A stretch of 64,000 bases of DNA from Candidatus Scalindua sp. SCAELEC01. GTDB lineage: Bacteria; Planctomycetota; Brocadiia; Brocadiales; Scalinduaceae. Numbering within the stretch: position 1 is the first letter of the stretch; each line of letters opens with the position of its first letter. The DNA lies in contig SHMT01000014.1 in NCBI GenBank assembly GCA_004282745.1, forward strand, positions 62,001 through 126,000, in the 5' to 3' direction. A program made the translations under genes and the position numbers. This document shows, in pieces, positions 1-64,000 of the stretch. The notes below the pieces were generated by a model that ran no database searches, had not been told where the DNA came from, and saw only the letters and a program-made list of their open reading frames with translations.

Positions 1-80
1 ATGGAAGATAATTCCTCTTTTCATATTAAATTATTTCAATAGAGACTATTTAAAAACCACAGAAAAGGAGAAAGTAAATA

Positions 81-2267
81 ATGACTGTAGGCAAAAAATT
101 TGCGCTAGTATTCTCAATTTTTTTTGTAACCGTATTTGTCGGCGCTTTTATTGTATTTAATACTATCAAGAGTCAGCATGGAGATAAACAGACAGTTAAT
201 CTTGCCGGGAGACAGAGCATGTTGACTCAAAAATATACGAAAGAGTACATTGATGAACTGATTCCCCTCCAGGTTCGCCACAGCACCCTGAAGGCTGCAG
301 AAATCGCAACGCTCCAGATCGTGGAGGACAGGAAACAGTATACGAAGAACATCGTCGTAAAGCTCAAAAAGGACGGTGTCCTGGACGTACACCCTAATAG
401 GAATTATGCCAAGATCGATGGCGGTATCCCCCTCCCGGCAACGTTTGTTCAGGAGGTTTCCTCCAACATAAACGAGAAAGGTGTCTACAGTTATAATCTC
501 TTAAGCAAGTGGAACATAAACAGAGACAAAGGGCTAAAAACAGACTTCGAGAAAGAGGCTTTCGACCATCTCTACTCTAAAAAGGGAAAGTCATTCTCCC
601 GTTTATTGGTACATAACGGTCTCTACACCCTTCGTTACGCAACCGCTGATGTCGCATCAGCAAAGGGGTGTGTAAGTTGTCATAATGCACATGAGGAGAG
701 CCCTAAGAATGACTTCAAACTGGGAGACGTTATGGGAATCCTTATAGTCAACATCCCTATCGGTACGGTAAGTCATGAAACAGAGGAGTTCTTTGCGGAT
801 TCCGGGGACAAGGAATTTGGGGCAGTCTCTTTCCTCAAGACAAAGAAGGTCTTTGATACAACCCTTGCAGCCCTCATGAATGGCGGGGAAGCGCCTCTTG
901 ATCTTGAAATGACGAGTTTTGCCACACTCCCTGCCACAGAAGACGTTAAGATCAAGAGCAAACTGAATGAGGTGAAACAGCTCTGGGAGAAGACACAGGA
1001 AAATTTTAATACCCTTTCAACGGTTGAACCAAATTCCGCAGAGTATATCGTTGCCTATGGTACTGCCTATGACAGTGCCAATGCTACCATGAAGGGGATG
1101 AATGAAGCGGTTGCTCTGTACCAGGCAAATTCAGAGAAGAAATCAACGATGCTCATGTGGATCCAAGGTTGTTCTGTAGCTCTTGTCTGTCTGGTAATAG
1201 GGCTTGGATGGGTGTTCTTTGCACGTCCATTAATCACTTTCCTACGAGAGCTGGCAGACAAATTAGGGGATGGAGCCGAGCAGGTTGCATCAGCATCAGG
1301 TCAAATTTCATCCTCAAGCCAAAGCCTCGCACAAGGGGCATCGGAACAGGCATCCTCTATCGAGGAGACCTCGGCATCCATGGAGGAGATGTCCTCGACG
1401 ACAAAGCAGAATGCAAATAACGCAAAAGAGGCGGCCCAACTCGCATCTCTCTGCAATAGCACGGCAGAGTCAGGGAGCAAGTCTGTGCATGAGATGAACG
1501 ATGCGATGAACGATATTAACGATAGCAGTAAAAAGATCAGTGATATCATAAAGGTGATAGATGGCATAGCATTCCAGACAAACCTCCTCGCCTTGAATGC
1601 AGCAGTAGAGGCAGCCCGGGCAGGGGAACATGGGAAAGGGTTTGCGGTAGTGGCTGAAGAGGTGAGAAATCTTGCTCAGAGGAGCGCCGCTGCGGCTAAA
1701 GATACAACGGAATTGATTGAGGATTGTGTTGGGAAGGCAAATGCGGGTACAGAGCTATCGGTAAGGTGTAAGGAGGTGTTGGCTGGTATTGTAACAAACG
1801 TGAAGAAGGTAAACACCCTCATAGAAGAGATCGCTACGGCATCGGATGAGCAGGCAGACGGAATAGACCAGGTGAGTCAGGCCGTTCAACAGATGGACCA
1901 GGTAACACAGCAGAATGCGGCCAATGCCGAAGAGACTGCGGCAGCAAGTGAAGAGATGTCGGCACAATCGCAGACACTCCTTGATCAGGTCAAGATATTA
2001 TCAGAACAAATTGGAGGTGCAGGAAAAAGGGCATTGAGCGCTGGACATCAAAAACCAGCGCCAACACTCAGTGACACAAGAAAAAATATGAGACAAACCT
2101 TTGGGACTGGTTCCGGACAATTTTCAGGAAATAAGACTCAGCCAATCCAAACACATAGACATGGTAGTGGTATTGACGAATCTCTACCTATGGGAGAAAC
2201 AGAGTCCATGATACCAATGGACACAGATACTATTCAGGAATATGATACGCGATTGAATGATTTTTAA
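81..2267 (+). CDS. Methyl-accepting chemotaxis protein with PilJ-type sensor and inserted c-type heme module
   Basis: Inner-membrane chemoreceptor of 728 residues. A TM helix lies at about residues 8-28. It is followed by a PilJ/NarX-like first helix ([17 protein letters not shown]), then a Tll0287/DUF3365-like region with one heme c motif CVSCH at residues 197-201. A second helical stretch (about 250-350) leads into TM2 (about 355-380), and the rest is a full MCP signalling domain with its hairpin tip near 493-540. No C-terminal CheB/CheR pentapeptide is visible. The start follows AAAAGGAG. It should signal to a CheA/CheW array encoded elsewhere. The CheX-like gene downstream on the opposite strand and the PilJ/heme proteins beyond it suggest a shared sensory role. 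Membership of the MCP family is certain; reading the sensor as a heme module inserted into a PilJ bundle is inference from motif order. Confidence 0.93.
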
Positions 2268-2299
2268 TGAATTATAGTAGTTCTCAATCTGAAAAAAAT

Positions 2300-2676
2300 A
2301 AGGAATTGAGTGCCGAAGCGAAACACAGGAACAGACCAGAGCATATGAGTGATGAAGTCACGGTAATGGTGACGGAGCAACGGTCTCTGGATCACCCAGT
2401 AATGGGAATTGGTCAACCAGCCCGCCCGGATGAATCCGTTTAGGCGGGCAATGTGAGGAATCATTGAACAGAGCAAAGTCGTTTAACATTTCGAAATATG
2501 CAGTAATGGAAGCATTCAGAAAAGTAAAAACAAATGGAGGTGCAGCGGGAGTAGATGGGTAGTCAATAGAAAAGTTGGAGAGAAATCTCAAAGATAATCT
2601 CTAGAAGGGTCCAGGAAAGAATGTCATCGGGGACATACTTCCCGCCAGCGGTTAAAGCTGTTGCTATTGTAAAAAA
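2300..2676 (+). pseudogene. Remnant of a group II intron 5' region and reverse transcriptase N-terminus
   Basis: From position 2463 (TTG) the plus strand reads as the start of a group II intron RT (LNRAKSFNISKYAVMEAF, then the AGVDG motif). It is broken by a TAG right after VDG, a second TAG after KDNL and a frame change before RMSSGTYFPPAV. Homology stops after AIVKK. The noncoding sequence before it matches the leader of the other RT fragment near 63.0-63.2 kb. This copy is a decayed, truncated intron relic. A string like the family A repeat end (GGGTCCAGGAAAGAAT) lies at the frame break, which may be coincidence. Confidence 0.75.
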
Positions 2677-2725
2677 AGGCGTAATCAAACATATCTTCAC
2701 ACAAAAGATACCCTGATTACGCCTT
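2676..2725. repeat. Inverted repeat at the truncation point of the RT relic
   Basis: AAGGCGTAATCA at 2676-2687 pairs with TGATTACGCCTT at 2714-2725, and an inner TATCTT/AAGATA extends the stem. It starts exactly where RT homology is lost. It could be the end of another mobile element or a terminator. On the minus strand it lies just after the cheX-like gene, and the A-run before 2676 would read as a T-tract there, so a terminator for that gene is plausible. Confidence 0.5.
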
Positions 2726-2781
2726 CGACTTACAGCCCCGAGAACTGCACGGCAAGGTTGCAAACCCATTTATGTAATGTA

Positions 2782-3426
2782 TTACACAACTGAATGGGTA
2801 GTACTAATCGTTACTTTAAGAGAAGCGATTTTGTCTTTTAGGTCTCTGTTTTCTGCTTGTAATGCATTCATGTCCATTTTCTTATCAGAGTCAATAGTAT
2901 AGCTTTTCGGTACTTCGTTCGGTTGAACACCAACATCAAAGTGACCTTTATCATATGAAAACCTCGTCATTATCCATGAAAACTGGGCCTGAGATTCAAT
3001 AGAGAGTCCAGACTCACCTCCGGGCGGTGATGCAATGGTCAATTTCTTTCCTGCTATTACCCAGGGAGTGAGGAGATGAAGTTCCCCCATAGTACTTTCC
3101 AATCTGTTTTTCGCGCCACCTGCTATCATGTTTACTATTTCACCCATTCCATCTTTGACGTCCTCATCAATTTCTAATGCTTCGATTCCCAGCATAGTAC
3201 CGGCAAGATGGCATGCTGTTGAACCATAGGTAAATATGGCAATTTTACCCATGTATTTTTGTCCAAAAAAATGGAGAGAAGATATCAGATCAGTAAAGAT
3301 ATTTTTTTCGTCCTTGATACATGACTCCTCGCTCTTTACATCTATCATAAACATGGAAGAGAAGACTTCAACCGTAGACTCTTGAATAGCGCTAACGATG
3401 TTGCTCTCTAAGGGCCTAATATTCAA
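2782..3426 (-). CDS. CheX-like chemotaxis phosphatase
   Basis: A 214-residue cytoplasmic protein resembling the CheC/CheX/FliY phosphatases that remove phosphate from CheY. The helix DGMGEIVNMIAGGAKNRL carries the E-x2-N signature of this family, with the usual Gly-rich turn. A short helical tail (about 180-210, rich in E, K and L) is probably coiled coil. The start codon is TTG, supported by AAGGAG about nine bases upstream. It converges with the chemoreceptor gene, from which it is separated by a group II intron relic. It may serve the same signalling array. CheX assignment is good at the family level; the actual CheY partner is not in this part of the window. Confidence 0.75.
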   Translation of the reverse strand: MNIRPLESNIVSAIQESTVEVFSSMFMIDVKSEESCIKDEKNIFTDLISSLHFFGQKYMGKIAIFTYGSTACHLAGTMLGIEALEIDEDVKDGMGEIVNMIAGGAKNRLESTMGELHLLTPWVIAGKKLTIASPPGGESGLSIESQAQFSWIMTRFSYDKGHFDVGVQPNEVPKSYTIDSDKKMDMNALQAENRDLKDKIASLKVTISTTHSVV

Positions 3427-3614
3427 CCACTTACTCCTTAAAAAGAAAGAAAAATACGTAATGAATTTTTTTGCATATTTCCACTCTTACTGATTATCGA
3501 TTTATTACATTACATCATTGAGCTTTATTTTATAACTATTTCACTAAACAAATAATTCTGATTACCTCTTTAACTCTCTGTTTAATTAATTCTAACTTAC
3601 GGATAAATGTATCA

Positions 3615-3934
3615 TATACCCATTGTAAAATGGTTTTAGGAATTTCCGGGCCGGAGTTTACTTGAAATTTTGATTTTTCGATTGAACAAAACCAGAGGCT
3701 TAGTAATACTAAGGGTCCAGGAAAAAATAACTTGTTGCTTTATAGCGCTCAGTTTTAGATCAGATTTGGTTGATCTGATCGAGCAGGACCGCAGGCGTAG
3801 CCTGAGCTACAGCGAGGATACTGCGAGTGAAGAGCGGCCGAAGGTGGCCTGAAAATGAGATGCCAGAACGACAAGTTATTTTTCCCTGGATCCTGAGGGC
3901 TCAGGAAACCTAAAACCAATTTGTGATGGGTATA
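3615..3934. mobile_element. MITE family D copy, interrupted by a family A MITE
   Basis: The left end TATACCCATTGTAAAATGG and the right end (reverse complement TATACCCATCACAAATTGG) form imperfect terminal inverted repeats of about 26 bp, continuing into TTTTAGG on both sides. Part of the interior (about 3615-3708) recurs inverted near 63.6-63.7 kb. A family A element sits inside. The right end abuts the stop codon of the TPR-PilJ gene. TA-ended termini suggest mobilisation by an IS630/Tc1-type transposase, which is inference. Confidence 0.8.
3712..3894. mobile_element. MITE family A copy nested in family D
   Basis: The left end GGGTCCAGGAAAAAATAACT and the right end (reverse complement GGATCCAGGGAAAAATAACT) are near-perfect inverted repeats. 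The interior is shared with copies at 8705-8895 and 38934-39063. It encodes nothing recognisable. Its position inside family D shows the order of insertion: D first, then A. Confidence 0.8.
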
Positions 3935-5530
3935 TTATGTACTCGTATTCTGTTGAGTGACATCAACATATAGTTCTGTTAATCGGTCAGTTTTCTCTAG
4001 AAGTATTTCGCAAAAATTAACCACTACCAATACATTAAATTCTTTACCGCTATCTTCTATACATTTATTCACGGTCTTGAACACTTTTCGCCATTCCATC
4101 TTAGTAATAGATTTTATCAGACCTTTTATTTCTGCGGTGTTTTCAGCAGCATCTTCTAAGGTCAACATTGCGCTATCAAACGTTGATAGGGTTTCTATCA
4201 TTAAATCCATCCGTTGCTCTTTCTCAAGACCCATACTTACAGCGAGATAATCACGGGCCAATCTCATAGAGTACATCCGCTGCAATCCTGCAATATCAAT
4301 GAGCTCAGAGTATGCGTACGTCGTTAAAGATTCTAAGTATTTCGTCATTTGTTGATTCTTTTCCAGAAGATTATCACTCATATTTAAGATAGTTAGAAAG
4401 CCTCTCTGTGTGGGGTCTTGGTAAAGCTCATTTTCCAACTTGTGCCAATCAGTCTGAGCTATCCCAATCGCCTTAGCAACCTCTCTATTTTCAGAAATTT
4501 GGGCAAATGCAAGCAGTGCCCTATAAATTCCATTTGTTATTTTTATCGTTCTGCCGAGCTCTTTTTTTGCTCTCTCTCTTTTACCTATCGGATAATCATT
4601 TACAACTTGAACCCCATACAACTTTGCCATCTTCATGGCCAACATTTTCGTTTTGCCGCTGTGTCGTAATGCATCATGTATGTTGGTAATAATTACTGTT
4701 TGTTTTTCCCCTGGCTGTATTTTTTCACTATCTTCTTGGAATGTTTCGGCAAAGGCAGACACTTTACCCGGAAGTATCTGCTCCCTCGGAACACTCACTA
4801 TCTGCTTTTCTCTTGTATGTTGCTGATCTTGAGAGATAGGGACTTGAAAAATGGATTCCAAATTTTTTCTATGAATTTCAGCGTGCCGATATGCATCCCC
4901 ATAATTACCCATAAAACAATACAGGGACTCAAGTACCCTATGTGCAACGGAGAAGTCAGGTTTAAGTTCAATCGCTTTTTTTAAGAGATCCTCTGCACTC
5001 TCAAAGTCTCCTTTCTCTTTCGCTACAAGCCCTTTAAGATAGTAGATGTTTGAAGTGTCATCAATTTTGCGTATTGCCCCTTGCCACAATAGCATTGTAT
5101 TATCCGGCTTTCCCGCTTTCTTGTAGGCAATGCCTAGATAGTAATATATTTCCATTCTATTTCGGTTAATGCCAAATGCCTTTTCAAACACGGTAATGGC
5201 TTCATCATACTGACCTATCTTGTTAAATATTCTTCCCTGTCTAATAAGAGAATCAACAGATGAAGGTTTTAGTCTTGACGTCTCATTAAACGCTTTCAAC
5301 GCTTCATCCAACATACCTTTCTCTTCATATAAGGTTCCCAAACTGTAGTACGCTTCATAATGTTCGGGGTTAGACGTGATAAATTCTTCAATTTTACCTA
5401 TTGCGTCATCTGTCTTGTTCCTCATCAGGCTCGTTGCAGCACTCGCTTCTTTACCACACCCGATTAAAGACACGATGAGACACAAAAATAGTAAGGAGAG
5501 AAATCGTACAATTTTATTACCCTGTAACAT
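3935..5530 (-). CDS. TPR lipoprotein with C-terminal tandem PilJ-type domains
   Basis: Exported protein of about 531 residues. The chosen ATG is preceded by GGAGGA about five bases upstream. An ATG 15 bases earlier would place that Shine-Dalgarno inside the gene. A signal peptide ends in a lipobox (SLIGC), so it is probably a lipoprotein. Four to five TPR units follow (motifs such as YYSLGTLYEEKG and YYYLGIAYKKAG), and then two PilJ-type helical modules: one with MKMAKLYGVQVVNDYP and one with IAGLQRMYSMRLARDYLA. The C-terminal half is clearly paralogous to the next two PilJ proteins on this strand. There is no transmembrane or output domain, so a ligand-binding or scaffold role for a receptor is likely but unproven. 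Its TAA stop touches the family D MITE. Confidence 0.82.
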   Translation of the reverse strand: MLQGNKIVRFLSLLFLCLIVSLIGCGKEASAATSLMRNKTDDAIGKIEEFITSNPEHYEAYYSLGTLYEEKGMLDEALKAFNETSRLKPSSVDSLIRQGRIFNKIGQYDEAITVFEKAFGINRNRMEIYYYLGIAYKKAGKPDNTMLLWQGAIRKIDDTSNIYYLKGLVAKEKGDFESAEDLLKKAIELKPDFSVAHRVLESLYCFMGNYGDAYRHAEIHRKNLESIFQVPISQDQQHTREKQIVSVPREQILPGKVSAFAETFQEDSEKIQPGEKQTVIITNIHDALRHSGKTKMLAMKMAKLYGVQVVNDYPIGKRERAKKELGRTIKITNGIYRALLAFAQISENREVAKAIGIAQTDWHKLENELYQDPTQRGFLTILNMSDNLLEKNQQMTKYLESLTTYAYSELIDIAGLQRMYSMRLARDYLAVSMGLEKEQRMDLMIETLSTFDSAMLTLEDAAENTAEIKGLIKSITKMEWRKVFKTVNKCIEDSGKEFNVLVVVNFCEILLEKTDRLTELYVDVTQQNTST

Positions 5531-5610
5531 TAAGAAATCCTCCATTTATTAGCATATTTCAGGTTATGGCAGTAAACGATCAGAAGAAAAAAAAAAACAA
5601 CATCACATCC

Positions 5611-6636
5611 CTAACCAATGTCAGTATACATCCTTGTTAATCGATCTGTCTTATCCCGTAACGTTTCACAAAAATTGATCATCACAAATATATTAAACTT
5701 TTTACCATTACCCTCAAGACATTCATTCACCGTATCGTAGACTTTTTTCCATTCCATTTTAGTAATAGATTTTATCACTCCTCCTATTTCCAATGTATTT
5801 TTGGGAGCATTTTCCAAAGCTAACATGGCGCTATCAAAGACATTTACGGTTTCCAGCATCAGCCCCATACGATGTTCTTTATCAATATCCATACTTGCAG
5901 CAAGATAATCACGCGCCAGTTTCATAGCGTACAAACTTTGCCTTCCTGCAATATTTATACATTTAGACTGACTGTCAGGATATTGAGCCTCAAGAAGTTT
6001 CGTCATAGTATCATTGCTGACTAAGAGTTTGTCGCTTATCTCAAGGACTAGCAGAAAGCCTTCCCTTGTTGGTTCTTTGGAAAGTGCTTTTTCAAGTAAA
6101 AGCCAATAAGCTTGAGATGACTTAACCTTTTGATATAATTCTGGTTGATTCGCGACAGGTGCATATAAAAGCAGTGAATTATAAATACTATTGGAAAGCC
6201 CCATCGCTTCATCCAATTGTTTCTTGACAATCCGCTGTTTCTCAATGGGATAGTCTTTTATGACTTGTACTCCGTATAAATTGGCCATTCGCATTGACAG
6301 CACCCTAGATTTGCAACAATAATTTATTGCTTCCTTGACATTCTTAAAGTTTAAGAAAGGTGAGAGTGCCTGTTGTCTAGACTTCTTCAATCTTTTCCCT
6401 GACTGTTCAAGTTTAACGCGAGAATGTGTCCCAGGCATAATAACTGATTCCCGTTTTGCAACCTTATTTACCATTACAAGAGGCTTCGTGCTCTTTGTCG
6501 TGTAAGAAGTACAAGCAGGCAGAAGTAACGCAACACAACAACTACTAATCACTATTTTGTATACGCTCATCAATTTTTTATCTTCTGTATGTAAATTGTT
6601 ACCATTGCACGTTATTTTTTTTTGATTTTTTTTCAT
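5611..6636 (-). CDS. Lipoprotein with tandem PilJ-type domains
   Basis: Predicted exported protein of 341 residues. The export signal with lipobox LLPAC sits after an internal Met at residue 23 (position 6570), so the true start may be 6570, which would give a normal-length signal peptide. Neither ATG has a strong ribosome site. The mature protein carries two PilJ/NarX-like modules: MRMANLYGVQVIKDYPIEK in the first and NIAGRQSLYAMKLARDYLA in the second. It closely parallels the C-terminal half of the neighbouring TPR protein and the third PilJ protein. PilJ-type four-helix bundles in NarX bind nitrate/nitrite through a conserved first-helix box; whether this one binds an anion is not shown by the sequence. 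Confidence 0.8.
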   Translation of the reverse strand: MKKNQKKITCNGNNLHTEDKKLMSVYKIVISSCCVALLLPACTSYTTKSTKPLVMVNKVAKRESVIMPGTHSRVKLEQSGKRLKKSRQQALSPFLNFKNVKEAINYCCKSRVLSMRMANLYGVQVIKDYPIEKQRIVKKQLDEAMGLSNSIYNSLLLYAPVANQPELYQKVKSSQAYWLLLEKALSKEPTREGFLLVLEISDKLLVSNDTMTKLLEAQYPDSQSKCINIAGRQSLYAMKLARDYLAASMDIDKEHRMGLMLETVNVFDSAMLALENAPKNTLEIGGVIKSITKMEWKKVYDTVNECLEGNGKKFNIFVMINFCETLRDKTDRLTRMYTDIG

Positions 6637-6825
6637 AATTTATTTATTCATTTGGAGGAGGGTATTATTCTCTCTCATTGATGTATCCAGCATTCGCTTA
6701 TCTCTAGAGCAGATTCGCTGTTTTCTCAACCACCATACATCGTTCTCCCTTGGAAATTATTTTCAAGTTTAACAAGGTAAACGTAAATAGTATGCCATCT
6801 AGTCTTGGTCAGCAGTGTCATCACT

Positions 6826-7605
6826 TCACTCTGCCTTTGCAAGATTTTCCGGAGGATACGGGAATTTCAGACTTATTGCACCTCGTATTTCTCCCTCCTT
6901 GTACCCCTCCTTGATCTTCTTAGATATGTCTCTTTCGCCCTTTGGTCCACCATGACATTTGAGACATGCAGATGTTATATATAGTGGTAACATATACCTA
7001 TAGGTCTTGGATCCGTCAATATTGGTGACAACCGTTCCCTTCCCCTTCCCTTTTGGGTAACCGTTCTTTTCAAATTCTTTGAGATTTTCTATCTCAAAGG
7101 CATCAGGATGATTCGCAGGATTTCTGAATTGAATACTCGTCTGTTTGAGATTATAGCCTGCTCCCAAAGCCTTATTATATTTGTAACCCGTTCGCCTGCC
7201 AACGATAGCAGGTATAATCTTCTTAAACCCTCTCCCCTTCTTGTTAAGAACCTGCTGACTCTCTTCAATTACGGTCTTTGATGATACAAGTAATGTCCCC
7301 AAAATTTTTTCTGTTTGGTCTGCTGAATTTGCATCATCTTCAGACACCTCTACACCCGTTGCATCTTTAAAGTGCTTCTTCAACTGGGACACGTATAGAT
7401 CACCGGTGAATCCTTTATCTCCTTTTTCCGGATCATTAAACAAATCTTGATGTTCGGCAATTATTGCTCTGCAGGATACCAGTAGCTTAGAAACCAGTTC
7501 GGCACGTTTTTCAAGTTCTTTTTCGTCTTCAGCATAGAGAGGGGCTATCGACATACAAGCAACGAACAACAATACAAATCCATTGTAAACGAATTTTCTC
7601 AGCAT
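6826..7605 (-). CDS. Exported Tll0287-like (DUF3365) mono-heme protein
   Basis: A 259-residue periplasmic protein. It has a signal peptide ending near LYA (about residue 25) and a single heme c motif CLKCH close to the C-terminus, followed by GGPKG and a late beta segment (RGAISLKFP), the layout of Tll0287/DUF3365 domains. GGAGG precedes the ATG. This is the stand-alone form of the module that appears inserted in the chemoreceptor sensor at the start of the window. It lies between PilJ protein genes on the same strand. A redox or gas-sensing role is a reasonable inference for the family; no output domain is present. Confidence 0.85.
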   Translation of the reverse strand: MLRKFVYNGFVLLFVACMSIAPLYAEDEKELEKRAELVSKLLVSCRAIIAEHQDLFNDPEKGDKGFTGDLYVSQLKKHFKDATGVEVSEDDANSADQTEKILGTLLVSSKTVIEESQQVLNKKGRGFKKIIPAIVGRRTGYKYNKALGAGYNLKQTSIQFRNPANHPDAFEIENLKEFEKNGYPKGKGKGTVVTNIDGSKTYRYMLPLYITSACLKCHGGPKGERDISKKIKEGYKEGEIRGAISLKFPYPPENLAKAE

Positions 7606-7744
7606 CAGGTAATCCTCCAGTCAAAACACTATTATTAAAATTTGTCCTTTGTAAGACATACAGGTACAAATTTAGGTTAACGTCTCAATTCTCTGATAGA
7701 TAAAGTTTTATCAATACCCACATTTTCAGCACAGCTTGTTTTGG

Positions 7745-8548
7745 TTATGATACCTCAATATACAGTCCCGTTAAGCGGGTAGTCTTCTCCAATAGTGTGT
7801 CACAAAATTTAACCAATAGGCCCACATTAAATTTTGTACCATTACTCTCTATACACTCGGTAACAGAGCCATAGACTTTTCTCCACTCCATTTTAGTAAT
7901 AGATTTGATAAGCCCCTTTATTTTTGCTGTATTTTCAGTAGAGCCTTCCATGGTCAACATTGCACTCTCAAATTCAACTGCGACATCAAGCATTAAGTCA
8001 ATCCTATACTCCTTATCAATTCCCAGACTTGCTGCAAGATAATCACGCGCCAATTGCTGTGAGTACATTCCTTGCCTCCCTGCAATATTGATAATCTCCG
8101 ACGTTGGAACCGGGGATAGCGATTCCATATATGATGTCATCATTTCATTCGCTTCAAGCAGCCTATCACTTAAATCCAAGACATCCAGAAAGGCTGGCTG
8201 TGTTGGTGGTTTTGATAGCATTTTCTCCATATGATGCCAATTGTCCTGTGCTTCCTTAACCGTTCGTGCCAATTCCGGTTTATGGGTAACAGGACCATAC
8301 GAAAGCAATGCCTTGTAGATGTCGTTCATTACTTTTTTTGCTTCATCTAACTGCTTTTTTGCAAGCCGTTTTTTTTCCGTTGGGTAATCTTTGATAACTT
8401 GAATACCATATAGATTGGCCATACGCATTGATAATGTCCTGGTTTTACCACTATTGTTTATTGCCTGCTCTGTACTCTCTAAAGTCATGGCGTGTACTTG
8501 CGTCGCAACAAAAAACAGAAGTATAAACACAAAAATTGCTCTTTTCAT
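7745..8548 (-). CDS. Secreted protein with tandem PilJ-type domains
   Basis: About 267 residues. The start is set by AAAGGAG five bases before an ATG and by a typical signal peptide (MKRAIFVFILLFFVATQVHA). Longer in-frame starts have no such site. The mature protein has two PilJ-type modules, marked by MRMANLYGIQVIKDYP and NIAGRQGMYSQQLARDYLAA, then a conserved C-terminal helix region (IKSITKMEWRKVY). That last motif is nearly identical in the other two PilJ proteins, so the three are paralogues made by local duplication. There is no lipobox, unlike its two relatives, so it is probably free in the periplasm. Function unknown; a binding protein for a receptor is the best guess. Confidence 0.82.
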   Translation of the reverse strand: MKRAIFVFILLFFVATQVHAMTLESTEQAINNSGKTRTLSMRMANLYGIQVIKDYPTEKKRLAKKQLDEAKKVMNDIYKALLSYGPVTHKPELARTVKEAQDNWHHMEKMLSKPPTQPAFLDVLDLSDRLLEANEMMTSYMESLSPVPTSEIINIAGRQGMYSQQLARDYLAASLGIDKEYRIDLMLDVAVEFESAMLTMEGSTENTAKIKGLIKSITKMEWRKVYGSVTECIESNGTKFNVGLLVKFCDTLLEKTTRLTGLYIEVS

Positions 8549-8704
8549 TTTAGCTCCTTTTCTTTTCTTAAGTTTATTTGTCTCGCCCAACATAATAACT
8601 AGCATTCTTGTATGAATGCTCATCCAGTGTTTCAACACGTATCATTTCTCGATTTGTGAATACTATTTCTACTCTAAAACGAAATATTGCATAATTATCT
8701 CCTA

Positions 8705-8895
8705 AGGGCTCAAGAAAAAATAACTTGCCGTTTTTGCCTGTCCCTGCCAGAAAGAGTGTCACCCGCCCGGCCTCTCTTCACTCTCAGTATCCTCGCTATA
8801 GCTCAGGCTACGCCTGCGGTACTGCTCGATCAGATCGACCAAATCTGATCTAAAACTGAGCGCTATAAAACAACAAGACATTTTTTCCTGCACCC
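8705..8895. mobile_element. MITE family A copy
   Basis: Inverted-repeat ends (GGGCTCAAGAAAAAATAACT and, reversed, GGGTGCAGGAAAAAATGTCT), flanked by TA on both sides. The interior matches the copy at 3712-3894 in reverse orientation. The TA plus the first element base form the TAG stop of the DnaJ/FGE-like gene. Confidence 0.82.
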
Positions 8896-10445
8896 TAATC
8901 AAAGAAACCACATGAACGCACTAGACGAAAACCCAGACGGTGAAACTGACTGTCACTGTCGTAATCTGATACGCTATGTGAAGCACAACGCAAGAAATTT
9001 GCAGGATCTTCAAAACCACCTCCCCGTACAACCCGATAAGTTTTGTCTCCACCTGTCCACACCCCCCCATCTGACGGGGCGTTGTCATAATTCGGATGCC
9101 AAAAATCTAGGCACAACTCCCAGACGTTTCCATGCATATCATACAATCCCCATTTATTTGACTTAAGCTGTCCCACTGGATGAACTTTACCACCCGAATT
9201 TCGGCTATACCAGGCATATTCACCCAATCTACGCGACTCATCACCAAAACTGTATATTCCACTTGTCCCGGCCCTTACCGCATATTCCCATTCTGCTTCA
9301 CTTGGAAGACGGTAAATGTCCCTCTCTGCTTTTTTATTGAGCCTTTTGAGATACTCATTGCTGAATGTCATAACAGGGTAATTGCCTGTATCATTTCCAG
9401 ATTGATTACCGTCGGTTATCGAAGGATCACTTCCCATAATACGTTCCCATTGGGACTGTGTAACCTCATACTTTCCCATCCAAAATCCGTTCACATTAAC
9501 TTCATGTGCTGACTTCTCAGAATCTTGACACTCTTCATTGGGAGAAGAACATCCCATGATATAACTTCTTCCCGGTATCCAGACAAAGTCCATACCACTA
9601 ATAGGATCATGTTTGATAGTTCCACTTGGCAGGAATGATACTACCATCTCTTCACCCAGCCCTATCATTGCTATCTTACTTATCCTCACCTTGTCTTCAA
9701 CAATATCCAGATACATGTATACGGGCTTTTGCTTCCCCTCTCCCAAGAGCGCTTTTGCTTTATTACTCGTTATTGTAACAAAACCTTCTCTGTCTAATTT
9801 CTTTGGCCACACATTCCAGTTGAGAGATAACGGTAATTTAGCGCTTTTGCTATCATAGCCTCCATTGTTTAAAGTTGCTTGAGCTGCTTGATAATCAGGA
9901 TTATGTTGTTGAACTGCATGATTAAAGACATCTACTGCTTCCCTTTGGCGCTTTCGGAATTCCATCTCTGAATCAAAGGCATCACGAGTAATATTGAGAA
10001 CTGGTTGAATCCCAGGAAAATTATTTGTTGATCGGACCAGGGGATTTAGCGCTGTTTGTATAACTGTGGGTGTGGAATTTTCATGCCTTTTTTGTGAAGT
10101 ACCATATTGTGTATAGAGTACTCCAGCGATAATCATTGTTAGAACAATTCCCCCTACTAAATATATTTTTTGAAATCCTTTCGATTCTCCTACTTTGGAT
10201 TCATTGTGTTCTGCATGTGAGAGCTGTAATGCCAGCTCTTCATCAAATATGGTTCGGCTTTCTAGAACGGAAAGCACTTGATATGCTTCATTCTTTAATT
10301 TGAACATCTCTTCCGCCTGTTTTCTTTGGGAAGAGGATGAGAACTTGTCAGGATGATACGCGTGAGAAAGAAACCGGAAACGCTCTTTTATCTCTTGTTG
10401 GGTTGCTTGACGAGATACACCTAATATTTCATAATAATCCTTCAT
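8895..10445 (-). CDS. J-domain protein fused to a formylglycine-generating-enzyme-like domain
   Basis: Membrane-anchored fusion of 516 residues. A J domain (about 1-65, with the HPD motif in YHPDKF) is followed by one TM helix (about 96-118), a linker region, and an FGE-sulfatase/SUMF1-like domain (about 285-510: FVWIPG, MGKYEVTQSQWERIMG, RLPSEAEWEYAVRAGT, VVRGGGFED, LGFRLVRS). J domains stimulate an Hsp70. FGE-like domains include formylglycine enzymes but also many non-catalytic or sugar-binding relatives, so no reaction is assigned. An SD-like AGGATC precedes the start. The TAG stop is shared with the MITE junction; excision of the element would leave the same stop. Confidence 0.85.
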   Translation of the reverse strand: MKDYYEILGVSRQATQQEIKERFRFLSHAYHPDKFSSSSQRKQAEEMFKLKNEAYQVLSVLESRTIFDEELALQLSHAEHNESKVGESKGFQKIYLVGGIVLTMIIAGVLYTQYGTSQKRHENSTPTVIQTALNPLVRSTNNFPGIQPVLNITRDAFDSEMEFRKRQREAVDVFNHAVQQHNPDYQAAQATLNNGGYDSKSAKLPLSLNWNVWPKKLDREGFVTITSNKAKALLGEGKQKPVYMYLDIVEDKVRISKIAMIGLGEEMVVSFLPSGTIKHDPISGMDFVWIPGRSYIMGCSSPNEECQDSEKSAHEVNVNGFWMGKYEVTQSQWERIMGSDPSITDGNQSGNDTGNYPVMTFSNEYLKRLNKKAERDIYRLPSEAEWEYAVRAGTSGIYSFGDESRRLGEYAWYSRNSGGKVHPVGQLKSNKWGLYDMHGNVWELCLDFWHPNYDNAPSDGGVWTGGDKTYRVVRGGGFEDPANFLRCASHSVSDYDSDSQFHRLGFRLVRSCGFFD

Positions 10446-10685
10446 ATTAACGATCCTGCATTACTTTGTTTCAATTTTTATGTTATCACAAATATCTCAC
10501 TACCGTTTACTTTTACCTTCTGTTATCATTAGGTAAAAGCTAATATCTCTATTAATGCACAAAGATTTCCATGCTATAACATTATCGGACTATGTCTGAT
10601 CTATTTTACTTTATTCATTTTTGCATTTCAGAACGCTATTAACGCGATTCCATAATCATGTACTCATTAATGATACTTACCATCA

Positions 10686-13600
10686 TTAATGAGTACGCCC
10701 ATTCATTGCAAACTCTGGATTTTTCCTTCGGATGAGGGAAGTATCTAGATTAACCTCAAAAAACCAACCATGTTCCTGGAGGTCTTTCTCATACGAATAA
10801 CTCACGAGAAAGGTTTGGCCATCAATTCTTTTCGACCTCCAACCTATCAATTTATACTCTCCCCTAATTTCATCTTTTTTATTCATGATAACGTGTTTTG
10901 TCTTTGTCTTGTTCTGATGATCCAATATATATGACTCTTTTACCATCATTATGGCTACCTCATTGGGTAATTTACTGCTGTCCTGTTTCCATGTTCTATT
11001 AATGGCATTTGAACTTAAATCCACTTCAAACAAAAATTTTTGTTCATATGAATCTCCATCAACAACATAATCAACCACGAAATTCTCTTCATAAATCTTT
11101 TTGACATTCCATTTAACCATTGTGCGAAAGTCACCAGACTCTCTTACCCAATCCTGAACAACGGAGTCCACTCGATCTTTTCGTTCTGGGTCAATATAGC
11201 TTGCTATCATCTCTTTGATCATTAATCTGTGTAATTGTTGATTATCTACCTGATTTTTGTAAACAGAGATCAACTTGTTGACCTGCTCTATAGATCCCGA
11301 TTCAACAATACGCCTTGCAACTTTGTACTTTTGTGGTGGAAGGTTATTGACGTAATCTGTAAACATCTGATTTTCAAGAACTTCAAGATAATCAGGGTGT
11401 ACCTTTACTATCTCATTGAATGCTACCGAATCTTCACTTGTTGAATCAGAATGTATACCATTTGCGTAGTTGCGTTTCTCAATTTCCACACTCTTCGATT
11501 GTTGGTTCCACTTATGCCATCTAGTAACGTCTTCACCAAAATTTTCACCTGTTAAATTTCGTAATGCTACTGCCGCCTCATCTTTTATGTGAGGGTTTTC
11601 CATCGCAACGATAATAGCCTCAACCCCACGACTATCATTAAGCTCTCCGAGGATCTTCACTGCAAGTTCTTGGAGTGAAGTACTTACATCTTTGTCATCC
11701 AATATGGCAATTAATGGGGTTACCGCACGATTATCATGTAACTCCCCAATAGTCCTTAATACTCGTTCCTGCAGGAGAGGATCTCCATATTTTTGGTTCA
11801 GTATAGCAACCAGTGGATCCAATGCACGAGGATCCTTTAACTTCCCTAATGCCTTAATGACGTCCCATTTGACTCGAACATTTTCTTCATCCAATGCACT
11901 AATCAAAGGATCTATCGTAACCTTTCCTCTTTGCCATTCGGTGCCATCCTTTCCAGTTATTTTCTTTAATGCACTGATTGCATCCTCCTGGACAAGCCAG
12001 TTTTCATCATAGAGAGCTACTATGAGTGCCTCTTCTGCACGAGAAGAACCTATTTTCCCCAAGATCTTTGCCGCATACCTCTGGACACGCCAATCATCAT
12101 GATCGAGTGCAGCGGCAAGAGGTTCTACTGCAACCCCTCCTATTTTTGACAGTGACCATGCGGCTACTTTGTCAATATTGGATGGATGTTCATCTAACTC
12201 AACATCTCCATCAACATATACCGGCCACTTCCCCTCATACGGACCTTTTTTTGTTAGTTTCGCATAATCAACCAATAATCGTATCAGCGCATCCACCGCA
12301 GAAACCGCCTGTGAACCGGCCTCTCCCAGAGAGACCGCAGCCAAACCACGCTCAACAGGATCATAGGATCTTAACTTATTTTCTAGTTCATTCACATCTA
12401 CGGAATCAGCAGTTTTGACCTTATCATTTTCTCCATTAAAAATATCTTCCTCTAGAGAAGTCTCTCCTGCAACAAAAGATCCCTCTGATTTATCACCGGA
12501 ATCAGCCTTCTGGACCAAAACCTTAAGTGTTTTGAATTCGTTATCAGTAAGATAAATATTTACGTGTGATCCATGAAAAAGCTCGCTTGAGAGTTCTTGT
12601 ATCATTTGCGTACCAGCAGCCAAGGTATTGGGATCGTTTTCTGCCCCTTTCTCCACAACCATCTTAAATTCGTATATGTCATCAACCCTATTTAATAAGG
12701 TTGATTTAGGAGACCCATCATAGAACTTATTTTTAACCAGATAATTCCCGAATCTTGTTGCTACCTCTGGGGTGATAGTTGATGTGTAATATAAGTTAGC
12801 TCCATTGAAAACCATCTTTTCACCAAAACTTGGCGCCTGATTTATTACCCAGATAGTATTAAATTTCGCATCCGTAAGGTGTACGTTAACGTGTGCACCT
12901 CTAAACACTTTTTGAGAAAGATCTCTTGTAATTTGTCGGCAAACATCTGGATCGATCGGTTTTATTACTGCACCGTCCTTAATATTCATCTTAAATTCAT
13001 TGATATTTCCGTTTTTGTTGTACAGTATTGACCGTGAGGCTCCACTAAAAAAATCTGTACGAACGAGATAATTCCCAAGCATTTCTGCCTCCACCTTCGT
13101 TACGGTTGACGTGTAATAGACATCTCCTTCTTTTAGTTTCAACTTTTGATTTGAACCACTGTCTGGTCCCCAAAGAAGAGAGAAGAAAACAACAATAATA
13201 ACAGCACATCCACCACACACTCCTAACCCAATGCAAATAGACTTTTTGCTCCTCTTGATAAGTATGGATTCACCACCAATCATCTTTTTGTTTGTTGGAC
13301 CCTGTTTTTTATCTGTTAGGCCTGTTTTCTCTCTTATTTTTCCTTTAAAAGAGGTTAGTACTGCTAAAATTTTTTGAACAAATACATTTACTTCGCCCCA
13401 AATTTTAATCTTAGATGGACGACCTATTTTCGTTTTGTCTGTTTTTGATTTTCCCCATTTTTCACCTTTTTCTGTCGTCTTAGAATGGCTAACAATAGTA
13501 TCTTCTGTTGATGCCGGCTTGTTTCTTTTTCCAATTGAGTTGTTTGAAATTACTATCTTCTGCTCTTGAGATTCTGGTGCACTCTTACTCTTTCTGGTAG

Positions 13601-13694
13601 AGGAATCTACAACTACCGTATTTTTATTTACTGCTCCCGTTATCTGGCTATCACGCACTCCCTTTTCTTCGGAACCAAAACTGCTTTTTTCCAT
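10686..13694 (-). CDS. Membrane-anchored HEAT-repeat protein with a duplicated ~95-residue domain
   Basis: A 1002-residue protein. A charged, low-complexity cytoplasmic N-terminus (about 1-150) precedes one TM helix (SICIGLGVCGGCAVIIVVFF, about 151-175). Two copies of a ~95-residue domain follow, the first starting GDVYYTSTVTKVEAEMLGNY and the second ANLYYTSTITPEVATRFGNY. Next come PBS-lyase-type HEAT repeats (about 420-720, e.g. DDWRVQRYAAKILGKIG) and a C-terminal beta-rich region. I recall the YYTS domain from planctomycete proteins but know no function for it. GGAGG sits before the ATG. A protein-protein scaffold is likely from the HEAT repeats; its partners are not evident. Confidence 0.82.
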   Translation of the reverse strand: MEKSSFGSEEKGVRDSQITGAVNKNTVVVDSSTRKSKSAPESQEQKIVISNNSIGKRNKPASTEDTIVSHSKTTEKGEKWGKSKTDKTKIGRPSKIKIWGEVNVFVQKILAVLTSFKGKIREKTGLTDKKQGPTNKKMIGGESILIKRSKKSICIGLGVCGGCAVIIVVFFSLLWGPDSGSNQKLKLKEGDVYYTSTVTKVEAEMLGNYLVRTDFFSGASRSILYNKNGNINEFKMNIKDGAVIKPIDPDVCRQITRDLSQKVFRGAHVNVHLTDAKFNTIWVINQAPSFGEKMVFNGANLYYTSTITPEVATRFGNYLVKNKFYDGSPKSTLLNRVDDIYEFKMVVEKGAENDPNTLAAGTQMIQELSSELFHGSHVNIYLTDNEFKTLKVLVQKADSGDKSEGSFVAGETSLEEDIFNGENDKVKTADSVDVNELENKLRSYDPVERGLAAVSLGEAGSQAVSAVDALIRLLVDYAKLTKKGPYEGKWPVYVDGDVELDEHPSNIDKVAAWSLSKIGGVAVEPLAAALDHDDWRVQRYAAKILGKIGSSRAEEALIVALYDENWLVQEDAISALKKITGKDGTEWQRGKVTIDPLISALDEENVRVKWDVIKALGKLKDPRALDPLVAILNQKYGDPLLQERVLRTIGELHDNRAVTPLIAILDDKDVSTSLQELAVKILGELNDSRGVEAIIVAMENPHIKDEAAVALRNLTGENFGEDVTRWHKWNQQSKSVEIEKRNYANGIHSDSTSEDSVAFNEIVKVHPDYLEVLENQMFTDYVNNLPPQKYKVARRIVESGSIEQVNKLISVYKNQVDNQQLHRLMIKEMIASYIDPERKDRVDSVVQDWVRESGDFRTMVKWNVKKIYEENFVVDYVVDGDSYEQKFLFEVDLSSNAINRTWKQDSSKLPNEVAIMMVKESYILDHQNKTKTKHVIMNKKDEIRGEYKLIGWRSKRIDGQTFLVSYSYEKDLQEHGWFFEVNLDTSLIRRKNPEFAMNGRTH

Positions 13695-14252
13695 ATCACA
13701 ACCTCCAATGATAAATTTCTGTTTTTTTAACTCATTTACCGTTACAAATTTATAAACTCAATAAAGTTGTATTGTTGATTTTTCACAAGGTTTTTAAAAC
13801 CAAGGGCTATTTTTCAACTCTTTCAGTTTAGCAGACACGTACTGCTTACCGTTAACAGAGTAGCCATTAGCGTATATACAGATCTTATTAAGTACGTACC
13901 AGATAGATTTAATGCGTTGAGGATTCCACTTGTAATGTATTTATCGACAAAATGTATAAAAAATATAATTTGGTTTTTTTAAATTGAATGCAATCACTGA
14001 ATTACTTCTCCATTGCACGTTCCTGAACCCTTAGTTCCTGTGTATAGATCCAAATGATAAATAAATATTGATCGGTATCACTTGGGAAATGTTAAAGTCA
14101 AAATATATGATCCCGATAATATGTGTGATATCCTGTACAAATGTCTCAAGGTAGACACTCTTTAGATTTGGTCTTTATTACCCGGGTCTTTTTAATCACA
14201 TGCATAGGAACGTTACCACTTAACAAGTATTGAATTAATTTATCGAAAAACA
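13695..14252. other. Intergenic gap of about 560 bp
   Basis: AT-rich region between divergently transcribed genes (HEAT protein and GspE/PilB ATPase). Promoters for both are expected here. I could not pick a convincing promoter pair, RNA gene or repeat. Confidence 0.4.
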
Positions 14253-14261
14253 TTGATAAAA

Positions 14262-16373
14262 ATGGAAAATGTAGAATGCAAATTGATTGATGGTGATTCT
14301 GTATCAGGTCAGTTGGAGAGAGCATTTCGACCTATCGAAGGAGAAATTGCTATACGCAGTCAAGATAGGATACAGGTACTTACCTTTGATCAAATTTCTT
14401 GCGTCTTGTTTACGACCACACCAAACGAACGAGATCAATTTAAAGTACGTGGCCTAAAGGCGGAAGAAATAAAGACAATTACTCACGAAGTTTATCAGGT
14501 GCGTATTATACACGAGGACATTACAGAAAATCTTAATCAGGGTTTTTATGGTGTACCCATAAACCAGGAAAATGGGCCAAGTTACATTTTCTTTCCTAAA
14601 ACAGGTATTGAATACAGAGGCCGGGAGCGTTTTGACAAAAACCAAATAAACGCATCTGAAGAAAAGGATCATACACCTTCAGGAGAACAGCAACTACAGA
14701 AGATCGGAGAAATTCTGATTGATTACAATCTCGCTACTCAGGAACAAATTAATACCGCACTCAAAGCGCAACGCCTTGGTTCGACGAAGTATTTAGGAGA
14801 GATCCTGATTGCAAACAAAATTATCACGGAAAAAGAGCTATTAATGGCATTGGCATTAAAATTCCATTTACGCTCTGTAGACCTTCGAGATATCTATCCT
14901 AATCCTGAAACACTCGATTTAGTACCATTAGAAACAGCAAGAAAATTCCATATATTTCCAATTGTATCTGATAAAAAGAAAATTACTATTGCGACCTCTC
15001 AACCTACCGACATCTCCGTTATAGACACTTTGCGATTCAGTACTAATAGATGGGTGGAAATGGTATTGGCCACACACAAGCAGATCGAAACATATATTAT
15101 TAAATATTATGAAAATGAGAGCGATAGAGATGAAATAAATATCGAGGAAGTACTCTCTGACATAGAGCATGAAGACCTGAGCCAAGAGATATCCATAAAG
15201 GATGAAGCTGAAGCTGCGCCTGTTATACGCCTAGCAAATAAGATACTCCAAAATGCCGTAAAGGAAGGCTCAAGTGATATCCATCTGTTGCCACAAGAAA
15301 AAGGGTTGAAGGTGTCGTATCGAGTAAATGGCCTCCTTCAACAATATCTTAAGTTGGATAGACGTGTTAGCAAGAGTTTGGTTGCAAGGTTTAAGATTGT
15401 TTCACTTATGGACATTACAGAACGCCGCTTACCACAAGATGGCCGTTTCAAAGTTATATTCAACAACCGACCCGTAGAATTTCGCGTTTCCTGTATGCCA
15501 GGTCAACATGGAGAGAACATCGTAATGCGTATTTTAAATAAAAGTAATGATACTACAGGATTATATGATTTGGGACTGGATACTAAAGATGTAGAGACAA
15601 TACGTCATATAGTCCGCAGTACCCATGGAATGATGCTTGTTACGGGACCAACCGGTAGCGGTAAATCTTCAACCCTAGCTGCCGTATTGCGTGATCTTAC
15701 CGATGAACCTAAACACATGTTGTCATTAGAAGATCCTATTGAGATTGAAGTCCCAGGCATCAACCAAATACAAATTCACGAAAAAATAGGTTTCACTTTT
15801 GCGTCAGCTCTTCGTAATGTTCTACGGCACGACCCTGACATTATAATGCTTGGGGAAATACGCGATTCAGAAACTGCTAAGATCTCTGTTCAAGCTGCGC
15901 TTACGGGCCATGTTCTCATATCAACTCTTCATACAAATAGTGCGGCTGCTGCCTTTTCTCGGCTGTCAGACATGGGGGTAGAACCTTACTTGGTTTCGGC
16001 AACGGTTAAAGGTATCATGGCCCAGCAACTGTTACCTCGTTTATGTTTAGAGTGCAAAGTTACACAAAAACCTGATGATAAGATCCTAGATTTTCTCTCC
16101 AAACAGGGGATCGATACCAAGGATCTGATAGATCATGTTTCCCCTGGTTGTGAAAATTGTCGTGATTCTGGTATTTCAGGGAGGGTCCTGGTGTATGAAT
16201 TTTTGGCAATAAATCGTGACTTGCAGGCTCTGGTATCTCAAGAGGCGACATTAGAGACAATTCAGAAAACCGCTTGTAAGTCAGGTATGCGCACTCTTGT
16301 ACAGATGGCGTTAGAGGCTTCTCAAAAGGGACTTATTTCCCTCGACCGTATTTTACCGCTGTTCATAGAGTAG
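14262..16373 (+). CDS. GspE/PilB-family secretion or pilus assembly ATPase
   Basis: Cytoplasmic hexameric ATPase that would power a type II secretion or type IV pilus machine. A ~140-residue N-terminal extension that I do not recognise (residues 1-140) is followed by a MshEN/GspE N-terminal domain (IGEILIDYNLATQEQINTAL) and the core ATPase: Walker A GPTGSGKSS near residue 465, Walker B DPDIIMLGEIRD near 527. Paired Cys motifs (CLECK and CENC) form the family's zinc-binding C-terminal element. The ATG at 14262 or a TTG three codons earlier could start it; neither has a clear ribosome site. No other secretion genes are adjacent, so its machine is encoded elsewhere. The downstream PilZ-like gene hints at c-di-GMP control. 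Confidence 0.93.
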   Translation: MENVECKLIDGDSVSGQLERAFRPIEGEIAIRSQDRIQVLTFDQISCVLFTTTPNERDQFKVRGLKAEEIKTITHEVYQVRIIHEDITENLNQGFYGVPINQENGPSYIFFPKTGIEYRGRERFDKNQINASEEKDHTPSGEQQLQKIGEILIDYNLATQEQINTALKAQRLGSTKYLGEILIANKIITEKELLMALALKFHLRSVDLRDIYPNPETLDLVPLETARKFHIFPIVSDKKKITIATSQPTDISVIDTLRFSTNRWVEMVLATHKQIETYIIKYYENESDRDEINIEEVLSDIEHEDLSQEISIKDEAEAAPVIRLANKILQNAVKEGSSDIHLLPQEKGLKVSYRVNGLLQQYLKLDRRVSKSLVARFKIVSLMDITERRLPQDGRFKVIFNNRPVEFRVSCMPGQHGENIVMRILNKSNDTTGLYDLGLDTKDVETIRHIVRSTHGMMLVTGPTGSGKSSTLAAVLRDLTDEPKHMLSLEDPIEIEVPGINQIQIHEKIGFTFASALRNVLRHDPDIIMLGEIRDSETAKISVQAALTGHVLISTLHTNSAAAAFSRLSDMGVEPYLVSATVKGIMAQQLLPRLCLECKVTQKPDDKILDFLSKQGIDTKDLIDHVSPGCENCRDSGISGRVLVYEFLAINRDLQALVSQEATLETIQKTACKSGMRTLVQMALEASQKGLISLDRILPLFIE

Positions 16374-16423
16374 ATATTTTTATCGTGCCTCATTTTCTAA
16401 ACATTTTGCTATTTTTGTAATGA

Positions 16424-16882
16424 GTGAAACAAATTACTTTTTTTATACGAGAAGAATCTCAAAATATTTATGCCAATCTACGTATCATGAGAAGGTCAAT
16501 TTCATATACTTATAATAATCTGAGGTCAAAGAATTCTCCGCAGACCAATCCTGAAACGGTAGACTCAAAACGTTTTAACGAACCTTTCGGCGTTACTTTT
16601 CGAATTATACCGCTCATAGCTTTAAGGTCAATGCACTCCGATTGGGTAACGGCTCAAGGAGACGTTTTGGATGGAAGGGCTTTCGTTTTTCACTATAAGA
16701 GTGATATCGGATCTGGCACTCTCTTAGAGTTAAAAATTTCACTCCCAAGAACCTCGTCAACCGTACATTGTATCGGGAAAGTAATCAGAACAAGAAAATC
16801 TCTTCACTCCTCCCTGTTTTGTATTACAATCGAGTTTATTAAGATCAGCGAACGAGGCAAAAAGATGATACATGGCTTATGA
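16424..16882 (+). CDS. PilZ-like domain protein, degenerate binding motif
   Basis: Small protein of 152 residues starting at GTG. A later ATG near 16486 is possible and no strong ribosome site separates them. The C-terminal two thirds resemble a PilZ beta barrel (GTLLELKISLP, VHCIGKVIRTRKS, FCITIEFIKISERGKKMI). The c-di-GMP binding RxxxR and D/NxSxxG motifs are not clear; only SKRF and a DGRAF stretch occupy those places. It follows the GspE/PilB ATPase by 50 bases and may be co-transcribed. It may be a non-binding PilZ relative that touches the ATPase, which is inference. Confidence 0.6.
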   Translation: MKQITFFIREESQNIYANLRIMRRSISYTYNNLRSKNSPQTNPETVDSKRFNEPFGVTFRIIPLIALRSMHSDWVTAQGDVLDGRAFVFHYKSDIGSGTLLELKISLPRTSSTVHCIGKVIRTRKSLHSSLFCITIEFIKISERGKKMIHGL

Positions 16883-16983
16883 AAACGTGTAACTACCTGC
16901 CCGTAACAAGAACCTCTCCACAATGTAAACCAGAATTAACGTAGTGTCTCTCTTTCCAGTTAACGGGTAAAGTCATTGAGGCC

Positions 16984-18132
16984 TTATCGTTTCAGCAGGT
17001 AAAAGAGCTTACCATAGGTATTCAGGTTACCAGCATTGAGCATAGCTTCATCACCTATACCAAAATAGACATCAGCTCTGGCCGGCGTTTTGATAGCACT
17101 TCCCGTATCCTGATCCAACGCAAAGAGTGATCGGTCAACCTGCCCCTTCTTCTTAAACCAACCGAACCTTTTTGACACTTTTTTTTCAATAACGGCAAAA
17201 GCCAATCCCCCAGGAGGAAAGACTACTTTATCTGTCGCTATGCTCCGCATTGAAGTAACCGGGGCACCTATAGACCCTGTTGGAATTGCATTATCAACTT
17301 TCTTGAAAAAGATAAAGCGATCATTTCTTTTAAGATAGTAATCTAATTCGTCGGGATGCTGTTCAAAAAAACTCAATAGCGTTGAAAGCGTTAACTCCTC
17401 TTCCTTAATTTTTCCGTCAAGAACAAGCAACCGACCAATACTCGTATATTCATGTCCTGAATCCGCACTATATCCAACATAGGCCATCTCACCAGAGGGA
17501 AGCCTCAGCTGCCCAGAACCCTGCACATGAATCAGATAAGCATCCAATTTTGATTTGAGATAGCCGATTTCATAGCCCCTTAACAGATCCTGCTCCTCAA
17601 TAACACGCCGAGTATAATACGGTTTTTTAAAATCCGCAGGTTTTTTATACAACGGATACCGAAACGTCTCTGTCGGAAACAAGCTACCATCATAAATAGG
17701 AGTGCCATAACCGGTAAAGAGGACTTTACCCTCGTATCTTTTCCCTATCGCCTGAAATACCCTAAAATTATTTCTGATAAATTCGTTTAGATCCTGGGAA
17801 CTGTGACTATTAAGTAATCTTGTGCGAAAAAAGCTTAGTGTCTCAATCTGCTTTTCTCGAGTAAAACCTAAGGAACGAAAGATATCCGGATAGTCCTTAA
17901 CACGTTCAAAATATTCAATACTATTATCTATCGAACGTAACAGTGTATCTTTATTATAATCGTCCCTGAAATCAGGAAATTGGTTAGGGTTAAAAATTTC
18001 AGCAATACCGACTCCTGGCTTTAATGGCGATAGCAATGGTCTTTTCGCAGAGGTGGAACATCCAGTCATAAAAATCATCGATAAAAGCGTGACCGCAACC
18101 AGAAAATGGAGTGTAGTACTTTTTAATCTCAT
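16984..18132 (-). CDS. mltA: MltA-type lytic murein transglycosylase, lipoprotein
   Basis: Outer-membrane lipoprotein of about 382 residues that would cleave peptidoglycan glycan strands with anhydro-muropeptide release. The start follows AAGGAAGAAG. The signal peptide ends in lipobox FMTGC. Family signs are the MltA core (VLFTGYGTPIYDGS, YKKPADF) and a C-terminal 3D domain (DQDTGSAIKTPARADVYFG, then GDEAM), whose aspartates are catalytic in the family. In-frame codons upstream of this start run into the family B MITE and are not expected to be translated. Confidence 0.9.
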   Translation of the reverse strand: MRLKSTTLHFLVAVTLLSMIFMTGCSTSAKRPLLSPLKPGVGIAEIFNPNQFPDFRDDYNKDTLLRSIDNSIEYFERVKDYPDIFRSLGFTREKQIETLSFFRTRLLNSHSSQDLNEFIRNNFRVFQAIGKRYEGKVLFTGYGTPIYDGSLFPTETFRYPLYKKPADFKKPYYTRRVIEEQDLLRGYEIGYLKSKLDAYLIHVQGSGQLRLPSGEMAYVGYSADSGHEYTSIGRLLVLDGKIKEEELTLSTLLSFFEQHPDELDYYLKRNDRFIFFKKVDNAIPTGSIGAPVTSMRSIATDKVVFPPGGLAFAVIEKKVSKRFGWFKKKGQVDRSLFALDQDTGSAIKTPARADVYFGIGDEAMLNAGNLNTYGKLFYLLKR

Positions 18133-18158
18133 AAATCTTCTTCCTTTCAGACTAATTA

Positions 18159-18303
18159 GTGTTTGAACGAACACTACCCATCTACTACGTTGCTGCAACA
18201 ATTTCGAAATCCTCAAGTACAATTGTACGTTCCGGTTACGAAATTGTTACGCGCCTTGTACCTGGGCACTTTTCATTCAAACACAGGGTTTTCGTTCAGA
18301 CAC
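18159..18303. mobile_element. MITE family B copy
   Basis: A 145-bp element with ends GTGTTTGAACG and, reversed, GTGTCTGAACGAAAAC, flanked by TA on both sides. It is nearly identical to the copy at 56039-56183 and similar to 47365-47508. It lies just upstream of mltA. Confidence 0.88.
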
Positions 18304-18692
18304 TAATTAATGAAACAGTACCGACAAACAAAATTTTTGCCCTCTTTTCAAGCGGGAATAAATTTCCCACTTGATGACCCTAATGGATAAAATTTACACA
18401 AGAGAGCAGACTAAATCTTCTCATAAACTATCTTACCCAGGAGCCATTACCCCGTTTACACTTTTTCATCTCCCAACTCATTCAACACTTTAACTACGCA
18501 CAGCTAAAAATCACTTAAAAAATAGTTTTTTGGCACAAAAATAGCGACGCTAACGAGCAGGCCCTTTCATTTCATTATTTTCGCTCTGTATACAAATCGA
18601 CTTGAGGATACATTCGTACCTACGGGAAAATTTGCGAACAGATAAAAAAACTATCTTTATTTTTTCATTCTCAGTTTAAGGAGCAGAAAGAG

Positions 18693-18965
18693 ATGACAGA
18701 TTCAAAACGAGAAAATGTACTAGCAAAAGACATTATACCAAAGCAAGACGTAATGGAAATTGTAAAAGGATTTGGTATGGGCATGACACCTCATACCGGA
18801 ACATTATGGACATCGTTTAGCCGTAACTATTATAAACTTCAAAACCAGATGAGAATTAGCAATAGCAAAAGAGGTAGTAACGACCATACTCTACCCACAA
18901 CTTTCAAAAAACCGGTTTTGTCAAATTCTACCAAGGAAGAGACACTTTGTGGTGTTTCTCATTAA
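18693..18965 (+). CDS. Small hypothetical protein
   Basis: A 90-residue protein with an AAGGAG site about eleven bases before its ATG. It is polar and basic, without a signal peptide, membrane segment or Cys motif (one lone Cys near the end). I do not recognise a family. The gene stands alone between mltA and smc, on the opposite strand to both. The good ribosome site is the main evidence that it is real. Confidence 0.5.
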   Translation: MTDSKRENVLAKDIIPKQDVMEIVKGFGMGMTPHTGTLWTSFSRNYYKLQNQMRISNSKRGSNDHTLPTTFKKPVLSNSTKEETLCGVSH

Positions 18966-19079
18966 CGGTACTTTTAGAACGATATGGTGCACAATTCGAC
19001 CAACATTATTAATGTAAAGAATTATAATCTTTTTGCAGATTTTGCTCATTATAGAGAAGTATACATTCCTGGAATATTT

Positions 19080-19108
19080 GGGCAGCCGAAACAGGGTTTA
19101 GGCTGCCC
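19080..19108 (+). terminator. Hairpin after the small gene
   Basis: GGGCAGCC and GGCTGCCC form an 8-bp GC-rich stem with a 13-base loop. Only a weak T-rich stretch (CATTTGTTT) follows. It may end transcription from the small plus-strand gene, or work in both directions before smc. Confidence 0.45.
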
Positions 19109-19243
19109 CATTTGTTTCAGATAGCTTGATTTTTAGCGGTTGGTCACACTGTTCCGTCCAAGTATTTGTATCGGAGTACGCAATATCCGCTCACTCCCCT
19201 GTGAATATCAAACACGCTATCAACATCATGTTTCCCTCTTTAT

Positions 19244-22200
19244 TCATGCAACCTGCTTAACATCTTCCTTGAATTTAACCGATATCTTTTTTGACACCCC
19301 GGCCTCCTCCATGGTGATACCATAAATCACATCGGCAACACTCATGGTCCGTTTATTGTGGGTTATTACCAGGAAATCTGACAAACTAGTGAACTCTTTC
19401 AATATCATAGCAAATCGATTAATATTATTCTCATCTAATGCGGCATCAACCTCATCCAATATACAGAAAGGGCTCGGCTTAGACTGAAATATGGCAAATA
19501 GCAACGCAATCGTCGTCATCACCTTTTCTCCCCCTGAAAAGAGAGTAATAGACGAAAGCTCCTTTCCTGGAGGTTGAGCAACAATCTCAATCCCCGCATC
19601 CAGAATATCAACTCCCTCTTCCAGAATAATATCCGCCTTCCCACCACCAAATAATTTACGAAAAATTACACGAAAGTTATTCTTTATATCATGAAAGGTT
19701 TTTTCAAACAATTCACGACTTGTGAGATTAATTTTTTTGATAATCTCTTTCAATGTATTCTCTGATGTTTCCAGATCTTCACGTTGGTTTAAGAGATGTG
19801 CCTCACGGTTTTCAAGCTCTTCTAACTCCTGAATGGCCTCCAAATTAACACTGCCCATTCTTTCTACCTTGCCTTTTAATTGATCGATCTCTAAAGAGAC
19901 ACTATTCCAATCAATCGATTCATCATCTTCTTCTTGATTTTCCGTTTTAAATTGAGACAATTCGACATGGTAATCTTCCCGAATCCTCTCCTCCAAACCT
20001 GAAATCTTAATTTTGTATTCGTTCTCCTTCATCCTAAGCTCATTTATTTCAAGTTCCTGATTTTTCTGCTCTTTACTGTACTCCTCAATTTGCCTATTGG
20101 TATCTGTCAACTGTTCGACACATTCATTTTGCTTTATACGTAGATCTTTAATACTGTTTTCTAAAGAGACCTTCTCGCTCCTGAGTCCCTCAATTACTGT
20201 ATTGTAACGGACAATCTCTTCCTCCCCCTCGGTCACTTTCCCACTACAAGCTTCTACTTCATGATAAGATGAGGCAAGTTCCTCTCTGCTCCCCTGGAGT
20301 TCTCCTTCTAATTTCTTTAATGACATACTAATATTTTCTCGTCTCTCCTCCTTTTGTGCAATTACTACTTTTATTTCCGTTAGCTCTTCTTGAAGCTGAG
20401 ACTTTAAACTCTCCTTTTCTCCTTTTGCACTATCAGAAATCACCACTTGACTCTCTAGATCCTTACGTTGATCATTTAACATCCTGATCTCATCACTTAA
20501 CTTCTCTTCTTTTTCGTTAATGCTCTCCACTTGTTCATTAATTTCATAAATTTCGCTTTCATTAATCTCCTGTTCATCTCGAAGCTCAACGGCCTTAAAT
20601 TCTCGCTTTTGCAGATCATTCTCATGAGAAACCTTGAGCATATTCTTAGAATCAATCTCTTGTGTTACCTCGTTTAATTCTTGTGCAAGGCTTTCTCTCT
20701 CTTGAGTTCGTACCTCTTTCTGCCTCACACAATGTTCGATATCATTTTTAACCTTCTCAAGCTCCGAATGGACGCTCTCAAGCTCCATCTTACGGGAAAT
20801 GAGTCCAATCTGCATATCACTGCTTCCAACAAGGATAGTACCTCCCGGTTGAACAACTTCTCCTGCTCTGGTAGCAATAAATCTCACTCCATTTCCGTTG
20901 TTAGCGTGTGATAATGCTGTTTCAAAATCCTCAACGATAATAACGTTATGAAAGAAATATTCTACCAATGGGGAGAAATGCTCCTGGGCCTTTACAAGAT
21001 CAACGGCATTACCTAGAAAACCTGAAAAATCTTGCCCACTGGCTAATGCTGTTTTCGCCTCTTTGATATGGTCCAATGGGAGAAATTTGGCATACCCTTT
21101 GCCACGTTCCTTCAAAAAGTCAATTGCCTGTATTGCGTCCTTTACAGATTCTGTAACAATTATCTGTGCACTATCACCCAAAACAGCCTCAATAGCAGAA
21201 ACGTATGACTTTTCGACTCTTATCAAATCTGCAACCATGCCACAAATTCCCGTTATTTCACTATCCTCTTTTTTCCCCTCTTCTAAAATAGACTTTACCC
21301 CTATACCAATCCCCTCATACCGTATCTCAAGATCTTCCAGGATTTCCAGACGAGACTCCTTACTGCTCCTAAACTGCTGTTTTGTGTTTATCGTGTCATT
21401 AATGGTCTCAATTTGGATATGTACTCCCTGCAACCGTTCTTGTATCCGAGAAGAACGAGATTCGAAACTTTCAATAGATTGTAGTATTTCATCTCGCTGT
21501 TCTGCCAGAACCCGTCTTTCACTCTCAATACGTTCTATTTCAGACGATACCGTCTCCTGTCGCTGTAACAACTTTACCCTTCGATGGAGAATTGTGTCTC
21601 TTTCTGCACGCCGACTGCCCGTTTCATTCTGAAGAACCGATTCCTTATGCAAAATATCTATTACATTTTCTTTGTTCTCTTCAATCTTCTGCTGTAGGGC
21701 ATCACATTCAAATAGATATTGCTCGAATTCTGACTCTTTCAAGGATAAGCTACTATTTTTTTGTAATATATCATCCGTAATCTCTTTCAAGTCAGCTATA
21801 AATTTTGAGATACCGCTTTCAGCACCAAGGATCTTACTCTTTAGGATCTCAATCTGCTTCTCGTGACGACTCTTTTGGGTATTGAGATCTTCAATCGTTT
21901 TTTTGTTAAAATTTATTCTGTCATCCGTATTAATGATTTTTGCGTCGATATTGGCAAGGTTAATTTGTGACTTTTCGAGATCAGAAACGAAAAGATCCAA
22001 TGAGCGCTGAAGACCATCTCTCTTTTCCTGCAAATTATCAATCTCTGCATTTCCCTCCTGGCCTTTATTTTCCAACTGGTCTATTTGCTCTATGACAACA
22101 AACATTTCTGCATGAAATACTTTATACTTTCTTAAAAAAAATTTCAGTCTCAATTCCTTCAAACGGTCATTATATTCATTATACTTACGAGCCTTTGAAG

Positions 22201-22825
22201 CCTGATACTTAACAGAGCGCAGTTGTTTTTGCACCTCTTCAATAATATCGCTGAGTCTCAGCAGATTTTGTTCAACTTTGCCCAGTTTTACTATTGTCTC
22301 TTTTTTCTTACTCTTGTATTTACTAATACCAGCCGCCTCTTCAAAAACAAATCGCCTCTCCTGTGCATTTGCCTGCAATAAGGTATCAACCCTTCCCTGT
22401 TCAATAATAGAGTAACAACTGGCACCAACACCGGTATCCATAAAGAGCTCTTTGATATCTTTGAGCCTACAGACCTGTTTATTCAATAAATACTCTGATT
22501 CCCCTGAGGCATATAAACGCCTGGTTATACACACTTCTTTATATTCTACTGGTAACACTTCCCTATCATTCAGTATGGTTAGTGACGCCTCTGCATACCC
22601 CATGGAAGAACGTTTTGTAGAGCCATTAAAAATAACATCAGACATTTCATTCCCTCTCAGTGATTTTGCACTCTGTTCACCTAGTATCCACTTAATAGCA
22701 TCAACAACATTACTTTTTCCACACCCATTGGGACCGACAACAACCGTAATACCCGTTTCGAATATAAATGTAGTTCGATCGGAAAAAGATTTAAAGCCAA
22801 AAAACTCTAATTTTTTCATCTTCAT
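19244..22825 (-). CDS. smc: SMC chromosome segregation protein
   Basis: A 1193-residue SMC ATPase that compacts and separates chromosomes with ScpA/ScpB. The N-terminal head has Walker A GPNGCGKSNVVDAI. Long coiled coils flank a hinge at about residues 510-650. The C-terminal head has the signature TLFSGGEKVMTTIALL (usually LSGGEK, here FSGGEK) and Walker B FCILDEVDAALDENN. The length is normal for the family. ScpA is encoded at 30.8-31.6 kb on the same strand; ScpB is not in the window. The ribosome site is weak. Confidence 0.97.
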   Translation of the reverse strand: MKMKKLEFFGFKSFSDRTTFIFETGITVVVGPNGCGKSNVVDAIKWILGEQSAKSLRGNEMSDVIFNGSTKRSSMGYAEASLTILNDREVLPVEYKEVCITRRLYASGESEYLLNKQVCRLKDIKELFMDTGVGASCYSIIEQGRVDTLLQANAQERRFVFEEAAGISKYKSKKKETIVKLGKVEQNLLRLSDIIEEVQKQLRSVKYQASKARKYNEYNDRLKELRLKFFLRKYKVFHAEMFVVIEQIDQLENKGQEGNAEIDNLQEKRDGLQRSLDLFVSDLEKSQINLANIDAKIINTDDRINFNKKTIEDLNTQKSRHEKQIEILKSKILGAESGISKFIADLKEITDDILQKNSSLSLKESEFEQYLFECDALQQKIEENKENVIDILHKESVLQNETGSRRAERDTILHRRVKLLQRQETVSSEIERIESERRVLAEQRDEILQSIESFESRSSRIQERLQGVHIQIETINDTINTKQQFRSSKESRLEILEDLEIRYEGIGIGVKSILEEGKKEDSEITGICGMVADLIRVEKSYVSAIEAVLGDSAQIIVTESVKDAIQAIDFLKERGKGYAKFLPLDHIKEAKTALASGQDFSGFLGNAVDLVKAQEHFSPLVEYFFHNVIIVEDFETALSHANNGNGVRFIATRAGEVVQPGGTILVGSSDMQIGLISRKMELESVHSELEKVKNDIEHCVRQKEVRTQERESLAQELNEVTQEIDSKNMLKVSHENDLQKREFKAVELRDEQEINESEIYEINEQVESINEKEEKLSDEIRMLNDQRKDLESQVVISDSAKGEKESLKSQLQEELTEIKVVIAQKEERRENISMSLKKLEGELQGSREELASSYHEVEACSGKVTEGEEEIVRYNTVIEGLRSEKVSLENSIKDLRIKQNECVEQLTDTNRQIEEYSKEQKNQELEINELRMKENEYKIKISGLEERIREDYHVELSQFKTENQEEDDESIDWNSVSLEIDQLKGKVERMGSVNLEAIQELEELENREAHLLNQREDLETSENTLKEIIKKINLTSRELFEKTFHDIKNNFRVIFRKLFGGGKADIILEEGVDILDAGIEIVAQPPGKELSSITLFSGGEKVMTTIALLFAIFQSKPSPFCILDEVDAALDENNINRFAMILKEFTSLSDFLVITHNKRTMSVADVIYGITMEEAGVSKKISVKFKEDVKQVA

Positions 22826-22840
22826 GCCTAGCTCTACCTC

Positions 22841-22872
22841 AACAAAAAGAGCGCCTCAGCGATGAGGCGCTC
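22841..22872 (-). terminator. Rho-independent terminator
   Basis: A perfect 10-bp stem (GAGCGCCTCA with TGAGGCGCTC) and a 4-base loop. On the minus strand it is followed by TTTTTGTT. It lies between the histone-like gene and smc, so it ends transcripts coming from the histone-like gene. Confidence 0.85.
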
Positions 22873-23010
22873 TATTAACTCTCTTAAAATATCTGATCCC
22901 AAATAAAATTGGTTACAATTTCTCTCATTTACAAACTCTTAATGTCCTAGGCTAGCAATTTTTTAAATGGACTCTCGCTCTTTTCCAAAGAGAACTAATA
23001 ACAAATATTC

Positions 23011-23307
23011 TTACTTTTTCTTCGCTACAGATTTCCTAGCAGTTGGCTTCTTGGTTGCCGTCTTCTTCGCTACAGTCTTTTTAGCTACTGTCTTCTTAAC
23101 CGCAGCTTTTTTCACAGCAGTTTTCTTAACTGCAGCTTTCTTAACCGTGACTTTCTTCACAGCCGTTTTCTTAACTGCAGCTTCCTTAACCGCGGTCTTC
23201 TTTGCTACAACCTTTTTGGCAGATGTACTTGCTTTTGTTCCACATGCCCTTTTTGCAGCTGTTGCTTTTTTTGTTGCACTCTTTTTTGCAGCTTTCTTCA
23301 CTACCAT
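23011..23307 (-). CDS. Histone H1-like Lys/Ala-rich DNA-binding protein
   Basis: A 98-residue, extremely basic protein made almost wholly of short repeats such as AVKKTAVKKAAVKK, like the C-terminal tail of eukaryotic H1 and bacterial HC2-type proteins. It would coat or condense DNA. A strong ribosome site (AAGGGGGGTG) precedes the start and a rho-independent terminator follows. Its position next to smc fits a role in nucleoid organisation. The repeats make its length prone to vary between strains. Confidence 0.85.
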   Translation of the reverse strand: MVVKKAAKKSATKKATAAKRACGTKASTSAKKVVAKKTAVKEAAVKKTAVKKVTVKKAAVKKTAVKKAAVKKTVAKKTVAKKTATKKPTARKSVAKKK

Positions 23308-23357
23308 TTCGTATCACCCCCCTTCAAATCATAATAGGATCAAAAATTTTTTGCGAG

Positions 23358-24092
23358 TCACCAATTACTGCTTAAGACCTTCATTTCTTCACCTCTAACA
23401 AAACAGTTCTTTACAAATTTTTGTGCCTCTTTAGCAAATCCAGCCATCTCCACTTCTGAATACGGCACCACGTTTAACATGCTATCATCCAGGCAGTTAT
23501 TGGGTCTAAATGCCTGCAAAATATATTTACTACTACCCGCGATGCTCTGTGCTATACTCACAATGTCTGCCCCATCCAAAAAAGAGGGACAAACTGTCGT
23601 GCGAAATTCGTATTCTATACCACTGTCCATTATCAACCTAATACTCTTTTCTATGTCCCGTACATTACAAAAACCGCCAGCAACATCCCGATATTTTTCC
23701 TCCAGCAACGGTGCCTTTATGTCCATTGCAACACAATCAATCAATCCTCTCTGTATATAATCATCAATAACATGGGGATTCGTCCCATTTGTATCTATTC
23801 TAACCCGCAAGCCCAACTCCTTAAATGTGCTTATCAGCAGATCAACATCGTGATGCAACGTGACCTCTCCTCCTGTTATAACGACCCCATCTAGCCAGTC
23901 TCTATTTTGTGCAATCTTTTTGGTTATAGACGTAACGGGAATAGATTCAAGTTCGTTCGGCTCCCTGACGAGGTGGGTCGCATGACAATACGGACACCTC
24001 ATATTACAGTGAGGAAGAAAAATGATAGAGACAATGTTACCAGGCCACTCTATCAAACTATTTTCTATAAAACCCTTAATCTTTACAGTCAT
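23358..24092 (-). CDS. nrdG: Anaerobic ribonucleotide reductase activating protein (radical SAM)
   Basis: Radical SAM enzyme of 244 residues that would install the glycyl radical on class III ribonucleotide reductase. The 4Fe-4S motif is CNMRCPYC (C-x3-C-x2-C) near residue 29, after the family's WPG segment (SLIEWPGNIVSIIF). A Gly-rich SAM motif follows (VVITGGEVTLH). It lies 48 bases after nrdD on the same strand, with nrdR in front. The apparent loss of the radical glycine in the adjacent NrdD makes its substrate worth checking. Confidence 0.9.
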   Translation of the reverse strand: MTVKIKGFIENSLIEWPGNIVSIIFLPHCNMRCPYCHATHLVREPNELESIPVTSITKKIAQNRDWLDGVVITGGEVTLHHDVDLLISTFKELGLRVRIDTNGTNPHVIDDYIQRGLIDCVAMDIKAPLLEEKYRDVAGGFCNVRDIEKSIRLIMDSGIEYEFRTTVCPSFLDGADIVSIAQSIAGSSKYILQAFRPNNCLDDSMLNVVPYSEVEMAGFAKEAQKFVKNCFVRGEEMKVLSSNW

Positions 24093-24140
24093 ATCTGTTC
24101 TTTAGGCAAAAATGTACAAAAAGTATTTACAAGATCAGAA

Positions 24141-26540
24141 CTAACATTTCTTTGCGCACCCGTTAATAATATGGTAATTATCCTGGTGCCTATATACCAA
24201 CTCTTCAATTTTCGATCTATCCCAATTGTTAATTTTTTCGTGAGAATCACGTTTATTTATACCATAAATATTAGTAGATCCACAAAAACTGCATTCATCT
24301 ACTAAACGTGGATTTACACGATTGCACTCGGTACATATAGTAAATTCCGGCGATATTGTCAATTGTGCAGCCTGCGTATTTTCAAAGGTCTTTCTCACCA
24401 GTTTCATTATGCTTGATGCTGGGGGTCTCTCCTCACCAACAAATGCGTGAATGATAGCACCAGACTCTATCATACTATGAAATTTACTCTGCACTTCAAT
24501 CCTCGTAACCATATCTACAGGTGCATCAGGACGCAGATGGACACTATTCGTATAGTAAAATTCATCCTTTCCAATGCTTCCCTTAACCAATTCTACCGCT
24601 TCTTTGTAATTCCTCACATCGATCTTAGCAAGCCTTCTTGCCGCACTTTCTGCTGGCGATTCTTCCAATGAAAATTTTAGATTGTATTTCTTCCCCTCTT
24701 CTTTTACCCTAAAATACATGTGAGAAATAATCCGAAGACCAAGCTTTAGACTATCATCCCCTTCATGCAATTCTTTACCCGTCATGACTTGCAAACACTC
24801 ATTCAAACCAATAAGACCTACAATATAGGTAGCACCTTCCAAATCAACATACGGCCTACCATCAGCAGCTTTCTTGCCAATTTCCCAGAGAGGCATTTCA
24901 GGACCTGACATCAACCTCGCAATAAATTTCTTCTTCTGAAGATGAGCCTTAACGGCAATGTCAATCCCTTCATCGATAAAACGATAAAGAGCATCAAAAT
25001 TACCTCTGCCTGCTCGATATGCAGCCTGCGGAAGGCTTACGGTCACATTTTGAAAACCACAAAACCTCATGCTTTCAGGATGTTTTATCATATAGTTATC
25101 TTCAATGGTCGTTCTCAATCTGCAGCATGCAGACAGCGTCACCTCATCCCTATCAAAAATAAAATAGGGCACTCCATTCTCGCTCGCAATCTGACAAGCG
25201 TACTCCAGTATCTTGTATTCCTCGGGATCACGATATGTTTCATCGGTTATATGGAGATCACATTTTGGAAATGCAAATACATGCCCATGCATATCGCCTT
25301 CACGCCATACATCAAGTAGTGCCTTAGCAAATCGCTGTGACTCCACCGCATAATCACCATACACCTTACCAGTAGGTTTTCCACCTGGCCCTATCGCCGG
25401 TATATCTTTCAAATAATTTGGTATACCCGTATGTATATTAAAATCTAAAAACAACGTCTGCCCACCTCTGGAAAAGGCACTTTGAGAACCGCTGAAGATA
25501 AGGTGTTGTGCTTCCTGCTTCATCTCTTTCTGGCTCATATTTTCAAGATACGGTGCATACATTATATTAATATAGCCAACACCCAAGGCTCCTGCGTAGT
25601 AGGCTTGCATTGAAGCCAGGAATGTATTTAGGTGACCCGTTAAAGTCCTCGCGTGTTTTGCAGGTGCAGAAGAGGTATCCAGATTTTCCAGGGATAACCC
25701 ATATTTTTTCAAATATTCAAGAGAGTGTGACGAACAGTAAACGCGTGTCGGATATCCCAGATCATGAATATGCACCATTCCGTTAATATGAGCATCTGCA
25801 ACATCCTTTGAAAACACCTCTTGCAAGGCATATTGTTTTAAGGTATTTTCGGCAACAGCAAGATTAATTGCCTCTGGATTGTTCGCAGCAATATTACTGT
25901 TTTCTTTATTCTTAGAGTATATCAGCTGTTCAATATCGTACTTTGGCACACCCAATGTCGTCTGCTTTTCGAGCTTTGCATTATCACCCCTCTCGAAAAG
26001 TTCATTGTCCACCAACTCCCGGATTAAGGATGTAGATATCCTGTTAATTCCAGAAGCAAAAACACGTTTCTCAACAACATTTGCAACCTCTTGAGCTACC
26101 TGAGGGGTTAAATCGGCTTCCTTCTCCAATGCCAACGCAATCTTACATTTGTCCCAAGGAAGTGACTCATCTTTGGTAATCTGATCGACCATCAATGATG
26201 TATCAGTTGTATCCCCACTACCCTTTACCTGTTTTCTTACACGCAAAGATTTCCGGATGCTCGCCCTATTTTCTCTATAGAGGATGTAGGCCTTGGCTGT
26301 TTTCGCATGTCCGTTCTTTATCAGAACCTCTTCTACCATATCTTGAATCTCTTCAATTTCAGGTATTTTGTCACCAAACCTTTTTTCCAGAAAATGAGTA
26401 ACGACACATGCAAGCTCTTTTGCAATAGACATGTCTTCACCACCAACCGCTTTTGCAGCCTTGAAAATAGCCTCTGCAATCTTGCCTTCATCAAAAAGTA
26501 CAAACCTACTATCACGTTTTTGAACCATTTCAATTGACAT
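24141..26540 (-). CDS. nrdD: Class III anaerobic ribonucleoside-triphosphate reductase
   Basis: About 799 residues from the ATG that follows GGAG by eight bases; a GTG three codons earlier overlaps the nrdR stop. An N-terminal ATP cone (about 5-95) is followed by a second, weaker cone-like region and then the catalytic barrel (VYCSSHSLEYLKKYGL, ACCRLRTTI, RFCGFQNVTVSLP). Near the C-terminus a zinc site (CTECN and CSFCG) precedes the place where the glycyl-radical motif RVxGY normally sits. Here it reads YGINKRDSHEKINNW, with no obvious radical glycine. Family identity is clear; whether it is an active reductase is uncertain. It belongs to the nrdR-nrdD-nrdG operon. Confidence 0.9.
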   Translation of the reverse strand: MSIEMVQKRDSRFVLFDEGKIAEAIFKAAKAVGGEDMSIAKELACVVTHFLEKRFGDKIPEIEEIQDMVEEVLIKNGHAKTAKAYILYRENRASIRKSLRVRKQVKGSGDTTDTSLMVDQITKDESLPWDKCKIALALEKEADLTPQVAQEVANVVEKRVFASGINRISTSLIRELVDNELFERGDNAKLEKQTTLGVPKYDIEQLIYSKNKENSNIAANNPEAINLAVAENTLKQYALQEVFSKDVADAHINGMVHIHDLGYPTRVYCSSHSLEYLKKYGLSLENLDTSSAPAKHARTLTGHLNTFLASMQAYYAGALGVGYINIMYAPYLENMSQKEMKQEAQHLIFSGSQSAFSRGGQTLFLDFNIHTGIPNYLKDIPAIGPGGKPTGKVYGDYAVESQRFAKALLDVWREGDMHGHVFAFPKCDLHITDETYRDPEEYKILEYACQIASENGVPYFIFDRDEVTLSACCRLRTTIEDNYMIKHPESMRFCGFQNVTVSLPQAAYRAGRGNFDALYRFIDEGIDIAVKAHLQKKKFIARLMSGPEMPLWEIGKKAADGRPYVDLEGATYIVGLIGLNECLQVMTGKELHEGDDSLKLGLRIISHMYFRVKEEGKKYNLKFSLEESPAESAARRLAKIDVRNYKEAVELVKGSIGKDEFYYTNSVHLRPDAPVDMVTRIEVQSKFHSMIESGAIIHAFVGEERPPASSIMKLVRKTFENTQAAQLTISPEFTICTECNRVNPRLVDECSFCGSTNIYGINKRDSHEKINNWDRSKIEELVYRHQDNYHIINGCAKKC

Positions 26541-26545
26541 CAGTA

Positions 26546-27040
26546 TCACTCCCCCCCCTTTCCCCTGTTACTTTTTTTTGGTTTCTTGGTGACAGATACT
26601 AGCGGTTTCAGTTCATTAAGAAACTCGTCTATGTCTTTGAACTCTCGATAGACCGAAGCAAATCTAACATAGGCCACTTTGTCTAACACACCAAGTTTCC
26701 GCATAATAAGCTCACCAATAAATTTTGTATCAACCTCTCTCTCAAACTTATCGTAGATAACCCTTTCAATCTCAGAAGCAACATTCTCTAATGCTTCAGT
26801 AGAAACGGGACGCTTCTCACACGCCTTCAGCAATCCTGATAGTATTTTATTCCTATCAAAGTTGTCCCGACTTCCATCTTTCTTAACCACTCTAACAGGA
26901 CTCTTTTCAACTCGCTCATATGTCGTAAACCTACGGCCGCACTCTAAGCACTCACGCCTTCGTTTCACAGACAAGGCATCTAAAGATGCCCTTGAGTTAA
27001 TTACCCTGTCATTATCAGCTTTACAAAATAAACACTGCAT
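26546..27040 (-). CDS. nrdR: Transcriptional repressor NrdR
   Basis: A 164-residue repressor of ribonucleotide reductase genes. An N-terminal zinc ribbon (MQCLFCK and CLECGRRF) binds DNA, and an ATP cone (about 46-136: RVVKKDGSRDNFDRNKILSG) senses ATP/dATP. It is the first gene of the nrdR-nrdD-nrdG operon, and its stop region overlaps the alternative nrdD start. Two NrdR-box-like sites upstream indicate that it controls its own operon. Confidence 0.95.
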   Translation of the reverse strand: MQCLFCKADNDRVINSRASLDALSVKRRRECLECGRRFTTYERVEKSPVRVVKKDGSRDNFDRNKILSGLLKACEKRPVSTEALENVASEIERVIYDKFEREVDTKFIGELIMRKLGVLDKVAYVRFASVYREFKDIDEFLNELKPLVSVTKKPKKSNRGKGGE

Positions 27041-27089
27041 ATGCCCTTGGTATGTAAGGCGCCAAAAATTGACGCCAACGAAAAAATAT

Positions 27090-27131
27090 CAATATGTAGG
27101 ATTGAGAAGCAAGTTAGCATACTACATATTG
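27090..27131 (-). promoter_or_regulatory. Paired NrdR boxes upstream of nrdR-nrdD-nrdG
   Basis: CAATATGTAG (27090-27099) and CTACATATTG (27122-27131) are perfect inverted copies of each other. Their starts are 32 bp apart, close to the three-helical-turn spacing known for NrdR box pairs. One box overlaps the likely promoter spacer, consistent with autorepression. Confidence 0.8.
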
Positions 27132-27139
27132 AATGTCAA
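27111..27139 (-). promoter_or_regulatory. Probable promoter of the nrdR-nrdD-nrdG operon
   Basis: On the minus strand TTGACA (27134-27139) is followed after 17 bases by TAACTT (27111-27116), a perfect -35 with a weak -10. A NrdR box lies in the spacer. Confidence 0.6.
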
Positions 27140-27165
27140 GCCTATTTTGAAAAATTTAAAGAATT

Positions 27166-28593
27166 TTATTTACCAATACAGAATTCCGAAAAAACCATAC
27201 CTAAGATATCCTCTGTTGCAACCTCTCCCGTAATCTCAGCAACGATATCAATAGCACACCGAAGGTCTATTGCTATAAGTTCATAGCCTATTTCCTGGTG
27301 AAGAGAGTCTAACAATTTAACCACAACTTCTCGGACTTTTTCTATTATTATTTTTTGCCTTAGGGAAAAGGTGATACCTGACGCAGACATATCCACCGAC
27401 TTAGTCAACACGGTAGAGACCATCAAATCTTTTAGAACATCAAGCCCTTGACCCGTTTGCGCAGATGTCTCCACGACGGAATAGTTGTCCATCTCCAGAC
27501 AACGCCTTTTCTTCTCTCGATGTTGCGGCAAATCACTCTTATTCAAAACGATAATCACATTGTCACTTGAAATGGAACAGAGAAATTCAATCTCTTCTCT
27601 ACACACCCCAACACTTCCATCAAAGACAAAAAGCACTATGTGCGCATCCTTTAAAGAATCGAGAGTCCTTTTTCGAATTGCCGATTCTAATTCATCCTCT
27701 CCATACATCATTCCTGCTGTATCGGTTATGCAGAAATAAATACCTTCCCATTTTACTACCGATTCCAAAACATCCCGGGTCGTACCACGAATTGATGATA
27801 CTAACGCTTTTTGATAATTTGATAATTTATTAAACAAACTTGATTTACCCGTATTTGGCCAACCAACAAAAACAGTTCTCACACCATCATGGGGGATTCT
27901 TGATATGCAGTTTTTCTCAATACTCGTGTTTATTTTCTCCTGGAGTGAAAGAAGTTGACTCTCTATCCGGGTGGCTGAAATCAAATCTATATCTTGATCA
28001 GAGAAATCTATGGATGCCTCTATTTCTGCACACAGCTTCATCAAGCCTCCCTGGACCTCGTTCATAAACGCTGTTATTCCCCTTAATCTTGATACCGCAA
28101 GGAGAAACTCTGAATCTGTTTTTGCCCGTATAATACGTAGCACAGACTCCGCTTCAGCAAGGTTTATTCTACCATTTAAAAAAGCCCTTTTCGTAAATTC
28201 CCCAGGTTCTGCGATCCTGATAACCACCTCTTCTCCATTATCAGAGGGTTGACAATCATCGCACTTCCCGACAAGAAGAAGCGCTTCAAAAATCATTTCA
28301 AGTAGTGGGGGTGAACCGAAAGTATGTATCTCTACAACATCCTCCCTGGTATAGGAATTTGGAGCCTTCATTACATAGAGTGATACCGGTATGAGAATCT
28401 TTTCAGCTTCTAGATGCATGCTCCCGAAATAGGAACGAAAACCATCTACATCCGTAATCTCTAAAGCATCGGTAGAGAGAAAAAATTTTTGTACGTGACG
28501 AACGACATCTTTACCACTCAGTTTGATAATTGCTTTGGGAGAGAGTCCTGAAGGTGTTGATACTGCTACAATATCATCAAAAGTACACGACAT
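27166..28593 (-). CDS. mnmE: tRNA modification GTPase MnmE
   Basis: A 475-residue GTPase that, with MnmG, modifies the wobble uridine of certain tRNAs. The N-terminal tetrahydrofolate-binding domain is followed by a G domain (G1 GWPNTGKSS, DTAGM, NKSD) inserted in a helical domain. The C-terminus ends in the family-typical FCIGK, whose Cys is catalytic in MnmE. It is 27 bases after yidC, the classic yidC-mnmE order near an origin. Confidence 0.96.
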   Translation of the reverse strand: MSCTFDDIVAVSTPSGLSPKAIIKLSGKDVVRHVQKFFLSTDALEITDVDGFRSYFGSMHLEAEKILIPVSLYVMKAPNSYTREDVVEIHTFGSPPLLEMIFEALLLVGKCDDCQPSDNGEEVVIRIAEPGEFTKRAFLNGRINLAEAESVLRIIRAKTDSEFLLAVSRLRGITAFMNEVQGGLMKLCAEIEASIDFSDQDIDLISATRIESQLLSLQEKINTSIEKNCISRIPHDGVRTVFVGWPNTGKSSLFNKLSNYQKALVSSIRGTTRDVLESVVKWEGIYFCITDTAGMMYGEDELESAIRKRTLDSLKDAHIVLFVFDGSVGVCREEIEFLCSISSDNVIIVLNKSDLPQHREKKRRCLEMDNYSVVETSAQTGQGLDVLKDLMVSTVLTKSVDMSASGITFSLRQKIIIEKVREVVVKLLDSLHQEIGYELIAIDLRCAIDIVAEITGEVATEDILGMVFSEFCIGK

Positions 28594-28620
28594 TTCTTTT
28601 TTTGAGGGAAGTTGAGAGCC

Positions 28621-30351
28621 TTACTCTGCTGTCTTCCCCGTGATAACTCTTTTCCCCTTATAGTACACATCAATCTTTTTTACACTTCTTCTGATGAACA
28701 TCTGTTCACAGATACTAATCAAGGTACTTGTTGTCCAGTAAAGGGTAAGTCCCGAAGGGAACTTATAGAGGATTAACGGAAAGATAAGAGGCATTATTTG
28801 CATCATTTTCTGCTGCATCTTTGCCTGCGGGTCATCTCCGCCACCGGTCTTGGGGGTAAGCTTCATCTGAACAAACGACGCGATACCCATGACTAATGGT
28901 AAGACGTTTACGCCATCGCCAAGAAAAGGCATGCTAAAAGATAGTTGAATTAATGTGTCAGGCATAGATAAATCGTCTATCCAAGCCACGAAGGGAGTTT
29001 GTCTCATCTCAAAAGAGAGCTGAAGCGTTCGAAACAGAGCAAAGAATACGGGCATTTGAAATACAATAGGCAAACAACCGCTCATAGGATTCACCCCTTG
29101 CTCCTTAAACAACTTCATCTGTTCCTGCCCCATTCTCTGCTTGTCACCCTTGTATTTCTCTTTTAATTGACCGATAAGAGGTTGAAGCCGCTGCATCTTG
29201 AACATTGACATTTGGCTCTTTCGGGTAAGGGGGAAGAGGACGAGTTTTACCAAAATGGTGAGCAGGAGAATGGCAATCCCATAGTTGGGAATAACGCTAT
29301 AAAACGTATTTAAAATTTTTACCAAAACCTTACATATAGCAGTAGTCCATCCGTAGTCCAGCAGGACTGAAAGTCCCTCACTCTGGTTCAAAAACTCCTC
29401 TTTTTTGGGACCCAGAAAGAAAAGCCAACCGTGCCGCTCTTCACCTTGTGGCGGAATTACAACCTTATTCGTTTGAAGGCTTACGGTAAAGTCTTTATCA
29501 TAGAGAGGATCGTTGTTTTCAAAAAGGCTTGATTCACTGGTCGTTATTACACCGTTTGTGGAAGATTTTAAAATTGAGGCGAAATATTTGTTGACCGAAC
29601 CCGCCCATGATATACCGACCGATTCATTTTTGTAGGGAAGGTCTTTATAATCTGTACGAAACAGCTTTACTTTATCATGCCCGACATCTATTCCCGCTAC
29701 GGAACCAAGACCAGAATAGCTGTCATATTCCGGATAGATACCATTCGAAGCGATTATAGAATATGAGGTAGTGAGATCCACCCCGGTTACATTTTCAAGA
29801 ATAATTTTGATATCAAAAAAATACTTCCCCTCATTAAGAGAGATATCTTTGGTTATTCGAAGACCATTTTCCAGGAGTGTGGTAAAAACAATCCGGTTGC
29901 TACTCTGCTCAACCACCTTATACCTACGGATTTTTAGGTGATATTTGTCATCTTGCAACCGTAAACTAAGGGGAAGAAAATCCCTTTTGGCAGGTTTGAG
30001 AAGCTCTAAGACCTGTCTTTTTCCGGGCTCTTTAAACGCTGTTAACACTGCCGATTTCAGTGCTGCACCACTATTGGTCCACACCGACCGAATCACATCA
30101 TTCTGTAATACTATAGCGTCCTGTAGCTCTACCTCTTCCTGCGCAACGTCCATTCCCAAGTCCTTTGTTCCCTGTTCTTCCTGCGCGGCAGCAAAGGTAT
30201 CAAGCTCACGCTTCTCCTTTACCGTGACCATCTCTTCTGATACCACTTCCTTTTCCTCGCCCTCTGGAAATTTTGCGGGCTGTAAAAACTGAAACATGTA
30301 AATGGTAACTATTGCACAAAGAATAAATGCCAGTAACGCTTTTTTATCCAT
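28621..30351 (-). CDS. yidC: Membrane protein insertase YidC
   Basis: A 576-residue inner-membrane insertase. An N-terminal TM (about 5-22) precedes a large periplasmic beta domain (about 60-340), then the conserved hydrophobic core (NYGIAILLLTILVKLVLFPL, GCLPIVFQMPVFFALF, LYWTTSTLISICEQ). An AGGGAG site lies upstream. Neither rnpA nor rpmH is visible beside it, unlike many origin regions. A family C MITE lies about 77 bp before its start. Confidence 0.96.
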   Translation of the reverse strand: MDKKALLAFILCAIVTIYMFQFLQPAKFPEGEEKEVVSEEMVTVKEKRELDTFAAAQEEQGTKDLGMDVAQEEVELQDAIVLQNDVIRSVWTNSGAALKSAVLTAFKEPGKRQVLELLKPAKRDFLPLSLRLQDDKYHLKIRRYKVVEQSSNRIVFTTLLENGLRITKDISLNEGKYFFDIKIILENVTGVDLTTSYSIIASNGIYPEYDSYSGLGSVAGIDVGHDKVKLFRTDYKDLPYKNESVGISWAGSVNKYFASILKSSTNGVITTSESSLFENNDPLYDKDFTVSLQTNKVVIPPQGEERHGWLFFLGPKKEEFLNQSEGLSVLLDYGWTTAICKVLVKILNTFYSVIPNYGIAILLLTILVKLVLFPLTRKSQMSMFKMQRLQPLIGQLKEKYKGDKQRMGQEQMKLFKEQGVNPMSGCLPIVFQMPVFFALFRTLQLSFEMRQTPFVAWIDDLSMPDTLIQLSFSMPFLGDGVNVLPLVMGIASFVQMKLTPKTGGGDDPQAKMQQKMMQIMPLIFPLILYKFPSGLTLYWTTSTLISICEQMFIRRSVKKIDVYYKGKRVITGKTAE

Positions 30352-30427
30352 TATCGAAAACTTACTCCCTAGCTTTGTCTATTTCCTCCGGAACCACCTG
30401 ATCAAGAAGGAATAAATTACATTAGAA

Positions 30428-30559
30428 TATACTAAAACCGATTTGGTTTTACCGGAAACCAACTCTTGGTGAAGGTATCCCCGAACAAAAGGCGCCGAGG
30501 ACTTTACTCGCTCAATTTCCTTTCGGATCTTATCCAAAAACCATTATGAAATGAGTATA
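30428..30559. mobile_element. MITE family C copy
   Basis: Ends TATACTAAAACCGATTTGG and, reversed, TATACTCATTTCATAATGG, sharing TATACT and GGTTTT in the terminal repeats. The interior (e.g. AGGCGCCGAGGACTTTACTC) matches the copy at 55858-55996. It separates the Trm112-like gene from yidC. Confidence 0.82.
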
Positions 30560-30644
30560 AAAAATTTAGTGGGACAGTCAGCCACTAATCTATGTACTGT
30601 TTAGGAATCTTAAAAATTGTGGAACAGATCCTCAATTACTACGC

Positions 30645-30815
30645 TTATATCCCGTTTTTTGGCAACTCCGCCTCGTCAATTAACATTATGGGAATATCGT
30701 CCTTAATAGGATACTTTCTTCCGCAACTGGTACAAACCAACTTCTCATCCTCAAGTTTCACATCTGTTTTACAGAGTGGGCACGCGAGTATCTCCAATAA
30801 TTTTTTATCAATCAT
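30645..30815 (-). CDS. Trm112-family small zinc-ribbon protein
   Basis: A 56-residue protein beginning MIDKKLLEILACPLCKTDVK, with a second Cys pair in VCTSCGRKYPI and the typical ending DDIPIML. This is the full-length Trm112/YcaR pattern; the family activates methyltransferases in eukaryotes and archaea and has an unclear role in bacteria. It starts three bases after the scpA stop, with GAGGAGG in the end of scpA as ribosome site, so it is translated from the scpA transcript. Confidence 0.88.
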   Translation of the reverse strand: MIDKKLLEILACPLCKTDVKLEDEKLVCTSCGRKYPIKDDIPIMLIDEAELPKNGI

Positions 30816-30818
30816 CTT

Positions 30819-31559
30819 TCAACTGCCCTCCTCAACAATAGTGTTTGACACTACTCGAATCTCATCAAAATCCTCAAACTGTTCAAGTTTAATTTTACCT
30901 AAGCGAACCAATTCAAGTAGTGCAAGAAAAAAACCAATTATATCTTTCTTGTTTCTTGTGTCAAAGAAGAGATCCCTAAATGAAAGCGACCGCGCAGGAG
31001 ATAACTTCTGCATCACGGTATCCATGTACACTCTGACAGGTATATCAGTAGAGACGATCGTGGTAGACACATCGTTCAGTGTCTGCCTCATAAAATTCGA
31101 AAAAAGCTGTGATAGCTTCCATATATCAATCTCACCGAGATCCAACTGCACCCCTTCTTCCTCTTTTCGTTTTATGCAATCTTTTGGTCTCGAATACCTT
31201 CTTCCCTTCTCTTCTGACAATTCGGCCATTTTAGAAGTAGCCTCCTTAAATCTTTTGTATTCCAGAAGTTGAGTAACCAACTCTAGCCGAGGGTCTCCAA
31301 AATCTTCGCTTGTATCAATTGTCGCGTGAGGAAGTAGCATTTGAGATTTTATGTACATGAGTGTTGAAGCCATCACCAAGAAATCCCCTGCCAACCCAAT
31401 ATCCACTTTTTGCAAATCCCCGAGATAAGCCACATACTGCTCCGTAACCCGTGAAATAGGAATATCATAAATATCGACCTCTTCTTTACGTATTAGATAC
31501 AGTAAGAGATCCAAGGGACCGTTATAACTATCGAGTTCAACTTTATAATCAACTATCAT
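30819..31559 (-). CDS. scpA: Segregation and condensation protein ScpA
   Basis: About 246 residues from MIVDYKVELDSYNGPLDLLL, the usual kleisin start. In-frame codons upstream overlap the protease gene and are unlikely to be used. ScpA bridges the SMC heads. The N-terminal SMC-binding region and the C-terminal winged helix (DIIGFFLALLELVRLGKIKL) are present. It sits 10 bases after the M50 protease gene. smc is 8 kb away on the same strand. Confidence 0.93.
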   Translation of the reverse strand: MIVDYKVELDSYNGPLDLLLYLIRKEEVDIYDIPISRVTEQYVAYLGDLQKVDIGLAGDFLVMASTLMYIKSQMLLPHATIDTSEDFGDPRLELVTQLLEYKRFKEATSKMAELSEEKGRRYSRPKDCIKRKEEEGVQLDLGEIDIWKLSQLFSNFMRQTLNDVSTTIVSTDIPVRVYMDTVMQKLSPARSLSFRDLFFDTRNKKDIIGFFLALLELVRLGKIKLEQFEDFDEIRVVSNTIVEEGS

Positions 31560-31569
31560 TTCACCGAAT

Positions 31570-32214
31570 TCATTGAAGAGACAAGCCCGTAAACAATTCA
31601 GAAAAGAATAACATTGGTGGATAAAGGATGCTTGATAAGATTGGTACACCTGCAAAATTACCTAATAAAATTAACCCAAGCAAAATAAATGGGCCATACC
31701 TACACACCTCTTCATATTGAGGCAGCAAATGACGGGGTAAAAACCCCTTCAGGATATGTGAACCATCCAAAGGATAGAGTGGGATAAAATTGAAAATGGC
31801 CAATATGAGGTTTATTCGCACCATCATAAACAATAGTTTGTAAATATCACGGAGGAAAAAATTCGTGCTTACATCAAACTTGTAAAGTATCTGAAAAAGC
31901 AGACCCAAGATAAAAGCTGACACGAAATTAGAAATCGGCCCTGCGGCAGAAACAATTACGTCATCTCGTCTTGGATTTTTGAAATTGTTTGAGTTTATGG
32001 GTACCGGCTTTCCCCATCCAAAGTGCGCAAAAATGAAACAGATCGTCCCAAGAGGATCAAGATGCGCGATTGGGTTAAGTGTTAGACGACCCTGCATTTT
32101 AGCGGTCGGATCTCCTAAGCGGTTTGCAGCCCATGCGTGGAAGAACTCATGTATGGTTAATGCATAAAGTATGGCGATAGCAAAAACCAGGAAATTTTTA
32201 ATGTCGAAATCCAT
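31570..32214 (-). CDS. Site-2-protease-like M50 membrane metalloprotease
   Basis: A 214-residue polytopic membrane protein. The zinc-binding HEFFH is in the first TM helix (IHEFFHAWAANRLGDPTAK) and the second metal motif LYPLDGS lies in a later helix. This is the compact S2P/YwhC type without PDZ domains. Substrates of this subgroup are mostly unknown. It leads a likely operon with scpA and the Trm112-like gene. No strong ribosome site was seen. Confidence 0.9.
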   Translation of the reverse strand: MDFDIKNFLVFAIAILYALTIHEFFHAWAANRLGDPTAKMQGRLTLNPIAHLDPLGTICFIFAHFGWGKPVPINSNNFKNPRRDDVIVSAAGPISNFVSAFILGLLFQILYKFDVSTNFFLRDIYKLLFMMVRINLILAIFNFIPLYPLDGSHILKGFLPRHLLPQYEEVCRYGPFILLGLILLGNFAGVPILSSILYPPMLFFSELFTGLSLQ

Positions 32215-32766
32215 TTCAATAGAACACTTCGTAAGAAAACTGAGATAATAGTATCACTCTTCCAGCAGCATGTCAAGAAAAGAACACAATTTACACCTCA
32301 TACCGAATCTGAAGAAAATCCTTCAACTTTTATATCAAACGACAAGGTGTTTTCCATTGATCGACGATCACCTACCCAAATATAAACATGACAAATCCAT
32401 CATGTTCCAATTGGCATATCAACTGTTTAATGGGTAAGAATAGTTATCGTAAACGAAGTCAAGAGGGAAGGCTTTTTCACTTGAATAAGAAAAACATATG
32501 CTTATAATTGTATGATATCATTGGTATTAAACCCTAGCGTTAATGGGCAATAACGAATCAAGCATAGCAATCCACCGTAGCGTTGTGCTATCAAAAGGAC
32601 AGAGAGATGGGCTTTAACTCCTCTGTGGTTCACACCCAATGTAGTTTCTGCGGAAATACCGACATTCGAATAGGCGCTGGCCTTAATTTTTGAAGAGGGA
32701 ACTCGACGTAAAGACCGATCTGTTTTTTTCAGAAAAACCGGGATACCACATGGAGAATACTACATC
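32215..32766. other. Intergenic gap with a 28-codon zinc-knuckle-like ORF
   Basis: Divergent gap between the M50 protease and kdsC. At 32607-32693 (plus) a short ORF with an AAAGGA site reads MGFNSSVVHTQCSFCGNTDI and ends soon after. The CSFCG looks like half a zinc ribbon. It may be a relic or a leader peptide. I see nothing else convincing in the gap. Confidence 0.35.
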
Positions 32767-33267
32767 TTGAATACTATTAAAATGGTTATTTTTGACGTAG
32801 ATGGTGTCTTTTCAGATGGAAAAATAGTAGTGAACTCAGACGGGATCGAATCAAAAAATTTTTATGTACAAGATGGAACCGGCATTACCTACCTCCAGCG
32901 TGCGGGTATTAAAACTGCGATTATCAGTGGAAGGAAGAGCAAGGTGGTGGAATATCGTGCAAAAGAACTCTCCATTGATGATGTATTCCTCGGTGTGCAG
33001 AGAAAAATTGAAGCTTACGAGACCCTCTTAGAAAAATACAAATTGGACGACCACGAAACCTGTTATATTGGTGACGACCTCATAGATCTCCCTGTTTTAA
33101 GACGAGTTGGGTTTTCCGTTGCCGTGCCAAATGCTCGACAAGAGGTAAAAGAGTGTGCCTCATATGTAACGGTAGCAGATGGTGGACATGGTGCTATACG
33201 TGAAGTAGTGGAGAAAATTCTCAAATCACAGGGGAAATGGGAATCAATCATTGAGAAATATTACTGA
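32767..33267 (+). CDS. kdsC: 3-deoxy-D-manno-octulosonate 8-phosphate phosphatase
   Basis: A 166-residue HAD phosphatase of the KdsC type that makes Kdo for lipopolysaccharide. It is a cap-less HAD core with FDVDGVFSDG near the start, the mid-chain IISGRKS, and GDDLIDLPVL carrying the late acidic motif. The start is TTG with GGAGAA about ten bases upstream; an internal ATG five codons later is the alternative. Directly followed by an LptC/A-like gene, as in many LPS clusters. Confidence 0.93.
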   Translation: MNTIKMVIFDVDGVFSDGKIVVNSDGIESKNFYVQDGTGITYLQRAGIKTAIISGRKSKVVEYRAKELSIDDVFLGVQRKIEAYETLLEKYKLDDHETCYIGDDLIDLPVLRRVGFSVAVPNARQEVKECASYVTVADGGHGAIREVVEKILKSQGKWESIIEKYY

Positions 33268-33276
33268 TTTAGTCTT

Positions 33277-35250
33277 ATGAGAATACGAAGCTACATATTT
33301 TTGGGCATTATCGTCATTTGCCTCCTCCTTTTGGGTCTCTCCCTCTCAGGATCGCTGGAAACCACCTCTTACGTTAAGAGAGAAGAGCAGCCAATGGTAA
33401 AGCAGATAATTGACGAAAGTGCGAAAAGGGAACAAAAAAGCAGTTTAGACTATGATACAAAAGATGTATCGCAGGAGGTTTTTGGACTTTATTTACCCAA
33501 TTACGATGAAAGTGGACGAGAAGTTTCAGTCATTAGAGGCGCCTATACAATTTTCCTGCAAAACAGAATATACAGAATTACAAACCCAGAGATTGAATTT
33601 GCAAGCCTGGGCGAGGGAGATGAGGACAAAAACAGTCCAAAAAACATCATTATCACTTCAGATTTTGGTGAAATTAATAAGGTAACAAAAGAGGGTTTTC
33701 TTTACGAAAACGTGGTTACTCGGCTTGAAAATGGTGTGCAAATTTTTACTGATGACCTAAAATACCTGAATGATGAGAAGACTATTTATACCAATGGTTT
33801 TGTCACGGTAAAGGGTGAAGGTATGAAAATTACAGGATCAGGTTTCGAAGTTCGCATGTTAGATTCCAAAGTGCGGATAAAACATGACCCGGAAATGGAA
33901 ATAAACAGCACTGGTGATATCCTATTTTCCAAATCAAAAAACAAAACTCCAAGACCTGAGAGCAGTAAGGATACGACTGTAGGAAGCAATATCAGTGAGA
34001 ATCTCTTTATCCGATCAACCGATGAGTTAGTTTTTGAGTACAAAGACCAATTGGCAACTTTTTATGATAATGTTCGAATTTCCAAGGGTAAGTCGACAAT
34101 TTTTTGTGACAAGTTGTCCATATTTTTTGCTTCAGGCATGCACGATGTTGAAAGATTAATCGCAAGTGGAAACGTACTTGCCTCTGATGGGGAAAAAACA
34201 GCAAAAGGAGAAAGTTTGTCTTGGTTTAGCGCAGAACAAGTCGCAATACTTGAGGATGATCCTTTCGCAGAATTTTTCAATAATAGCTTAACAATTTCTG
34301 GCGCCAGGATTAAATTCTTTAAAGAACAGGGTAAAATGGAAGTGCCCGTACCAGGACAACTCGTCACTATTGCCAAAAAGAAGAAAAAGCAGCGTAGTGA
34401 GCAGGAAGAGAGCGACGCCTCCCCCACTTTTTCAAGCCAAGAGCTGGACATGCAAAACATCACCATAACCTGGAAGGGTCAAATGCTGTTTAACCAAGAG
34501 ACAAACCAGGCGGTCTTTGAGAAAGAGGTTGTTGTAAACAAAGAGGATACACAACTCTATTGCGACAAACTGGTAATAACCCATAACGAAGAAGGGGCTT
34601 TAAAGAACCTCGTTGCGACTCATAATGTTCACTTAATTGAAAAACAAGAAGACTCCCAGCGAGAAGCAAAAGGAGATAAAGTTATATGGACTGCTCAAGA
34701 AAACTATACTGAATTGTACGGGAGCCCAATGGCATCCGTAATGGATGGTGAAAAGGATTTGTCCGCGCCAAAAATCTCATTTTCGCAAAATGATCAGAAA
34801 ATGTTAGCAGAAGGAAAAGGGGAGTTGATAGTAAAAGCTCATATGAACAAAGAGGAAGATTCCGAGTTTGTTTATATCAACTGGGAAGATAAAATGATAT
34901 ACGATGGCAAAATAAAAACTGCAAATTTTTTTGGCTTTGTAAAGGTTACAAAGGGGAAAGAAAAACTTGATTGTGATAAACTGGACGTTCTTTTCTATGA
35001 TAAAAACCAAATTAAAAAACTCATAGCTACGGATAATGTTTATATTGCAAGTCCAGACCTAGAAAATTCATCAGGTGTCGGTTCCTTACTCGTTTGGGAT
35101 TTTGCACAAAACGTTGCTGTACTTACCGGAAATCCACTTGCAGAGTTACGGAGGTCTGGAGCCAGAACGTTTTCTAAAAAGGTATTTTTTGACATTAATA
35201 CAAAAAGGGTTCACTGGGAAGGAAAACCACACTGGCTGGTTTACGAGTGA
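33277..35250 (+). CDS. Large LptC/LptA-like (OstA) LPS transport protein
   Basis: A 657-residue protein with one N-terminal TM anchor (about 5-25), then LptC- and OstA/LptA-like beta strands. Repeated units resemble the LptA jelly roll, such as TDELVFEYKDQLATFYDNV and ADNVY-type turns (LIATDNVYIASPD, GSLLVWDFAQNVAVL). It would form part of the periplasmic bridge that carries LPS to the outer membrane. Ordinary LptC is about 190 residues, so this looks like an LptC anchor joined to several LptA-type units. Nine bases after kdsC, so probably one operon. Confidence 0.82.
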   Translation: MRIRSYIFLGIIVICLLLLGLSLSGSLETTSYVKREEQPMVKQIIDESAKREQKSSLDYDTKDVSQEVFGLYLPNYDESGREVSVIRGAYTIFLQNRIYRITNPEIEFASLGEGDEDKNSPKNIIITSDFGEINKVTKEGFLYENVVTRLENGVQIFTDDLKYLNDEKTIYTNGFVTVKGEGMKITGSGFEVRMLDSKVRIKHDPEMEINSTGDILFSKSKNKTPRPESSKDTTVGSNISENLFIRSTDELVFEYKDQLATFYDNVRISKGKSTIFCDKLSIFFASGMHDVERLIASGNVLASDGEKTAKGESLSWFSAEQVAILEDDPFAEFFNNSLTISGARIKFFKEQGKMEVPVPGQLVTIAKKKKKQRSEQEESDASPTFSSQELDMQNITITWKGQMLFNQETNQAVFEKEVVVNKEDTQLYCDKLVITHNEEGALKNLVATHNVHLIEKQEDSQREAKGDKVIWTAQENYTELYGSPMASVMDGEKDLSAPKISFSQNDQKMLAEGKGELIVKAHMNKEEDSEFVYINWEDKMIYDGKIKTANFFGFVKVTKGKEKLDCDKLDVLFYDKNQIKKLIATDNVYIASPDLENSSGVGSLLVWDFAQNVAVLTGNPLAELRRSGARTFSKKVFFDINTKRVHWEGKPHWLVYE

Positions 35251-35263
35251 AGTTAAATATTTC

Positions 35264-37108
35264 ATGATACAGAAAAAGCTACCTTATCAAATTATCCTCG
35301 TACTCCTTTTCCTCACTCTCCAACTCAATACGGTAATGTCTGAGGAGCTCTCTCAGAGCATCATTGTCATTGCCCGACATGGTTCGCTAGAACATACGCC
35401 TGAAAACACCTTTGCTGCTTTCAGAAAGGCCATAAACGTTGGTGTCAGAGGTTTAGAAGTAGATGTACGAAAAACAAAAGATGGCAAGCTCATCTTAATG
35501 TATGACGACTCAATAGACCGAACCACAACCGGTAAGGGGTATGTCGATGCGTTGTTGTACGATGAAATAAAGCAATACGATGCGGGAGCATGGAGAGGTG
35601 AAGAGTTTGTCGGAGAAAGGGTACCCCTACTTGTTGATACGTTGCAATTTGCAAAAGAGCATCAGATAAAGATACTTCTCAATGTAAGAGAACATGGTAT
35701 CGAAGAACAAGTACTTTCTCTCATTAAGGAGGTCGGTATAATCGACCAAGTTTATTTTAGCGGAACATTAGAAACTATTCGTAATGAAGAAGCCGTTATC
35801 CAAGGAACAAAACTTATTTTTATTCCTGAAAAAGAATTAACCAGTGATATCACTGAATTTATCCATGAAAGACAAGGCCATGTAGGTACGAGACTATTTA
35901 GTTCTGATAATAGAGACAAAATGAAAAAAAGGATGATCGAGGGAGTAGATGTTCTCTTGACAGATTACCCAAGCGTTGCAATGGACGTGTTACACTATGA
36001 GGCAAAAACCGAGCAAGAAGATAATGAAAAGATTGACGAATATGGAAACCATACCATAAGGGCAGAGGGAGGTATACACAAAGAACAGGTAGACGAGGCC
36101 ATTCATTTAATGACAGAGGGGTCACCAGACAAAGCAAGAATGGCTGCATTGGTAATGAGTACTTTCCCAATAGAGATCTCACTCCCTACATTAAAAGATC
36201 TTTTAACGTATAACAAAAGATTAAAACGTTTCAGTAAAATCAAGAACTTTCTTTCGACAATCAAACACGTCAAAAGTGATCTTTTCCATGCAATGACGGT
36301 CCGAAAGAATGCGGCATGGGCATTAGGCCTTACAAAAGACAAGAGAGCCGTACAACCTCTCGTCGCACAACTGAAAACCAAGAGTTCTGAGTTCAAAAGA
36401 GAGATAATTCTGGCCCTTCAAATGATCTCAGATAAAGAGGCCATTCCATCTCTGAATGAAATAGTATTAAACAACAAAGAGCCCTTTGTCAGATACGATG
36501 CCGCAAGGGCACTTGGGGAAATTAAACATTTGGATGCAGTTTACACATTAACAACCGCACTGCAAAAGGACAGCAGCTGGATGGTGAAAGCTGGATGTGC
36601 TTGTGCTCTAGGAAAAATTGGTAGTGACAAGCCAATAAATGTTCTGAAGGCTGTCTTAGTTACAGACGCCGGTACTGAGGCCTCTTGGACACGAAAAACC
36701 GCCGCACGGACATTAGCAAAAATCGGAGAGAGAGGAATAGAGGCCCTTATCTCTTCCCTTCGTGACAACGAAAAGAGTACACGGAGGAGGGCCAGCTGGG
36801 CCTTAATAGAGATCGGAGACCCTGCAATACCCCATTTAGTAAGGTCTCTACGAGACACAAACAAATTTGCACGGGCAAGATCGGCAATGGTACTCGGGTG
36901 GATCGGAAACAAAAAAGCAAGCCATGCACTTGCCTGGACACTTAATGATAGGGAGTTAGTGGTAAGAAAATCGGCCGCATGGGCACTTGGAAGGATAGGA
37001 GGGGGAGAGGCAAAAACTGCATTAGAAAAGACGGTTTCCTCTGAAGAGGAAAAAGAAGTTTTGGAATACGCAAAAGAAGCAATTCAAAGAATAAGTTTAT
37101 TAGAATAG
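35264..37108 (+). CDS. GDPD-like domain fused to HEAT repeats, altered active site
   Basis: About 614 residues. The start is taken at MIQKKLPYQIILVLLF, which gives a signal peptide; in-frame codons upstream overlap the previous gene. Residues about 30-270 resemble glycerophosphodiester phosphodiesterase (HTPENTFAAF, GLEVDVRKTKDGKLI, DRTTTGKG). The usual AHRG reads ARHG and the usual HD reads YDD, so one or both catalytic histidines are displaced. The C-terminal half is PBS-type HEAT repeats (VRYDAARALGEIKHL, VRKSAAWALGRIGGG). It follows the LptC/A-like gene closely. An exported scaffold or divergent phosphodiesterase are both possible. Confidence 0.82.
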   Translation: MIQKKLPYQIILVLLFLTLQLNTVMSEELSQSIIVIARHGSLEHTPENTFAAFRKAINVGVRGLEVDVRKTKDGKLILMYDDSIDRTTTGKGYVDALLYDEIKQYDAGAWRGEEFVGERVPLLVDTLQFAKEHQIKILLNVREHGIEEQVLSLIKEVGIIDQVYFSGTLETIRNEEAVIQGTKLIFIPEKELTSDITEFIHERQGHVGTRLFSSDNRDKMKKRMIEGVDVLLTDYPSVAMDVLHYEAKTEQEDNEKIDEYGNHTIRAEGGIHKEQVDEAIHLMTEGSPDKARMAALVMSTFPIEISLPTLKDLLTYNKRLKRFSKIKNFLSTIKHVKSDLFHAMTVRKNAAWALGLTKDKRAVQPLVAQLKTKSSEFKREIILALQMISDKEAIPSLNEIVLNNKEPFVRYDAARALGEIKHLDAVYTLTTALQKDSSWMVKAGCACALGKIGSDKPINVLKAVLVTDAGTEASWTRKTAARTLAKIGERGIEALISSLRDNEKSTRRRASWALIEIGDPAIPHLVRSLRDTNKFARARSAMVLGWIGNKKASHALAWTLNDRELVVRKSAAWALGRIGGGEAKTALEKTVSSEEEKEVLEYAKEAIQRISLLE

Positions 37109-37127
37109 GAAAATTGGTAAATACAAA

Positions 37128-38663
37128 ATGAACAATAAAATCGTATATCTTGTTGGAGCTGGACCTGGTGATCCAGGATTAATTACCGTGAAAGGTATGG
37201 CATGTATTAGAAAGGCCGATGTTTTAGTTTACGACTATCTCGTTAGCAAAAGTCTCTTGAAAAATGCCAAACACGATGCCGAAATAATCTATGTTGGCAA
37301 ACAGGGAAATAAGCACACAATGGAGCAAGAAGATATCAACCAGCTTCTTGCTACTAAGGCGAAAGAAAACAAAGTAGTGACAAGATTAAAAGGTGGTGAT
37401 CCATACGTATTTGGCAGAGGAGGTGAAGAGGGCCTTGTCTTAAAGGAGCAGAAAATACCCTTTGAGGTTGTCCCTGGAATAACAGCCGCCATCGCGACAC
37501 CTGCATATGCAGGAATACCGGTGACTCACCGCTCCTATACATCGACCTTTGGCCTTATTACCGGACACGAAGATCCAACTAAGGATCGCAGTGAAATAGA
37601 TTGGGAGAAATTAAGCACCGGTATTGGTACGTTAACTTTCTACATGGGAATCAAGAATCTTCCAAACATCGTAGAACAACTCACCAAGCATGGAAGACCC
37701 AAAGATACGCCAGCCGCCGTAATAAGATGGGGAACGACAACCGCACAGAAAACGGTTGTCGGCACTCTTGCCAACATCGTAGAAAAAGCAAAGGAGATAA
37801 AACCGCCTGCAATAACGATTGTAGGAGAAGTGGTAAAACTTAGAGACCAACTGAACTGGTTTGAAACGAGACCTCTTTTCGGAAAGACTATTGTCGTCAC
37901 TCGTTCAAGAGATCAGGCAAGTGAGTTTTCTGACAGACTTTTTGATCTTGGAGCTGACGTAATAGAGTTTCCGACTATTAGCATAACCGGGCCAGATGAT
38001 TTTGGACCACTTGATAAAGAGATCAAGAGGTTAGATTCAACCGATTGGGTAATCTTTACGAGTGTAAACGGTGTCGATTCATTTTTCCAACGAATATTTG
38101 ATCTTGGTGGTGATGTTAGAGATCTCAAGGGGGTTAAAATATGTGCAATCGGGCCTGCCACAACTGAAAAGGTCAGAGAGTTTCATGTCAAAGTTGACTG
38201 CCAACCACCCAAATATGTTGCCGAAAGTGTAGCTGAGGTCTTGAATACAGTCGAAGACCTCAAGGGGAAACGCATCCTCATGCCACGTACTGACATCGCT
38301 CGAAGCTACCTACCGGAGGAGTTACAAAAGCTGGGAGCTGACGTTGCAGATATTATTGCCTATAAGACGGTAATTGCAGACAATGAAGACGATGCGGTGT
38401 TGGAAAAGCTAAAAAGCGGAGCAGTTGATATCGTAACATTTACCAGTTCATCAACGGTGAGAAATTTTGTACAAATTATTGGCAAAGATAATCTTGATGA
38501 CTTTAAAGAGAAAGTACAATTCGCAAGCATTGGACCGATAACGACCAAAACCATCGAAGAGATGGATATTCCATTATCAATAAAGGCCGATGAGTATACG
38601 ATTCCTGGGCTAGTTAAGGCAATCCTTGATCAGGTAAATAAGAATGTGGAAGGGGAAATTTGA
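37128..38663 (+). CDS. Fused uroporphyrinogen-III C-methyltransferase / uroporphyrinogen-III synthase
   Basis: Bifunctional tetrapyrrole enzyme of 511 residues. Residues about 1-245 are CobA/SUMT (VYLVGAGPGDPGLITVKG, RLKGGDPYVFGRGGEE, GITAAIATPAYAGIPVTHR), which methylates uroporphyrinogen III for siroheme or cobalamin. Residues about 250-505 are HemD (RPLFGKTIVVTRSRDQASEF, DWVIFTSVNGVDSF, VDIVTFTSSSTVRNF), which makes uroporphyrinogen III. Such fusions are common in anaerobes. It lies 20 bases after the GDPD-HEAT gene. Heme demand fits the c-heme sensors in this window. Confidence 0.95.
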   Translation: MNNKIVYLVGAGPGDPGLITVKGMACIRKADVLVYDYLVSKSLLKNAKHDAEIIYVGKQGNKHTMEQEDINQLLATKAKENKVVTRLKGGDPYVFGRGGEEGLVLKEQKIPFEVVPGITAAIATPAYAGIPVTHRSYTSTFGLITGHEDPTKDRSEIDWEKLSTGIGTLTFYMGIKNLPNIVEQLTKHGRPKDTPAAVIRWGTTTAQKTVVGTLANIVEKAKEIKPPAITIVGEVVKLRDQLNWFETRPLFGKTIVVTRSRDQASEFSDRLFDLGADVIEFPTISITGPDDFGPLDKEIKRLDSTDWVIFTSVNGVDSFFQRIFDLGGDVRDLKGVKICAIGPATTEKVREFHVKVDCQPPKYVAESVAEVLNTVEDLKGKRILMPRTDIARSYLPEELQKLGADVADIIAYKTVIADNEDDAVLEKLKSGAVDIVTFTSSSTVRNFVQIIGKDNLDDFKEKVQFASIGPITTKTIEEMDIPLSIKADEYTIPGLVKAILDQVNKNVEGEI

Positions 38664-38742
38664 CCTACCCCCTCCCCCACAACACACACAACCACGTAAA
38701 AAGGTGGATTTACATTTGCTGACGGTTTTGTGACACTCTTTC

Positions 38743-38933
38743 TCAACTGTGAGCTTTAACCACATGTTTATTTTTCGTCAGTTTGGTTACTTTTTCATCC
38801 AGTGATAGATGAGAAATATCGATCTTTAATTTTTCCAAATCTCCAAGCAGACACTTCTCGGTCGTTTTACTATTGGAACGACCGAGAAGATGTGGCCGGC
38901 AGTCCCAACACGTAATGACTGACGAATACCTTA
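38743..38933 (-). pseudogene. Truncated ORF of unknown function cut by a family A MITE
   Basis: An open minus-strand frame with protein-like composition (VITCWDCRPHLLGRSNSK, then EKCLLGDLEKLKIDISHLS) runs from the MITE edge to a TGA. It has no start codon of its own, so the front has been lost at the MITE. Family not recognised. A perfect 13-bp inverted repeat (CTTCTCGGTCGTT / AACGACCGAGAAG, 38854-38889) lies within it. Confidence 0.35.
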
Positions 38934-39063
38934 GGGTCCAGGAAAGAATACCTTGTTGTTTTATAGCGCTCAGCTTTAGATCAGATCTGGTCGAGCAGGA
39001 CCGCAGGTGTAACCTGAGCTACAGCGAGGATACTGCGAGTGAAGAGCGGCCTAAGGTGGCCTA
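38934..39063. mobile_element. MITE family A copy, one end missing
   Basis: The left end GGGTCCAGGAAAGAATACCT and most of the family A interior (TTTATAGCGCTCAG; CTGCGAGTGAAGAGCGGCC) are present, but the second terminal repeat is absent. It lies directly upstream of the yehS gene. Confidence 0.75.
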
Positions 39064-39096
39064 ACCATGATGAGTATGAGTATATCAGGAGTTAAA

Positions 39097-39564
39097 ATGA
39101 CTAACAATGACATATTACGAAGATTACGATACGCACTGAATCTGAAAGATATAACGATGATTGATATATTTAAACTGTCAGAGCACAATATTGAAAAACC
39201 GGAATTAACACATTTGCTGAAAAAGGAGCAGGAAGAGGGCTATGAGGATTGTAGTGATACGGTACTGGAACTTTTCTTAGATGGTTTGATTATTTATAAA
39301 AGAGGAAAGGGGCAGATAGAGCCAGGGAGTGTCACAAAGCAGGAGCTGCCGCTAACGAATAATAGCATATTAAAGAAATTAAGGATTTCACTTAAATTCA
39401 GAGAAGATGATATGCTTGATACTTTAAAACTGGCTGGCATGAATATATCAAAGTCTGAATTGTCCGCACTGTTTAGGAAGGAGGGGCAGAGACATTATAA
39501 GGAGTGTGGCGATCAATTACTGAGAAATTTTTTAAAGGGCCTTACGTTACGTAATAGAGGGTGA
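39097..39564 (+). CDS. yehS: YehS-like DUF1456 protein
   Basis: About 155 residues from MTNNDILRRLRYALNLKD, preceded by AGGAG six bases upstream; an earlier in-frame ATG borders the MITE and lacks such a site. It has two DUF1456 repeats, the second starting LTNNSILKKLRISLKFRED. This is the normal architecture of YehS, whose molecular role is not established. It stands alone after a family A MITE. Confidence 0.88.
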   Translation: MTNNDILRRLRYALNLKDITMIDIFKLSEHNIEKPELTHLLKKEQEEGYEDCSDTVLELFLDGLIIYKRGKGQIEPGSVTKQELPLTNNSILKKLRISLKFREDDMLDTLKLAGMNISKSELSALFRKEGQRHYKECGDQLLRNFLKGLTLRNRG

Positions 39565-39649
39565 TGCGAAATAAGTGTGTCGACCCTCTTTGCATCACCA
39601 GGATAGATATCAAATCCGTCACCAGATTGAGACCTTTTCCACTACTTAA

Positions 39650-39829
39650 TACCAAATAAAGTTTTCCGGTAAGGCATTCTGTATATTCTTCGGACCAACT
39701 CCAGCTAGTCAGGGTGATGAGATACGCCCGGCAAGCGCTGTAAACATTGTGGGTAAGGTCGCGGTGAATGCTGGGGTATTTCAGAGTGTACAAAACGGTG
39801 CTACAATAGTCGTGGAAAGAGTAGAATAA
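39650..39829 (+). pseudogene. Possible 3' end of a lost gene
   Basis: An open frame without a start codon ends in GDEIRPASAVNIVGKVAVNA and IVVERVE before TAA. The composition looks protein-like and the frame is closed upstream by TAA. I do not recognise the family. It may be the tail of a gene deleted upstream, or chance. Confidence 0.25.
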
Positions 39830-39880
39830 GGATTCAGTTTTAACATCGAAAATGGAAAGAATTTTTATGAAGGAAAAAAG

Positions 39881-41971
39881 ATGCCAAATCTTTTATTAGA
39901 GATAGGAGTGGAAGAGATTCCGGCCGGTTATATCGGTCCTGCTCTTCGGCAAATGGAAGAGCTTTTTACCGGACAGATCGAGGAAAATCGTTTGAGTTTT
40001 AAAGGCTTACATGTAACAGGTACGCCAAGGCGCCTCATACTTTCCATTACTGGCTTACCAGAAATACAGGAAAATATTATTAAGGAAATCAAAGGACCCT
40101 CCTCAAAGTTCGCCCTGGATGAAGAGGGTTTACCCACAAAGGCCGCAATCGGTTTTGCTCATTCACAAGGCATAGACGCTAACGATTTAAAAGTTAAGGA
40201 TACGGGGAGAGGAGAGTATTGCTTCGCGATAAAGGAGATAGCGGGAAAAAGGGTTTTTGATCTACTCCCAGACATGCTGAGCACCATGATAAAGTCCATA
40301 ACCTTCCCAAAGTCTATGAGATGGAAAACGGGTCGATTCTCTTTTGCACGCCCTATACGAACAATCCTTGCCCTGTTTGACAACGACATTATTCAATTAG
40401 AATTAAATGGGATCAAGGCTGGCCGTAAAACGGATGGCCATCAATTCCTTTCCGATAAAATACTTGACGTAGAAACAGCCGATTATGGCGCCTATAAAGA
40501 ACTCCTGAGAAATAATTACGTAATCATAGAGATCGATGAACGGCGTAAAACCATAAGAGATTCGATAAACACGATCCTTTCCCGTCATGGTTCACAATTA
40601 GATGATGAAGGGCTCCTGAATGAAGTTGTAAACCTCGTAGAGTTTCCCTGTGCCGTTAAATGTAGCTTTGAAAAGGAATATTTAGAGATTCCACCAGAAG
40701 TTGTCATAACTTCAATGAAAGAGCACCAAAGATATTTTCCCGTTACGGACCAGGACAACAATTTGTTACCCGAATTCATTGTTATTCTTGACAGAAAATG
40801 TGACGGTAATGAGTTGCCCCGGAGGGGGAATGAGCGAGTCTTGAAGGCGCGGTTGGCTGATGCAAAATTTTTCTGGAATGAAGACCGTAAGGTTTCATTG
40901 CAAGATCGAGTAGAGAGCCTTGGCAACCTCGTATTTCATGAAAATATCGGGAGCTATCTGGAGAGGGGAGAGAGAATTGGTAAACTCGCCCATTTCATTT
41001 CAACAAGCCTTTCCTATCCACCCAGTAAATTGCGGTTCGTTGAACGTGCGTCCCTTTTGTGTAAGGCGGATCTCTTGACTGAGATGGTAGGTGAATTTCC
41101 GAAACTGCAGGGTATCATGGGTCGAGAATATGCCCTCGAAAAAGGTGAGGATGCCGAAGTTGCCAAATCAATCGCTGAGCACTATTTACCCCGATATGCT
41201 AAAGACCTGTTACCGGAGACTGAAACGGGCATCGTCCTGAGCCTAGCTGACAAATTTGACGTAATTGCAGGCTGCTTCTCAACTGGTTTGGTACCCACCG
41301 GTTCACTTGACCCTTATGCCCTGAGAAGGCAGACGCAGGGAATTATACGTATTTTAGAGGAGAAGGAGCTCAATATAAAGCTATCAGACATAATAGAGAG
41401 CTCATTATCAAGCCTGAAAGAGAAGATCACCGGCAGAGATACAGTCGCGGTGCATCAGCAGATAATGGATTTCTTTAAAGATAGACTCCGTCACAACTAT
41501 CTGGAGAGAGGATTTCGTTACGATATCATCGATTCCGTATTGAAATCAGGTTACGATAATATTTCAGACTTTTCCTTTCGATTGAAAATTGTAACAAAGA
41601 TCTCTCAATCACCTATCTGGCACAGTCTTGTAACCGTTGTTGAGAGGACATACAATATCGGAAAGAGTTGTACAAGCCACGGTAACATTGATGAGAACTT
41701 GTTGAAAGAGGAAGAAGAGAAGGTATTGTGGAATATTTATGAGAGAGAGAAAGATAAGATGCGTGAATATATTAAACCAAGGAAATATGAAGAGCTCTCT
41801 CTCTTATATAATGAAGTATTTGCAGAACCAATTCACAACTTCTTTGAAAATGTTTACGTGAACGTTGATGATGAAGCGTTAAAGGGCAACCGGTTACTCT
41901 TGATGAAGAAGATCAACGAGCTCTATGTGTCTCACATTGCCAATCTTGCCTTAATTGTCGAACATGAATGA
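39881..41971 (+). CDS. glyS: Glycine--tRNA ligase beta subunit
   Basis: A 696-residue beta subunit of the heterotetrameric bacterial glycyl-tRNA synthetase; it binds tRNA, while catalysis lies mainly in the alpha subunit. Recognised by LLLEIGVEEIPAGY at the start, TSMKEHQRYFPV, ARLADAKFFWNEDRK, GSLDPYALRRQTQGI and the C-terminal anticodon-binding region (FFENVYVNVDDE). An AAGGAAAAAAG site precedes the start. The alpha subunit gene glyQ is not next to it, unlike the common glyQS pair. Its end overlaps xerD. Confidence 0.96.
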   Translation: MPNLLLEIGVEEIPAGYIGPALRQMEELFTGQIEENRLSFKGLHVTGTPRRLILSITGLPEIQENIIKEIKGPSSKFALDEEGLPTKAAIGFAHSQGIDANDLKVKDTGRGEYCFAIKEIAGKRVFDLLPDMLSTMIKSITFPKSMRWKTGRFSFARPIRTILALFDNDIIQLELNGIKAGRKTDGHQFLSDKILDVETADYGAYKELLRNNYVIIEIDERRKTIRDSINTILSRHGSQLDDEGLLNEVVNLVEFPCAVKCSFEKEYLEIPPEVVITSMKEHQRYFPVTDQDNNLLPEFIVILDRKCDGNELPRRGNERVLKARLADAKFFWNEDRKVSLQDRVESLGNLVFHENIGSYLERGERIGKLAHFISTSLSYPPSKLRFVERASLLCKADLLTEMVGEFPKLQGIMGREYALEKGEDAEVAKSIAEHYLPRYAKDLLPETETGIVLSLADKFDVIAGCFSTGLVPTGSLDPYALRRQTQGIIRILEEKELNIKLSDIIESSLSSLKEKITGRDTVAVHQQIMDFFKDRLRHNYLERGFRYDIIDSVLKSGYDNISDFSFRLKIVTKISQSPIWHSLVTVVERTYNIGKSCTSHGNIDENLLKEEEEKVLWNIYEREKDKMREYIKPRKYEELSLLYNEVFAEPIHNFFENVYVNVDDEALKGNRLLLMKKINELYVSHIANLALIVEHE

Positions 41972-42857
41972 TAAGAAGTTGATAGAATCATTTTTTCACT
42001 ATCTTACCGTAGAGTGCGGTCTTTCCGAGAACACCATTAAGGGATATAAGAGTGATTTGAAAAATTTCTCAACTTTCTTACGCGATTCAAATATCCATCG
42101 GTTTCAAGATCTACGCACACGCATGGTAATACCCTATATAAAAACGGAAAGAGAGAGAGGACTGTCGGACAATTCAATCTCAAGAAGCCTTGTCACCGTG
42201 AAGATGTTGTATAAATACCTGGTAATGGAAGGGGTGCTTAACAAGAATCCACTGTCGTCTGTCACGGCACCCAAACTCACAAAATACCTCCCCGAAGTCC
42301 TCCATTATCAGACAATCGGTAAGATGCTATCAGCACCAGACGGTAATACAACACTGGGAATACGAGATAGAGCGATACTTGAATTGATGTATGCTACCGG
42401 CGCTAGAGTATCAGAGGTGGCATCAATCAAGATGGGTTGGATAAGCTTAGATTACGGCTATGTGAAGTGCCAGGGAAAGGGCTCAAAGCAGCGTATTATA
42501 CCTCTTGGGCATGAGGCGATTCTATCGGTAAAAAGATATTTACAACATGCTCGTCCATTGCTCAGTCACGACAGAGATGTGGATGTTTTATTTCTCTCAA
42601 GAACCGGAAAGAGATTAAGACGAGAAAACATCTGGTGTCTCGTAAAGAAGTATGCCACATATGCAGGCATCAGAACAAACATATCCCCTCACACACTCAG
42701 GCACTCATTTGCGACACACATGCTGGAAGGTGGTGCAGACTTACGGTCCGTCCAAGAGATGCTCGGGCATGCCAATATATCCACAACCCAGATATACACA
42801 CACGTCAACAAGAGATATCTAAAATCCGTACACCAGAGATTTCATCCGAGGGCATGA
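41964..42857 (+). CDS. xerD: XerD/XerC-type tyrosine recombinase
   Basis: About 297 residues. The ATG start overlaps the end of glyS by eight bases (a TTG three codons earlier is possible). An N-terminal SAM-like core-binding domain (LSENTIKGYKSDLKNFSTFL) is followed by the catalytic domain with the full set: ATGARVSEVASI (Arg), GKGSKQRIIPL (Lys), HTLRHSFATHML (His, Arg), LGHANISTTQIYTHV (His and the nucleophile Tyr). It would resolve chromosome dimers at dif, fitting its place about 3 kb from the candidate origin. XerD versus XerC is not certain. Confidence 0.9.
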   Translation: MNDKKLIESFFHYLTVECGLSENTIKGYKSDLKNFSTFLRDSNIHRFQDLRTRMVIPYIKTERERGLSDNSISRSLVTVKMLYKYLVMEGVLNKNPLSSVTAPKLTKYLPEVLHYQTIGKMLSAPDGNTTLGIRDRAILELMYATGARVSEVASIKMGWISLDYGYVKCQGKGSKQRIIPLGHEAILSVKRYLQHARPLLSHDRDVDVLFLSRTGKRLRRENIWCLVKKYATYAGIRTNISPHTLRHSFATHMLEGGADLRSVQEMLGHANISTTQIYTHVNKRYLKSVHQRFHPRA

Positions 42858-42990
42858 GTCCTGTTTACACTCTTACTGTTGCCCGGGTAGAGGAATCAAT
42901 GATCGCTCAATGAGACGAGGTAGACTCATTCATGATTACGGTGATGCATTAAAAGAGTAAAGATATCTTAAAAGATTTCCACAAACTTGA

Positions 42991-44571
42991 TTAATCGCCC
43001 TGAATAATATCGATAATCTGTTTCTGCCTCTTCTCCATGAGGGCCTTTGTTTTTCCTTCCAAATTTAACCGAAGGAACGGTTCGGTATTTGACTTTCTCA
43101 CATTAAACCACCAATCCTTAAACTGAACGGTAACACCGTCTACATAATCAATCTTACCTTCCTTAAAGTGTTCGGCAATCTCTGCGATCTTCTTCTCCTT
43201 ATCCTCGACTTTGAAATTCACTTCACCGGTTGCATAATATCTTTTTAGCGGGGCAATCAGGTTAGACATGGGAACATTTTTATTACTGAGAATATTTAAA
43301 ACGGTCAGGAGGGCAATGATTCCCGAATCTGCAAAATAGTTGTCCCTAAAGTAATAGTGTCCGGACAGTTCTCCCCCAAAGAGGGCGTTTCTCTCTCTCA
43401 TCGTAATCTTTATGTGAGAGTGACCTACTTTCTCTCTGCAAGGGATTCCACCAGACTCTTTAATCTCTTCTGGCAATACCCTACTGGACCGTAAATCGTA
43501 TACAATAGCAGCCCCTCTCTCCTTTTTCAGAAACTCCTTTGCAATTACGGCGGTAATGAGATCACAACCAATTACCTGTCCATTCTCATCAACAAAGACA
43601 CACCGGTCTGCATCACCATCAAATGCTACCCCCAAATGACTCTTCGTTGTTCGCACCTTCTTTTGTAGGTCTTGTAAATTCTTTTTATTCAGGGGGTCTG
43701 GATCGTGATGAGGGAAATTACCATCAATATTGAAATAGAGCGGTACAATTTTGCAGGGTAAATCTTCAAAGACAAGGGGGACCATCTTCCCCGCCATCCC
43801 ATTTCCCGCATCAACCACAATCTTTAAAGGCCTAATACGACCGGCAAAACTGAGTACATGTTTTTTGTACTCGTCAAGGATATTTTTCTCAATAATTTTA
43901 CCCGATTGTCCCGTTGCAGCCAATCGGGTTTGTCGGGAAATTTCGGATATCTTTGCGAGACCGGTATCAAAGCTTATAGGCATCGCTTTCTCATGGCAGA
44001 TCTTAAACCCATTATACTCTGATGGATTATGTGATGCTGTAACTGTAATTCCCGCATCATAGTTGTAGTGTCCTACCGAAAAATAGGTGACGTCTGTAGA
44101 TACCTCCCCTATATCAATACAATTCACACCTGCCTCCTGTATCCCCTTCATTAGGGATTTTGCCAACACATTTGAAGATAACCTGCCATCTCTACCAACG
44201 ACAATATTTTCAACACCGTCTTTTATGCTTTTTAAGAACTGAACGGTTGCCATACCGATTTTTTCAGATGTGTGCTCGTTTAACTCCTCAGGGTATACAC
44301 CCCGTATATCGTAACTTTTAAATATTCCGAGATCAATTTGTTGGTCTTGATTTGACGTCAACTGTATGAAGCTCCTTTCGTCACTATTCTCCGTTTCCTC
44401 GATTTCATTCTCATCATAAACCTCATAGGTATCAGAAGTATGTTCTACCCTATACCGGCATACGGGACACTTTGGATAATGTACTCTCTGACGCCCTTTA
44501 CATATAGATCTGTTAATATCATATGTTTCACCCGGACATCTGCGTTTTGCCTGTACTCTTCTCTTCGGCAT
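42991..44571 (-). CDS. Phosphomannomutase/phosphoglucomutase with N-terminal Cys-rich extension
   Basis: About 526 residues from the ATG with AGGAGA upstream. The first ~90 residues are an unusual extension with four Cys (12, 24, 35, 38; KCPVCRYR), suggesting a zinc ribbon. The alpha-D-phosphohexomutase core follows: start IFKSYDIRGVYPEE, phosphoserine loop TVTASHNPSEYNGFKI, metal loop FDGDADRC, sugar loop GGELSGHYYF, and phosphate loop RKSNTEPFLRLN. It interconverts hexose 1- and 6-phosphates for LPS and exopolysaccharide. It is divergent from dnaA across the candidate origin. Confidence 0.92.
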   Translation of the reverse strand: MPKRRVQAKRRCPGETYDINRSICKGRQRVHYPKCPVCRYRVEHTSDTYEVYDENEIEETENSDERSFIQLTSNQDQQIDLGIFKSYDIRGVYPEELNEHTSEKIGMATVQFLKSIKDGVENIVVGRDGRLSSNVLAKSLMKGIQEAGVNCIDIGEVSTDVTYFSVGHYNYDAGITVTASHNPSEYNGFKICHEKAMPISFDTGLAKISEISRQTRLAATGQSGKIIEKNILDEYKKHVLSFAGRIRPLKIVVDAGNGMAGKMVPLVFEDLPCKIVPLYFNIDGNFPHHDPDPLNKKNLQDLQKKVRTTKSHLGVAFDGDADRCVFVDENGQVIGCDLITAVIAKEFLKKERGAAIVYDLRSSRVLPEEIKESGGIPCREKVGHSHIKITMRERNALFGGELSGHYYFRDNYFADSGIIALLTVLNILSNKNVPMSNLIAPLKRYYATGEVNFKVEDKEKKIAEIAEHFKEGKIDYVDGVTVQFKDWWFNVRKSNTEPFLRLNLEGKTKALMEKRQKQIIDIIQGD

Positions 44572-44589
44572 GACATCTCCTAAAACCAA

Positions 44590-45472
44590 TCGTCCTATAG
44601 GAATTCACCTAATTTGTTGACATCAAGGGGTATTTCAGACTACTTTATGTTGCTGATCTTGTAGATTTGAGCTGAGTGTTTTAGAACAGGGATATCTTTT
44701 CCTGGTTTTTCTATAACAATCGTTACTAGTTAATGGCCATATCCATGATAGCACACTTAGTTTTTATTCATGGTAAAATAAGAGTCTCGCTTTGTAAAGC
44801 GAAAATTAATAAACCAATTTATTAAAGTTTATTATTGGAGGTTTTCCACATTAATTACCTTTCAATTTTGTCAATAAATTTTGTCCGCAAAGTAGAATTG
44901 TATCTATTTGCTACACTATTCTTTATCACTCTCAACCAAGATAAACTCCATTTTTATTCATTCAGAATTACCCGGCTAACCGACTAGCACCATTTACGTT
45001 ATCAACTGTTTATCCACATATTACACACACCAATAAATATCGGTGCTTTTTAGGTAAATTTGAAAACCGTACACAAAAGTAATACACATAAAGCTTTTAC
45101 AGTGCAATATTTACGTTAAATTTTTCCCTATGGATACCATCACGCCCCAGAATATTATTGTATCCATTATCAAAAATTCAACTCTGACTGAAAGAGTAAA
45201 AAAAAATTTTTACGAAAGATTTTCTCCTGTAAAAAGTTCAATCCCATTGATGCAAAAAGTCTTATGATTTTAAAAATCTGTATCAAAATATTTCAAAAAA
45301 AAGTATTCTATTTTTTGCTTTGACACAAATCGATATTCTGCTAATATCCCACCTCATTAGTCGCGTCTATCAGGGGCGCACAAACAGATGACTTTCAGCT
45401 ATTCATTGTTGTAAATTCTCATCCAGTTTTATCAAGTTTTGGTACTTATCTTTTTTTACTTTACTCATCCAC
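44590..45472. other. Candidate chromosomal origin (oriC) upstream of dnaA
   Basis: An 880-bp AT-rich gap between divergent pmm and dnaA. DnaA-box matches: TTATCCACA at 45010-45018 (perfect), TTTTCCACA at 44842-44850, and a weaker TTATCAACT near 44999. A and T runs (for example near 45180-45310) could be the unwinding element. The neighbourhood (dnaA, xerD, smc, scpA, mnmE, yidC) supports an origin. The box count is modest, so this remains a candidate. Confidence 0.6.
45320..45347 (+). promoter_or_regulatory. Probable dnaA promoter
   Basis: TTGACA (45320-45325), a 16-base spacer, then TAATAT (45342-45347). Transcription would start near 45354, leaving a leader of about 120 bases before dnaA. 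Confidence 0.65.
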
Positions 45473-46840
45473 ATGAACCAGTCCGCAATGGGTAATACCC
45501 TTAACACCTGGGAAGAAATTCTCCGCGAAATCGAAGCCAAAATTGGTCTACGAATGTACAATTTGTGGTTTAAGAACGTCCGATTACTTTCCCTGAATGA
45601 CGACACCGCCATCATCGGTGTTCCAAACTTTTTTATACAGAGAAAAATTTGCAACAACTTTGAACCATTCATTCGCGACTCTTTTAAGAATGTAGCGAGG
45701 ATCAATCCATCCATTCAATTTCAAATAGAAAACGATGTTGTTCAAAAAGAGAAAAACAATAAACCAATTTCACAATCGAAGTCAGATAACGTCTCAAACC
45801 AAGATGCAACGATTTCCAATAATAAGCATTTAACTCTAGAGGATTTTATAGTCGGCGATTGTAACAGACTGGCATATGCTTCTGCCCTCGAAATTTCTAA
45901 ACCCGGCCCTGCAGCATTCAACACCCTTTTTGTTCATGGTGCCATCGGTGTTGGCAAGACACATCTCCTCCAAGGCATTTGGAATAGGCTAAAGACAGAA
46001 TCGGCCAATATCAGTGTTGTATATAAACCTGCAGAAAACTGGACAAACGAGTTTGTCTATTCCCTAAAAGGAGGAGGTCTAGAATCTTTCAGAAAAAAGT
46101 ATCGAAGTACCGACATATTCCTTGTCGATGACGTTCACTTTCTCTCGAATAAAAAAGGTGTTCAAGAGGAGTTCTTGCATACTTTCAATACCTTGCATAG
46201 CTTATCAAAAAGAGTTGTGTTTGCAAGTGATGCCCACCCTCGATTAATGATACAACTCAAAGAGAGTTTGGCTAGCAGGTTCATGTCAGGTATGATCGCC
46301 AAAATTGAACAACCCGGATTTGATACTTCCTTACAAATTTTGCGTTCAAAGGCTTCAAAGATACGAAAAAAAATCCCTGAAAATGTTCTTGAATTTATAT
46401 CTGAGAAGTTCAATGAAAACATCAGGTCCATGGAAAGTGCCTTGACAACCGTTTTAGCCTACGCAAACATAAATAAGAAAAAAATCGATTTGCCTATGGC
46501 CTGCAACACCTTAAGCGAACTCTATGTTAATGCGGAAAAGAGTGTAACGTTACAAGACATAGAAAGAGTAATAATTAATTACTACAAAGTATCTCGATCC
46601 GATATCCATTCCAGAAACAAATCTAAGAATATCGTTTTTTCCCGCCAGCTTTGTATGTATCTCTCAAAGACTCTTACTGATTCCTCGTATCAGGAGATTG
46701 GAAAGTACTTTGGTAACAAAAGGCATACGACTGCAATCTTTGCTATAAACAAAATAAAAAATAAAATGAAAGATGATTATGAATTTAAATCTCAAGTAGA
46801 AAACTTAACCAGGAAAATAAACAATACTGTTATATCGTAA
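45473..46840 (+). CDS. dnaA: Chromosomal replication initiator DnaA
   Basis: A 455-residue initiator that binds DnaA boxes and opens oriC. Domain I (NTWEEILREIEAKIGLRMY), a Ser/Asn-rich linker (about 90-120), AAA+ domain III (Walker A GAIGVGKTHLLQ near residue 156; Walker B region IFLVDDVHFL) and C-terminal domain IV are present. The DnaA signature usually reads GGRDHTTV; here it is FGNKRHTTAIFA near residue 413, so the base-contacting Asp is Arg. No ribosome site is evident; a second Met at residue 6 is possible. Confidence 0.95.
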   Translation: MNQSAMGNTLNTWEEILREIEAKIGLRMYNLWFKNVRLLSLNDDTAIIGVPNFFIQRKICNNFEPFIRDSFKNVARINPSIQFQIENDVVQKEKNNKPISQSKSDNVSNQDATISNNKHLTLEDFIVGDCNRLAYASALEISKPGPAAFNTLFVHGAIGVGKTHLLQGIWNRLKTESANISVVYKPAENWTNEFVYSLKGGGLESFRKKYRSTDIFLVDDVHFLSNKKGVQEEFLHTFNTLHSLSKRVVFASDAHPRLMIQLKESLASRFMSGMIAKIEQPGFDTSLQILRSKASKIRKKIPENVLEFISEKFNENIRSMESALTTVLAYANINKKKIDLPMACNTLSELYVNAEKSVTLQDIERVIINYYKVSRSDIHSRNKSKNIVFSRQLCMYLSKTLTDSSYQEIGKYFGNKRHTTAIFAINKIKNKMKDDYEFKSQVENLTRKINNTVIS

Positions 46841-46905
46841 TATTTAGAATTTTTTATGCTCATTCAGAATCATGTATTTTTCATATTTTTTATACAAACA
46901 ATACT

Positions 46906-47265
46906 ATGACCAATCTATCTAAAGAAATAGAAAGACGCATAGATACGAGGCTGGATCTCTCTTTACCAATAACGCTGTTTGTTGAACCCAGGATCGAGTC
47001 AATTTCAAGGGACGTTTGTGCTAATGGGATCTCTTTTGAAGTGGATGAGGGAGCTATTGAATCTTTTTCCCTGGGAAGGACTATTTCGTTTGAAATTGTT
47101 GCAAATATTTCCACTTACCGACTCCCAAACAAAACCGTTACCCTTTCAGGTACAGGAGTCATAGTGAGAAACGCTGTCGTTGATAACCACAAAGACAATA
47201 AAAAGGGGTGTTTTGTAGCGGTAAAGTTCACAAAGAGCCTCAACGTCATGTCTGTCAGTTTGTAA
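46906..47265 (+). CDS. PilZ domain protein
   Basis: A 119-residue single PilZ domain, a c-di-GMP receptor fold. The binding motif RRxxxR is present as ERRIDTRLDL, and the second motif as RDVCANGISFE (D-x-C-x-x-G; the usual Ser is Cys). The remaining strands are intact (VTLSGTGVIVRN, KGCFVAVKFT). It follows dnaA by 65 bases but is unlikely to share its function. The target of its signal is not evident. Confidence 0.8.
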   Translation: MTNLSKEIERRIDTRLDLSLPITLFVEPRIESISRDVCANGISFEVDEGAIESFSLGRTISFEIVANISTYRLPNKTVTLSGTGVIVRNAVVDNHKDNKKGCFVAVKFTKSLNVMSVSL

Positions 47266-47364
47266 ACGGGAGTGAGTGTATGGGATCGCAAGAGATTCTC
47301 ATTGAGAGAGCCATTCTCTTGAAGCTATCACCCGATTCAGCCCCCCTCGTTCATTGCTTAAATA

Positions 47365-47508
47365 GCGTTTGAACGAAAACTACCCATCTACGGCGTTGCT
47401 GAAACAATGACGTAATCCTCACGTACTTGAGTACGCTCCGGTTACGTAATTATTGCGCGCCTTGTACCTGGGCATTTTGGTTCGAACACTGGGTTTTCGT
47501 TCACGCAC
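47365..47508. mobile_element. MITE family B copy
   Basis: Ends GCGTTTGAACGAAAAC and, reversed, GTGCGTGAACGAAAAC, with TA on both sides. More diverged than the other two full family B copies. It lies between the PilZ gene and the acetate-CoA ligase gene, which converge. Confidence 0.85.
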
Positions 47509-47766
47509 TAAATATTTAACGCGGTCTTTCTTTCAAGATTTGATGATTTTATTGATCTGAACTGATCCGTTGACTTAACCAAAGCTACATCGTGCGTACT
47601 CCACACTAACGTTTGTACCGGTGAAAAAAGGACAAATACTGCTTAAACATGAGATACCCGTCATGGTTAATGCCACTCTCCAACCCTCTCCGAACAGATT
47701 CATCCGGGCTAACAACGATTATTCTGTCAGTAACGGGCAAGAATCCAATTTATTTTAACGAAACCG

Positions 47767-49497
47767 TTACTCCTCTTCCAATGTGGACAAGTCACCGGTT
47801 GGCAATCCAAGCTCTCTCGCCTTTAGTACTCTTCTCATTATTTTGCCACTTCTCGTCTTAGGTACACTTTCTATAAACTCGATCTCTCTTGGATATGCAT
47901 GGGCCGCTAACCGATTCTTAACAAACCCCTTTATATCGTCTCTTAAGCTATCTGAGGGTTGATGTCCCTGACCAAGTACGACAAAGGCCTTAATTATTTC
48001 ACCCCTTTCCGTATCAGGTTTTCCGATAACACCCGCTTCAGCGATTGCATCATGTTCAACTAATGCACTTTCAACCTCAAAGGGGCCAACACGGTGCCCC
48101 GCAGTATTGATAACGTCATCGGCCCTTCCCACAAACCAAAAATATCCATCGTCATCCACATACGCGGTATCACCTGTTGCAAACCAATCTGATACCCGAA
48201 AGTATTCATCAAATTTGTCCCTGTTCCCCCAAATTTCCCTCATCATCGATGGCCAACCCCTTTTCAAGGCAAGTAGGCCATGCTGTCCTGGAGGCAACTC
48301 TTTCCCCTTTGCATCAATTATCTTGGCACAAATACCTGGAAATGGTTTTCCCATAGAGCCGGGTTTAACCGGTAAAGAGGGATAATTGGCTATCATAATA
48401 GATCCGGTTTCAGTCTGCCACCAGTTGTCATGGATAGTTAGCCCGTAAACCTCAATCCCCCACTTAATAACTTCGGGATTCAAAGGTTCGCCGACACTGC
48501 AGATATAGCGGAGGCTGCTTAGGTCATAGTTCCGTGCCGCTTTAACGCCAGCTTTCATAAGCATTCTCAATGCTGTTGGCGCAGTATACCACACCGTAAC
48601 TTTCTGTTTTTCTATAATAGAGTACCATTTCTCCGTATCAAACCTTCCGTCATATACAACTTGGGAAACGCCATTCAGCCACGGACCCCAGATACCATAC
48701 ACTGTTCCTGTCACCCAACCGGGGTCTGCCGTACACCAGTACACATCATCCTCTCTTAAATCAAGCACCCACTTAGTTGTTAAATACTGAGAAATCATGT
48801 CATTATGGGCATGAGTAACTCCCTTTGGTTTCCCCGTAGTCCCAGATGTGTAGAGAATGTACAGATAATCTTCCGGGTCAACCCACCTCATCTTGTAAGA
48901 TTCGGAAGCCTTATTCATTTCTGATGCATAACTCACTTCACCCTCTTCAAGGGTGTTGCCTGAATCTACCAGTATGGTGTGTTTCAGCGTAGGCAACTGC
49001 TCCTTGATCTCACAGACTCTCTGATTTAAATCGGGTGTCGTGATAATGGCCTTTGCTTTGCAGTCTAGAAGTCGATCTTTTACCGCCTCTGGACCGAATG
49101 CTGAAAACAGCGGGCCTGCAATTGCTCCCACTTTTGCGAGAGCAATGATGCCAATGTAAAGCTCAGGAATTCTTGGTAAAAACAGGAATACGCGATCTCC
49201 CTTTTCAATGCCGATATTTTTGAGCACATTTGCAAATTTATCGGATTGTCTTTTGATACTTTGAAACGTATACTCCTTTTGTCGTCCATTCTCGTCTTCC
49301 CAAATTAAGGCATTTTTATTTTTTCCATTTGTAGTCGCATGCTTATCAATAGCCTCGTGTGCAATATTTACCTCATTATTCGAGAAACATTCAAAATGGT
49401 CTAGCACGGCTTTCCACTCAAAATCCCTGTATGTCTTGTCGTGATTTATTAATCCCTCTTTAACAGGAGTCTTATAGATAATCTCTTTATATTCCAT
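47767..49497 (-). CDS. Acetate--CoA ligase (AMP-forming) family
   Basis: About 576 residues from an ATG with AGGA nine bases upstream. An ANL-superfamily adenylate-forming enzyme that would activate acetate or another short acid to its CoA ester. Motifs: YILYTSGTTGKPKGVTHAH (P-loop), the acetyl-CoA-synthetase-like DNWWQTETGSIM, FATGDTAYVDDDGYFWFVGR, and the C-terminal PKTRSGKIMRRVL with the lysine that acetylation controls. It is shorter than classical Acs (about 650), closer to the AcsA/medium-chain group. Substrate not certain. Confidence 0.9.
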   Translation of the reverse strand: MEYKEIIYKTPVKEGLINHDKTYRDFEWKAVLDHFECFSNNEVNIAHEAIDKHATTNGKNKNALIWEDENGRQKEYTFQSIKRQSDKFANVLKNIGIEKGDRVFLFLPRIPELYIGIIALAKVGAIAGPLFSAFGPEAVKDRLLDCKAKAIITTPDLNQRVCEIKEQLPTLKHTILVDSGNTLEEGEVSYASEMNKASESYKMRWVDPEDYLYILYTSGTTGKPKGVTHAHNDMISQYLTTKWVLDLREDDVYWCTADPGWVTGTVYGIWGPWLNGVSQVVYDGRFDTEKWYSIIEKQKVTVWYTAPTALRMLMKAGVKAARNYDLSSLRYICSVGEPLNPEVIKWGIEVYGLTIHDNWWQTETGSIMIANYPSLPVKPGSMGKPFPGICAKIIDAKGKELPPGQHGLLALKRGWPSMMREIWGNRDKFDEYFRVSDWFATGDTAYVDDDGYFWFVGRADDVINTAGHRVGPFEVESALVEHDAIAEAGVIGKPDTERGEIIKAFVVLGQGHQPSDSLRDDIKGFVKNRLAAHAYPREIEFIESVPKTRSGKIMRRVLKARELGLPTGDLSTLEEE

Positions 49498-49764
49498 TGG
49501 TTTCAATCCTCATTGGTTTAAATTAATAACTCAAAGTCGCCCATTTATGACTCATTTGATTTAGTCCGCTTTCGTTAAACCTCAAATTTTTCAGTCTAAT
49601 AATAACAATAGCTTACGACAGTAGTCTTTTCAATAAATGGCTAAAATCGGATTAAATCGACAAGGTCATTTATAACAAAGCACAAAATCTATGTCAACAG
49701 TCAACTATTTTTTTGTACAAATCAAAAAACAAAAACTACTACAACCTTTGAGAAAACCGTTGTC

Positions 49765-49793
49765 TTGACAAATTTTTTACATTAGACTACAAA
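49765..49793 (+). promoter_or_regulatory. Probable promoter of the HgdB-like gene
   Basis: TTGACA (49765-49770), 17 bases, then TACAAA (49788-49793). The leader to the gene start is about 55 bases; no ribosome site was seen before the ATG. Confidence 0.55.
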
Positions 49794-49855
49794 AGATATA
49801 GTGAAAAACCGAAGAGTTTTAAAAAATAGATCAACTTTAATTAGCTTTACTAATA

Positions 49856-50902
49856 ATGAATCCCCCTAAATTTGTCGATGTTGGCATGTCATTCCCCCTC
49901 TCATACAATGTTTCAGCTGAGAAGGCAATCGGCATTACGACAACAATACCTATTGAGATAGTTTACGCTGCAGGGTATGTTCCCATAGATTTAAACAATA
50001 TATTTATTTGTAACCGTGATCCCGATGCAATCGTTGACTATGCTGAGTTAAGAAGTCTGCCCAGAAACACTTGCTCATGGATTAAGGGTCTCTACACATC
50101 AACGATAAAAAGTGGGATAAGGCGGATTATTGGCGTCATCCAAGGAGATTGCAGTAATAATCATGCCTTAATAGAGTTTCTTCAGTCGGAAGGCATCGAA
50201 ACAATCCCCTTCTCCTATCCCCACGATAGGGAAAGAGGTTTTCTCAATCATCAATTAGGTCTCTTAGCAGAAAGACTGGGAGTCGATCTTGAAAAGGCTC
50301 ACAAGATGAAGTGTGTCCTGGATAAGGTAAGAAAGACCGTACACGAGATAGACCGTCTAACATGGGAAGATGATAAAGTTACGGGTGAAGAGAATCACAT
50401 CTGGAATGTCTCTACAAGTGATTTAATGGGTGATTACCTATTGTTTAATACAAAAGCTTTGGCCTTTCGAGAAGAGGCGATAAATCGACCCAAGCTCGAT
50501 TATGATATCAGGCTGGGATATATTGGTGTCCCTCCAATATGTTCTGATTTATACTCATTCCTCTCGAAGTTGAGAGTACATGTTGTATTCAATGAGGTCC
50601 AGAGACAGTTTAGTATGCCATACCACACCGATACATTGACCGAACAATATGCTCGTTATACCTACCCATATGATATTTTTTACCAGATTAAAGATATAAA
50701 GAGGGAAATCGGGCAGAGAAAGATTGACGGCATCATTCACTACGTACAAAGCTTTTGTCATAGACAAATTTATGACAGGCTCATTCGTAAGCACATTGAT
50801 ATCCCAATCTTAACGCTCGACTGCGACCGTCCTGGTAAATTGAGCGGTTCCATGAGGACAAGAATCGAGGCATTCACTGAGATGCTTAATAATATAAAAT
50901 AG
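49856..50902 (+). CDS. 2-hydroxyacyl-CoA dehydratase D-component-like (HgdB family) protein
   Basis: A 348-residue protein of the HgdB/BcrBC/FldBC family, which bind a 4Fe-4S cluster. Family traits are TIPIEIVYAAGYVPIDLNNI near the start, RSLPRNTCSWIKGLY, GVIQGDCSN, and a C-terminal VQSFCHRQIYD with LDCDRPGKLSGSMRTRIEAF. Conserved Cys in NTC, GDC and SFC are plausible cluster ligands. Neither a partner subunit nor an ATP-dependent activase (HgdC type) is in the window, so it may be one of the stand-alone members of unknown substrate. A PHP gene and radC follow on the same strand. Confidence 0.85.
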   Translation: MNPPKFVDVGMSFPLSYNVSAEKAIGITTTIPIEIVYAAGYVPIDLNNIFICNRDPDAIVDYAELRSLPRNTCSWIKGLYTSTIKSGIRRIIGVIQGDCSNNHALIEFLQSEGIETIPFSYPHDRERGFLNHQLGLLAERLGVDLEKAHKMKCVLDKVRKTVHEIDRLTWEDDKVTGEENHIWNVSTSDLMGDYLLFNTKALAFREEAINRPKLDYDIRLGYIGVPPICSDLYSFLSKLRVHVVFNEVQRQFSMPYHTDTLTEQYARYTYPYDIFYQIKDIKREIGQRKIDGIIHYVQSFCHRQIYDRLIRKHIDIPILTLDCDRPGKLSGSMRTRIEAFTEMLNNIK

Positions 50903-51010
50903 AGGCAAGAAGACCCCTTCTTCGCAATTTGCTTAAAACATACCCCGTTCATACCGAAAATAACCGTAGTATACCCATAGACACACTTATTCAGAGAAAG
51001 GACTGTTTCA

Positions 51011-52057
51011 TTGTTAATAGACTATAAAGGGGCTTGTCATATTCATACAGACTACTCGGATGGGAAGATTTCAATTCCAGATGTAGTGACCAGTGCACAG
51101 GATGCCGATCTCGATTTCATCATACTGTCAGACCACAATACCCTCTTACCAAAGCAAGATGGCTGGGAGGGGTGGCATGACAATCTTTTAGTCATTATCG
51201 GTGTGGAGGCGTCTCCAAGATATTCAGGCCATTTCCTGGCACTCAATACACAACCCTTATGTGGGAATGGAGACGTTGATTTGAGCAGGTACGAACATAT
51301 GTCTTCACGAGATTGCCTTGACGATGCCCTGGATTATGGTAGCACTACGTACATCGTACATCCTTTGGGTATTAGAAAGAAAAACTTCCTGTTAAATCTT
51401 GGTGGGTGGCACGATTGGGAGCGAAATGGGTTTGCGGGAATTGAAATCTGGTCATATCTGCATGACTGGCTTGAAGACTTAAAAATCTCAAATTTTCTCC
51501 ATTTTTGTAAAAATCCAAACAGGCATATTAAGGGCCCTAATCCAACGTTGTTATCTCTATGGGACCGTTTAGGACAGCAACGGAAGGTAGTCGGTATCTC
51601 AGGGCTTGATGCTCATTTGAGAAAAATACCCTTTGCGAAAAAACCACTCTTTACCTATACAGAACTCTTCAAGACAATCCGGACACATGTCCTCATTGAC
51701 GGAGAATTATCGACATCCGATGAAGCCATTTCCACTATTTGCCAGGCACACAAGGAGGGAAGATGTTACATATCTTTTGATCTCCTTGAAGACGCCACTG
51801 GTTTCACCTTCGTAGCTAACACAGCAAAGAGAACCTACTGTATGGGGCAGGAGTTCTTCACTTCTGGAGAAGAGGTCCACTACCATACCTCAACACCCTA
51901 TCCGGCAACCATAAAACTCCGTAAGGATGGTAAATTATGTGCTGAAAGGGAAGGTTCTACCCTGGAATTTTCAAGCAGGGAAAAAGGTGTCTTCCGGATA
52001 GAAGCCTACATAAACAATAAACCTTGGATATTCTCAAACCCAATTTACGTCAGATAA
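51011..52057 (+). CDS. PHP-domain metal-dependent phosphoesterase
   Basis: A 348-residue protein starting at TTG with AAAGGA upstream. An N-terminal PHP domain carries the metal ligands in CHIHTDYSDGKIS and FIILSDHNTL, with further His in VHPLGIRKK and the Asp-His pair in GISGLDAHLR. The C-terminal ~100 residues look like a beta-sandwich (VHYHTSTPYPATIKLRKDG). PHP proteins of this type hydrolyse phosphoesters; the substrate is unknown. It is about 110 bases after the HgdB-like gene and eight before radC. Confidence 0.88.
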   Translation: MLIDYKGACHIHTDYSDGKISIPDVVTSAQDADLDFIILSDHNTLLPKQDGWEGWHDNLLVIIGVEASPRYSGHFLALNTQPLCGNGDVDLSRYEHMSSRDCLDDALDYGSTTYIVHPLGIRKKNFLLNLGGWHDWERNGFAGIEIWSYLHDWLEDLKISNFLHFCKNPNRHIKGPNPTLLSLWDRLGQQRKVVGISGLDAHLRKIPFAKKPLFTYTELFKTIRTHVLIDGELSTSDEAISTICQAHKEGRCYISFDLLEDATGFTFVANTAKRTYCMGQEFFTSGEEVHYHTSTPYPATIKLRKDGKLCAEREGSTLEFSSREKGVFRIEAYINNKPWIFSNPIYVR

Positions 52058-52064
52058 AGCTACA

Positions 52065-52811
52065 ATGAAAAACAGATCCACAGGGAAGGTCTATGAAGAC
52101 GCAATAAGTAATTGGCCAAAGGATGAGAGACCAAGGGAAAAGTTATTAAAACATGGAGCTCATACTCTTACAAACGCTGAGCTGTTAGCAATAATATTAC
52201 GTGTTGGTATAAAAGGGAAAAGTGCCGTTGCACTAGCGAGACAAATAATTAGGGAGGCAAATGGGCTGAGAGGTCTGGACAAATCAGATCCGAACGATTT
52301 GATTATCGTGAAGGGCCTGAATCAGGCTAAGATTGCGCAGATTAAGGCATCAATTGAGTTGGGAAAAAGGATATTGGAAGAACCAGAAGATTTAAAAGAG
52401 CTCGTATCCTCTTCAAGAAAGGCATACGATTTCCTTCTCCCCAAAATGAGAGATCTAAAAAAAGAGACCTTCAAAGTCATTTTTCTCAACTGCAAAAACC
52501 GGGTCATCGATATTGTCACCGCACACGAAGGTACCGTCACCATGAGCAATGTGTACACAAGAGAGATTATCAATTTGGCAAATAGATTTGGAGCGGCGGC
52601 AATGATGTTTGCCCACAACCACCCATCAGGAGACTCCAAACCGAGCCATGAAGACAAGCAAATCACAGAAGAACTCGTCTTTGCCGGAAGAATTATGAGG
52701 ATAAACGTTTTAGATCACCTCATAATCGGGGATGGGCAATATTTCAGCTTTGCCGATGAAGGCTTGATCAAGTGCTATAACACAAATTTTGATATGAGAA
52801 AATCAAGTTGA
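52065..52811 (+). CDS. radC: RadC/UPF0758 JAMM-domain protein
   Basis: A 248-residue RadC-type protein. Helix-hairpin-helix segments at the front (LLKHGAHTLTNAELLAIILR, DLIIVKGLNQAKIAQIKA) precede a JAMM/MPN+ zinc domain (AHEGTV and the ligand motif AHNHPSGDSKPS). The true function of RadC is unclear despite its name. Its last codons run into a partial family B end: the TGA lies in the string AGTTGAACGAAAACTACCCA, so the original C-terminus may have been changed. Confidence 0.93.
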   Translation: MKNRSTGKVYEDAISNWPKDERPREKLLKHGAHTLTNAELLAIILRVGIKGKSAVALARQIIREANGLRGLDKSDPNDLIIVKGLNQAKIAQIKASIELGKRILEEPEDLKELVSSSRKAYDFLLPKMRDLKKETFKVIFLNCKNRVIDIVTAHEGTVTMSNVYTREIINLANRFGAAAMMFAHNHPSGDSKPSHEDKQITEELVFAGRIMRINVLDHLIIGDGQYFSFADEGLIKCYNTNFDMRKSS

Positions 52812-52937
52812 ACGAAAACTACCCACCTACTCCTGAAAGACGATTCCAAAGTGTCCACCTCCATCTTGTATGTATTTCTCAACAACTTATTAGTTCGCGA
52901 CAAACCGAGAATTGACCCATATTCCAACTTATGCAGT

Positions 52938-53034
52938 GAGGGCCCAGGAAAGAATCACTTGTAGTTCTCTCCTGTCCCCGCCAGAAAGAGTGTCGCCCGC
53001 GATAAAACAACAAGTTATTTTTTCCTGGGCGCTT
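52938..53034. mobile_element. MITE family A short copy
   Basis: About 97 bp: terminal repeats GGGCCCAGGAAAGAATCACT and, reversed, GCGCCCAGGAAAAAATAACT around a short core (GCCAGAAAGAGTGTC) also found in the 8705-8895 copy. An internally deleted form. Confidence 0.78.
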
Positions 53035-53070
53035 AGGGAGAAAATTGACCGCCGTTTTTTTGAACACAAA

Positions 53071-53829
53071 TCAAGGTGTGGTACCAAACACACGCCTATT
53101 GCTTGGATCTGTTATTGACAGATTCATAGTAATAAACTCTTCTCCAATTACTGTAAGCTTTGAATTTAATTCATCCCTAGTTCCTCTTTCAGAATAGAAG
53201 ACATCATATGATAGTCTTGGCTCCCTTGGATGAAGAAAAAAATAACCAACAATCCGCATGTAAACTTCTTTATTCTTCAAATTACTGAATCTTTGATCTT
53301 TACATTCAATTTTGTATTTAATACAACTTTTCCCGTATCTATACTAAAACCGATTTGGTTTTCGGCTTTACCGGAAACCAAATCTTGGTTGCAGTTATGC
53401 TCGCTCAGTTTTATTTCGGATTTTATCCGAAAACCATTATGAGATGAGTATACTATCTATTTTTAAGTCAAATTTTATATTCTCGAAACGTTTTGGATCA
53501 GTATCTTTTTCCTTTTGTTCTCTTACATATTTGAGTAATTTGCTTTGGTCAGAAAGTTTCCTGTTATAAAACAGGTTTTTTGTATAAACAGAAATTACGA
53601 AGGTATGAGTGTCTGAGTCAGGAATTTGTGAAAAGGCAAGTACGTTTCTCTGTGGAGTATGCATATACCAATTATTTCCTGATGGTCGTTTTATATCAAC
53701 TCCGGCAGAGTTAAAGAAAGTATCCTCATCTGTAAGTGGTGTTAGATTGGGAGAAAGTGTCGTACAACCCACGAAAATAACTGATAGAGACAATAGGCAT
53801 ACAAAGATAATGATTAATCGCGTGTTCAT
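53071..53829 (-). pseudogene. Lipoprotein gene interrupted by a family C MITE
   Basis: The front part (130 codons) starts with a signal peptide and lipobox IFVGC. It stops at a TAA inside the MITE after the read-through residues ILIS. Beyond the MITE the same frame continues as RYGKSCIKYKIECKDQ and ends in SNRRVFGTTP. Removing the element but leaving one TA gives KIDSRYGKSC in frame, so the gene was about 215 codons long before insertion. The family is not recognised; it is a putative lipoprotein. The front part may still be made as a truncated protein. Confidence 0.85.
53340..53452. mobile_element. MITE family C short copy inside a lipoprotein gene
   Basis: A 113-bp element with ends TATACTAAAACCGATTTGG and, reversed, TATACTCATCTCATAATGG. 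It is shorter than the other two copies because of an internal deletion. The net insertion, with a TA duplication, is 111 bp, a multiple of three. Confidence 0.87.
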
Positions 53830-53846
53830 GATACCTCTTTAGATTA

Positions 53847-54215
53847 TTATGCAAGCTTCTTTTCTACCTCTTCTAATAATTTTTCCTCGGTCAGTTTAGA
53901 TTTTTCAATGTATACTACGTCTGGATCCATCTCCTTAAGACCCTTGTAATTTTTTTCAGAAAAGGCGCTAATTATTAATACTGGCAAGTCTGCATATTCT
54001 GGCATTCCCTTTAGATACAAGAAAAATGTATCGCCTGTAACCAAATTCAGTTGTATATCAGAAATTATCAAATCAGGTTTTTCCTGTTCCACCTTTTCTA
54101 TAGCTTCATCCCCATCATATACACATATGATATCGTAGCCCTTGTCTTCAAGGATTGCTTTATAAATATCATGAAAGTGTTTTTCATCTTCTATAATCAA
54201 TATTTTTTTAGCCAT
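53847..54215 (-). CDS. Single-domain response regulator (CheY-like receiver)
   Basis: About 122 residues from MAKKILIIEDEKHF; AAAGG lies ten bases before this ATG, better placed than for an ATG three codons earlier. A receiver domain with the acidic pair ED, phospho-acceptor Asp in DLIISDIQ, and the Ser switch in VLIISAF. The late lysine reads EKSKL without the usual following proline. No output domain and no kinase nearby. It could be a substrate for the CheX-like phosphatase, but nothing links them except shared window. Confidence 0.9.
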   Translation of the reverse strand: MAKKILIIEDEKHFHDIYKAILEDKGYDIICVYDGDEAIEKVEQEKPDLIISDIQLNLVTGDTFFLYLKGMPEYADLPVLIISAFSEKNYKGLKEMDPDVVYIEKSKLTEEKLLEEVEKKLA

Positions 54216-54382
54216 TAATCCCATCCTTTATTACAAAAAATACCATCTCAACAGTAACATTCTTACACGCCATTATCATAGTTCTTGACAACCTATCCTC
54301 ATACCTAACACCAACGCAAAAATCACTCTGTTGAGGAACAGGACCCTGGTAATCTGTGTTTTATACCCGTTGCAAATATCTA

Positions 54383-55117
54383 CTATTTGTTTTTTACATA
54401 AATCAACTTAAATCTTCCCTTTAGATTTTCACGTTGTTCAATTTCAAATTTTTTAGTTGATTTAATCAACGGAGTCAACTTTTGGAAACCGTAGTTTCTA
54501 GAATCAAAATTGGGTTGCTTTTTCTGTAGAAGATTCCCAACTTCTCCAAGAAATGCCCAACCATCATCATCTGCCAAATCGGAGATGGTAGACGAAATCA
54601 GTTTAATCACTTTTGGAGTTATTTTATCGACATCCCTTTTTTGTGTGGCCTTGCTCTTAGGGAGTTCAGATTCATTTTCATCAGATTGGTTTTTAAGAAT
54701 TTCAATATATATGAATTTATCACAAGCAACGATAAATGGTTCCGGTGTTTTCTTCTCCCCAATTCCAAATACTTTCATTCCAGCCTCACGAAGCCTTGTT
54801 GCTAGACGCGTAAAATCACTGTCACTGGATACCAGGCAAAAACCATTAACTTTTTCTGAATAGAGAATGTCCATTGCATCAATAATCAGTGCGGAATCTG
54901 TCGCGTTTTTTCCTTTTGTATATCCATATTGTTGAATTGGAGTAATAGCATTTTCCAGAAGGAGATTCTTCCACTTTGATAGATTTGGCTTTGTCCAGTC
55001 TCCGTAAATTCTCTTAATTGTAGGATTGCCATACTTAGCAATTTCTTCCATCATCTCTTTCACATAAGCAGAAGGTATATTATCACCATCTATTAATACT
55101 GCGAGTTTTAAATCCAT
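54383..55117 (-). CDS. NYN-domain (LabA/DUF88-like) protein with C-terminal LOTUS/OST-HTH
   Basis: A 244-residue protein. Residues about 1-140 are a PIN-like NYN nuclease fold with the acidic residues in VLIDGDNIPSAY, NATDSALIIDAMD and LVSSDSDFTRLATRLREAG. Residues about 165-240 resemble an OST-HTH/LOTUS domain (DGWAFLGEVGNLLQKKQPNF, GFQKLTPLIKSTKKFEIEQR), an RNA-binding winged helix. NYN-LOTUS proteins are thought to act on RNA; the target is unknown. A strong hairpin lies behind its start region, between it and the next gene. Confidence 0.9.
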   Translation of the reverse strand: MDLKLAVLIDGDNIPSAYVKEMMEEIAKYGNPTIKRIYGDWTKPNLSKWKNLLLENAITPIQQYGYTKGKNATDSALIIDAMDILYSEKVNGFCLVSSDSDFTRLATRLREAGMKVFGIGEKKTPEPFIVACDKFIYIEILKNQSDENESELPKSKATQKRDVDKITPKVIKLISSTISDLADDDGWAFLGEVGNLLQKKQPNFDSRNYGFQKLTPLIKSTKKFEIEQRENLKGRFKLIYVKNK

Positions 55118-55159
55118 AAAATTTTACCTATTTATTAAAATGTTATTGCTAGCGTCAAT

Positions 55160-55202
55160 GTTCACCGGATTAGACAGCGGAACTGTCTAATTGCGGTGGA
55201 AC
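55160..55202. repeat. Long bulged hairpin between two minus-strand genes
   Basis: ATTAGACAG / CTGTCTAAT form a 9-bp stem with loop CGGAA, extended by GTTCACCG and CGGTGGAAC with bulged bases. No T-tract on either side. It may be a recombination-type site, an RNA structure or an intrinsic processing signal. Confidence 0.6.
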
Positions 55203-55251
55203 TAGTAGGTAGTTGAGTGTAAATAAAATATTGATAAACAGAAACAAAAAA

Positions 55252-55728
55252 TTATTGAGAATTTTCTACAATGACTTTTCCTGGGCATATAAACGAAATT
55301 CCTTGACCATACCGAACACCAAGCATAATGCTCTCAACTATTGGACTACTTATATTTTTTTTTGATTCCCACTTAACAATAAAGTTTGCGCCAATACCAC
55401 CTGTTTTATCTTTTTCTTTAATTGTAAAATGACGAGACTCAAGAGGTTTAAGTGTTATTGGTTTAGGAATATACTCCATAAGTTTCTTTCCATTGGTGTC
55501 AAAGTATGTGGCAGAGAGAAGAGTGAAAGAATTATGCAGATCGGTATTTCTAACACTCAGGATAGCGGAAAGATCCAGAGGACCTTCTTTAGGGCCGCTG
55601 AAAACATTCGAATAAATCGACACATAGACAGTTTGACCAGATGACAGTTTAAGATTATTATCGGCCAAAACGACAGGGCTTATTAGCCAACTCAGCCATA
55701 ACAATGCAATAGATGCTTTTTTAATCAT
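55252..55728 (-). CDS. DUF3124 exported protein
   Basis: A 158-residue protein with a signal peptide (about 1-22, ending VVLA). It matches the DUF3124 pattern: VYVSIYSNVFSG, LSAILSVRNTDLHNSFTLLS, FDTNGKKLMEYI, GGIGANFIVKWESKK and the closing YGQGISF. Function of the family is unknown; a beta-sandwich periplasmic protein is likely. An AAGGAGAATATCAAA site precedes the start. Confidence 0.88.
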   Translation of the reverse strand: MIKKASIALLWLSWLISPVVLADNNLKLSSGQTVYVSIYSNVFSGPKEGPLDLSAILSVRNTDLHNSFTLLSATYFDTNGKKLMEYIPKPITLKPLESRHFTIKEKDKTGGIGANFIVKWESKKNISSPIVESIMLGVRYGQGISFICPGKVIVENSQ

Positions 55729-55740
55729 TTTGATATTCTC

Positions 55741-55815
55741 CTTATTTACTCCCTAACGTCACGCACAAGTAACCACCACCTGAGCGGTGGTTTCAATAAA
55801 TATCAAATCGCTAAT
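55741..55815 (-). repeat. Leader repeat upstream of the DUF3124 gene
   Basis: Shares GCGATTTGATATTTA and GGTGGTGGTTACTTGTGC with the leader of rnk at 57683-57775 (there GCGATTTAATATTTA and GGTGGTGGTTACTTATGC). Here AACCACC/GGTGGTT can form a hairpin. A shared regulatory leader or small repeat of unknown role. Confidence 0.5.
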
Positions 55816-55857
55816 GCATAGATGGTCGATCTTAATGCGCTTATCCAATTCTTGTTA

Positions 55858-55996
55858 TATACTAAAACCGATTTGGTTTTCGATTTTACTGAAGACCAAA
55901 TCTTGGTAAAGGTATCCCCGGACAAAAGGCGCCGAGGACTTTACTCGCTCAGTTTTATCTCGGATTTTATCCGAAAACCATTATGAGATGAGTATA
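55858..55996. mobile_element. MITE family C copy
   Basis: A 139-bp element with ends TATACTAAAACCGATTTGG and, reversed, TATACTCATCTCATAATGG. The interior matches the copy at 30428-30559. Forty-two bases away lies a family B element. Confidence 0.87.
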
Positions 55997-56038
55997 TTAA
56001 CCATGGACTTTGAAAAACTCACTCCCGGCCTTTCAATA

Positions 56039-56183
56039 GTGTTTGAACGAAAACTACCCATCTACTACGTTGCTGCAACAATTTCGAAATCCTCAAGTAC
56101 AATTGTACGTTCCGGTTACGATATTGTTACGCGCCTTGTACCTGGGCACTTTTCATCCAAACACAGGGTTTTCGTTCAGACAC
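56039..56183. mobile_element. MITE family B copy at the nitrilase stop codon
   Basis: A 145-bp element with ends GTGTTTGAACGAAAAC and, reversed, GTGTCTGAACGAAAAC, flanked by TA. Nearly identical to 18159-18303. The TA plus the first element base form the TAG stop of the nitrilase-family gene. Without the insertion that gene would end one residue later. Confidence 0.9.
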
Positions 56184-57157
56184 TAAATATCAATACGTGA
56201 AAATGTTCGTTTCCCTTCGATAGGTCTGTAAACAGATTTAAAGTCCATGGCGTAATCGAAGTCGTCTTTTTCGAACTCACGATGAGCCTTGATATCAATA
56301 TTGTGGGCAATTAGCAGTTCTTCATTGACTCGCGAAGCTTGGAGAAGTGGCAAGCCTGATGGCGCCCAAATCCCCGATCCGCCCCAAAACCTTGCTCCCG
56401 TCATGGCATTTACGCCAACGGCGTTGCACGCAATCACCCAGATCTGATTAGTGGCCGCAGTCGATGCCATCATCACATCCCACAAGTAGCCATAATAGGT
56501 ATCTGTCTTGACATTCATTTCAGGATAATCTCTCCGCGCCATGGCTCGCCAAGAAGCAAGTTGAATTACGGCATCGATTTCCTCAATTTTGGAGTATTCA
56601 AGCAACAAGTGGGTAAACATGACATCGTAACAAGTGGTAAAGCCAAACTTACCGTGAGGCGAATCCACAACAAGGTGATCGTCCCTCCCACTTTCTGTGT
56701 AGACCTTTTCCAGAGGAGGAAGAAAGGTTTTCTCGTATGTGCCATTAGCATCCAAGTGATCGTGATCGTGGGATAAAATCATCGTCGAATTGAGATATTT
56801 TCCCTCACGGCCTATGCGGATATTATTGAAGACAACAGCCCGAAGATTGTCATCAAGGCACGGCTTCAAAGTCGATGCTACCCAATCCTGATTATTTTCA
56901 ATGACGGCTTTGTCCATATACAAACGGCACTCTTTCTCGTCTTCCCAGAAATATCCTGAAAGGCAGAACTCAGGAAATATGGCGACGTTTACTTTTCTCT
57001 CCTTGAAAATCTGCGTAGCCAGAAGCATTTTCTCTTTGTTAGCCTCAATATCGGGCACAACCGCGTGAATGTTGGCAAGTCCAAGAGAGAGGTTGTTGTT
57101 ATCTTGTGAAAAAAAACGTTCAGCGACTAAAAAATTATTTTTTGATTTTGATTTCAT
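56183..57157 (-). CDS. Carbon-nitrogen hydrolase (nitrilase superfamily)
   Basis: A 324-residue amidase/nitrilase-type enzyme. The catalytic Glu lies in IFPEFCLSGY, Lys in YEKTFLPP and Cys in FTTCYDVMFTH; the later IWVIACNAVG strand is also present. It would hydrolyse a small amide or nitrile; the substrate cannot be told. The ribosome site is weak. The stop codon is made by the family B MITE junction, changing the end by one residue only. It lies in an accessory region with MITEs on its downstream side. Confidence 0.92.
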   Translation of the reverse strand: MKSKSKNNFLVAERFFSQDNNNLSLGLANIHAVVPDIEANKEKMLLATQIFKERKVNVAIFPEFCLSGYFWEDEKECRLYMDKAVIENNQDWVASTLKPCLDDNLRAVVFNNIRIGREGKYLNSTMILSHDHDHLDANGTYEKTFLPPLEKVYTESGRDDHLVVDSPHGKFGFTTCYDVMFTHLLLEYSKIEEIDAVIQLASWRAMARRDYPEMNVKTDTYYGYLWDVMMASTAATNQIWVIACNAVGVNAMTGARFWGGSGIWAPSGLPLLQASRVNEELLIAHNIDIKAHREFEKDDFDYAMDFKSVYRPIEGKRTFSRIDI

Positions 57158-57223
57158 GTAATATCATCTTTTGGATAATGTGGAGTTAATGAATCGGTTT
57201 TTATATTACCTGTTTAGGCTCTT

Positions 57224-57640
57224 CTATAAGTGATAATCTCCTGCTGCTTCGGGTTGGTATACAATTTCTTCAACCTTTAATTTTCTTATTCCTGCTGGGA
57301 CTTCCCATTCAATACTATCTCCAACCTTATATCCGATTAATGCAGTTCCAATTGGAGCTAAAATCGATATTTTCTTACTACTAATATCTGCCATATCGGG
57401 AAAAACCAAGGTATACGTCATTTCTTCTCCTGAATCCAAATCTTTGAGGCGAACCATAGAATTCATAGTAATTACATCTTTTGGTATTTTCTTTGGTTCA
57501 ATTATTTTACCCTGATTCAACTCTTTTTCTAATTCCTTTAAATAATTTTTATCCGGATTATTAAAATCAGTACTTTCTTCGATTAGGTTCATCAATCTCT
57601 TTTTATCGAAAGCGTTAATATAGATTATTCTTTTTTTCAT
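57224..57640 (-). CDS. rnk: Rnk / GreA-GreB C-terminal-type transcription factor
   Basis: About 138 residues from the ATG that follows a perfect AGGAGGT. An in-frame ATG 14 codons earlier has no such site. An N-terminal helical part (FDKKRLMNLIEESTDF, LKELEKELNQGKII) is followed by a GreA/GreB-type FKBP-like domain (ISILAPIGTALIGYKVGDSI). Rnk-type proteins bind RNA polymerase near the secondary channel and act as regulators of nucleoside diphosphate kinase or as anti-Gre factors. Confidence 0.88.
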   Translation of the reverse strand: MKKRIIYINAFDKKRLMNLIEESTDFNNPDKNYLKELEKELNQGKIIEPKKIPKDVITMNSMVRLKDLDSGEEMTYTLVFPDMADISSKKISILAPIGTALIGYKVGDSIEWEVPAGIRKLKVEEIVYQPEAAGDYHL

Positions 57641-57682
57641 TTTTCTACCTCCTGTGACTGTAGTATTTAAAATTTTTTTCAT

Positions 57683-57775
57683 CTAACATTTTGCATAAGT
57701 AACCACCACCTGCATGTAATGCTTGCAAGAGAGGCTTAGAGCGACAGCCTCGGTAAATATTAAATCGCATAATTT
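57683..57775 (-). repeat. Leader repeat upstream of rnk
   Basis: Second copy of the leader motif seen before the DUF3124 gene, with a different hairpin in the middle (GAGGCT/AGCCTC). See that entry for the shared strings. Confidence 0.5.
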
Positions 57776-57919
57776 TTGGTGGTTTGCTTCATGCGTTTTT
57801 CGGCTTTGTCTCTGATTAGTATTGTAAAATCAAGAATTTATACTGTTGCTAAAGTGTGTGCTTCCGTTTGGAAAAAGTGTACCGTTACTTCTTTCTCGAT
57901 TTTCTCCTCTGCCTTACTT

Positions 57920-58174
57920 CTAGCTATTGTTATCATTCCATACGAAGCAAATTTTCCATTTATCATTTATTCTTATGCTGTATTGGCCCTCTCTATTGCC
58001 TTTTAATTGTTCAAGTCTATTTCCTGGGGGGATTCGTAGGCTGTTTAGAGAAACGGCTGCATTTAGGATTTCACGTTTTACTCTCGCAATCCTGAAAATA
58101 CTTCTGAACTTTTTAACATCCAAGTCATTGAAAAGCTTTTCCGTGTTTTTGCTCCTGAAAGTTTTTAGCGTTAC
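57920..58174 (-). pseudogene. HigB-type toxin, decayed
   Basis: The frame reads LKTFRSKNTEKLFND near the front, then RIPPGNRLEQLKGNREGQY and SIRINDKWKICFVWNDNNS, clearly the HigB/RelE-like toxin family. No start codon fits at the expected position (GTA ACG CTA precedes LKTF), and a TAG cuts off the usual VEIVDYH tail; a one-base change near the end would restore SYEV. No HigA antitoxin follows. A broken toxin gene. Confidence 0.72.
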
Positions 58175-58227
58175 CGCAGTGTATGACGATTGACGTCATT
58201 CTTCAAGTAAAAAAAAGTTTATTCTCT

Positions 58228-58374
58228 TCAATTTATTCCAACAGTGCCTACTTCACCACCAGACCACTTAAAACAAATTCTCCATTGATCATTTATTCGA
58301 ATGCTATGTTGTCCTTTTCTATTACCGTGCAATGCTTCAAGGTAATTTGATGGTGGAACCTTCACGTCATTCAT
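58228..58374 (-). pseudogene. Second HigB-type fragment
   Basis: A 48-codon frame: NDVKVPPSNYLEALHGNRKG, then SIRINDQWRICFKW, the core of HigB. It lacks the N-terminal third and has a divergent end (GEVGTVGIN). It lies directly before the other HigB remnant on the same strand; no antitoxin is adjacent. Confidence 0.65.
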
Positions 58375-58534
58375 GAATAGTAACCGTAATTAATGTTATA
58401 TGCAAAACGAACTGTCATGAGTTTTCTTTTGTCTCCACATGCATTCACGAAAAAACGATAGCCGTAAAGGGAGTACTCGCTTCACGTCTATAGCGCTCCA
58501 GCTATATGAGGTGTTCGTCGGCGCGTGATGGAAA

Positions 58535-60844
58535 TTACAACTGCAAATTCCTCAGTCGCAGGGCGTTCATAATCACCGAAATAGAACTGAAGGTCATCGC
58601 CGCCGCCGCGATCATCGGCGAGAGCATCCAGCCGGTGAATGGGTAGAGTACTCCCGCGGCAATCGGAATGCCGAGGACGTTGTAAACAAACGCAAGAAAG
58701 AGATTTTGCCGGATGTTTTGCATCGTCGCGCGGCTTAATGTTTTGGCCCTTAGAATGCCGCGCAAATCGCCTTTTAAGAGTGTGATGTCAGCCGACTGCA
58801 TCGCCACGTCCGTGCCTGTTCCCATAGCGATTCCGACATCGGCCTGTGCCAGTGCTGGCGCGTCATTTACGCCGTCGCCAGCCATCGCCACGATCCTTCC
58901 TTGCGCGTGCAATTGTTTTACCTTGTCGGCTTTCTGGTCGGGCAGAACGTCGGCGAAAACCTGGTCAATGTTTAATTTCCGCGCCACCGCGTTGGCAGTT
59001 TTCGCGTTGTCACCCGTCATCATCACCACCTTGATTTTTTGCCGGTGCAGTTCGTTGATCGCTTCTCTGGCAGATTCTTTAATCGTATCCGCCACGCCGA
59101 CGAGTCCGGCAGGTTCCCCGTCCACCGCCACAAACATTACGGTTTGACCTTCGATGCGTAATTCGTCAGCTTTTCCGTCCGCCGGAAAGTCCACATTGTT
59201 GTCCTGCATGAGTTTGGTATTGCCGACCAGAACTTTTTTGCCCTCAACCGTTCCAAAAATGCCTTTACCGGTAACGGATTCGAAACTGTCGACCACTGCT
59301 AATCGGACGTTTTCTTCTTCCGCGCCTTTGATGATGGCTGCCGCCAGCGGATGCTCGCTCGATTTTTCGAGGCTGGCGGCGAAACGCAGAACGTCTTTTT
59401 CATCCACACCGGAAAGCGAAATCGTTTTTTGCAGGCGCGGTTTTCCTTCGGTCAAAGTTCCCGTTTTATCAACGACGATCACGTTGACCTTTTCCAGAAC
59501 CTCTAACGCTTCGGCTTTTTTGACCAGAACGCCGGCCTGCGCGCCGCGACCAGTACCTACCATGATGGACATAGGTGTCGCCAAACCGAGTGCGCACGGG
59601 CAGGCAATAATCAAAACCGAAACCGCCGCGACGAGCGCGTAAGTAAGCGAGCCTAAAATCAGCCAGACGATGAACGCCGCAATCGCCACCAAGATCACCG
59701 CTGGAACGAAATACGCCGAAACGACATCGGCAAGTCTTTGGATCGGGGCGCGCGAGCGTTGCGCTTCGCCAACCATGCGGACGATTTGCGCCAGCAGCGT
59801 GTCGCTGCCGACTTTTTCCGCCTGCATTAAAAGAGGGCGCCCACCGTTAATCGTGCCGCCGATGACTTTATCGCCCGCCTGTTTTTCAACCGGAATGGAT
59901 TCGCCGGTGACTAATGATTCGTCAATCGCTGTTTCGCCCTGTAAAATCACACCGTCGATCGGAATTTTTTCATTGGCACGCACGCGTAGAGTCGCTCCGA
60001 TTGGCACGTCCTGGAGCGCGATTTCTTCTTCCGTGCCACCATCTGAGACGACGATGGCCGTTTCGGGAGCTAGCTCTAAAAGTCCTTTTATCGCGCTGGA
60101 GGTTTGACTTCTGGCGCGCAGCTCTAAAACTTGTCCGAGCAAAACAAGCGTTATAATCACCACCGCCGCTTCAAAATAAACGCCGATCAAGCCCGTGTGT
60201 TCGTCCTGCATCGAAACCGGGAAAAACTGCGGAAAAAACAAGGCGAAAAGACTGTAAAGATAAGCCGCGCCGGTGCCGAGAGCGATCAGCGTGAACATAT
60301 TTGGACTGGCGTTTTTAACGGACGCCCAGCCGCGCTCGAAAAACGGAAATCCGCCCCACAGCACGACGGGCATCGCTAAAACGAATTGAATCCAAATTGA
60401 AATTCCGGGTGAAATAAACGAATGGAAATTCGGCAGCATTTCGCCCATCGCCAGAATAAAAATCGGAATGGTCAAAACGGCACAAATCCAGAAGCGCCGC
60501 GTCATGTCAACGTATTCCGGGTCGGGCGTATCGTCCAGGCTAAATATTTTCGGCTCCAGCGCCATTCCGCATTTCGGGCAGGTTCCGGGGCCGATTTGCA
60601 CGACTTCAGGGTGCATCGGGCAAGTGTATTCCGCGCTCGCACTTTCCTCCGTTTGCTTTTCGTTTTTCTTCCCTTCGAGAAAATTTTGCGGGTTTTGCCT
60701 AAATTTGTTCAAGCAACCCTTCGAGCAAAAGTAATAAGTTTCGCCTTGAAAAACATATTTTCCGGCGGCGGTTTTCGGCGCGACCGCCATGCCGCAGATT
60801 GGATCAACGAGTTTTTTCGTTTCAAGTGAATGATTTGCAGTCAT
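58535..60844 (-). CDS. Copper-type P1B ATPase with YHS and heavy-metal-binding domains
   Basis: About 769 residues from the ATG preceded by GGAGGGAG. An N-terminal YHS-like domain ([27 protein letters not shown]) and a HMBD motif ([19 protein letters not shown]) replace the usual MXCXXC domain. Eight TM helices, the CPC metal site ([11 protein letters not shown]), the phosphorylation loop [18 protein letters not shown], and [16 protein letters not shown] follow. It would export Cu(I) or a similar ion. The gene is visibly more GC-rich than its neighbours, so recent transfer is likely. Confidence 0.95.
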
Positions 60845-60880
60845 TTCTCCCTCCTGTTTCATAAATCTTTGGCGCACACA

Positions 60881-60911
60881 AAGTATGTAACAACCTTCGA
60901 GTAACTGTCAA
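60881..60911 (-). promoter_or_regulatory. MerR-type promoter of the P-type ATPase gene
   Basis: On the minus strand TTGACA (60906-60911) and ATACTT (60881-60886) are separated by 19 bases, the long spacer of MerR/CueR-controlled promoters. The spacer contains CGAAGGTTGT, resembling half of a CueR operator. No MerR-family gene is nearby. Confidence 0.55.
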
Positions 60912-61094
60912 GTCAAGCGAAGAATTTAGACAATCCCGTGAGTGCTTAAAGTTTCAGCTTCTTTAGCGTAGGCGCGCACAGCACAACGACTAAAGTGAGG
61001 AGCGCCGAATGGCGTATAAAATAAACAAAGAATCGAAAAACATAAAAATCGCAAGAGATAAAGGCGTTGCCTCCACTGATTTGTTAGGCACTTA

Positions 61095-61256
61095 TCAACG
61101 ACGTTCACGGTCAGGCGCCCCACCTTTGATTGCGTATGCTATTCCAGCAACCGCGGCACCCGCCCCGATAAGGAGACCACCAATTATCTCGCCAACGTTA
61201 AACTCAATGCTAACTTCCGGATTGCTCAGTAGGCCCCGAAATATTAATGCGCCAAG
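61095..61256 (-). pseudogene. Possible fragment of a Gly/Ala-rich membrane protein
   Basis: An open frame with no usual start codon reads LLSNPEVSIEF, then a hydrophobic glycine-zipper-like run (EIIGGLLIGAGAAVAGIAYA), and ends GGAPDRERR before TGA. It may be the 3' part of a lost gene acquired with the ATPase, or may use a rare start. Low certainty. Confidence 0.35.
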
Positions 61257-61265
61257 TGCTTGGGG

Positions 61266-61766
61266 TCATGTTTGGGGTCGATTAGTAATCTTTATTATCC
61301 TCTTATTCAATTTTCCATCTTTCGTTATCTTTGATTTCACACTAGCTACCCTTCGACTTATGGATGAATAACCAAGACCAAACAAATTACCAATTTCTTG
61401 GTTATTATACCAACCGGTACTCCATAGAAGATAGATTAATAAATCGCGATTTAATTTATCTGAATCACTTATCCTTGAGGATCGTAAAAAATCACCCGTA
61501 TCACACTTTATAACTTTTACCGCTCTCTTGAGAATTTTTTCAGGATTAGTATCTCTTAATACTTGCCTTTTTTGAGGAATTTCAACATCTGGGTTTTCTG
61601 ACAAATACTTAGACTTTATACGGTCAATAAATTTCTGGGAACCAAAAAAAAAGCCCTGTCGAAAATATTCCCATATTTTTATTTCTTCTTTGGAGTAACT
61701 TTGTACCATACGCCATTGTCTTGCCATAACAGACACGGTACCTTTTAATGTCAAGTGATTAATCAC
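61266..61766 (-). pseudogene. C-terminal fragment of a REP-associated Y1 transposase-like protein
   Basis: An open frame that resembles the tail of IS200/RAYT-type proteins: YFRQGFFFGSQKFIDRIKSK, then a DnaA-like HTH (GWYNNQEIGNLFGLGYSSIS). The HUH and Tyr catalytic core that should precede it is absent. Translation could only begin near position 61727 or 61766. Probably a dead fragment. Confidence 0.65.
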
Positions 61767-61819
61767 TGATCAAGGTTTGACCCAAGTTGCAGTTGAAGGT
61801 TCTTTATAAACTCTTTTAT

Positions 61820-62491
61820 TCAACCACCACTTAATGCTCGTGGATCCAGTACTTTAACCTTCACATCTGACGGGATTATAAGTTTATCTTCCGGGATGGA
61901 GATGTTTTCCTGTATCTCTGTCGCTTCTGTAATTACTCCCATTGCTGCTACATCTTGGTCCTTCTTCAATGCAATCCCTTTCCATATCCATGCCTTACTG
62001 TAAGGATAATCTTTTTCCCAGACATCACATACCCTTCCGAGAATCTCTTCGGTGCCAATTTTCATTGCGTCAATTGCTACGTCCATGTTACTACCGGAAT
62101 TTCCTTGAAGTGCTTCATACCCTGCATTGTTCATCCTTATGGCTGTTCTGGAGTTAAGGTCAATATTGTATACCCATTTCCCATTTTCTGCGATTAAGAT
62201 CATGAAATTCCTCTCAAGTTCCATACCCCTCATCTTCGTGGTAAATTTTTTGTATCTTGCCTCACGTCTTCCCCAGTCGTCAATATAAACGGTTTCTGTG
62301 CCGTTATTCATTCCCGAAACTTTGTACTTTATGATTGCAGATTTCAACTCAGGGTAACGTCTGGATGATTCAGTCGATGCTTCTGTTTCGGATACCGTTT
62401 TTAATTCTGAAACGGGGGTGATATGTGCACACGATATAGTCATGGTAATAATTACTAAAGACATGATAAGGCAAAAAGACAAATTTTTCAT
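61820..62491 (-). CDS. Putative lipoprotein, possibly LolA/LolB-like
   Basis: About 223 residues from the ATG with AGGAG seven bases upstream; longer in-frame starts lack a site. A signal peptide ends in lipobox TISCAH. The mature part alternates short beta-like segments (SAIIKYKVSGMNNGTETVYI, NFMILIAENGKWVYNID, GTEEILGRVCDVWEKDYPYS), a pattern seen in outer-membrane lipoprotein-sorting-like proteins. I cannot name a family with certainty. It stands alone between the transposase and intron fragments. Confidence 0.72.
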   Translation of the reverse strand: MKNLSFCLIMSLVIITMTISCAHITPVSELKTVSETEASTESSRRYPELKSAIIKYKVSGMNNGTETVYIDDWGRREARYKKFTTKMRGMELERNFMILIAENGKWVYNIDLNSRTAIRMNNAGYEALQGNSGSNMDVAIDAMKIGTEEILGRVCDVWEKDYPYSKAWIWKGIALKKDQDVAAMGVITEATEIQENISIPEDKLIIPSDVKVKVLDPRALSGG

Positions 62492-62628
62492 TTTTTCTCC
62501 TGTTTCAAATTTATTCATTTTCAATATTTTGCTCAAAAAGAGCTTAAGAAAGTAGCATTTACGCATAGAATTTACCAGTGATAAATTTGTGATTTCCTGT
62601 CATAAGAAGGATACTTTTTACACTAATC

Positions 62629-62669
62629 GTCAGTTCAAACGGTCTTCAGTGAAAACAGTTTGAACTGAC
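62629..62669. repeat. Perfect inverted repeat at the end of the RT fragment
   Basis: GTCAGTTCAAAC (62629-62640) and GTTTGAACTGAC (62658-62669) form a 12-bp stem with a 17-base loop. It begins where the RT homology ends (after DSYGYR), like the hairpin at the other RT relic. Confidence 0.75.
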
Positions 62670-63250
62670 CTGTATCCATATGAATCTTCATGGAAATATG
62701 GATCAACTTGGGGCTCCAGTTCATTTTTAACAACCATCTGTGCAACCCGATCGGCCACCGTCGGCACTCCGAGGATTCTCTCTCCTCCTTCCTTTTTTGA
62801 AATAGCAACCGCTTTAACTGCCGGTGGGAAGTATGTTCCCGATGACATTCTATTCCAAATCTTATAGAGATTATCTTTGAAATCCACCTCAAACTCTTCT
62901 ATTGACTGCCCACCAACTCCTGCTGTACCTCTATTTGCTTTTACTTTTCTAAATGCTTCCATCACTGCATGTTTCGAAATTTTAAACGACTTTGCTTTGT
63001 TCAATGATTCCTCCCATTGCCCGTCCGAACGGATTCATCCGGGCGGGCTGGTTGATCAATTTACATTACTGGATGATCCAGAGACCTTTGCTCCATCATT
63101 ATTACCGTGACTTCATCGCTCATACGCTCTGGTCCGTCCCTGTGTTTCGCTTTGGTACTCAAATCCTTGCAGGTCTTCTACTTGGATCGCTCCCTTAACA
63201 TCGAAACGACAGGTTCCCAAGTTCCCTATAGAGCCCTGTGTTAAGTTCAT
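62630..63250 (-). mobile_element. Truncated group II intron with RT N-terminal fragment
   Basis: The RT frame runs 62630-63004 from TTG (MNKAKSFKISKHAVMEAF, AGVGGQSIEEFE, GTYFPPAVKAV, LGVPTVADRVAQMV, DSYGYR). It is cut off before the catalytic YADD motif and replaced by a hairpin. The preceding 63005-63250 region (GGGAACTTGGGAACCTG, AAGCGAAACACAGG) matches the leader of the relic near 2.3-2.5 kb and looks like the 5' part of a group II intron RNA. It is not functional here. Confidence 0.8.
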
Positions 63251-63429
63251 GCCACCTCCATGCCGGCCGCCGCCTGGACAGTAAACAGGTTTCCTCCAGA
63301 CTTATCCCAGATTAAGGACACCCCCCTGGTTTTGACGACATCCATAAGTTTTCGACAATTTCTCAGTGGTTCACTTGTGTTCATCTCCATAACACTCACC
63401 TGACAGAATCTTTGTCCTGCCTTTTCCAT
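63247..63429 (-). CDS. Small hypothetical protein before the intron fragment
   Basis: A 60-residue ORF beginning MEKAGQRFCQVSV, with GAGGAG seven bases before the ATG. It ends at the edge of the intron fragment, so its 3' end may have been replaced by the insertion. Family not recognised. Confidence 0.4.
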   Translation of the reverse strand: MEKAGQRFCQVSVMEMNTSEPLRNCRKLMDVVKTRGVSLIWDKSGGNLFTVQAAAGMEVA

Positions 63430-63599
63430 TAACGCTCCTCACATTAGCTCTTTACCAATGCAACTTAATGGTGGTTTGAAACCCCTCCCTGCAGAGTGGT
63501 TTCGAGGGGCCACACCCTCATCCTCTATACAGCATTGCTTGAAATTGTATTGCAGCAATTACTCGAACATAATTGCTCCTCCTTTCGCGCATTCTTGGC

Positions 63600-63711
63600 G
63601 CCCAATCCTCGACTTGGCATCACTAAGCCTCTGGTTTTGTTCAATCAAAAAATAAAAATTTCAAGTAAACTCCGGCCCAGAAATTCCTAATACCATTTTG
63701 CAATGGGTATA
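63600..63711. mobile_element. MITE family D copy, one end visible
   Basis: The right end (reverse complement TATACCCATTGCAAAATGG) and about 90 bases of interior match 3615-3708 in inverted orientation. The other end was not found. Confidence 0.65.
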
Positions 63712-63864
63712 TAGAGCGCCATCGTATTCTATTCTTAATGGCCTGGCCATATGGTGTATGGAACAAAAACCTCAGATCTGTCAAGAATAAAGACCTGACG
63801 CTTATGTGGCTTATATGGATTAGCCAGACCGAACAGGTTTCTGTGTGAATCATCCGTCCGAAGT

Positions 63865-63999
63865 CTACATTCTACCGGGCTTGTCGCGGATCAATGCTAC
63901 CACTCTTTTCGCTTCCACCGCGATATGACGAATGAATCCCGTAAAAGTAATTACCCACGCCGTAAGAGCGACAAGAATGAAAAACCGTGGAATGAACAT
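63865..63999 (-). CDS. Small membrane protein at the window edge
   Basis: A 44-residue ORF beginning MFIPRFFILVALTAWVITF, with one hydrophobic helix and a basic tail (AKRVVALIRDKPGRM). Its ribosome site would lie outside the window. Plausible but unconfirmed. Confidence 0.4.
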   Translation of the reverse strand: MFIPRFFILVALTAWVITFTGFIRHIAVEAKRVVALIRDKPGRM

Positions 64000-64000
64000 C

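Follow-up and report, generated by a model that had tools for sequence, protein, structure and literature searches.

Chemoreceptors with PilJ bundles and heme-containing Cache sensors are the closest described counterparts of the locus analysed here. McpN of Pseudomonas aeruginosa (PDB 6GCV; PMC6381276) has a PilJ periplasmic bundle with an N-box, followed by an MCP domain, and is without a heme domain. The McpN arginine contacts nitrate and its replacement was tested as R61A, while nitrate was not bound by the PilJ receptor, in whose domains the N-box is missing (PMC6381276). By description in that paper, the nitrate/nitrite sensor kinases NarX and NarQ likewise have a helical-bundle periplasmic sensor with a related nitrate segment, but their output is a histidine kinase and they contain no heme. 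The sCache_heme (DUF3365/Tll0287) sensors, such as Geobacter GSU0582 and GSU0935, whose structures are cited in PMC12889525, are extracytoplasmic single Cache domains with a CxxCH c-type heme, a signalling output and no axial cysteine; in signalling members of this family the absence of the axial cysteine has been linked to tight NO binding, and PMC12889525, which gives an NO release rate of 6e-4 per second, makes no mention of PilJ, planctomycetes or operon context. Free forms are also described, since Tll0287 of Thermosynechococcus (PDB 5B82) is an exported single-domain c-heme protein and the Cupriavidus plasmids pBB1 and pMTS1 (L084 7926–8720 and L083) encode exported tandem-PilJ proteins of ~264 residues that adjoin a PilJ-MCP-like gene.

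The DNA analysed, referred to as the window, is a 64,000-nucleotide stretch from Candidatus Scalindua sp. SCAELEC01 (contig SHMT01000014.1, positions 62,001–126,000), and coordinates are given from its first letter. The host is a Scalindua-related anammox bacterium, because its genome encodes hydrazine synthase, and the genome also holds flagellin and a full che operon (C58). At 81–2267 on the forward strand the window encodes a methyl-accepting chemotaxis protein (MCP) of 728 residues, with a CheW gene directly upstream. Hydrophobic helices flank its sensor at both ends, the order being TM1, a PilJ bundle with a nested Tll0287 domain, TM2 and an MCP signalling domain (residues 453–609, positions 1437–1907, forward strand; Pfam MCPsignal 1.4e-53). 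The first-pass annotation, made from the sequence alone, had recognised a PilJ/NarX-like and a Tll0287 c-heme module in this protein, and Pfam found both. PilJ scores 29.6 bits, against a cut-off of 26.6, in two stretches split around an insert, while the Tll0287-like match (3.2e-15) covers residues 66–226. The modules are nested, not adjacent, running from PilJ helix 1 through Tll0287 into the remaining PilJ, an order backed by Pfam and by an alignment of eight homologues. In the homologue from G008 (L016:5385–7094) exactly this heme insert is absent and the flanks match the receptor (KEYINE / AFFNRSEEGKFG), which places the limits of the insert at about residues 60–235 (258–785, forward strand). 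The insert matches PF11845 and carries the CxxCH heme-attachment motif, CVSCH, at residues 197–201 (669–683, forward strand, by alignment). The AlphaFold model of the receptor has a mean pLDDT of 59, too weak for use, and the bundle and tip position therefore rest on sequence. On this basis we read the receptor as a single PilJ bundle interrupted by an sCache_heme domain.

The genes at 2782–8548 lie on the opposite strand. The first-pass annotation had placed a CheX-like phosphatase and four free exported proteins here, three PilJ-type and one heme protein, and all are open reading frames. The reverse-strand gene at 2782–3426, with a TTG start, encodes a CheX-type CheY-P phosphatase (Pfam CheX 3e-16; NCBIfam CheX 1.4e-10, under that model's cut-off) that is 34% identical to CheX in the C58 che operon. 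The first gene of the free operon (7745–8548, reverse strand) encodes an exported tandem-PilJ protein of 267 residues whose PilJ match (1.4e-11, 44.9 bits) is above the Pfam cut-off. The other two PilJ-type proteins are under that cut-off but show 52–54% identity to the first over ~245 aligned residues. One of these (5611–6636, reverse strand; PilJ part 5611–6351; 5.6e-04, 20.4 bits) is likely a lipoprotein, judging from an internal Met start and the lipobox LLPAC. The other (3935–5530, reverse strand; PilJ part 3935–4693; 4.6e-05, 23.9 bits) has TPR repeats across its N-terminal half (Pfam 3.4e-22), is likely a lipoprotein given its LIGC lipobox, and has a paralogue at L002:9508–11790. Thus, by Pfam cut-off or clear homology, the free proteins belong to PilJ (PF13675), each with two PilJ units. 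They resemble the Cupriavidus proteins at 27% identity (E 2e-7); unlike the window proteins, those come from a betaproteobacterium, have both N-boxes complete and showed no adjoining heme protein. In a PDB search with the tandem-PilJ profile McpN was the top match, but only at E 0.025 over 29 residues.

The fourth protein (6826–7605, reverse strand; 259 residues) is a stand-alone exported c-heme protein, assigned to PF11845 by its Pfam match (3.5e-25), a family alignment and a CLKCH motif at 6952–6966. It resembles Tll0287 (E 1.2e-07 to the family profile) but is longer, with a ~60-residue helical insert, and has an invariant Cys45 in its first helix, as seen in the family alignment. Its model, made without heme, has a pLDDT of 78.6, and a Foldseek search of this model against the PDB gave no match below E 0.001. 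The protein has no cysteine at what we take to be the canonical ligand position, and Cys45 is a candidate for the cysteine in the Cys/His axial ligation of the stand-alone redox type. A promoter-like sequence with an 11/12 match lies at 7202–7174 inside the heme gene; such sites occur at chance level. The first-pass annotation had called the free and receptor-borne domains the same modules, which holds at the family level, but the two versions are distant from each other in profile–profile comparison (27 columns, E 3e-05 for PilJ; 52 columns, E 0.002 for the heme domain).

The free operon was found twice in the genome. A second copy (C101; L002 7644–11790) has the same gene order and 46–78% identity, with 69% between 7745–8548 and L002:7644–8465, and because the operon is duplicated in the same order the set is not a chance cluster. 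The C101 operon has no counterpart of 5611–6636, and no receptor adjoins it. This last observation, like the recent duplication of the window receptor and its opposite strand, favours the view that the exported proteins handle redox or NO/nitrite on their own, outside chemotaxis, and lie next to a duplicated receptor by accident. In the family tree, moreover, the window heme protein falls outside the clade of the che-operon proteins, so that it could not be supported as an orthologue of these. Against this view, PilJ domains elsewhere are sensor domains, and relatives of the heme protein repeatedly adjoin che operons, an MCP or kinases. In the anammox families f1 and f5 such relatives belong to che operons; those of G010, G008 and G039 have a chemoreceptor gene on one side and cheD on the other, and in G060, at the end of a contig, one follows a chemoreceptor gene. 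Others lie upstream of histidine kinases on the same strand (G001, G015 and G010:C8) or convergent with a kinase/regulator pair (G008:C48 and G002). A NIT domain considered for the kinase after the G015 protein was rejected, as Pfam identifies HK_sensor_dom_bact. The che operon of G004 includes a free exported tandem-PilJ protein. Given the heme proteins in che operons, gene context ties the module family to chemotaxis, and we consider a stand-alone system possible but somewhat doubtful.

A conserved neighbourhood in related genomes, which the first-pass annotation had put forward as a check, was not recovered: the exact set occurs in the window genome and in no other, and only related parts are che-linked (in G010, G008, G039, G060 and G004). 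A conserved receptor-linked operon was rejected for this reason, although parts of the set occur in che operons. Across the 61 other genomes of the order nothing closely related to the free PilJ proteins was present, and a search of genome contigs with the tandem-PilJ profile, using very narrow patterns, gave no match. By presence and absence, the receptor and the free heme protein co-occur weakly (family p = 0.22, uncorrected for phylogeny). That the free set works with the window receptor is something we infer. A broader proposal treats the PilJ and c-heme Cache modules of anammox bacteria as interchangeable components of a single periplasmic sensory system, either nested in a receptor or exported freely from the same che operon; the free tandem-PilJ/heme set would then be a co-receptor complex that informs chemoreceptors and kinases of the state of NO or nitrite. 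We regard this proposal as unlikely.

As to the ligand, the N-box position of the receptor (195–230, forward strand), which corresponds in location to that of McpN, was aligned with the published motif, [IVL][ND]xAGxQRML[ST]Q with its nitrate-binding arginine (PMC6381276). The window copy and the C58 copy match the McpN motif except that serine replaces this arginine, and the residue is also changed in G012 and G042. Nitrate binding by the PilJ site of the window receptor has probably been lost through this replacement. The full N-box is present in most relatives (G001, G016, G010, G006, G014, G008, G021 and G334). It is retained in G008, where the heme insert has been lost, which together with the otherwise intact N-box of the window copy would suit a nitrate/nitrite receptor that senses through its PilJ bundle and uses the heme domain for structure or tuning. 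This is distinctly improbable, since the residue replaced in both near-identical copies is the one altered in McpN R61A, the receptor without N-boxes did not bind nitrate, and CxxCH is present in every nested copy. In the che-type nested receptors, the window copy included, the CxxCH cysteines are the only periplasmic cysteines. The receptor thus combines a fused signalling module with the absence of an axial cysteine, as in the NO-binding sCache_heme sensors; it differs from them in carrying the heme domain within a PilJ bundle, and from McpN in having the nested heme domain and the serine. Most likely the input of the window receptor is NO or redox and not nitrate; for NO this reading draws on a single preprint (PMC12889525), in which two proteins were tested, and on the missing cysteine.

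The nested form was found in 12 of the 62 genomes of the order, a thirteenth match (G019) being without the heme part, and also in G334, a planctomycete of another family. In three genomes it belongs to a che operon (G010, G001 and, as the C58 copy, the window genome). The window receptor, located outside the main che operon, is by its identity a recent near-copy of the C58 receptor. A redundant copy with no function of its own, as 95.7% DNA identity over 65–2026, complete identity across ~200 codons and the location might suggest, is very improbable given the full-length open frame, the intact CxxCH, the CheW gene upstream and the clustering of differences in the sensor region and the C-terminal tail.

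We therefore return to the explanation that we favour, tentatively and with confidence just short of even, in which the receptor is a composite nitrogen-oxide chemoreceptor and the free set a separate periplasmic heme/PilJ assembly. A NarX/McpN-type helical bundle would run from TM1 to TM2, with the c-type-heme Cache domain following its first helix as an insert that probably sits at the turn farthest from the membrane. The heme would most likely bind NO or report redox, and the bundle may relay a change at the heme to the MCP domain, with coupling via the upstream-encoded CheW. Because the nitrate site is probably lost, the bundle of the window copy would act mainly as a transmitter. The four exported proteins form a transcription-unit-like, duplicated cluster (tandem PilJ, heme protein, tandem-PilJ lipoprotein, TPR tandem-PilJ lipoprotein), which most likely makes an assembly that binds or redox-buffers nitrogen oxides, with the TPR lipoprotein as a putative anchor, and which may or may not feed the window receptor. 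The first-pass idea of a nitrogen-oxide or redox set feeding chemotaxis thus survives in part: the hydrazine synthase of the host, che-linked relatives, the full N-box of most relatives and the NO-type heme domain speak for it, while the serine, the receptorless second operon, the free PilJ proteins without close relatives, the tree position of the heme protein and the co-occurrence value speak against it.

Nitrite, NO and nitrate are the central metabolites of anammox, and hence of this host, since hydrazine synthase is present. The receptor family points to inputs of NO or redox, plus nitrate in most relatives, and provides a natural matched set with both sites intact (G010, G001 and G006), the arginine changed (the window, C58, G012 and G042) or the insert absent (G008), so that the two inputs should be separable in a chimeric receptor. 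Here one sensor domain is inserted within another, and che operons contain the same domain families as free proteins. If the co-receptor proposal is true, it would mean taxis of anammox cells within nitrogen-oxide gradients.

Contig C31, of which the window covers bases 62001–126000, belongs to a 4.59 Mb draft genome that encodes the hydrazine synthase alpha subunit (PF18582, 1.4e-20), and the source is therefore an anammox bacterium. The chemoreceptor gene (81–2267) has a CheW-like gene upstream, outside the window (locus L001 15459–15947), and a CheX gene on the opposite strand (2782–3426). Four genes for exported proteins, the free set, follow one another on the minus strand in the order PilJ2 (a tandem PilJ protein, 7745–8548), c-heme protein (6826–7605), the likely lipoprotein lipo-PilJ2 (5611–6636) and TPR-lipo-PilJ2 (3935–5530), separated by 139, 189 and 80 bases; their signal peptides and lipoboxes (VHA, LYA, LLPAC and LIGC) were assigned by eye. 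Directly upstream of this set, 8895–10445 encodes an unusual fusion of a DnaJ domain with a formylglycine-generating-enzyme-like domain. Positions 3614–3713 are the core of a dispersed repeat with ~40 genomic copies (87–98% identity), which looks like a MITE, since the full ~190 bp element has terminal inverted repeats, TATACCCAT...ATGGGTATA. This copy lies between CheX and the free operon, another just behind the related operon on contig C101 and a further one near 63613–63712. A group II intron D1-D4-2 (Rfam RF01999, 97.6 bits) lies near the window end at 63398–63519.

Pfam splits the PilJ domain of the receptor into two stretches that flank a Tll0287 domain. A natural control is provided by an insert-free receptor of genome G008 (L016:5385-7094, 569 aa), in which VNLAGRQRMLTQKYFKEYINE runs straight into a 27-residue block, whereas in its nested relatives ~175 residues of heme domain separate the two. 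Because this protein joins both flanking blocks without it, the heme domain is, judged by sequence, an insert in the PilJ bundle. Its loss from G008 is more likely than its never having been present, as several families have the nested form. Anammox chemoreceptors also share a tail, ..xxDF-COOH, after a flexible linker (window 2253–2267; L003, L010, L016, L020 and L029; variants RLNDF, NFRDF, RFKDF, RFNDF, RLKDF, QHNDF and SMSDF), which may tether CheR, CheB or CheD.

The sensor profile, A6, matches 13 of the 62 genomes of the order, 12 with the nested form; the match in G019 is without the heme part. Across 392 genomes sampled from the phylum, one clear nested case (G334) came from outside the order. 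Three nested receptors lie within che operons, those of G010, G001 and the C58 contig of the source genome, the last comprising cheX, a regulator, the MCP, cheA, cheD, cheY, cheR, GGDEF and cheB genes. The window and C58 receptors are 95.7% identical over 1963 bases and 100% identical over ~200 codons, and so arose by duplication or gene conversion not long ago. Contig C19 holds a third relative, which feeds GAF/kinase proteins. At L004 5256–11180 a PilJ-sCache_heme protein with a GAF domain has a 1333-aa hybrid kinase and a protein resembling CheR as neighbours; here the sensor serves a different output within one genome. A second, longer nested type (860–875 aa; L033 5580–8174, L034 7873–10500, L035 3868–6462, L036 4446–7028) has an altered N-box (AAR or AAN) and an extra Cys, and sits beside a shared group of genes (250/505/333 aa) in place of che genes.

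McpN binds nitrate via the N-box, [IVL][ND]xAGxQRML[ST]Q, in which R61 is essential (PMC6381276). Nested receptors of G001, G016, G010, G006, G014, G008, G021 and G334 carry the motif in full, as does the insert-free receptor of G008. Ser takes the place of the Arg in the window and C58 copies and in G042, and Gly does so in G012. For Tll0287, renamed sCache_heme in a 2026 preprint, a signalling-associated protein lacking an axial Cys bound NO tightly, while a stand-alone protein with Cys/His ligation behaved as a redox protein (PMC12889525). In che-type nested receptors the CxxCH pair supplies the sole periplasmic Cys, which on sequence grounds places them with the NO type. The Arg is gone with the heme retained in the source genome, and the heme is gone with the N-box retained in G008; thus each input has been lost on its own in nature. 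What the sequences show directly is domain order, motifs, conservation, operon contexts and duplication. We propose that the receptor heme would respond to NO or redox state, that the PilJ bundle would relay the signal to the MCP hairpin, and that the window copy has probably lost nitrate binding. The nitrogen-oxide sensing suggested by the first-pass annotation suits an anammox bacterium, although in this copy the ligand is less likely to be nitrate.

The same annotation suggested that the free proteins could feed chemotaxis. Their long heme form (259 aa) occurs in 13 copies across 9 of the 62 genomes. In G010, G008 and G039 its gene is part of the che operon, flanked by an MCP gene and cheD; other copies lie behind an MCP at a contig end in G060 (with G039, of family f5; the window is f1), directly upstream of same-strand kinase genes in G001, G015 and G010:C8, and convergent with a kinase/regulator pair in G008:C48 and G002. 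In the che operon of G004, cheW and the dCache receptor gene are separated by a gene for an exported tandem-PilJ protein of the free kind. The recurrent neighbours of the heme protein family tie it to signalling. In the tree, however, the che-operon copies group as a clade (100/99), apart from the window copy, which pairs with that of C101 (90/99), so that the window operon is tied to chemotaxis by analogy. Co-occurrence of nested receptor and long heme protein is weak (Fisher p = 0.22 in 17 genomes of the family and 0.015 in 62 of the order, counting 13 receptor genomes, both uncorrected for relatedness). The exported set is proposed to form a heme/PilJ complex at the membrane; alternatively, it may act as an independent redox system. 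Exported c-heme proteins of anammox bacteria may also go to the anammoxosome instead of the periplasm, which would uncouple the free set from the receptor.

The free operon recurs on C101 with gene order preserved (L002 7644–8465, 8611–9390 and 9508–11790; 69%, 78% and 46% protein identity to the window), without the lipo-PilJ2 gene or an adjoining receptor. By eye, its TPR-PilJ2 protein (9508–11790) has an extra C-terminal part resembling DUF1566/Lcl_C, absent from the window copy. PilJ2 had no match at 1e-10 among 97 other genomes, and matches within the order were weak and PilJ-level only. Although the component parts of receptor and free set are known, we found no description of the nested PilJ/sCache_heme receptor or of the free tandem-PilJ/heme operon in the literature searched. 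Among proteins seen outside the phylum, the nearest to PilJ2 comes from Cupriavidus plasmids (27% identity, E 2e-7; L083 7100–8696, L084 7926–8720). It is an exported tandem-PilJ protein with both nitrate N-boxes complete, encoded immediately 3' of a gene for a short PilJ-MCP-like protein. This plasmid pair offers a culturable system for the study of free PilJ proteins.

Follow-up and report, generated by a model that had tools for sequence, protein, structure and literature searches.

The lipoprotein gene and the element within it

The window (the whole 64,000-nucleotide stretch of Candidatus Scalindua DNA that was analysed) carries on its minus strand a lipoprotein gene, at 53071-53829, that is cut in two by a 113-bp element at 53340-53452. 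The element belongs to a repeat family that we call family C. The features of the locus are as follows:

53453..53829, minus strand: 5' portion of the interrupted lipoprotein gene, with residues 1-125 whole and most of codon 126
53340..53452, plus strand: family C element, exactly 113 bp, TATACT...AGTATA, bounded by TA on both sides and adding a net 111 bp
53340..53341, no strand: TA, first of the two target copies, by frame arithmetic (duplication shown at sister copies)
53451..53452, no strand: TA, the other target copy, by the same arithmetic (duplication shown at sister copies)
53071..53339, minus strand: 3' portion of the interrupted lipoprotein gene, from RYGKSC... up to the stop, an open frame with coding-like codons

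The 5' part has the beginnings of a lipoprotein: an ATG at 53829 preceded by AGAGGT, a signal peptide and a lipobox-like FVGC. Its open reading frame (53437-53829, minus strand, 130 aa) runs into a stop just within the element (KIDS-ILIS*). The present product is thus predicted to have at most 130 residues and to be without the conserved C-terminal third, and the truncated lipoprotein is probably inactive. The original prediction described two gene parts in the same frame on either side of a 113-bp family C element, and the sequence bears this out. If 111 bp are removed and a single TA is kept, KIDS is joined to RYGKSC, again as predicted, and the result is one frame that opens with ATG, has 215 codons in all and closes with a stop.

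The downstream stretch behaves as coding sequence. It is the sole stop-free frame among its six, and just two of 5000 base-shuffles leave it open in the joined frame. With codon usage modelled on 25 long open reading frames of the window, its score is reached by 0.05% of 2000 shuffles. A weaker comparison is with all 89-codon stretches of the window, 12.6% of which are open (both strands, coding stretches included). A MITE-like element inserted at a TA splits the lipoprotein gene, and this observation is confirmed.

Homologues across the joint

When the joined lipoprotein is used as query, a search at the level of the phylum finds matches in four of 392 genomes, the genome of origin apart (E 1.2e-9 to 5.4e-6; query residues about 13-182; open frames of 206-260 codons). 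The matches are lipoprotein-like, 199-204 aa as aligned, and represent three distinct sequences, those of G208 and G373 being identical. They are distant (22-23% identity) and come from other families, and they align with the joined lipoprotein free of gaps over the junction (KIDSRYGKSCIKY / RLTRRHGDYCVEY). Downstream of the joint, G129, D141, G158, L162-H163-P164, S176 and R178 are common to the homologues. A profile of the three gives 22.5 bits to the upstream half of the lipoprotein, where 1000 shuffles reach at most 4.0, and 19.7 bits to the downstream half alone, where 1000 shuffles reach at most 9.5; the two tests are not wholly independent because the homologues were retrieved with the joined query. 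The uninterrupted homologue of about 215 residues that the original prediction proposed to look for thus takes the form of proteins of about 200 aa that span the joint. Homologues ending at the first stop, or unlike the downstream part, had been named as the outcome that would count against the prediction; those found continue through the joint. The loci L293-L296, from distant members of the phylum, represent a lipoprotein-like family of about 200 aa that has no Pfam match.

Homologues that span the joint are expected of an interrupted gene, but not of one that naturally terminates at the first stop. On the second explanation, the true stop is the one within the element, the 130-aa protein is the genuine product and the downstream frame is either chance or a separate small gene. 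The absence of the gene from the close relatives searched would fit, as would the circumstance that intactness was first judged by frame alone. The shared residues downstream of the joint in homologues of 199-204 aa, the margin of the downstream half over its shuffles and the rarity of an open downstream frame among shuffles speak against it, and on this sequence evidence the explanation appears already largely refuted and is highly improbable. An assembly artefact, in which the cell has an intact gene and the repeat was inserted or misjoined there during assembly, would agree with an assembly of 104 contigs that contains repeats and with the larger insertion sequence (IS) that did break contigs. 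Ordinary read lengths exceed 113 bp, so that the element is shorter than a read, and the joint in exact frame with one TA, together with the homologues aligned across it, makes both flanks one gene; an artefact seems scarcely credible.

Closer to home the gene is missing. With the upstream part only as query, the relatives search (58 other genomes) gives no close homologue; the one other same-genus genome searched has no orthologue of the gene, and 74 other genomes of the class give 0 convincing matches (G052 has a weak match, E 0.006 over 36 residues). Searches of the genome-contig database, viral contigs, plasmids and NCBIfam return no homologue of the lipoprotein. Its Pfam search gives OprF only (E 0.12, below its cut-off), as does its PDB search (E 0.065). 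In a comparison of synteny, the neighbouring NYN and response-regulator genes have relatives, and among the matches listed none extends over the lipoprotein gene itself in another genome. Since the same-genus genome and the other genomes of the class that were searched lack a convincing orthologue, no empty site is available for the lipoprotein locus itself.

Two further observations concern the neighbourhood. The NYN-LOTUS gene at 54377-55122 is 95-96% identical to genes of two genomes of another genus (G014 and G015) and 88% identical to that of the same-genus genome G001; its greater closeness to the other genus suggests horizontal transfer. Directly behind the lipoprotein gene, 52939-53037 is a GGGTCCAGGAAAAAATAACTTG-type repeat with relatives around 3709-3898, 8701-8898 and 38930-39070.

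Structure and distribution of family C

The element at 53340-53452 consists of two adjacent hairpins (fold with RNA parameters -45.3 kcal/mol, z -8.4). The window holds two more copies:

30428..30559, plus strand: second family C copy, of 132 bp, its two hairpins separated by one CCCCGGAC-type unit
55858..55996, plus strand: third family C copy, 139 bp, with one CCCCGGAC-type unit

The left-end pattern of the family has 263 matches in the 4.59-Mb genome at up to 3 mismatches, and a control with the reversed pattern has 0; membership of the 53340-53452 element in the family is far beyond chance. Family C is present in 14 of the 59 genomes of the relatives search, the genome of origin included. 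The exact 26-base pattern occurs in at least 76 stretches of the genome-contig database, and among the matches listed all but one are titled Candidatus Scalindua or Planctomycetota. Copies or ends lie in two further places, by transfer or misbinning: one in a contig titled Neomarinimicrobiota (L252, 678-703) and one in a genome from another family of the order (G019:C84:4040-4152).

Sixty fetched stretches and the window together supplied 76 left ends, 64 of which have a right end by set criteria. These complete copies are short, at 105-223 bp (112 bp in 13 copies and 113 bp in 10 being commonest), and have no transposase gene. The longer ones carry CCCCGGAC...CGCCGAGGACTT units between the hairpins, with one to five CCCCGGAC-type units in tandem per copy in the sister genus. 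Minimal hairpins of 57-59 bp are also found, with left/left (L179, L213), left/right (L191) or right/right (L138) ends. The element has nothing above the gathering score in Rfam. Covariation is weak: in the sister genus, the right hairpin has compensatory changes at 2 of 15 pairs in 6 cells (shuffled mean 2.6, maximum 5 in 300), and the left-hairpin alignment is too gapped to use.

Duplication of the TA target

The original prediction took the restored frame as direct evidence for TA target duplication. The duplication stands, and it stands on other copies: at the lipoprotein locus it is derived from the frame, whereas two homologous empty sites display it directly. Both empty sites are from Ca. 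Scalindua RBC_AMX3, and each has a single TA where the filled site, in the window's genome, has TA-element-TA (filled L192 against empty L236; filled L177 against empty L253). A third candidate pair, L210/L287, is not clean and was rejected on inspection. Nested insertions also display the duplication. They lie in a repeat of another family:

18157..18309, plus strand: 153-bp repeat, holding CCTTG-TA-CCTGGG, the empty form of the family C nesting site

Eight of the 64 complete sampled copies are nested at one same TA of this repeat, five in one orientation and three in the other. The window has copies of the repeat at 18157-18309, 47363-47515 and 56037-56189, and family C insertions of both orientations concentrate at its inner TA. 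At L129, the right end of an IS is found at a TA within a family C copy.

A candidate source of transposase

The genome contains parts of an IS630-family IS whose right end resembles the ends of family C. At L092, a transposase fragment ends shortly ahead of AAAACCATTTCGTAATGAGTATA; its full-length relative in G042 matches NF033545 (IS630 equivalog, E 1.3e-66) and has D-D-34-E spacing. Six contig ends of the genome carry the 3' end of the transposase gene and the same right end with differing flanks, and five more carry the matching left end of the IS. Thus, the IS is multicopy and broke the assembly. No intact copy is assembled in this genome. Over 26 bases, the family C right end agrees with the IS right end at 21 positions and the left end at 19. 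Beyond TATACY, shuffles reach this likeness at frequencies of 5e-5 (21/26) and 2.5e-4 (19/26), uncorrected for six comparisons. The IS left end is a poorer fit (15/26 and 13/26), and the left end of the element does not resemble it (8/20 beyond TATACY, shuffle P 0.10). The same-genus genome G001 has many family C copies, yet no match to the transposase fragment.

A different mover has to be weighed. Family C may be a REP/BIME-like palindromic repeat mobilised by a RAYT (Y1) transposase via single-stranded hairpins, as its two strong hairpins, its hundreds of copies mostly outside genes, the few compensatory changes in the sister-genus right hairpin and the eight matches to Y1_Tnp in the genome would allow. 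In the loci read, no pair of family C ends brackets any of the eight Y1 genes, and single or partial ends lie near some of them (L084, L087, L089). The element has TA at both of its ends, both ends are similar to the IS630 right end, and the homologous empty sites reveal an exact TA duplication; REPs are not known to duplicate their target. A Y1-driven origin is accordingly improbable.

Family C is best read, from its sequence features, as an IS630-type MITE that may work like RUP (see below), and the transposase of the IS630-family IS in the same genome would be what moves it. The reading that we prefer, with a probability of roughly 0.86, is that the element is a non-autonomous, TA-targeting element of IS630/Tc1-mariner type, inserted into the lipoprotein gene by the genome's own IS630-family transposase or a past relative of it. 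In this course of events, such a transposase would recognise the ends of the 53340-53452 element, insertion would take place into the TA in codons 126-127 and duplicate that TA, and the additional 111 bp with their in-frame stops would truncate the gene.

A broader proposal, which we hold tentatively and with some doubt, is that family C constitutes a modular MITE system. Minimal hairpins would insert at TA in each other's ends and so give rise to composites such as the 113-bp form, those of the sister genus with one to five CCCCGGAC-type units, and one IS630-type transposase would serve all of them and a 319-bp form with right-end-like termini. An element of 319 bp lies at 3616-3934 of the window, with 26-bp inverted ends similar to the IS630-type right end (TATACCCATTGTAAAATGGTTTTAGG / CCTAAAACCAATTTGTGATGGGTATA); it contains a copy of another repeat, and a partial copy ends at 63711.

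Rarity of copies within genes

Family C copies avoid open reading frames. With crossing defined by a frame of at least 110 aa and 25 aa on each side, four of 61 sampled copies (those of the 64 complete ones with long flanks) cross a frame; of 1500 random TA sites taken from the window, 1010 do so. Among the four, the lipoprotein gene alone is convincing. Such strong avoidance makes the genic copy an exception and an unusual survivor, which in turn suggests that the lipoprotein gene is dispensable. In-frame use of the element was considered and rejected: one frame is open throughout the element, but the lipoprotein insertion is in another, and the other three crossings are unconvincing.

Excision and age of the insertion

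The original prediction held that excision would restore the gene, which is so for a precise loss of 111 bp and not for the product of ISY100-type excision. In the ISY100 study, transposase cleavage falls two bases within the 5' ends, and donors that have been religated carry TATATA at the junction (PMC2170065). At the lipoprotein locus, a TATATA junction is computed to place a stop after KIDSI, giving a 127-residue product. Thus, only precise loss restores the gene, and such restoration would presumably come about through homologous repair or through a precise event of low frequency.

The insertion was also predicted to be fairly recent, which is unproven. The copy at 53340-53452 has 6 differences in 113 positions from a consensus of ten 113-bp copies that includes this copy itself (range 4-11), and its nearest copy among the ten has 3 differences; by this count it is not the youngest. 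A single stop-free stretch of about 88 codons is weak evidence for recent insertion, and the same-genus genome searched has no orthologue, so that no orthologous locus dates the event.

Comparison with known systems

Searches of the literature on anammox or Scalindua for MITE, insertion sequence or IS630, judged by titles and the starts of abstracts, found no description of family C. The splitting of the gene is a well-documented but essentially ordinary event. Its interest lies in the documentation of a high-copy family of IS630-type MITEs in a Scalindua-related lineage, with a likely parent IS, empty sites and one broken gene.

The nearest counterpart is RUP of Streptococcus pneumoniae, a 107-bp element whose proposed mover is IS630-Spn1 (PMC2229807). 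By its description, RUP resembles family C in size and in its TA target; its ends are similar to those of an IS630-family IS that shares its genome, and its copies, about a hundred or more, lie mostly between genes (PMC2229807). Family C differs from RUP as described in its host phylum and in being built of two hairpins that may be separated by CCCCGGAC-type units in tandem. The Correia/NEMIS elements of Neisseria are also alike by description, at about 107 and 155 bp, with TA termini and an optional internal block, but the same portion of the source names no partner IS for them (PMC2229807). ISY100 of Synechocystis, a member of IS630/Tc1-mariner, shares the TA target with its duplication and the transposase family, and serves as the model for the chemistry of insertion and excision; in the part of its description drawn on, it is an autonomous IS of 947 bp, whereas family C is without a gene (PMC2170065). 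By the features tested in its sequence, family C would be a known kind of element, an IS630-type MITE.
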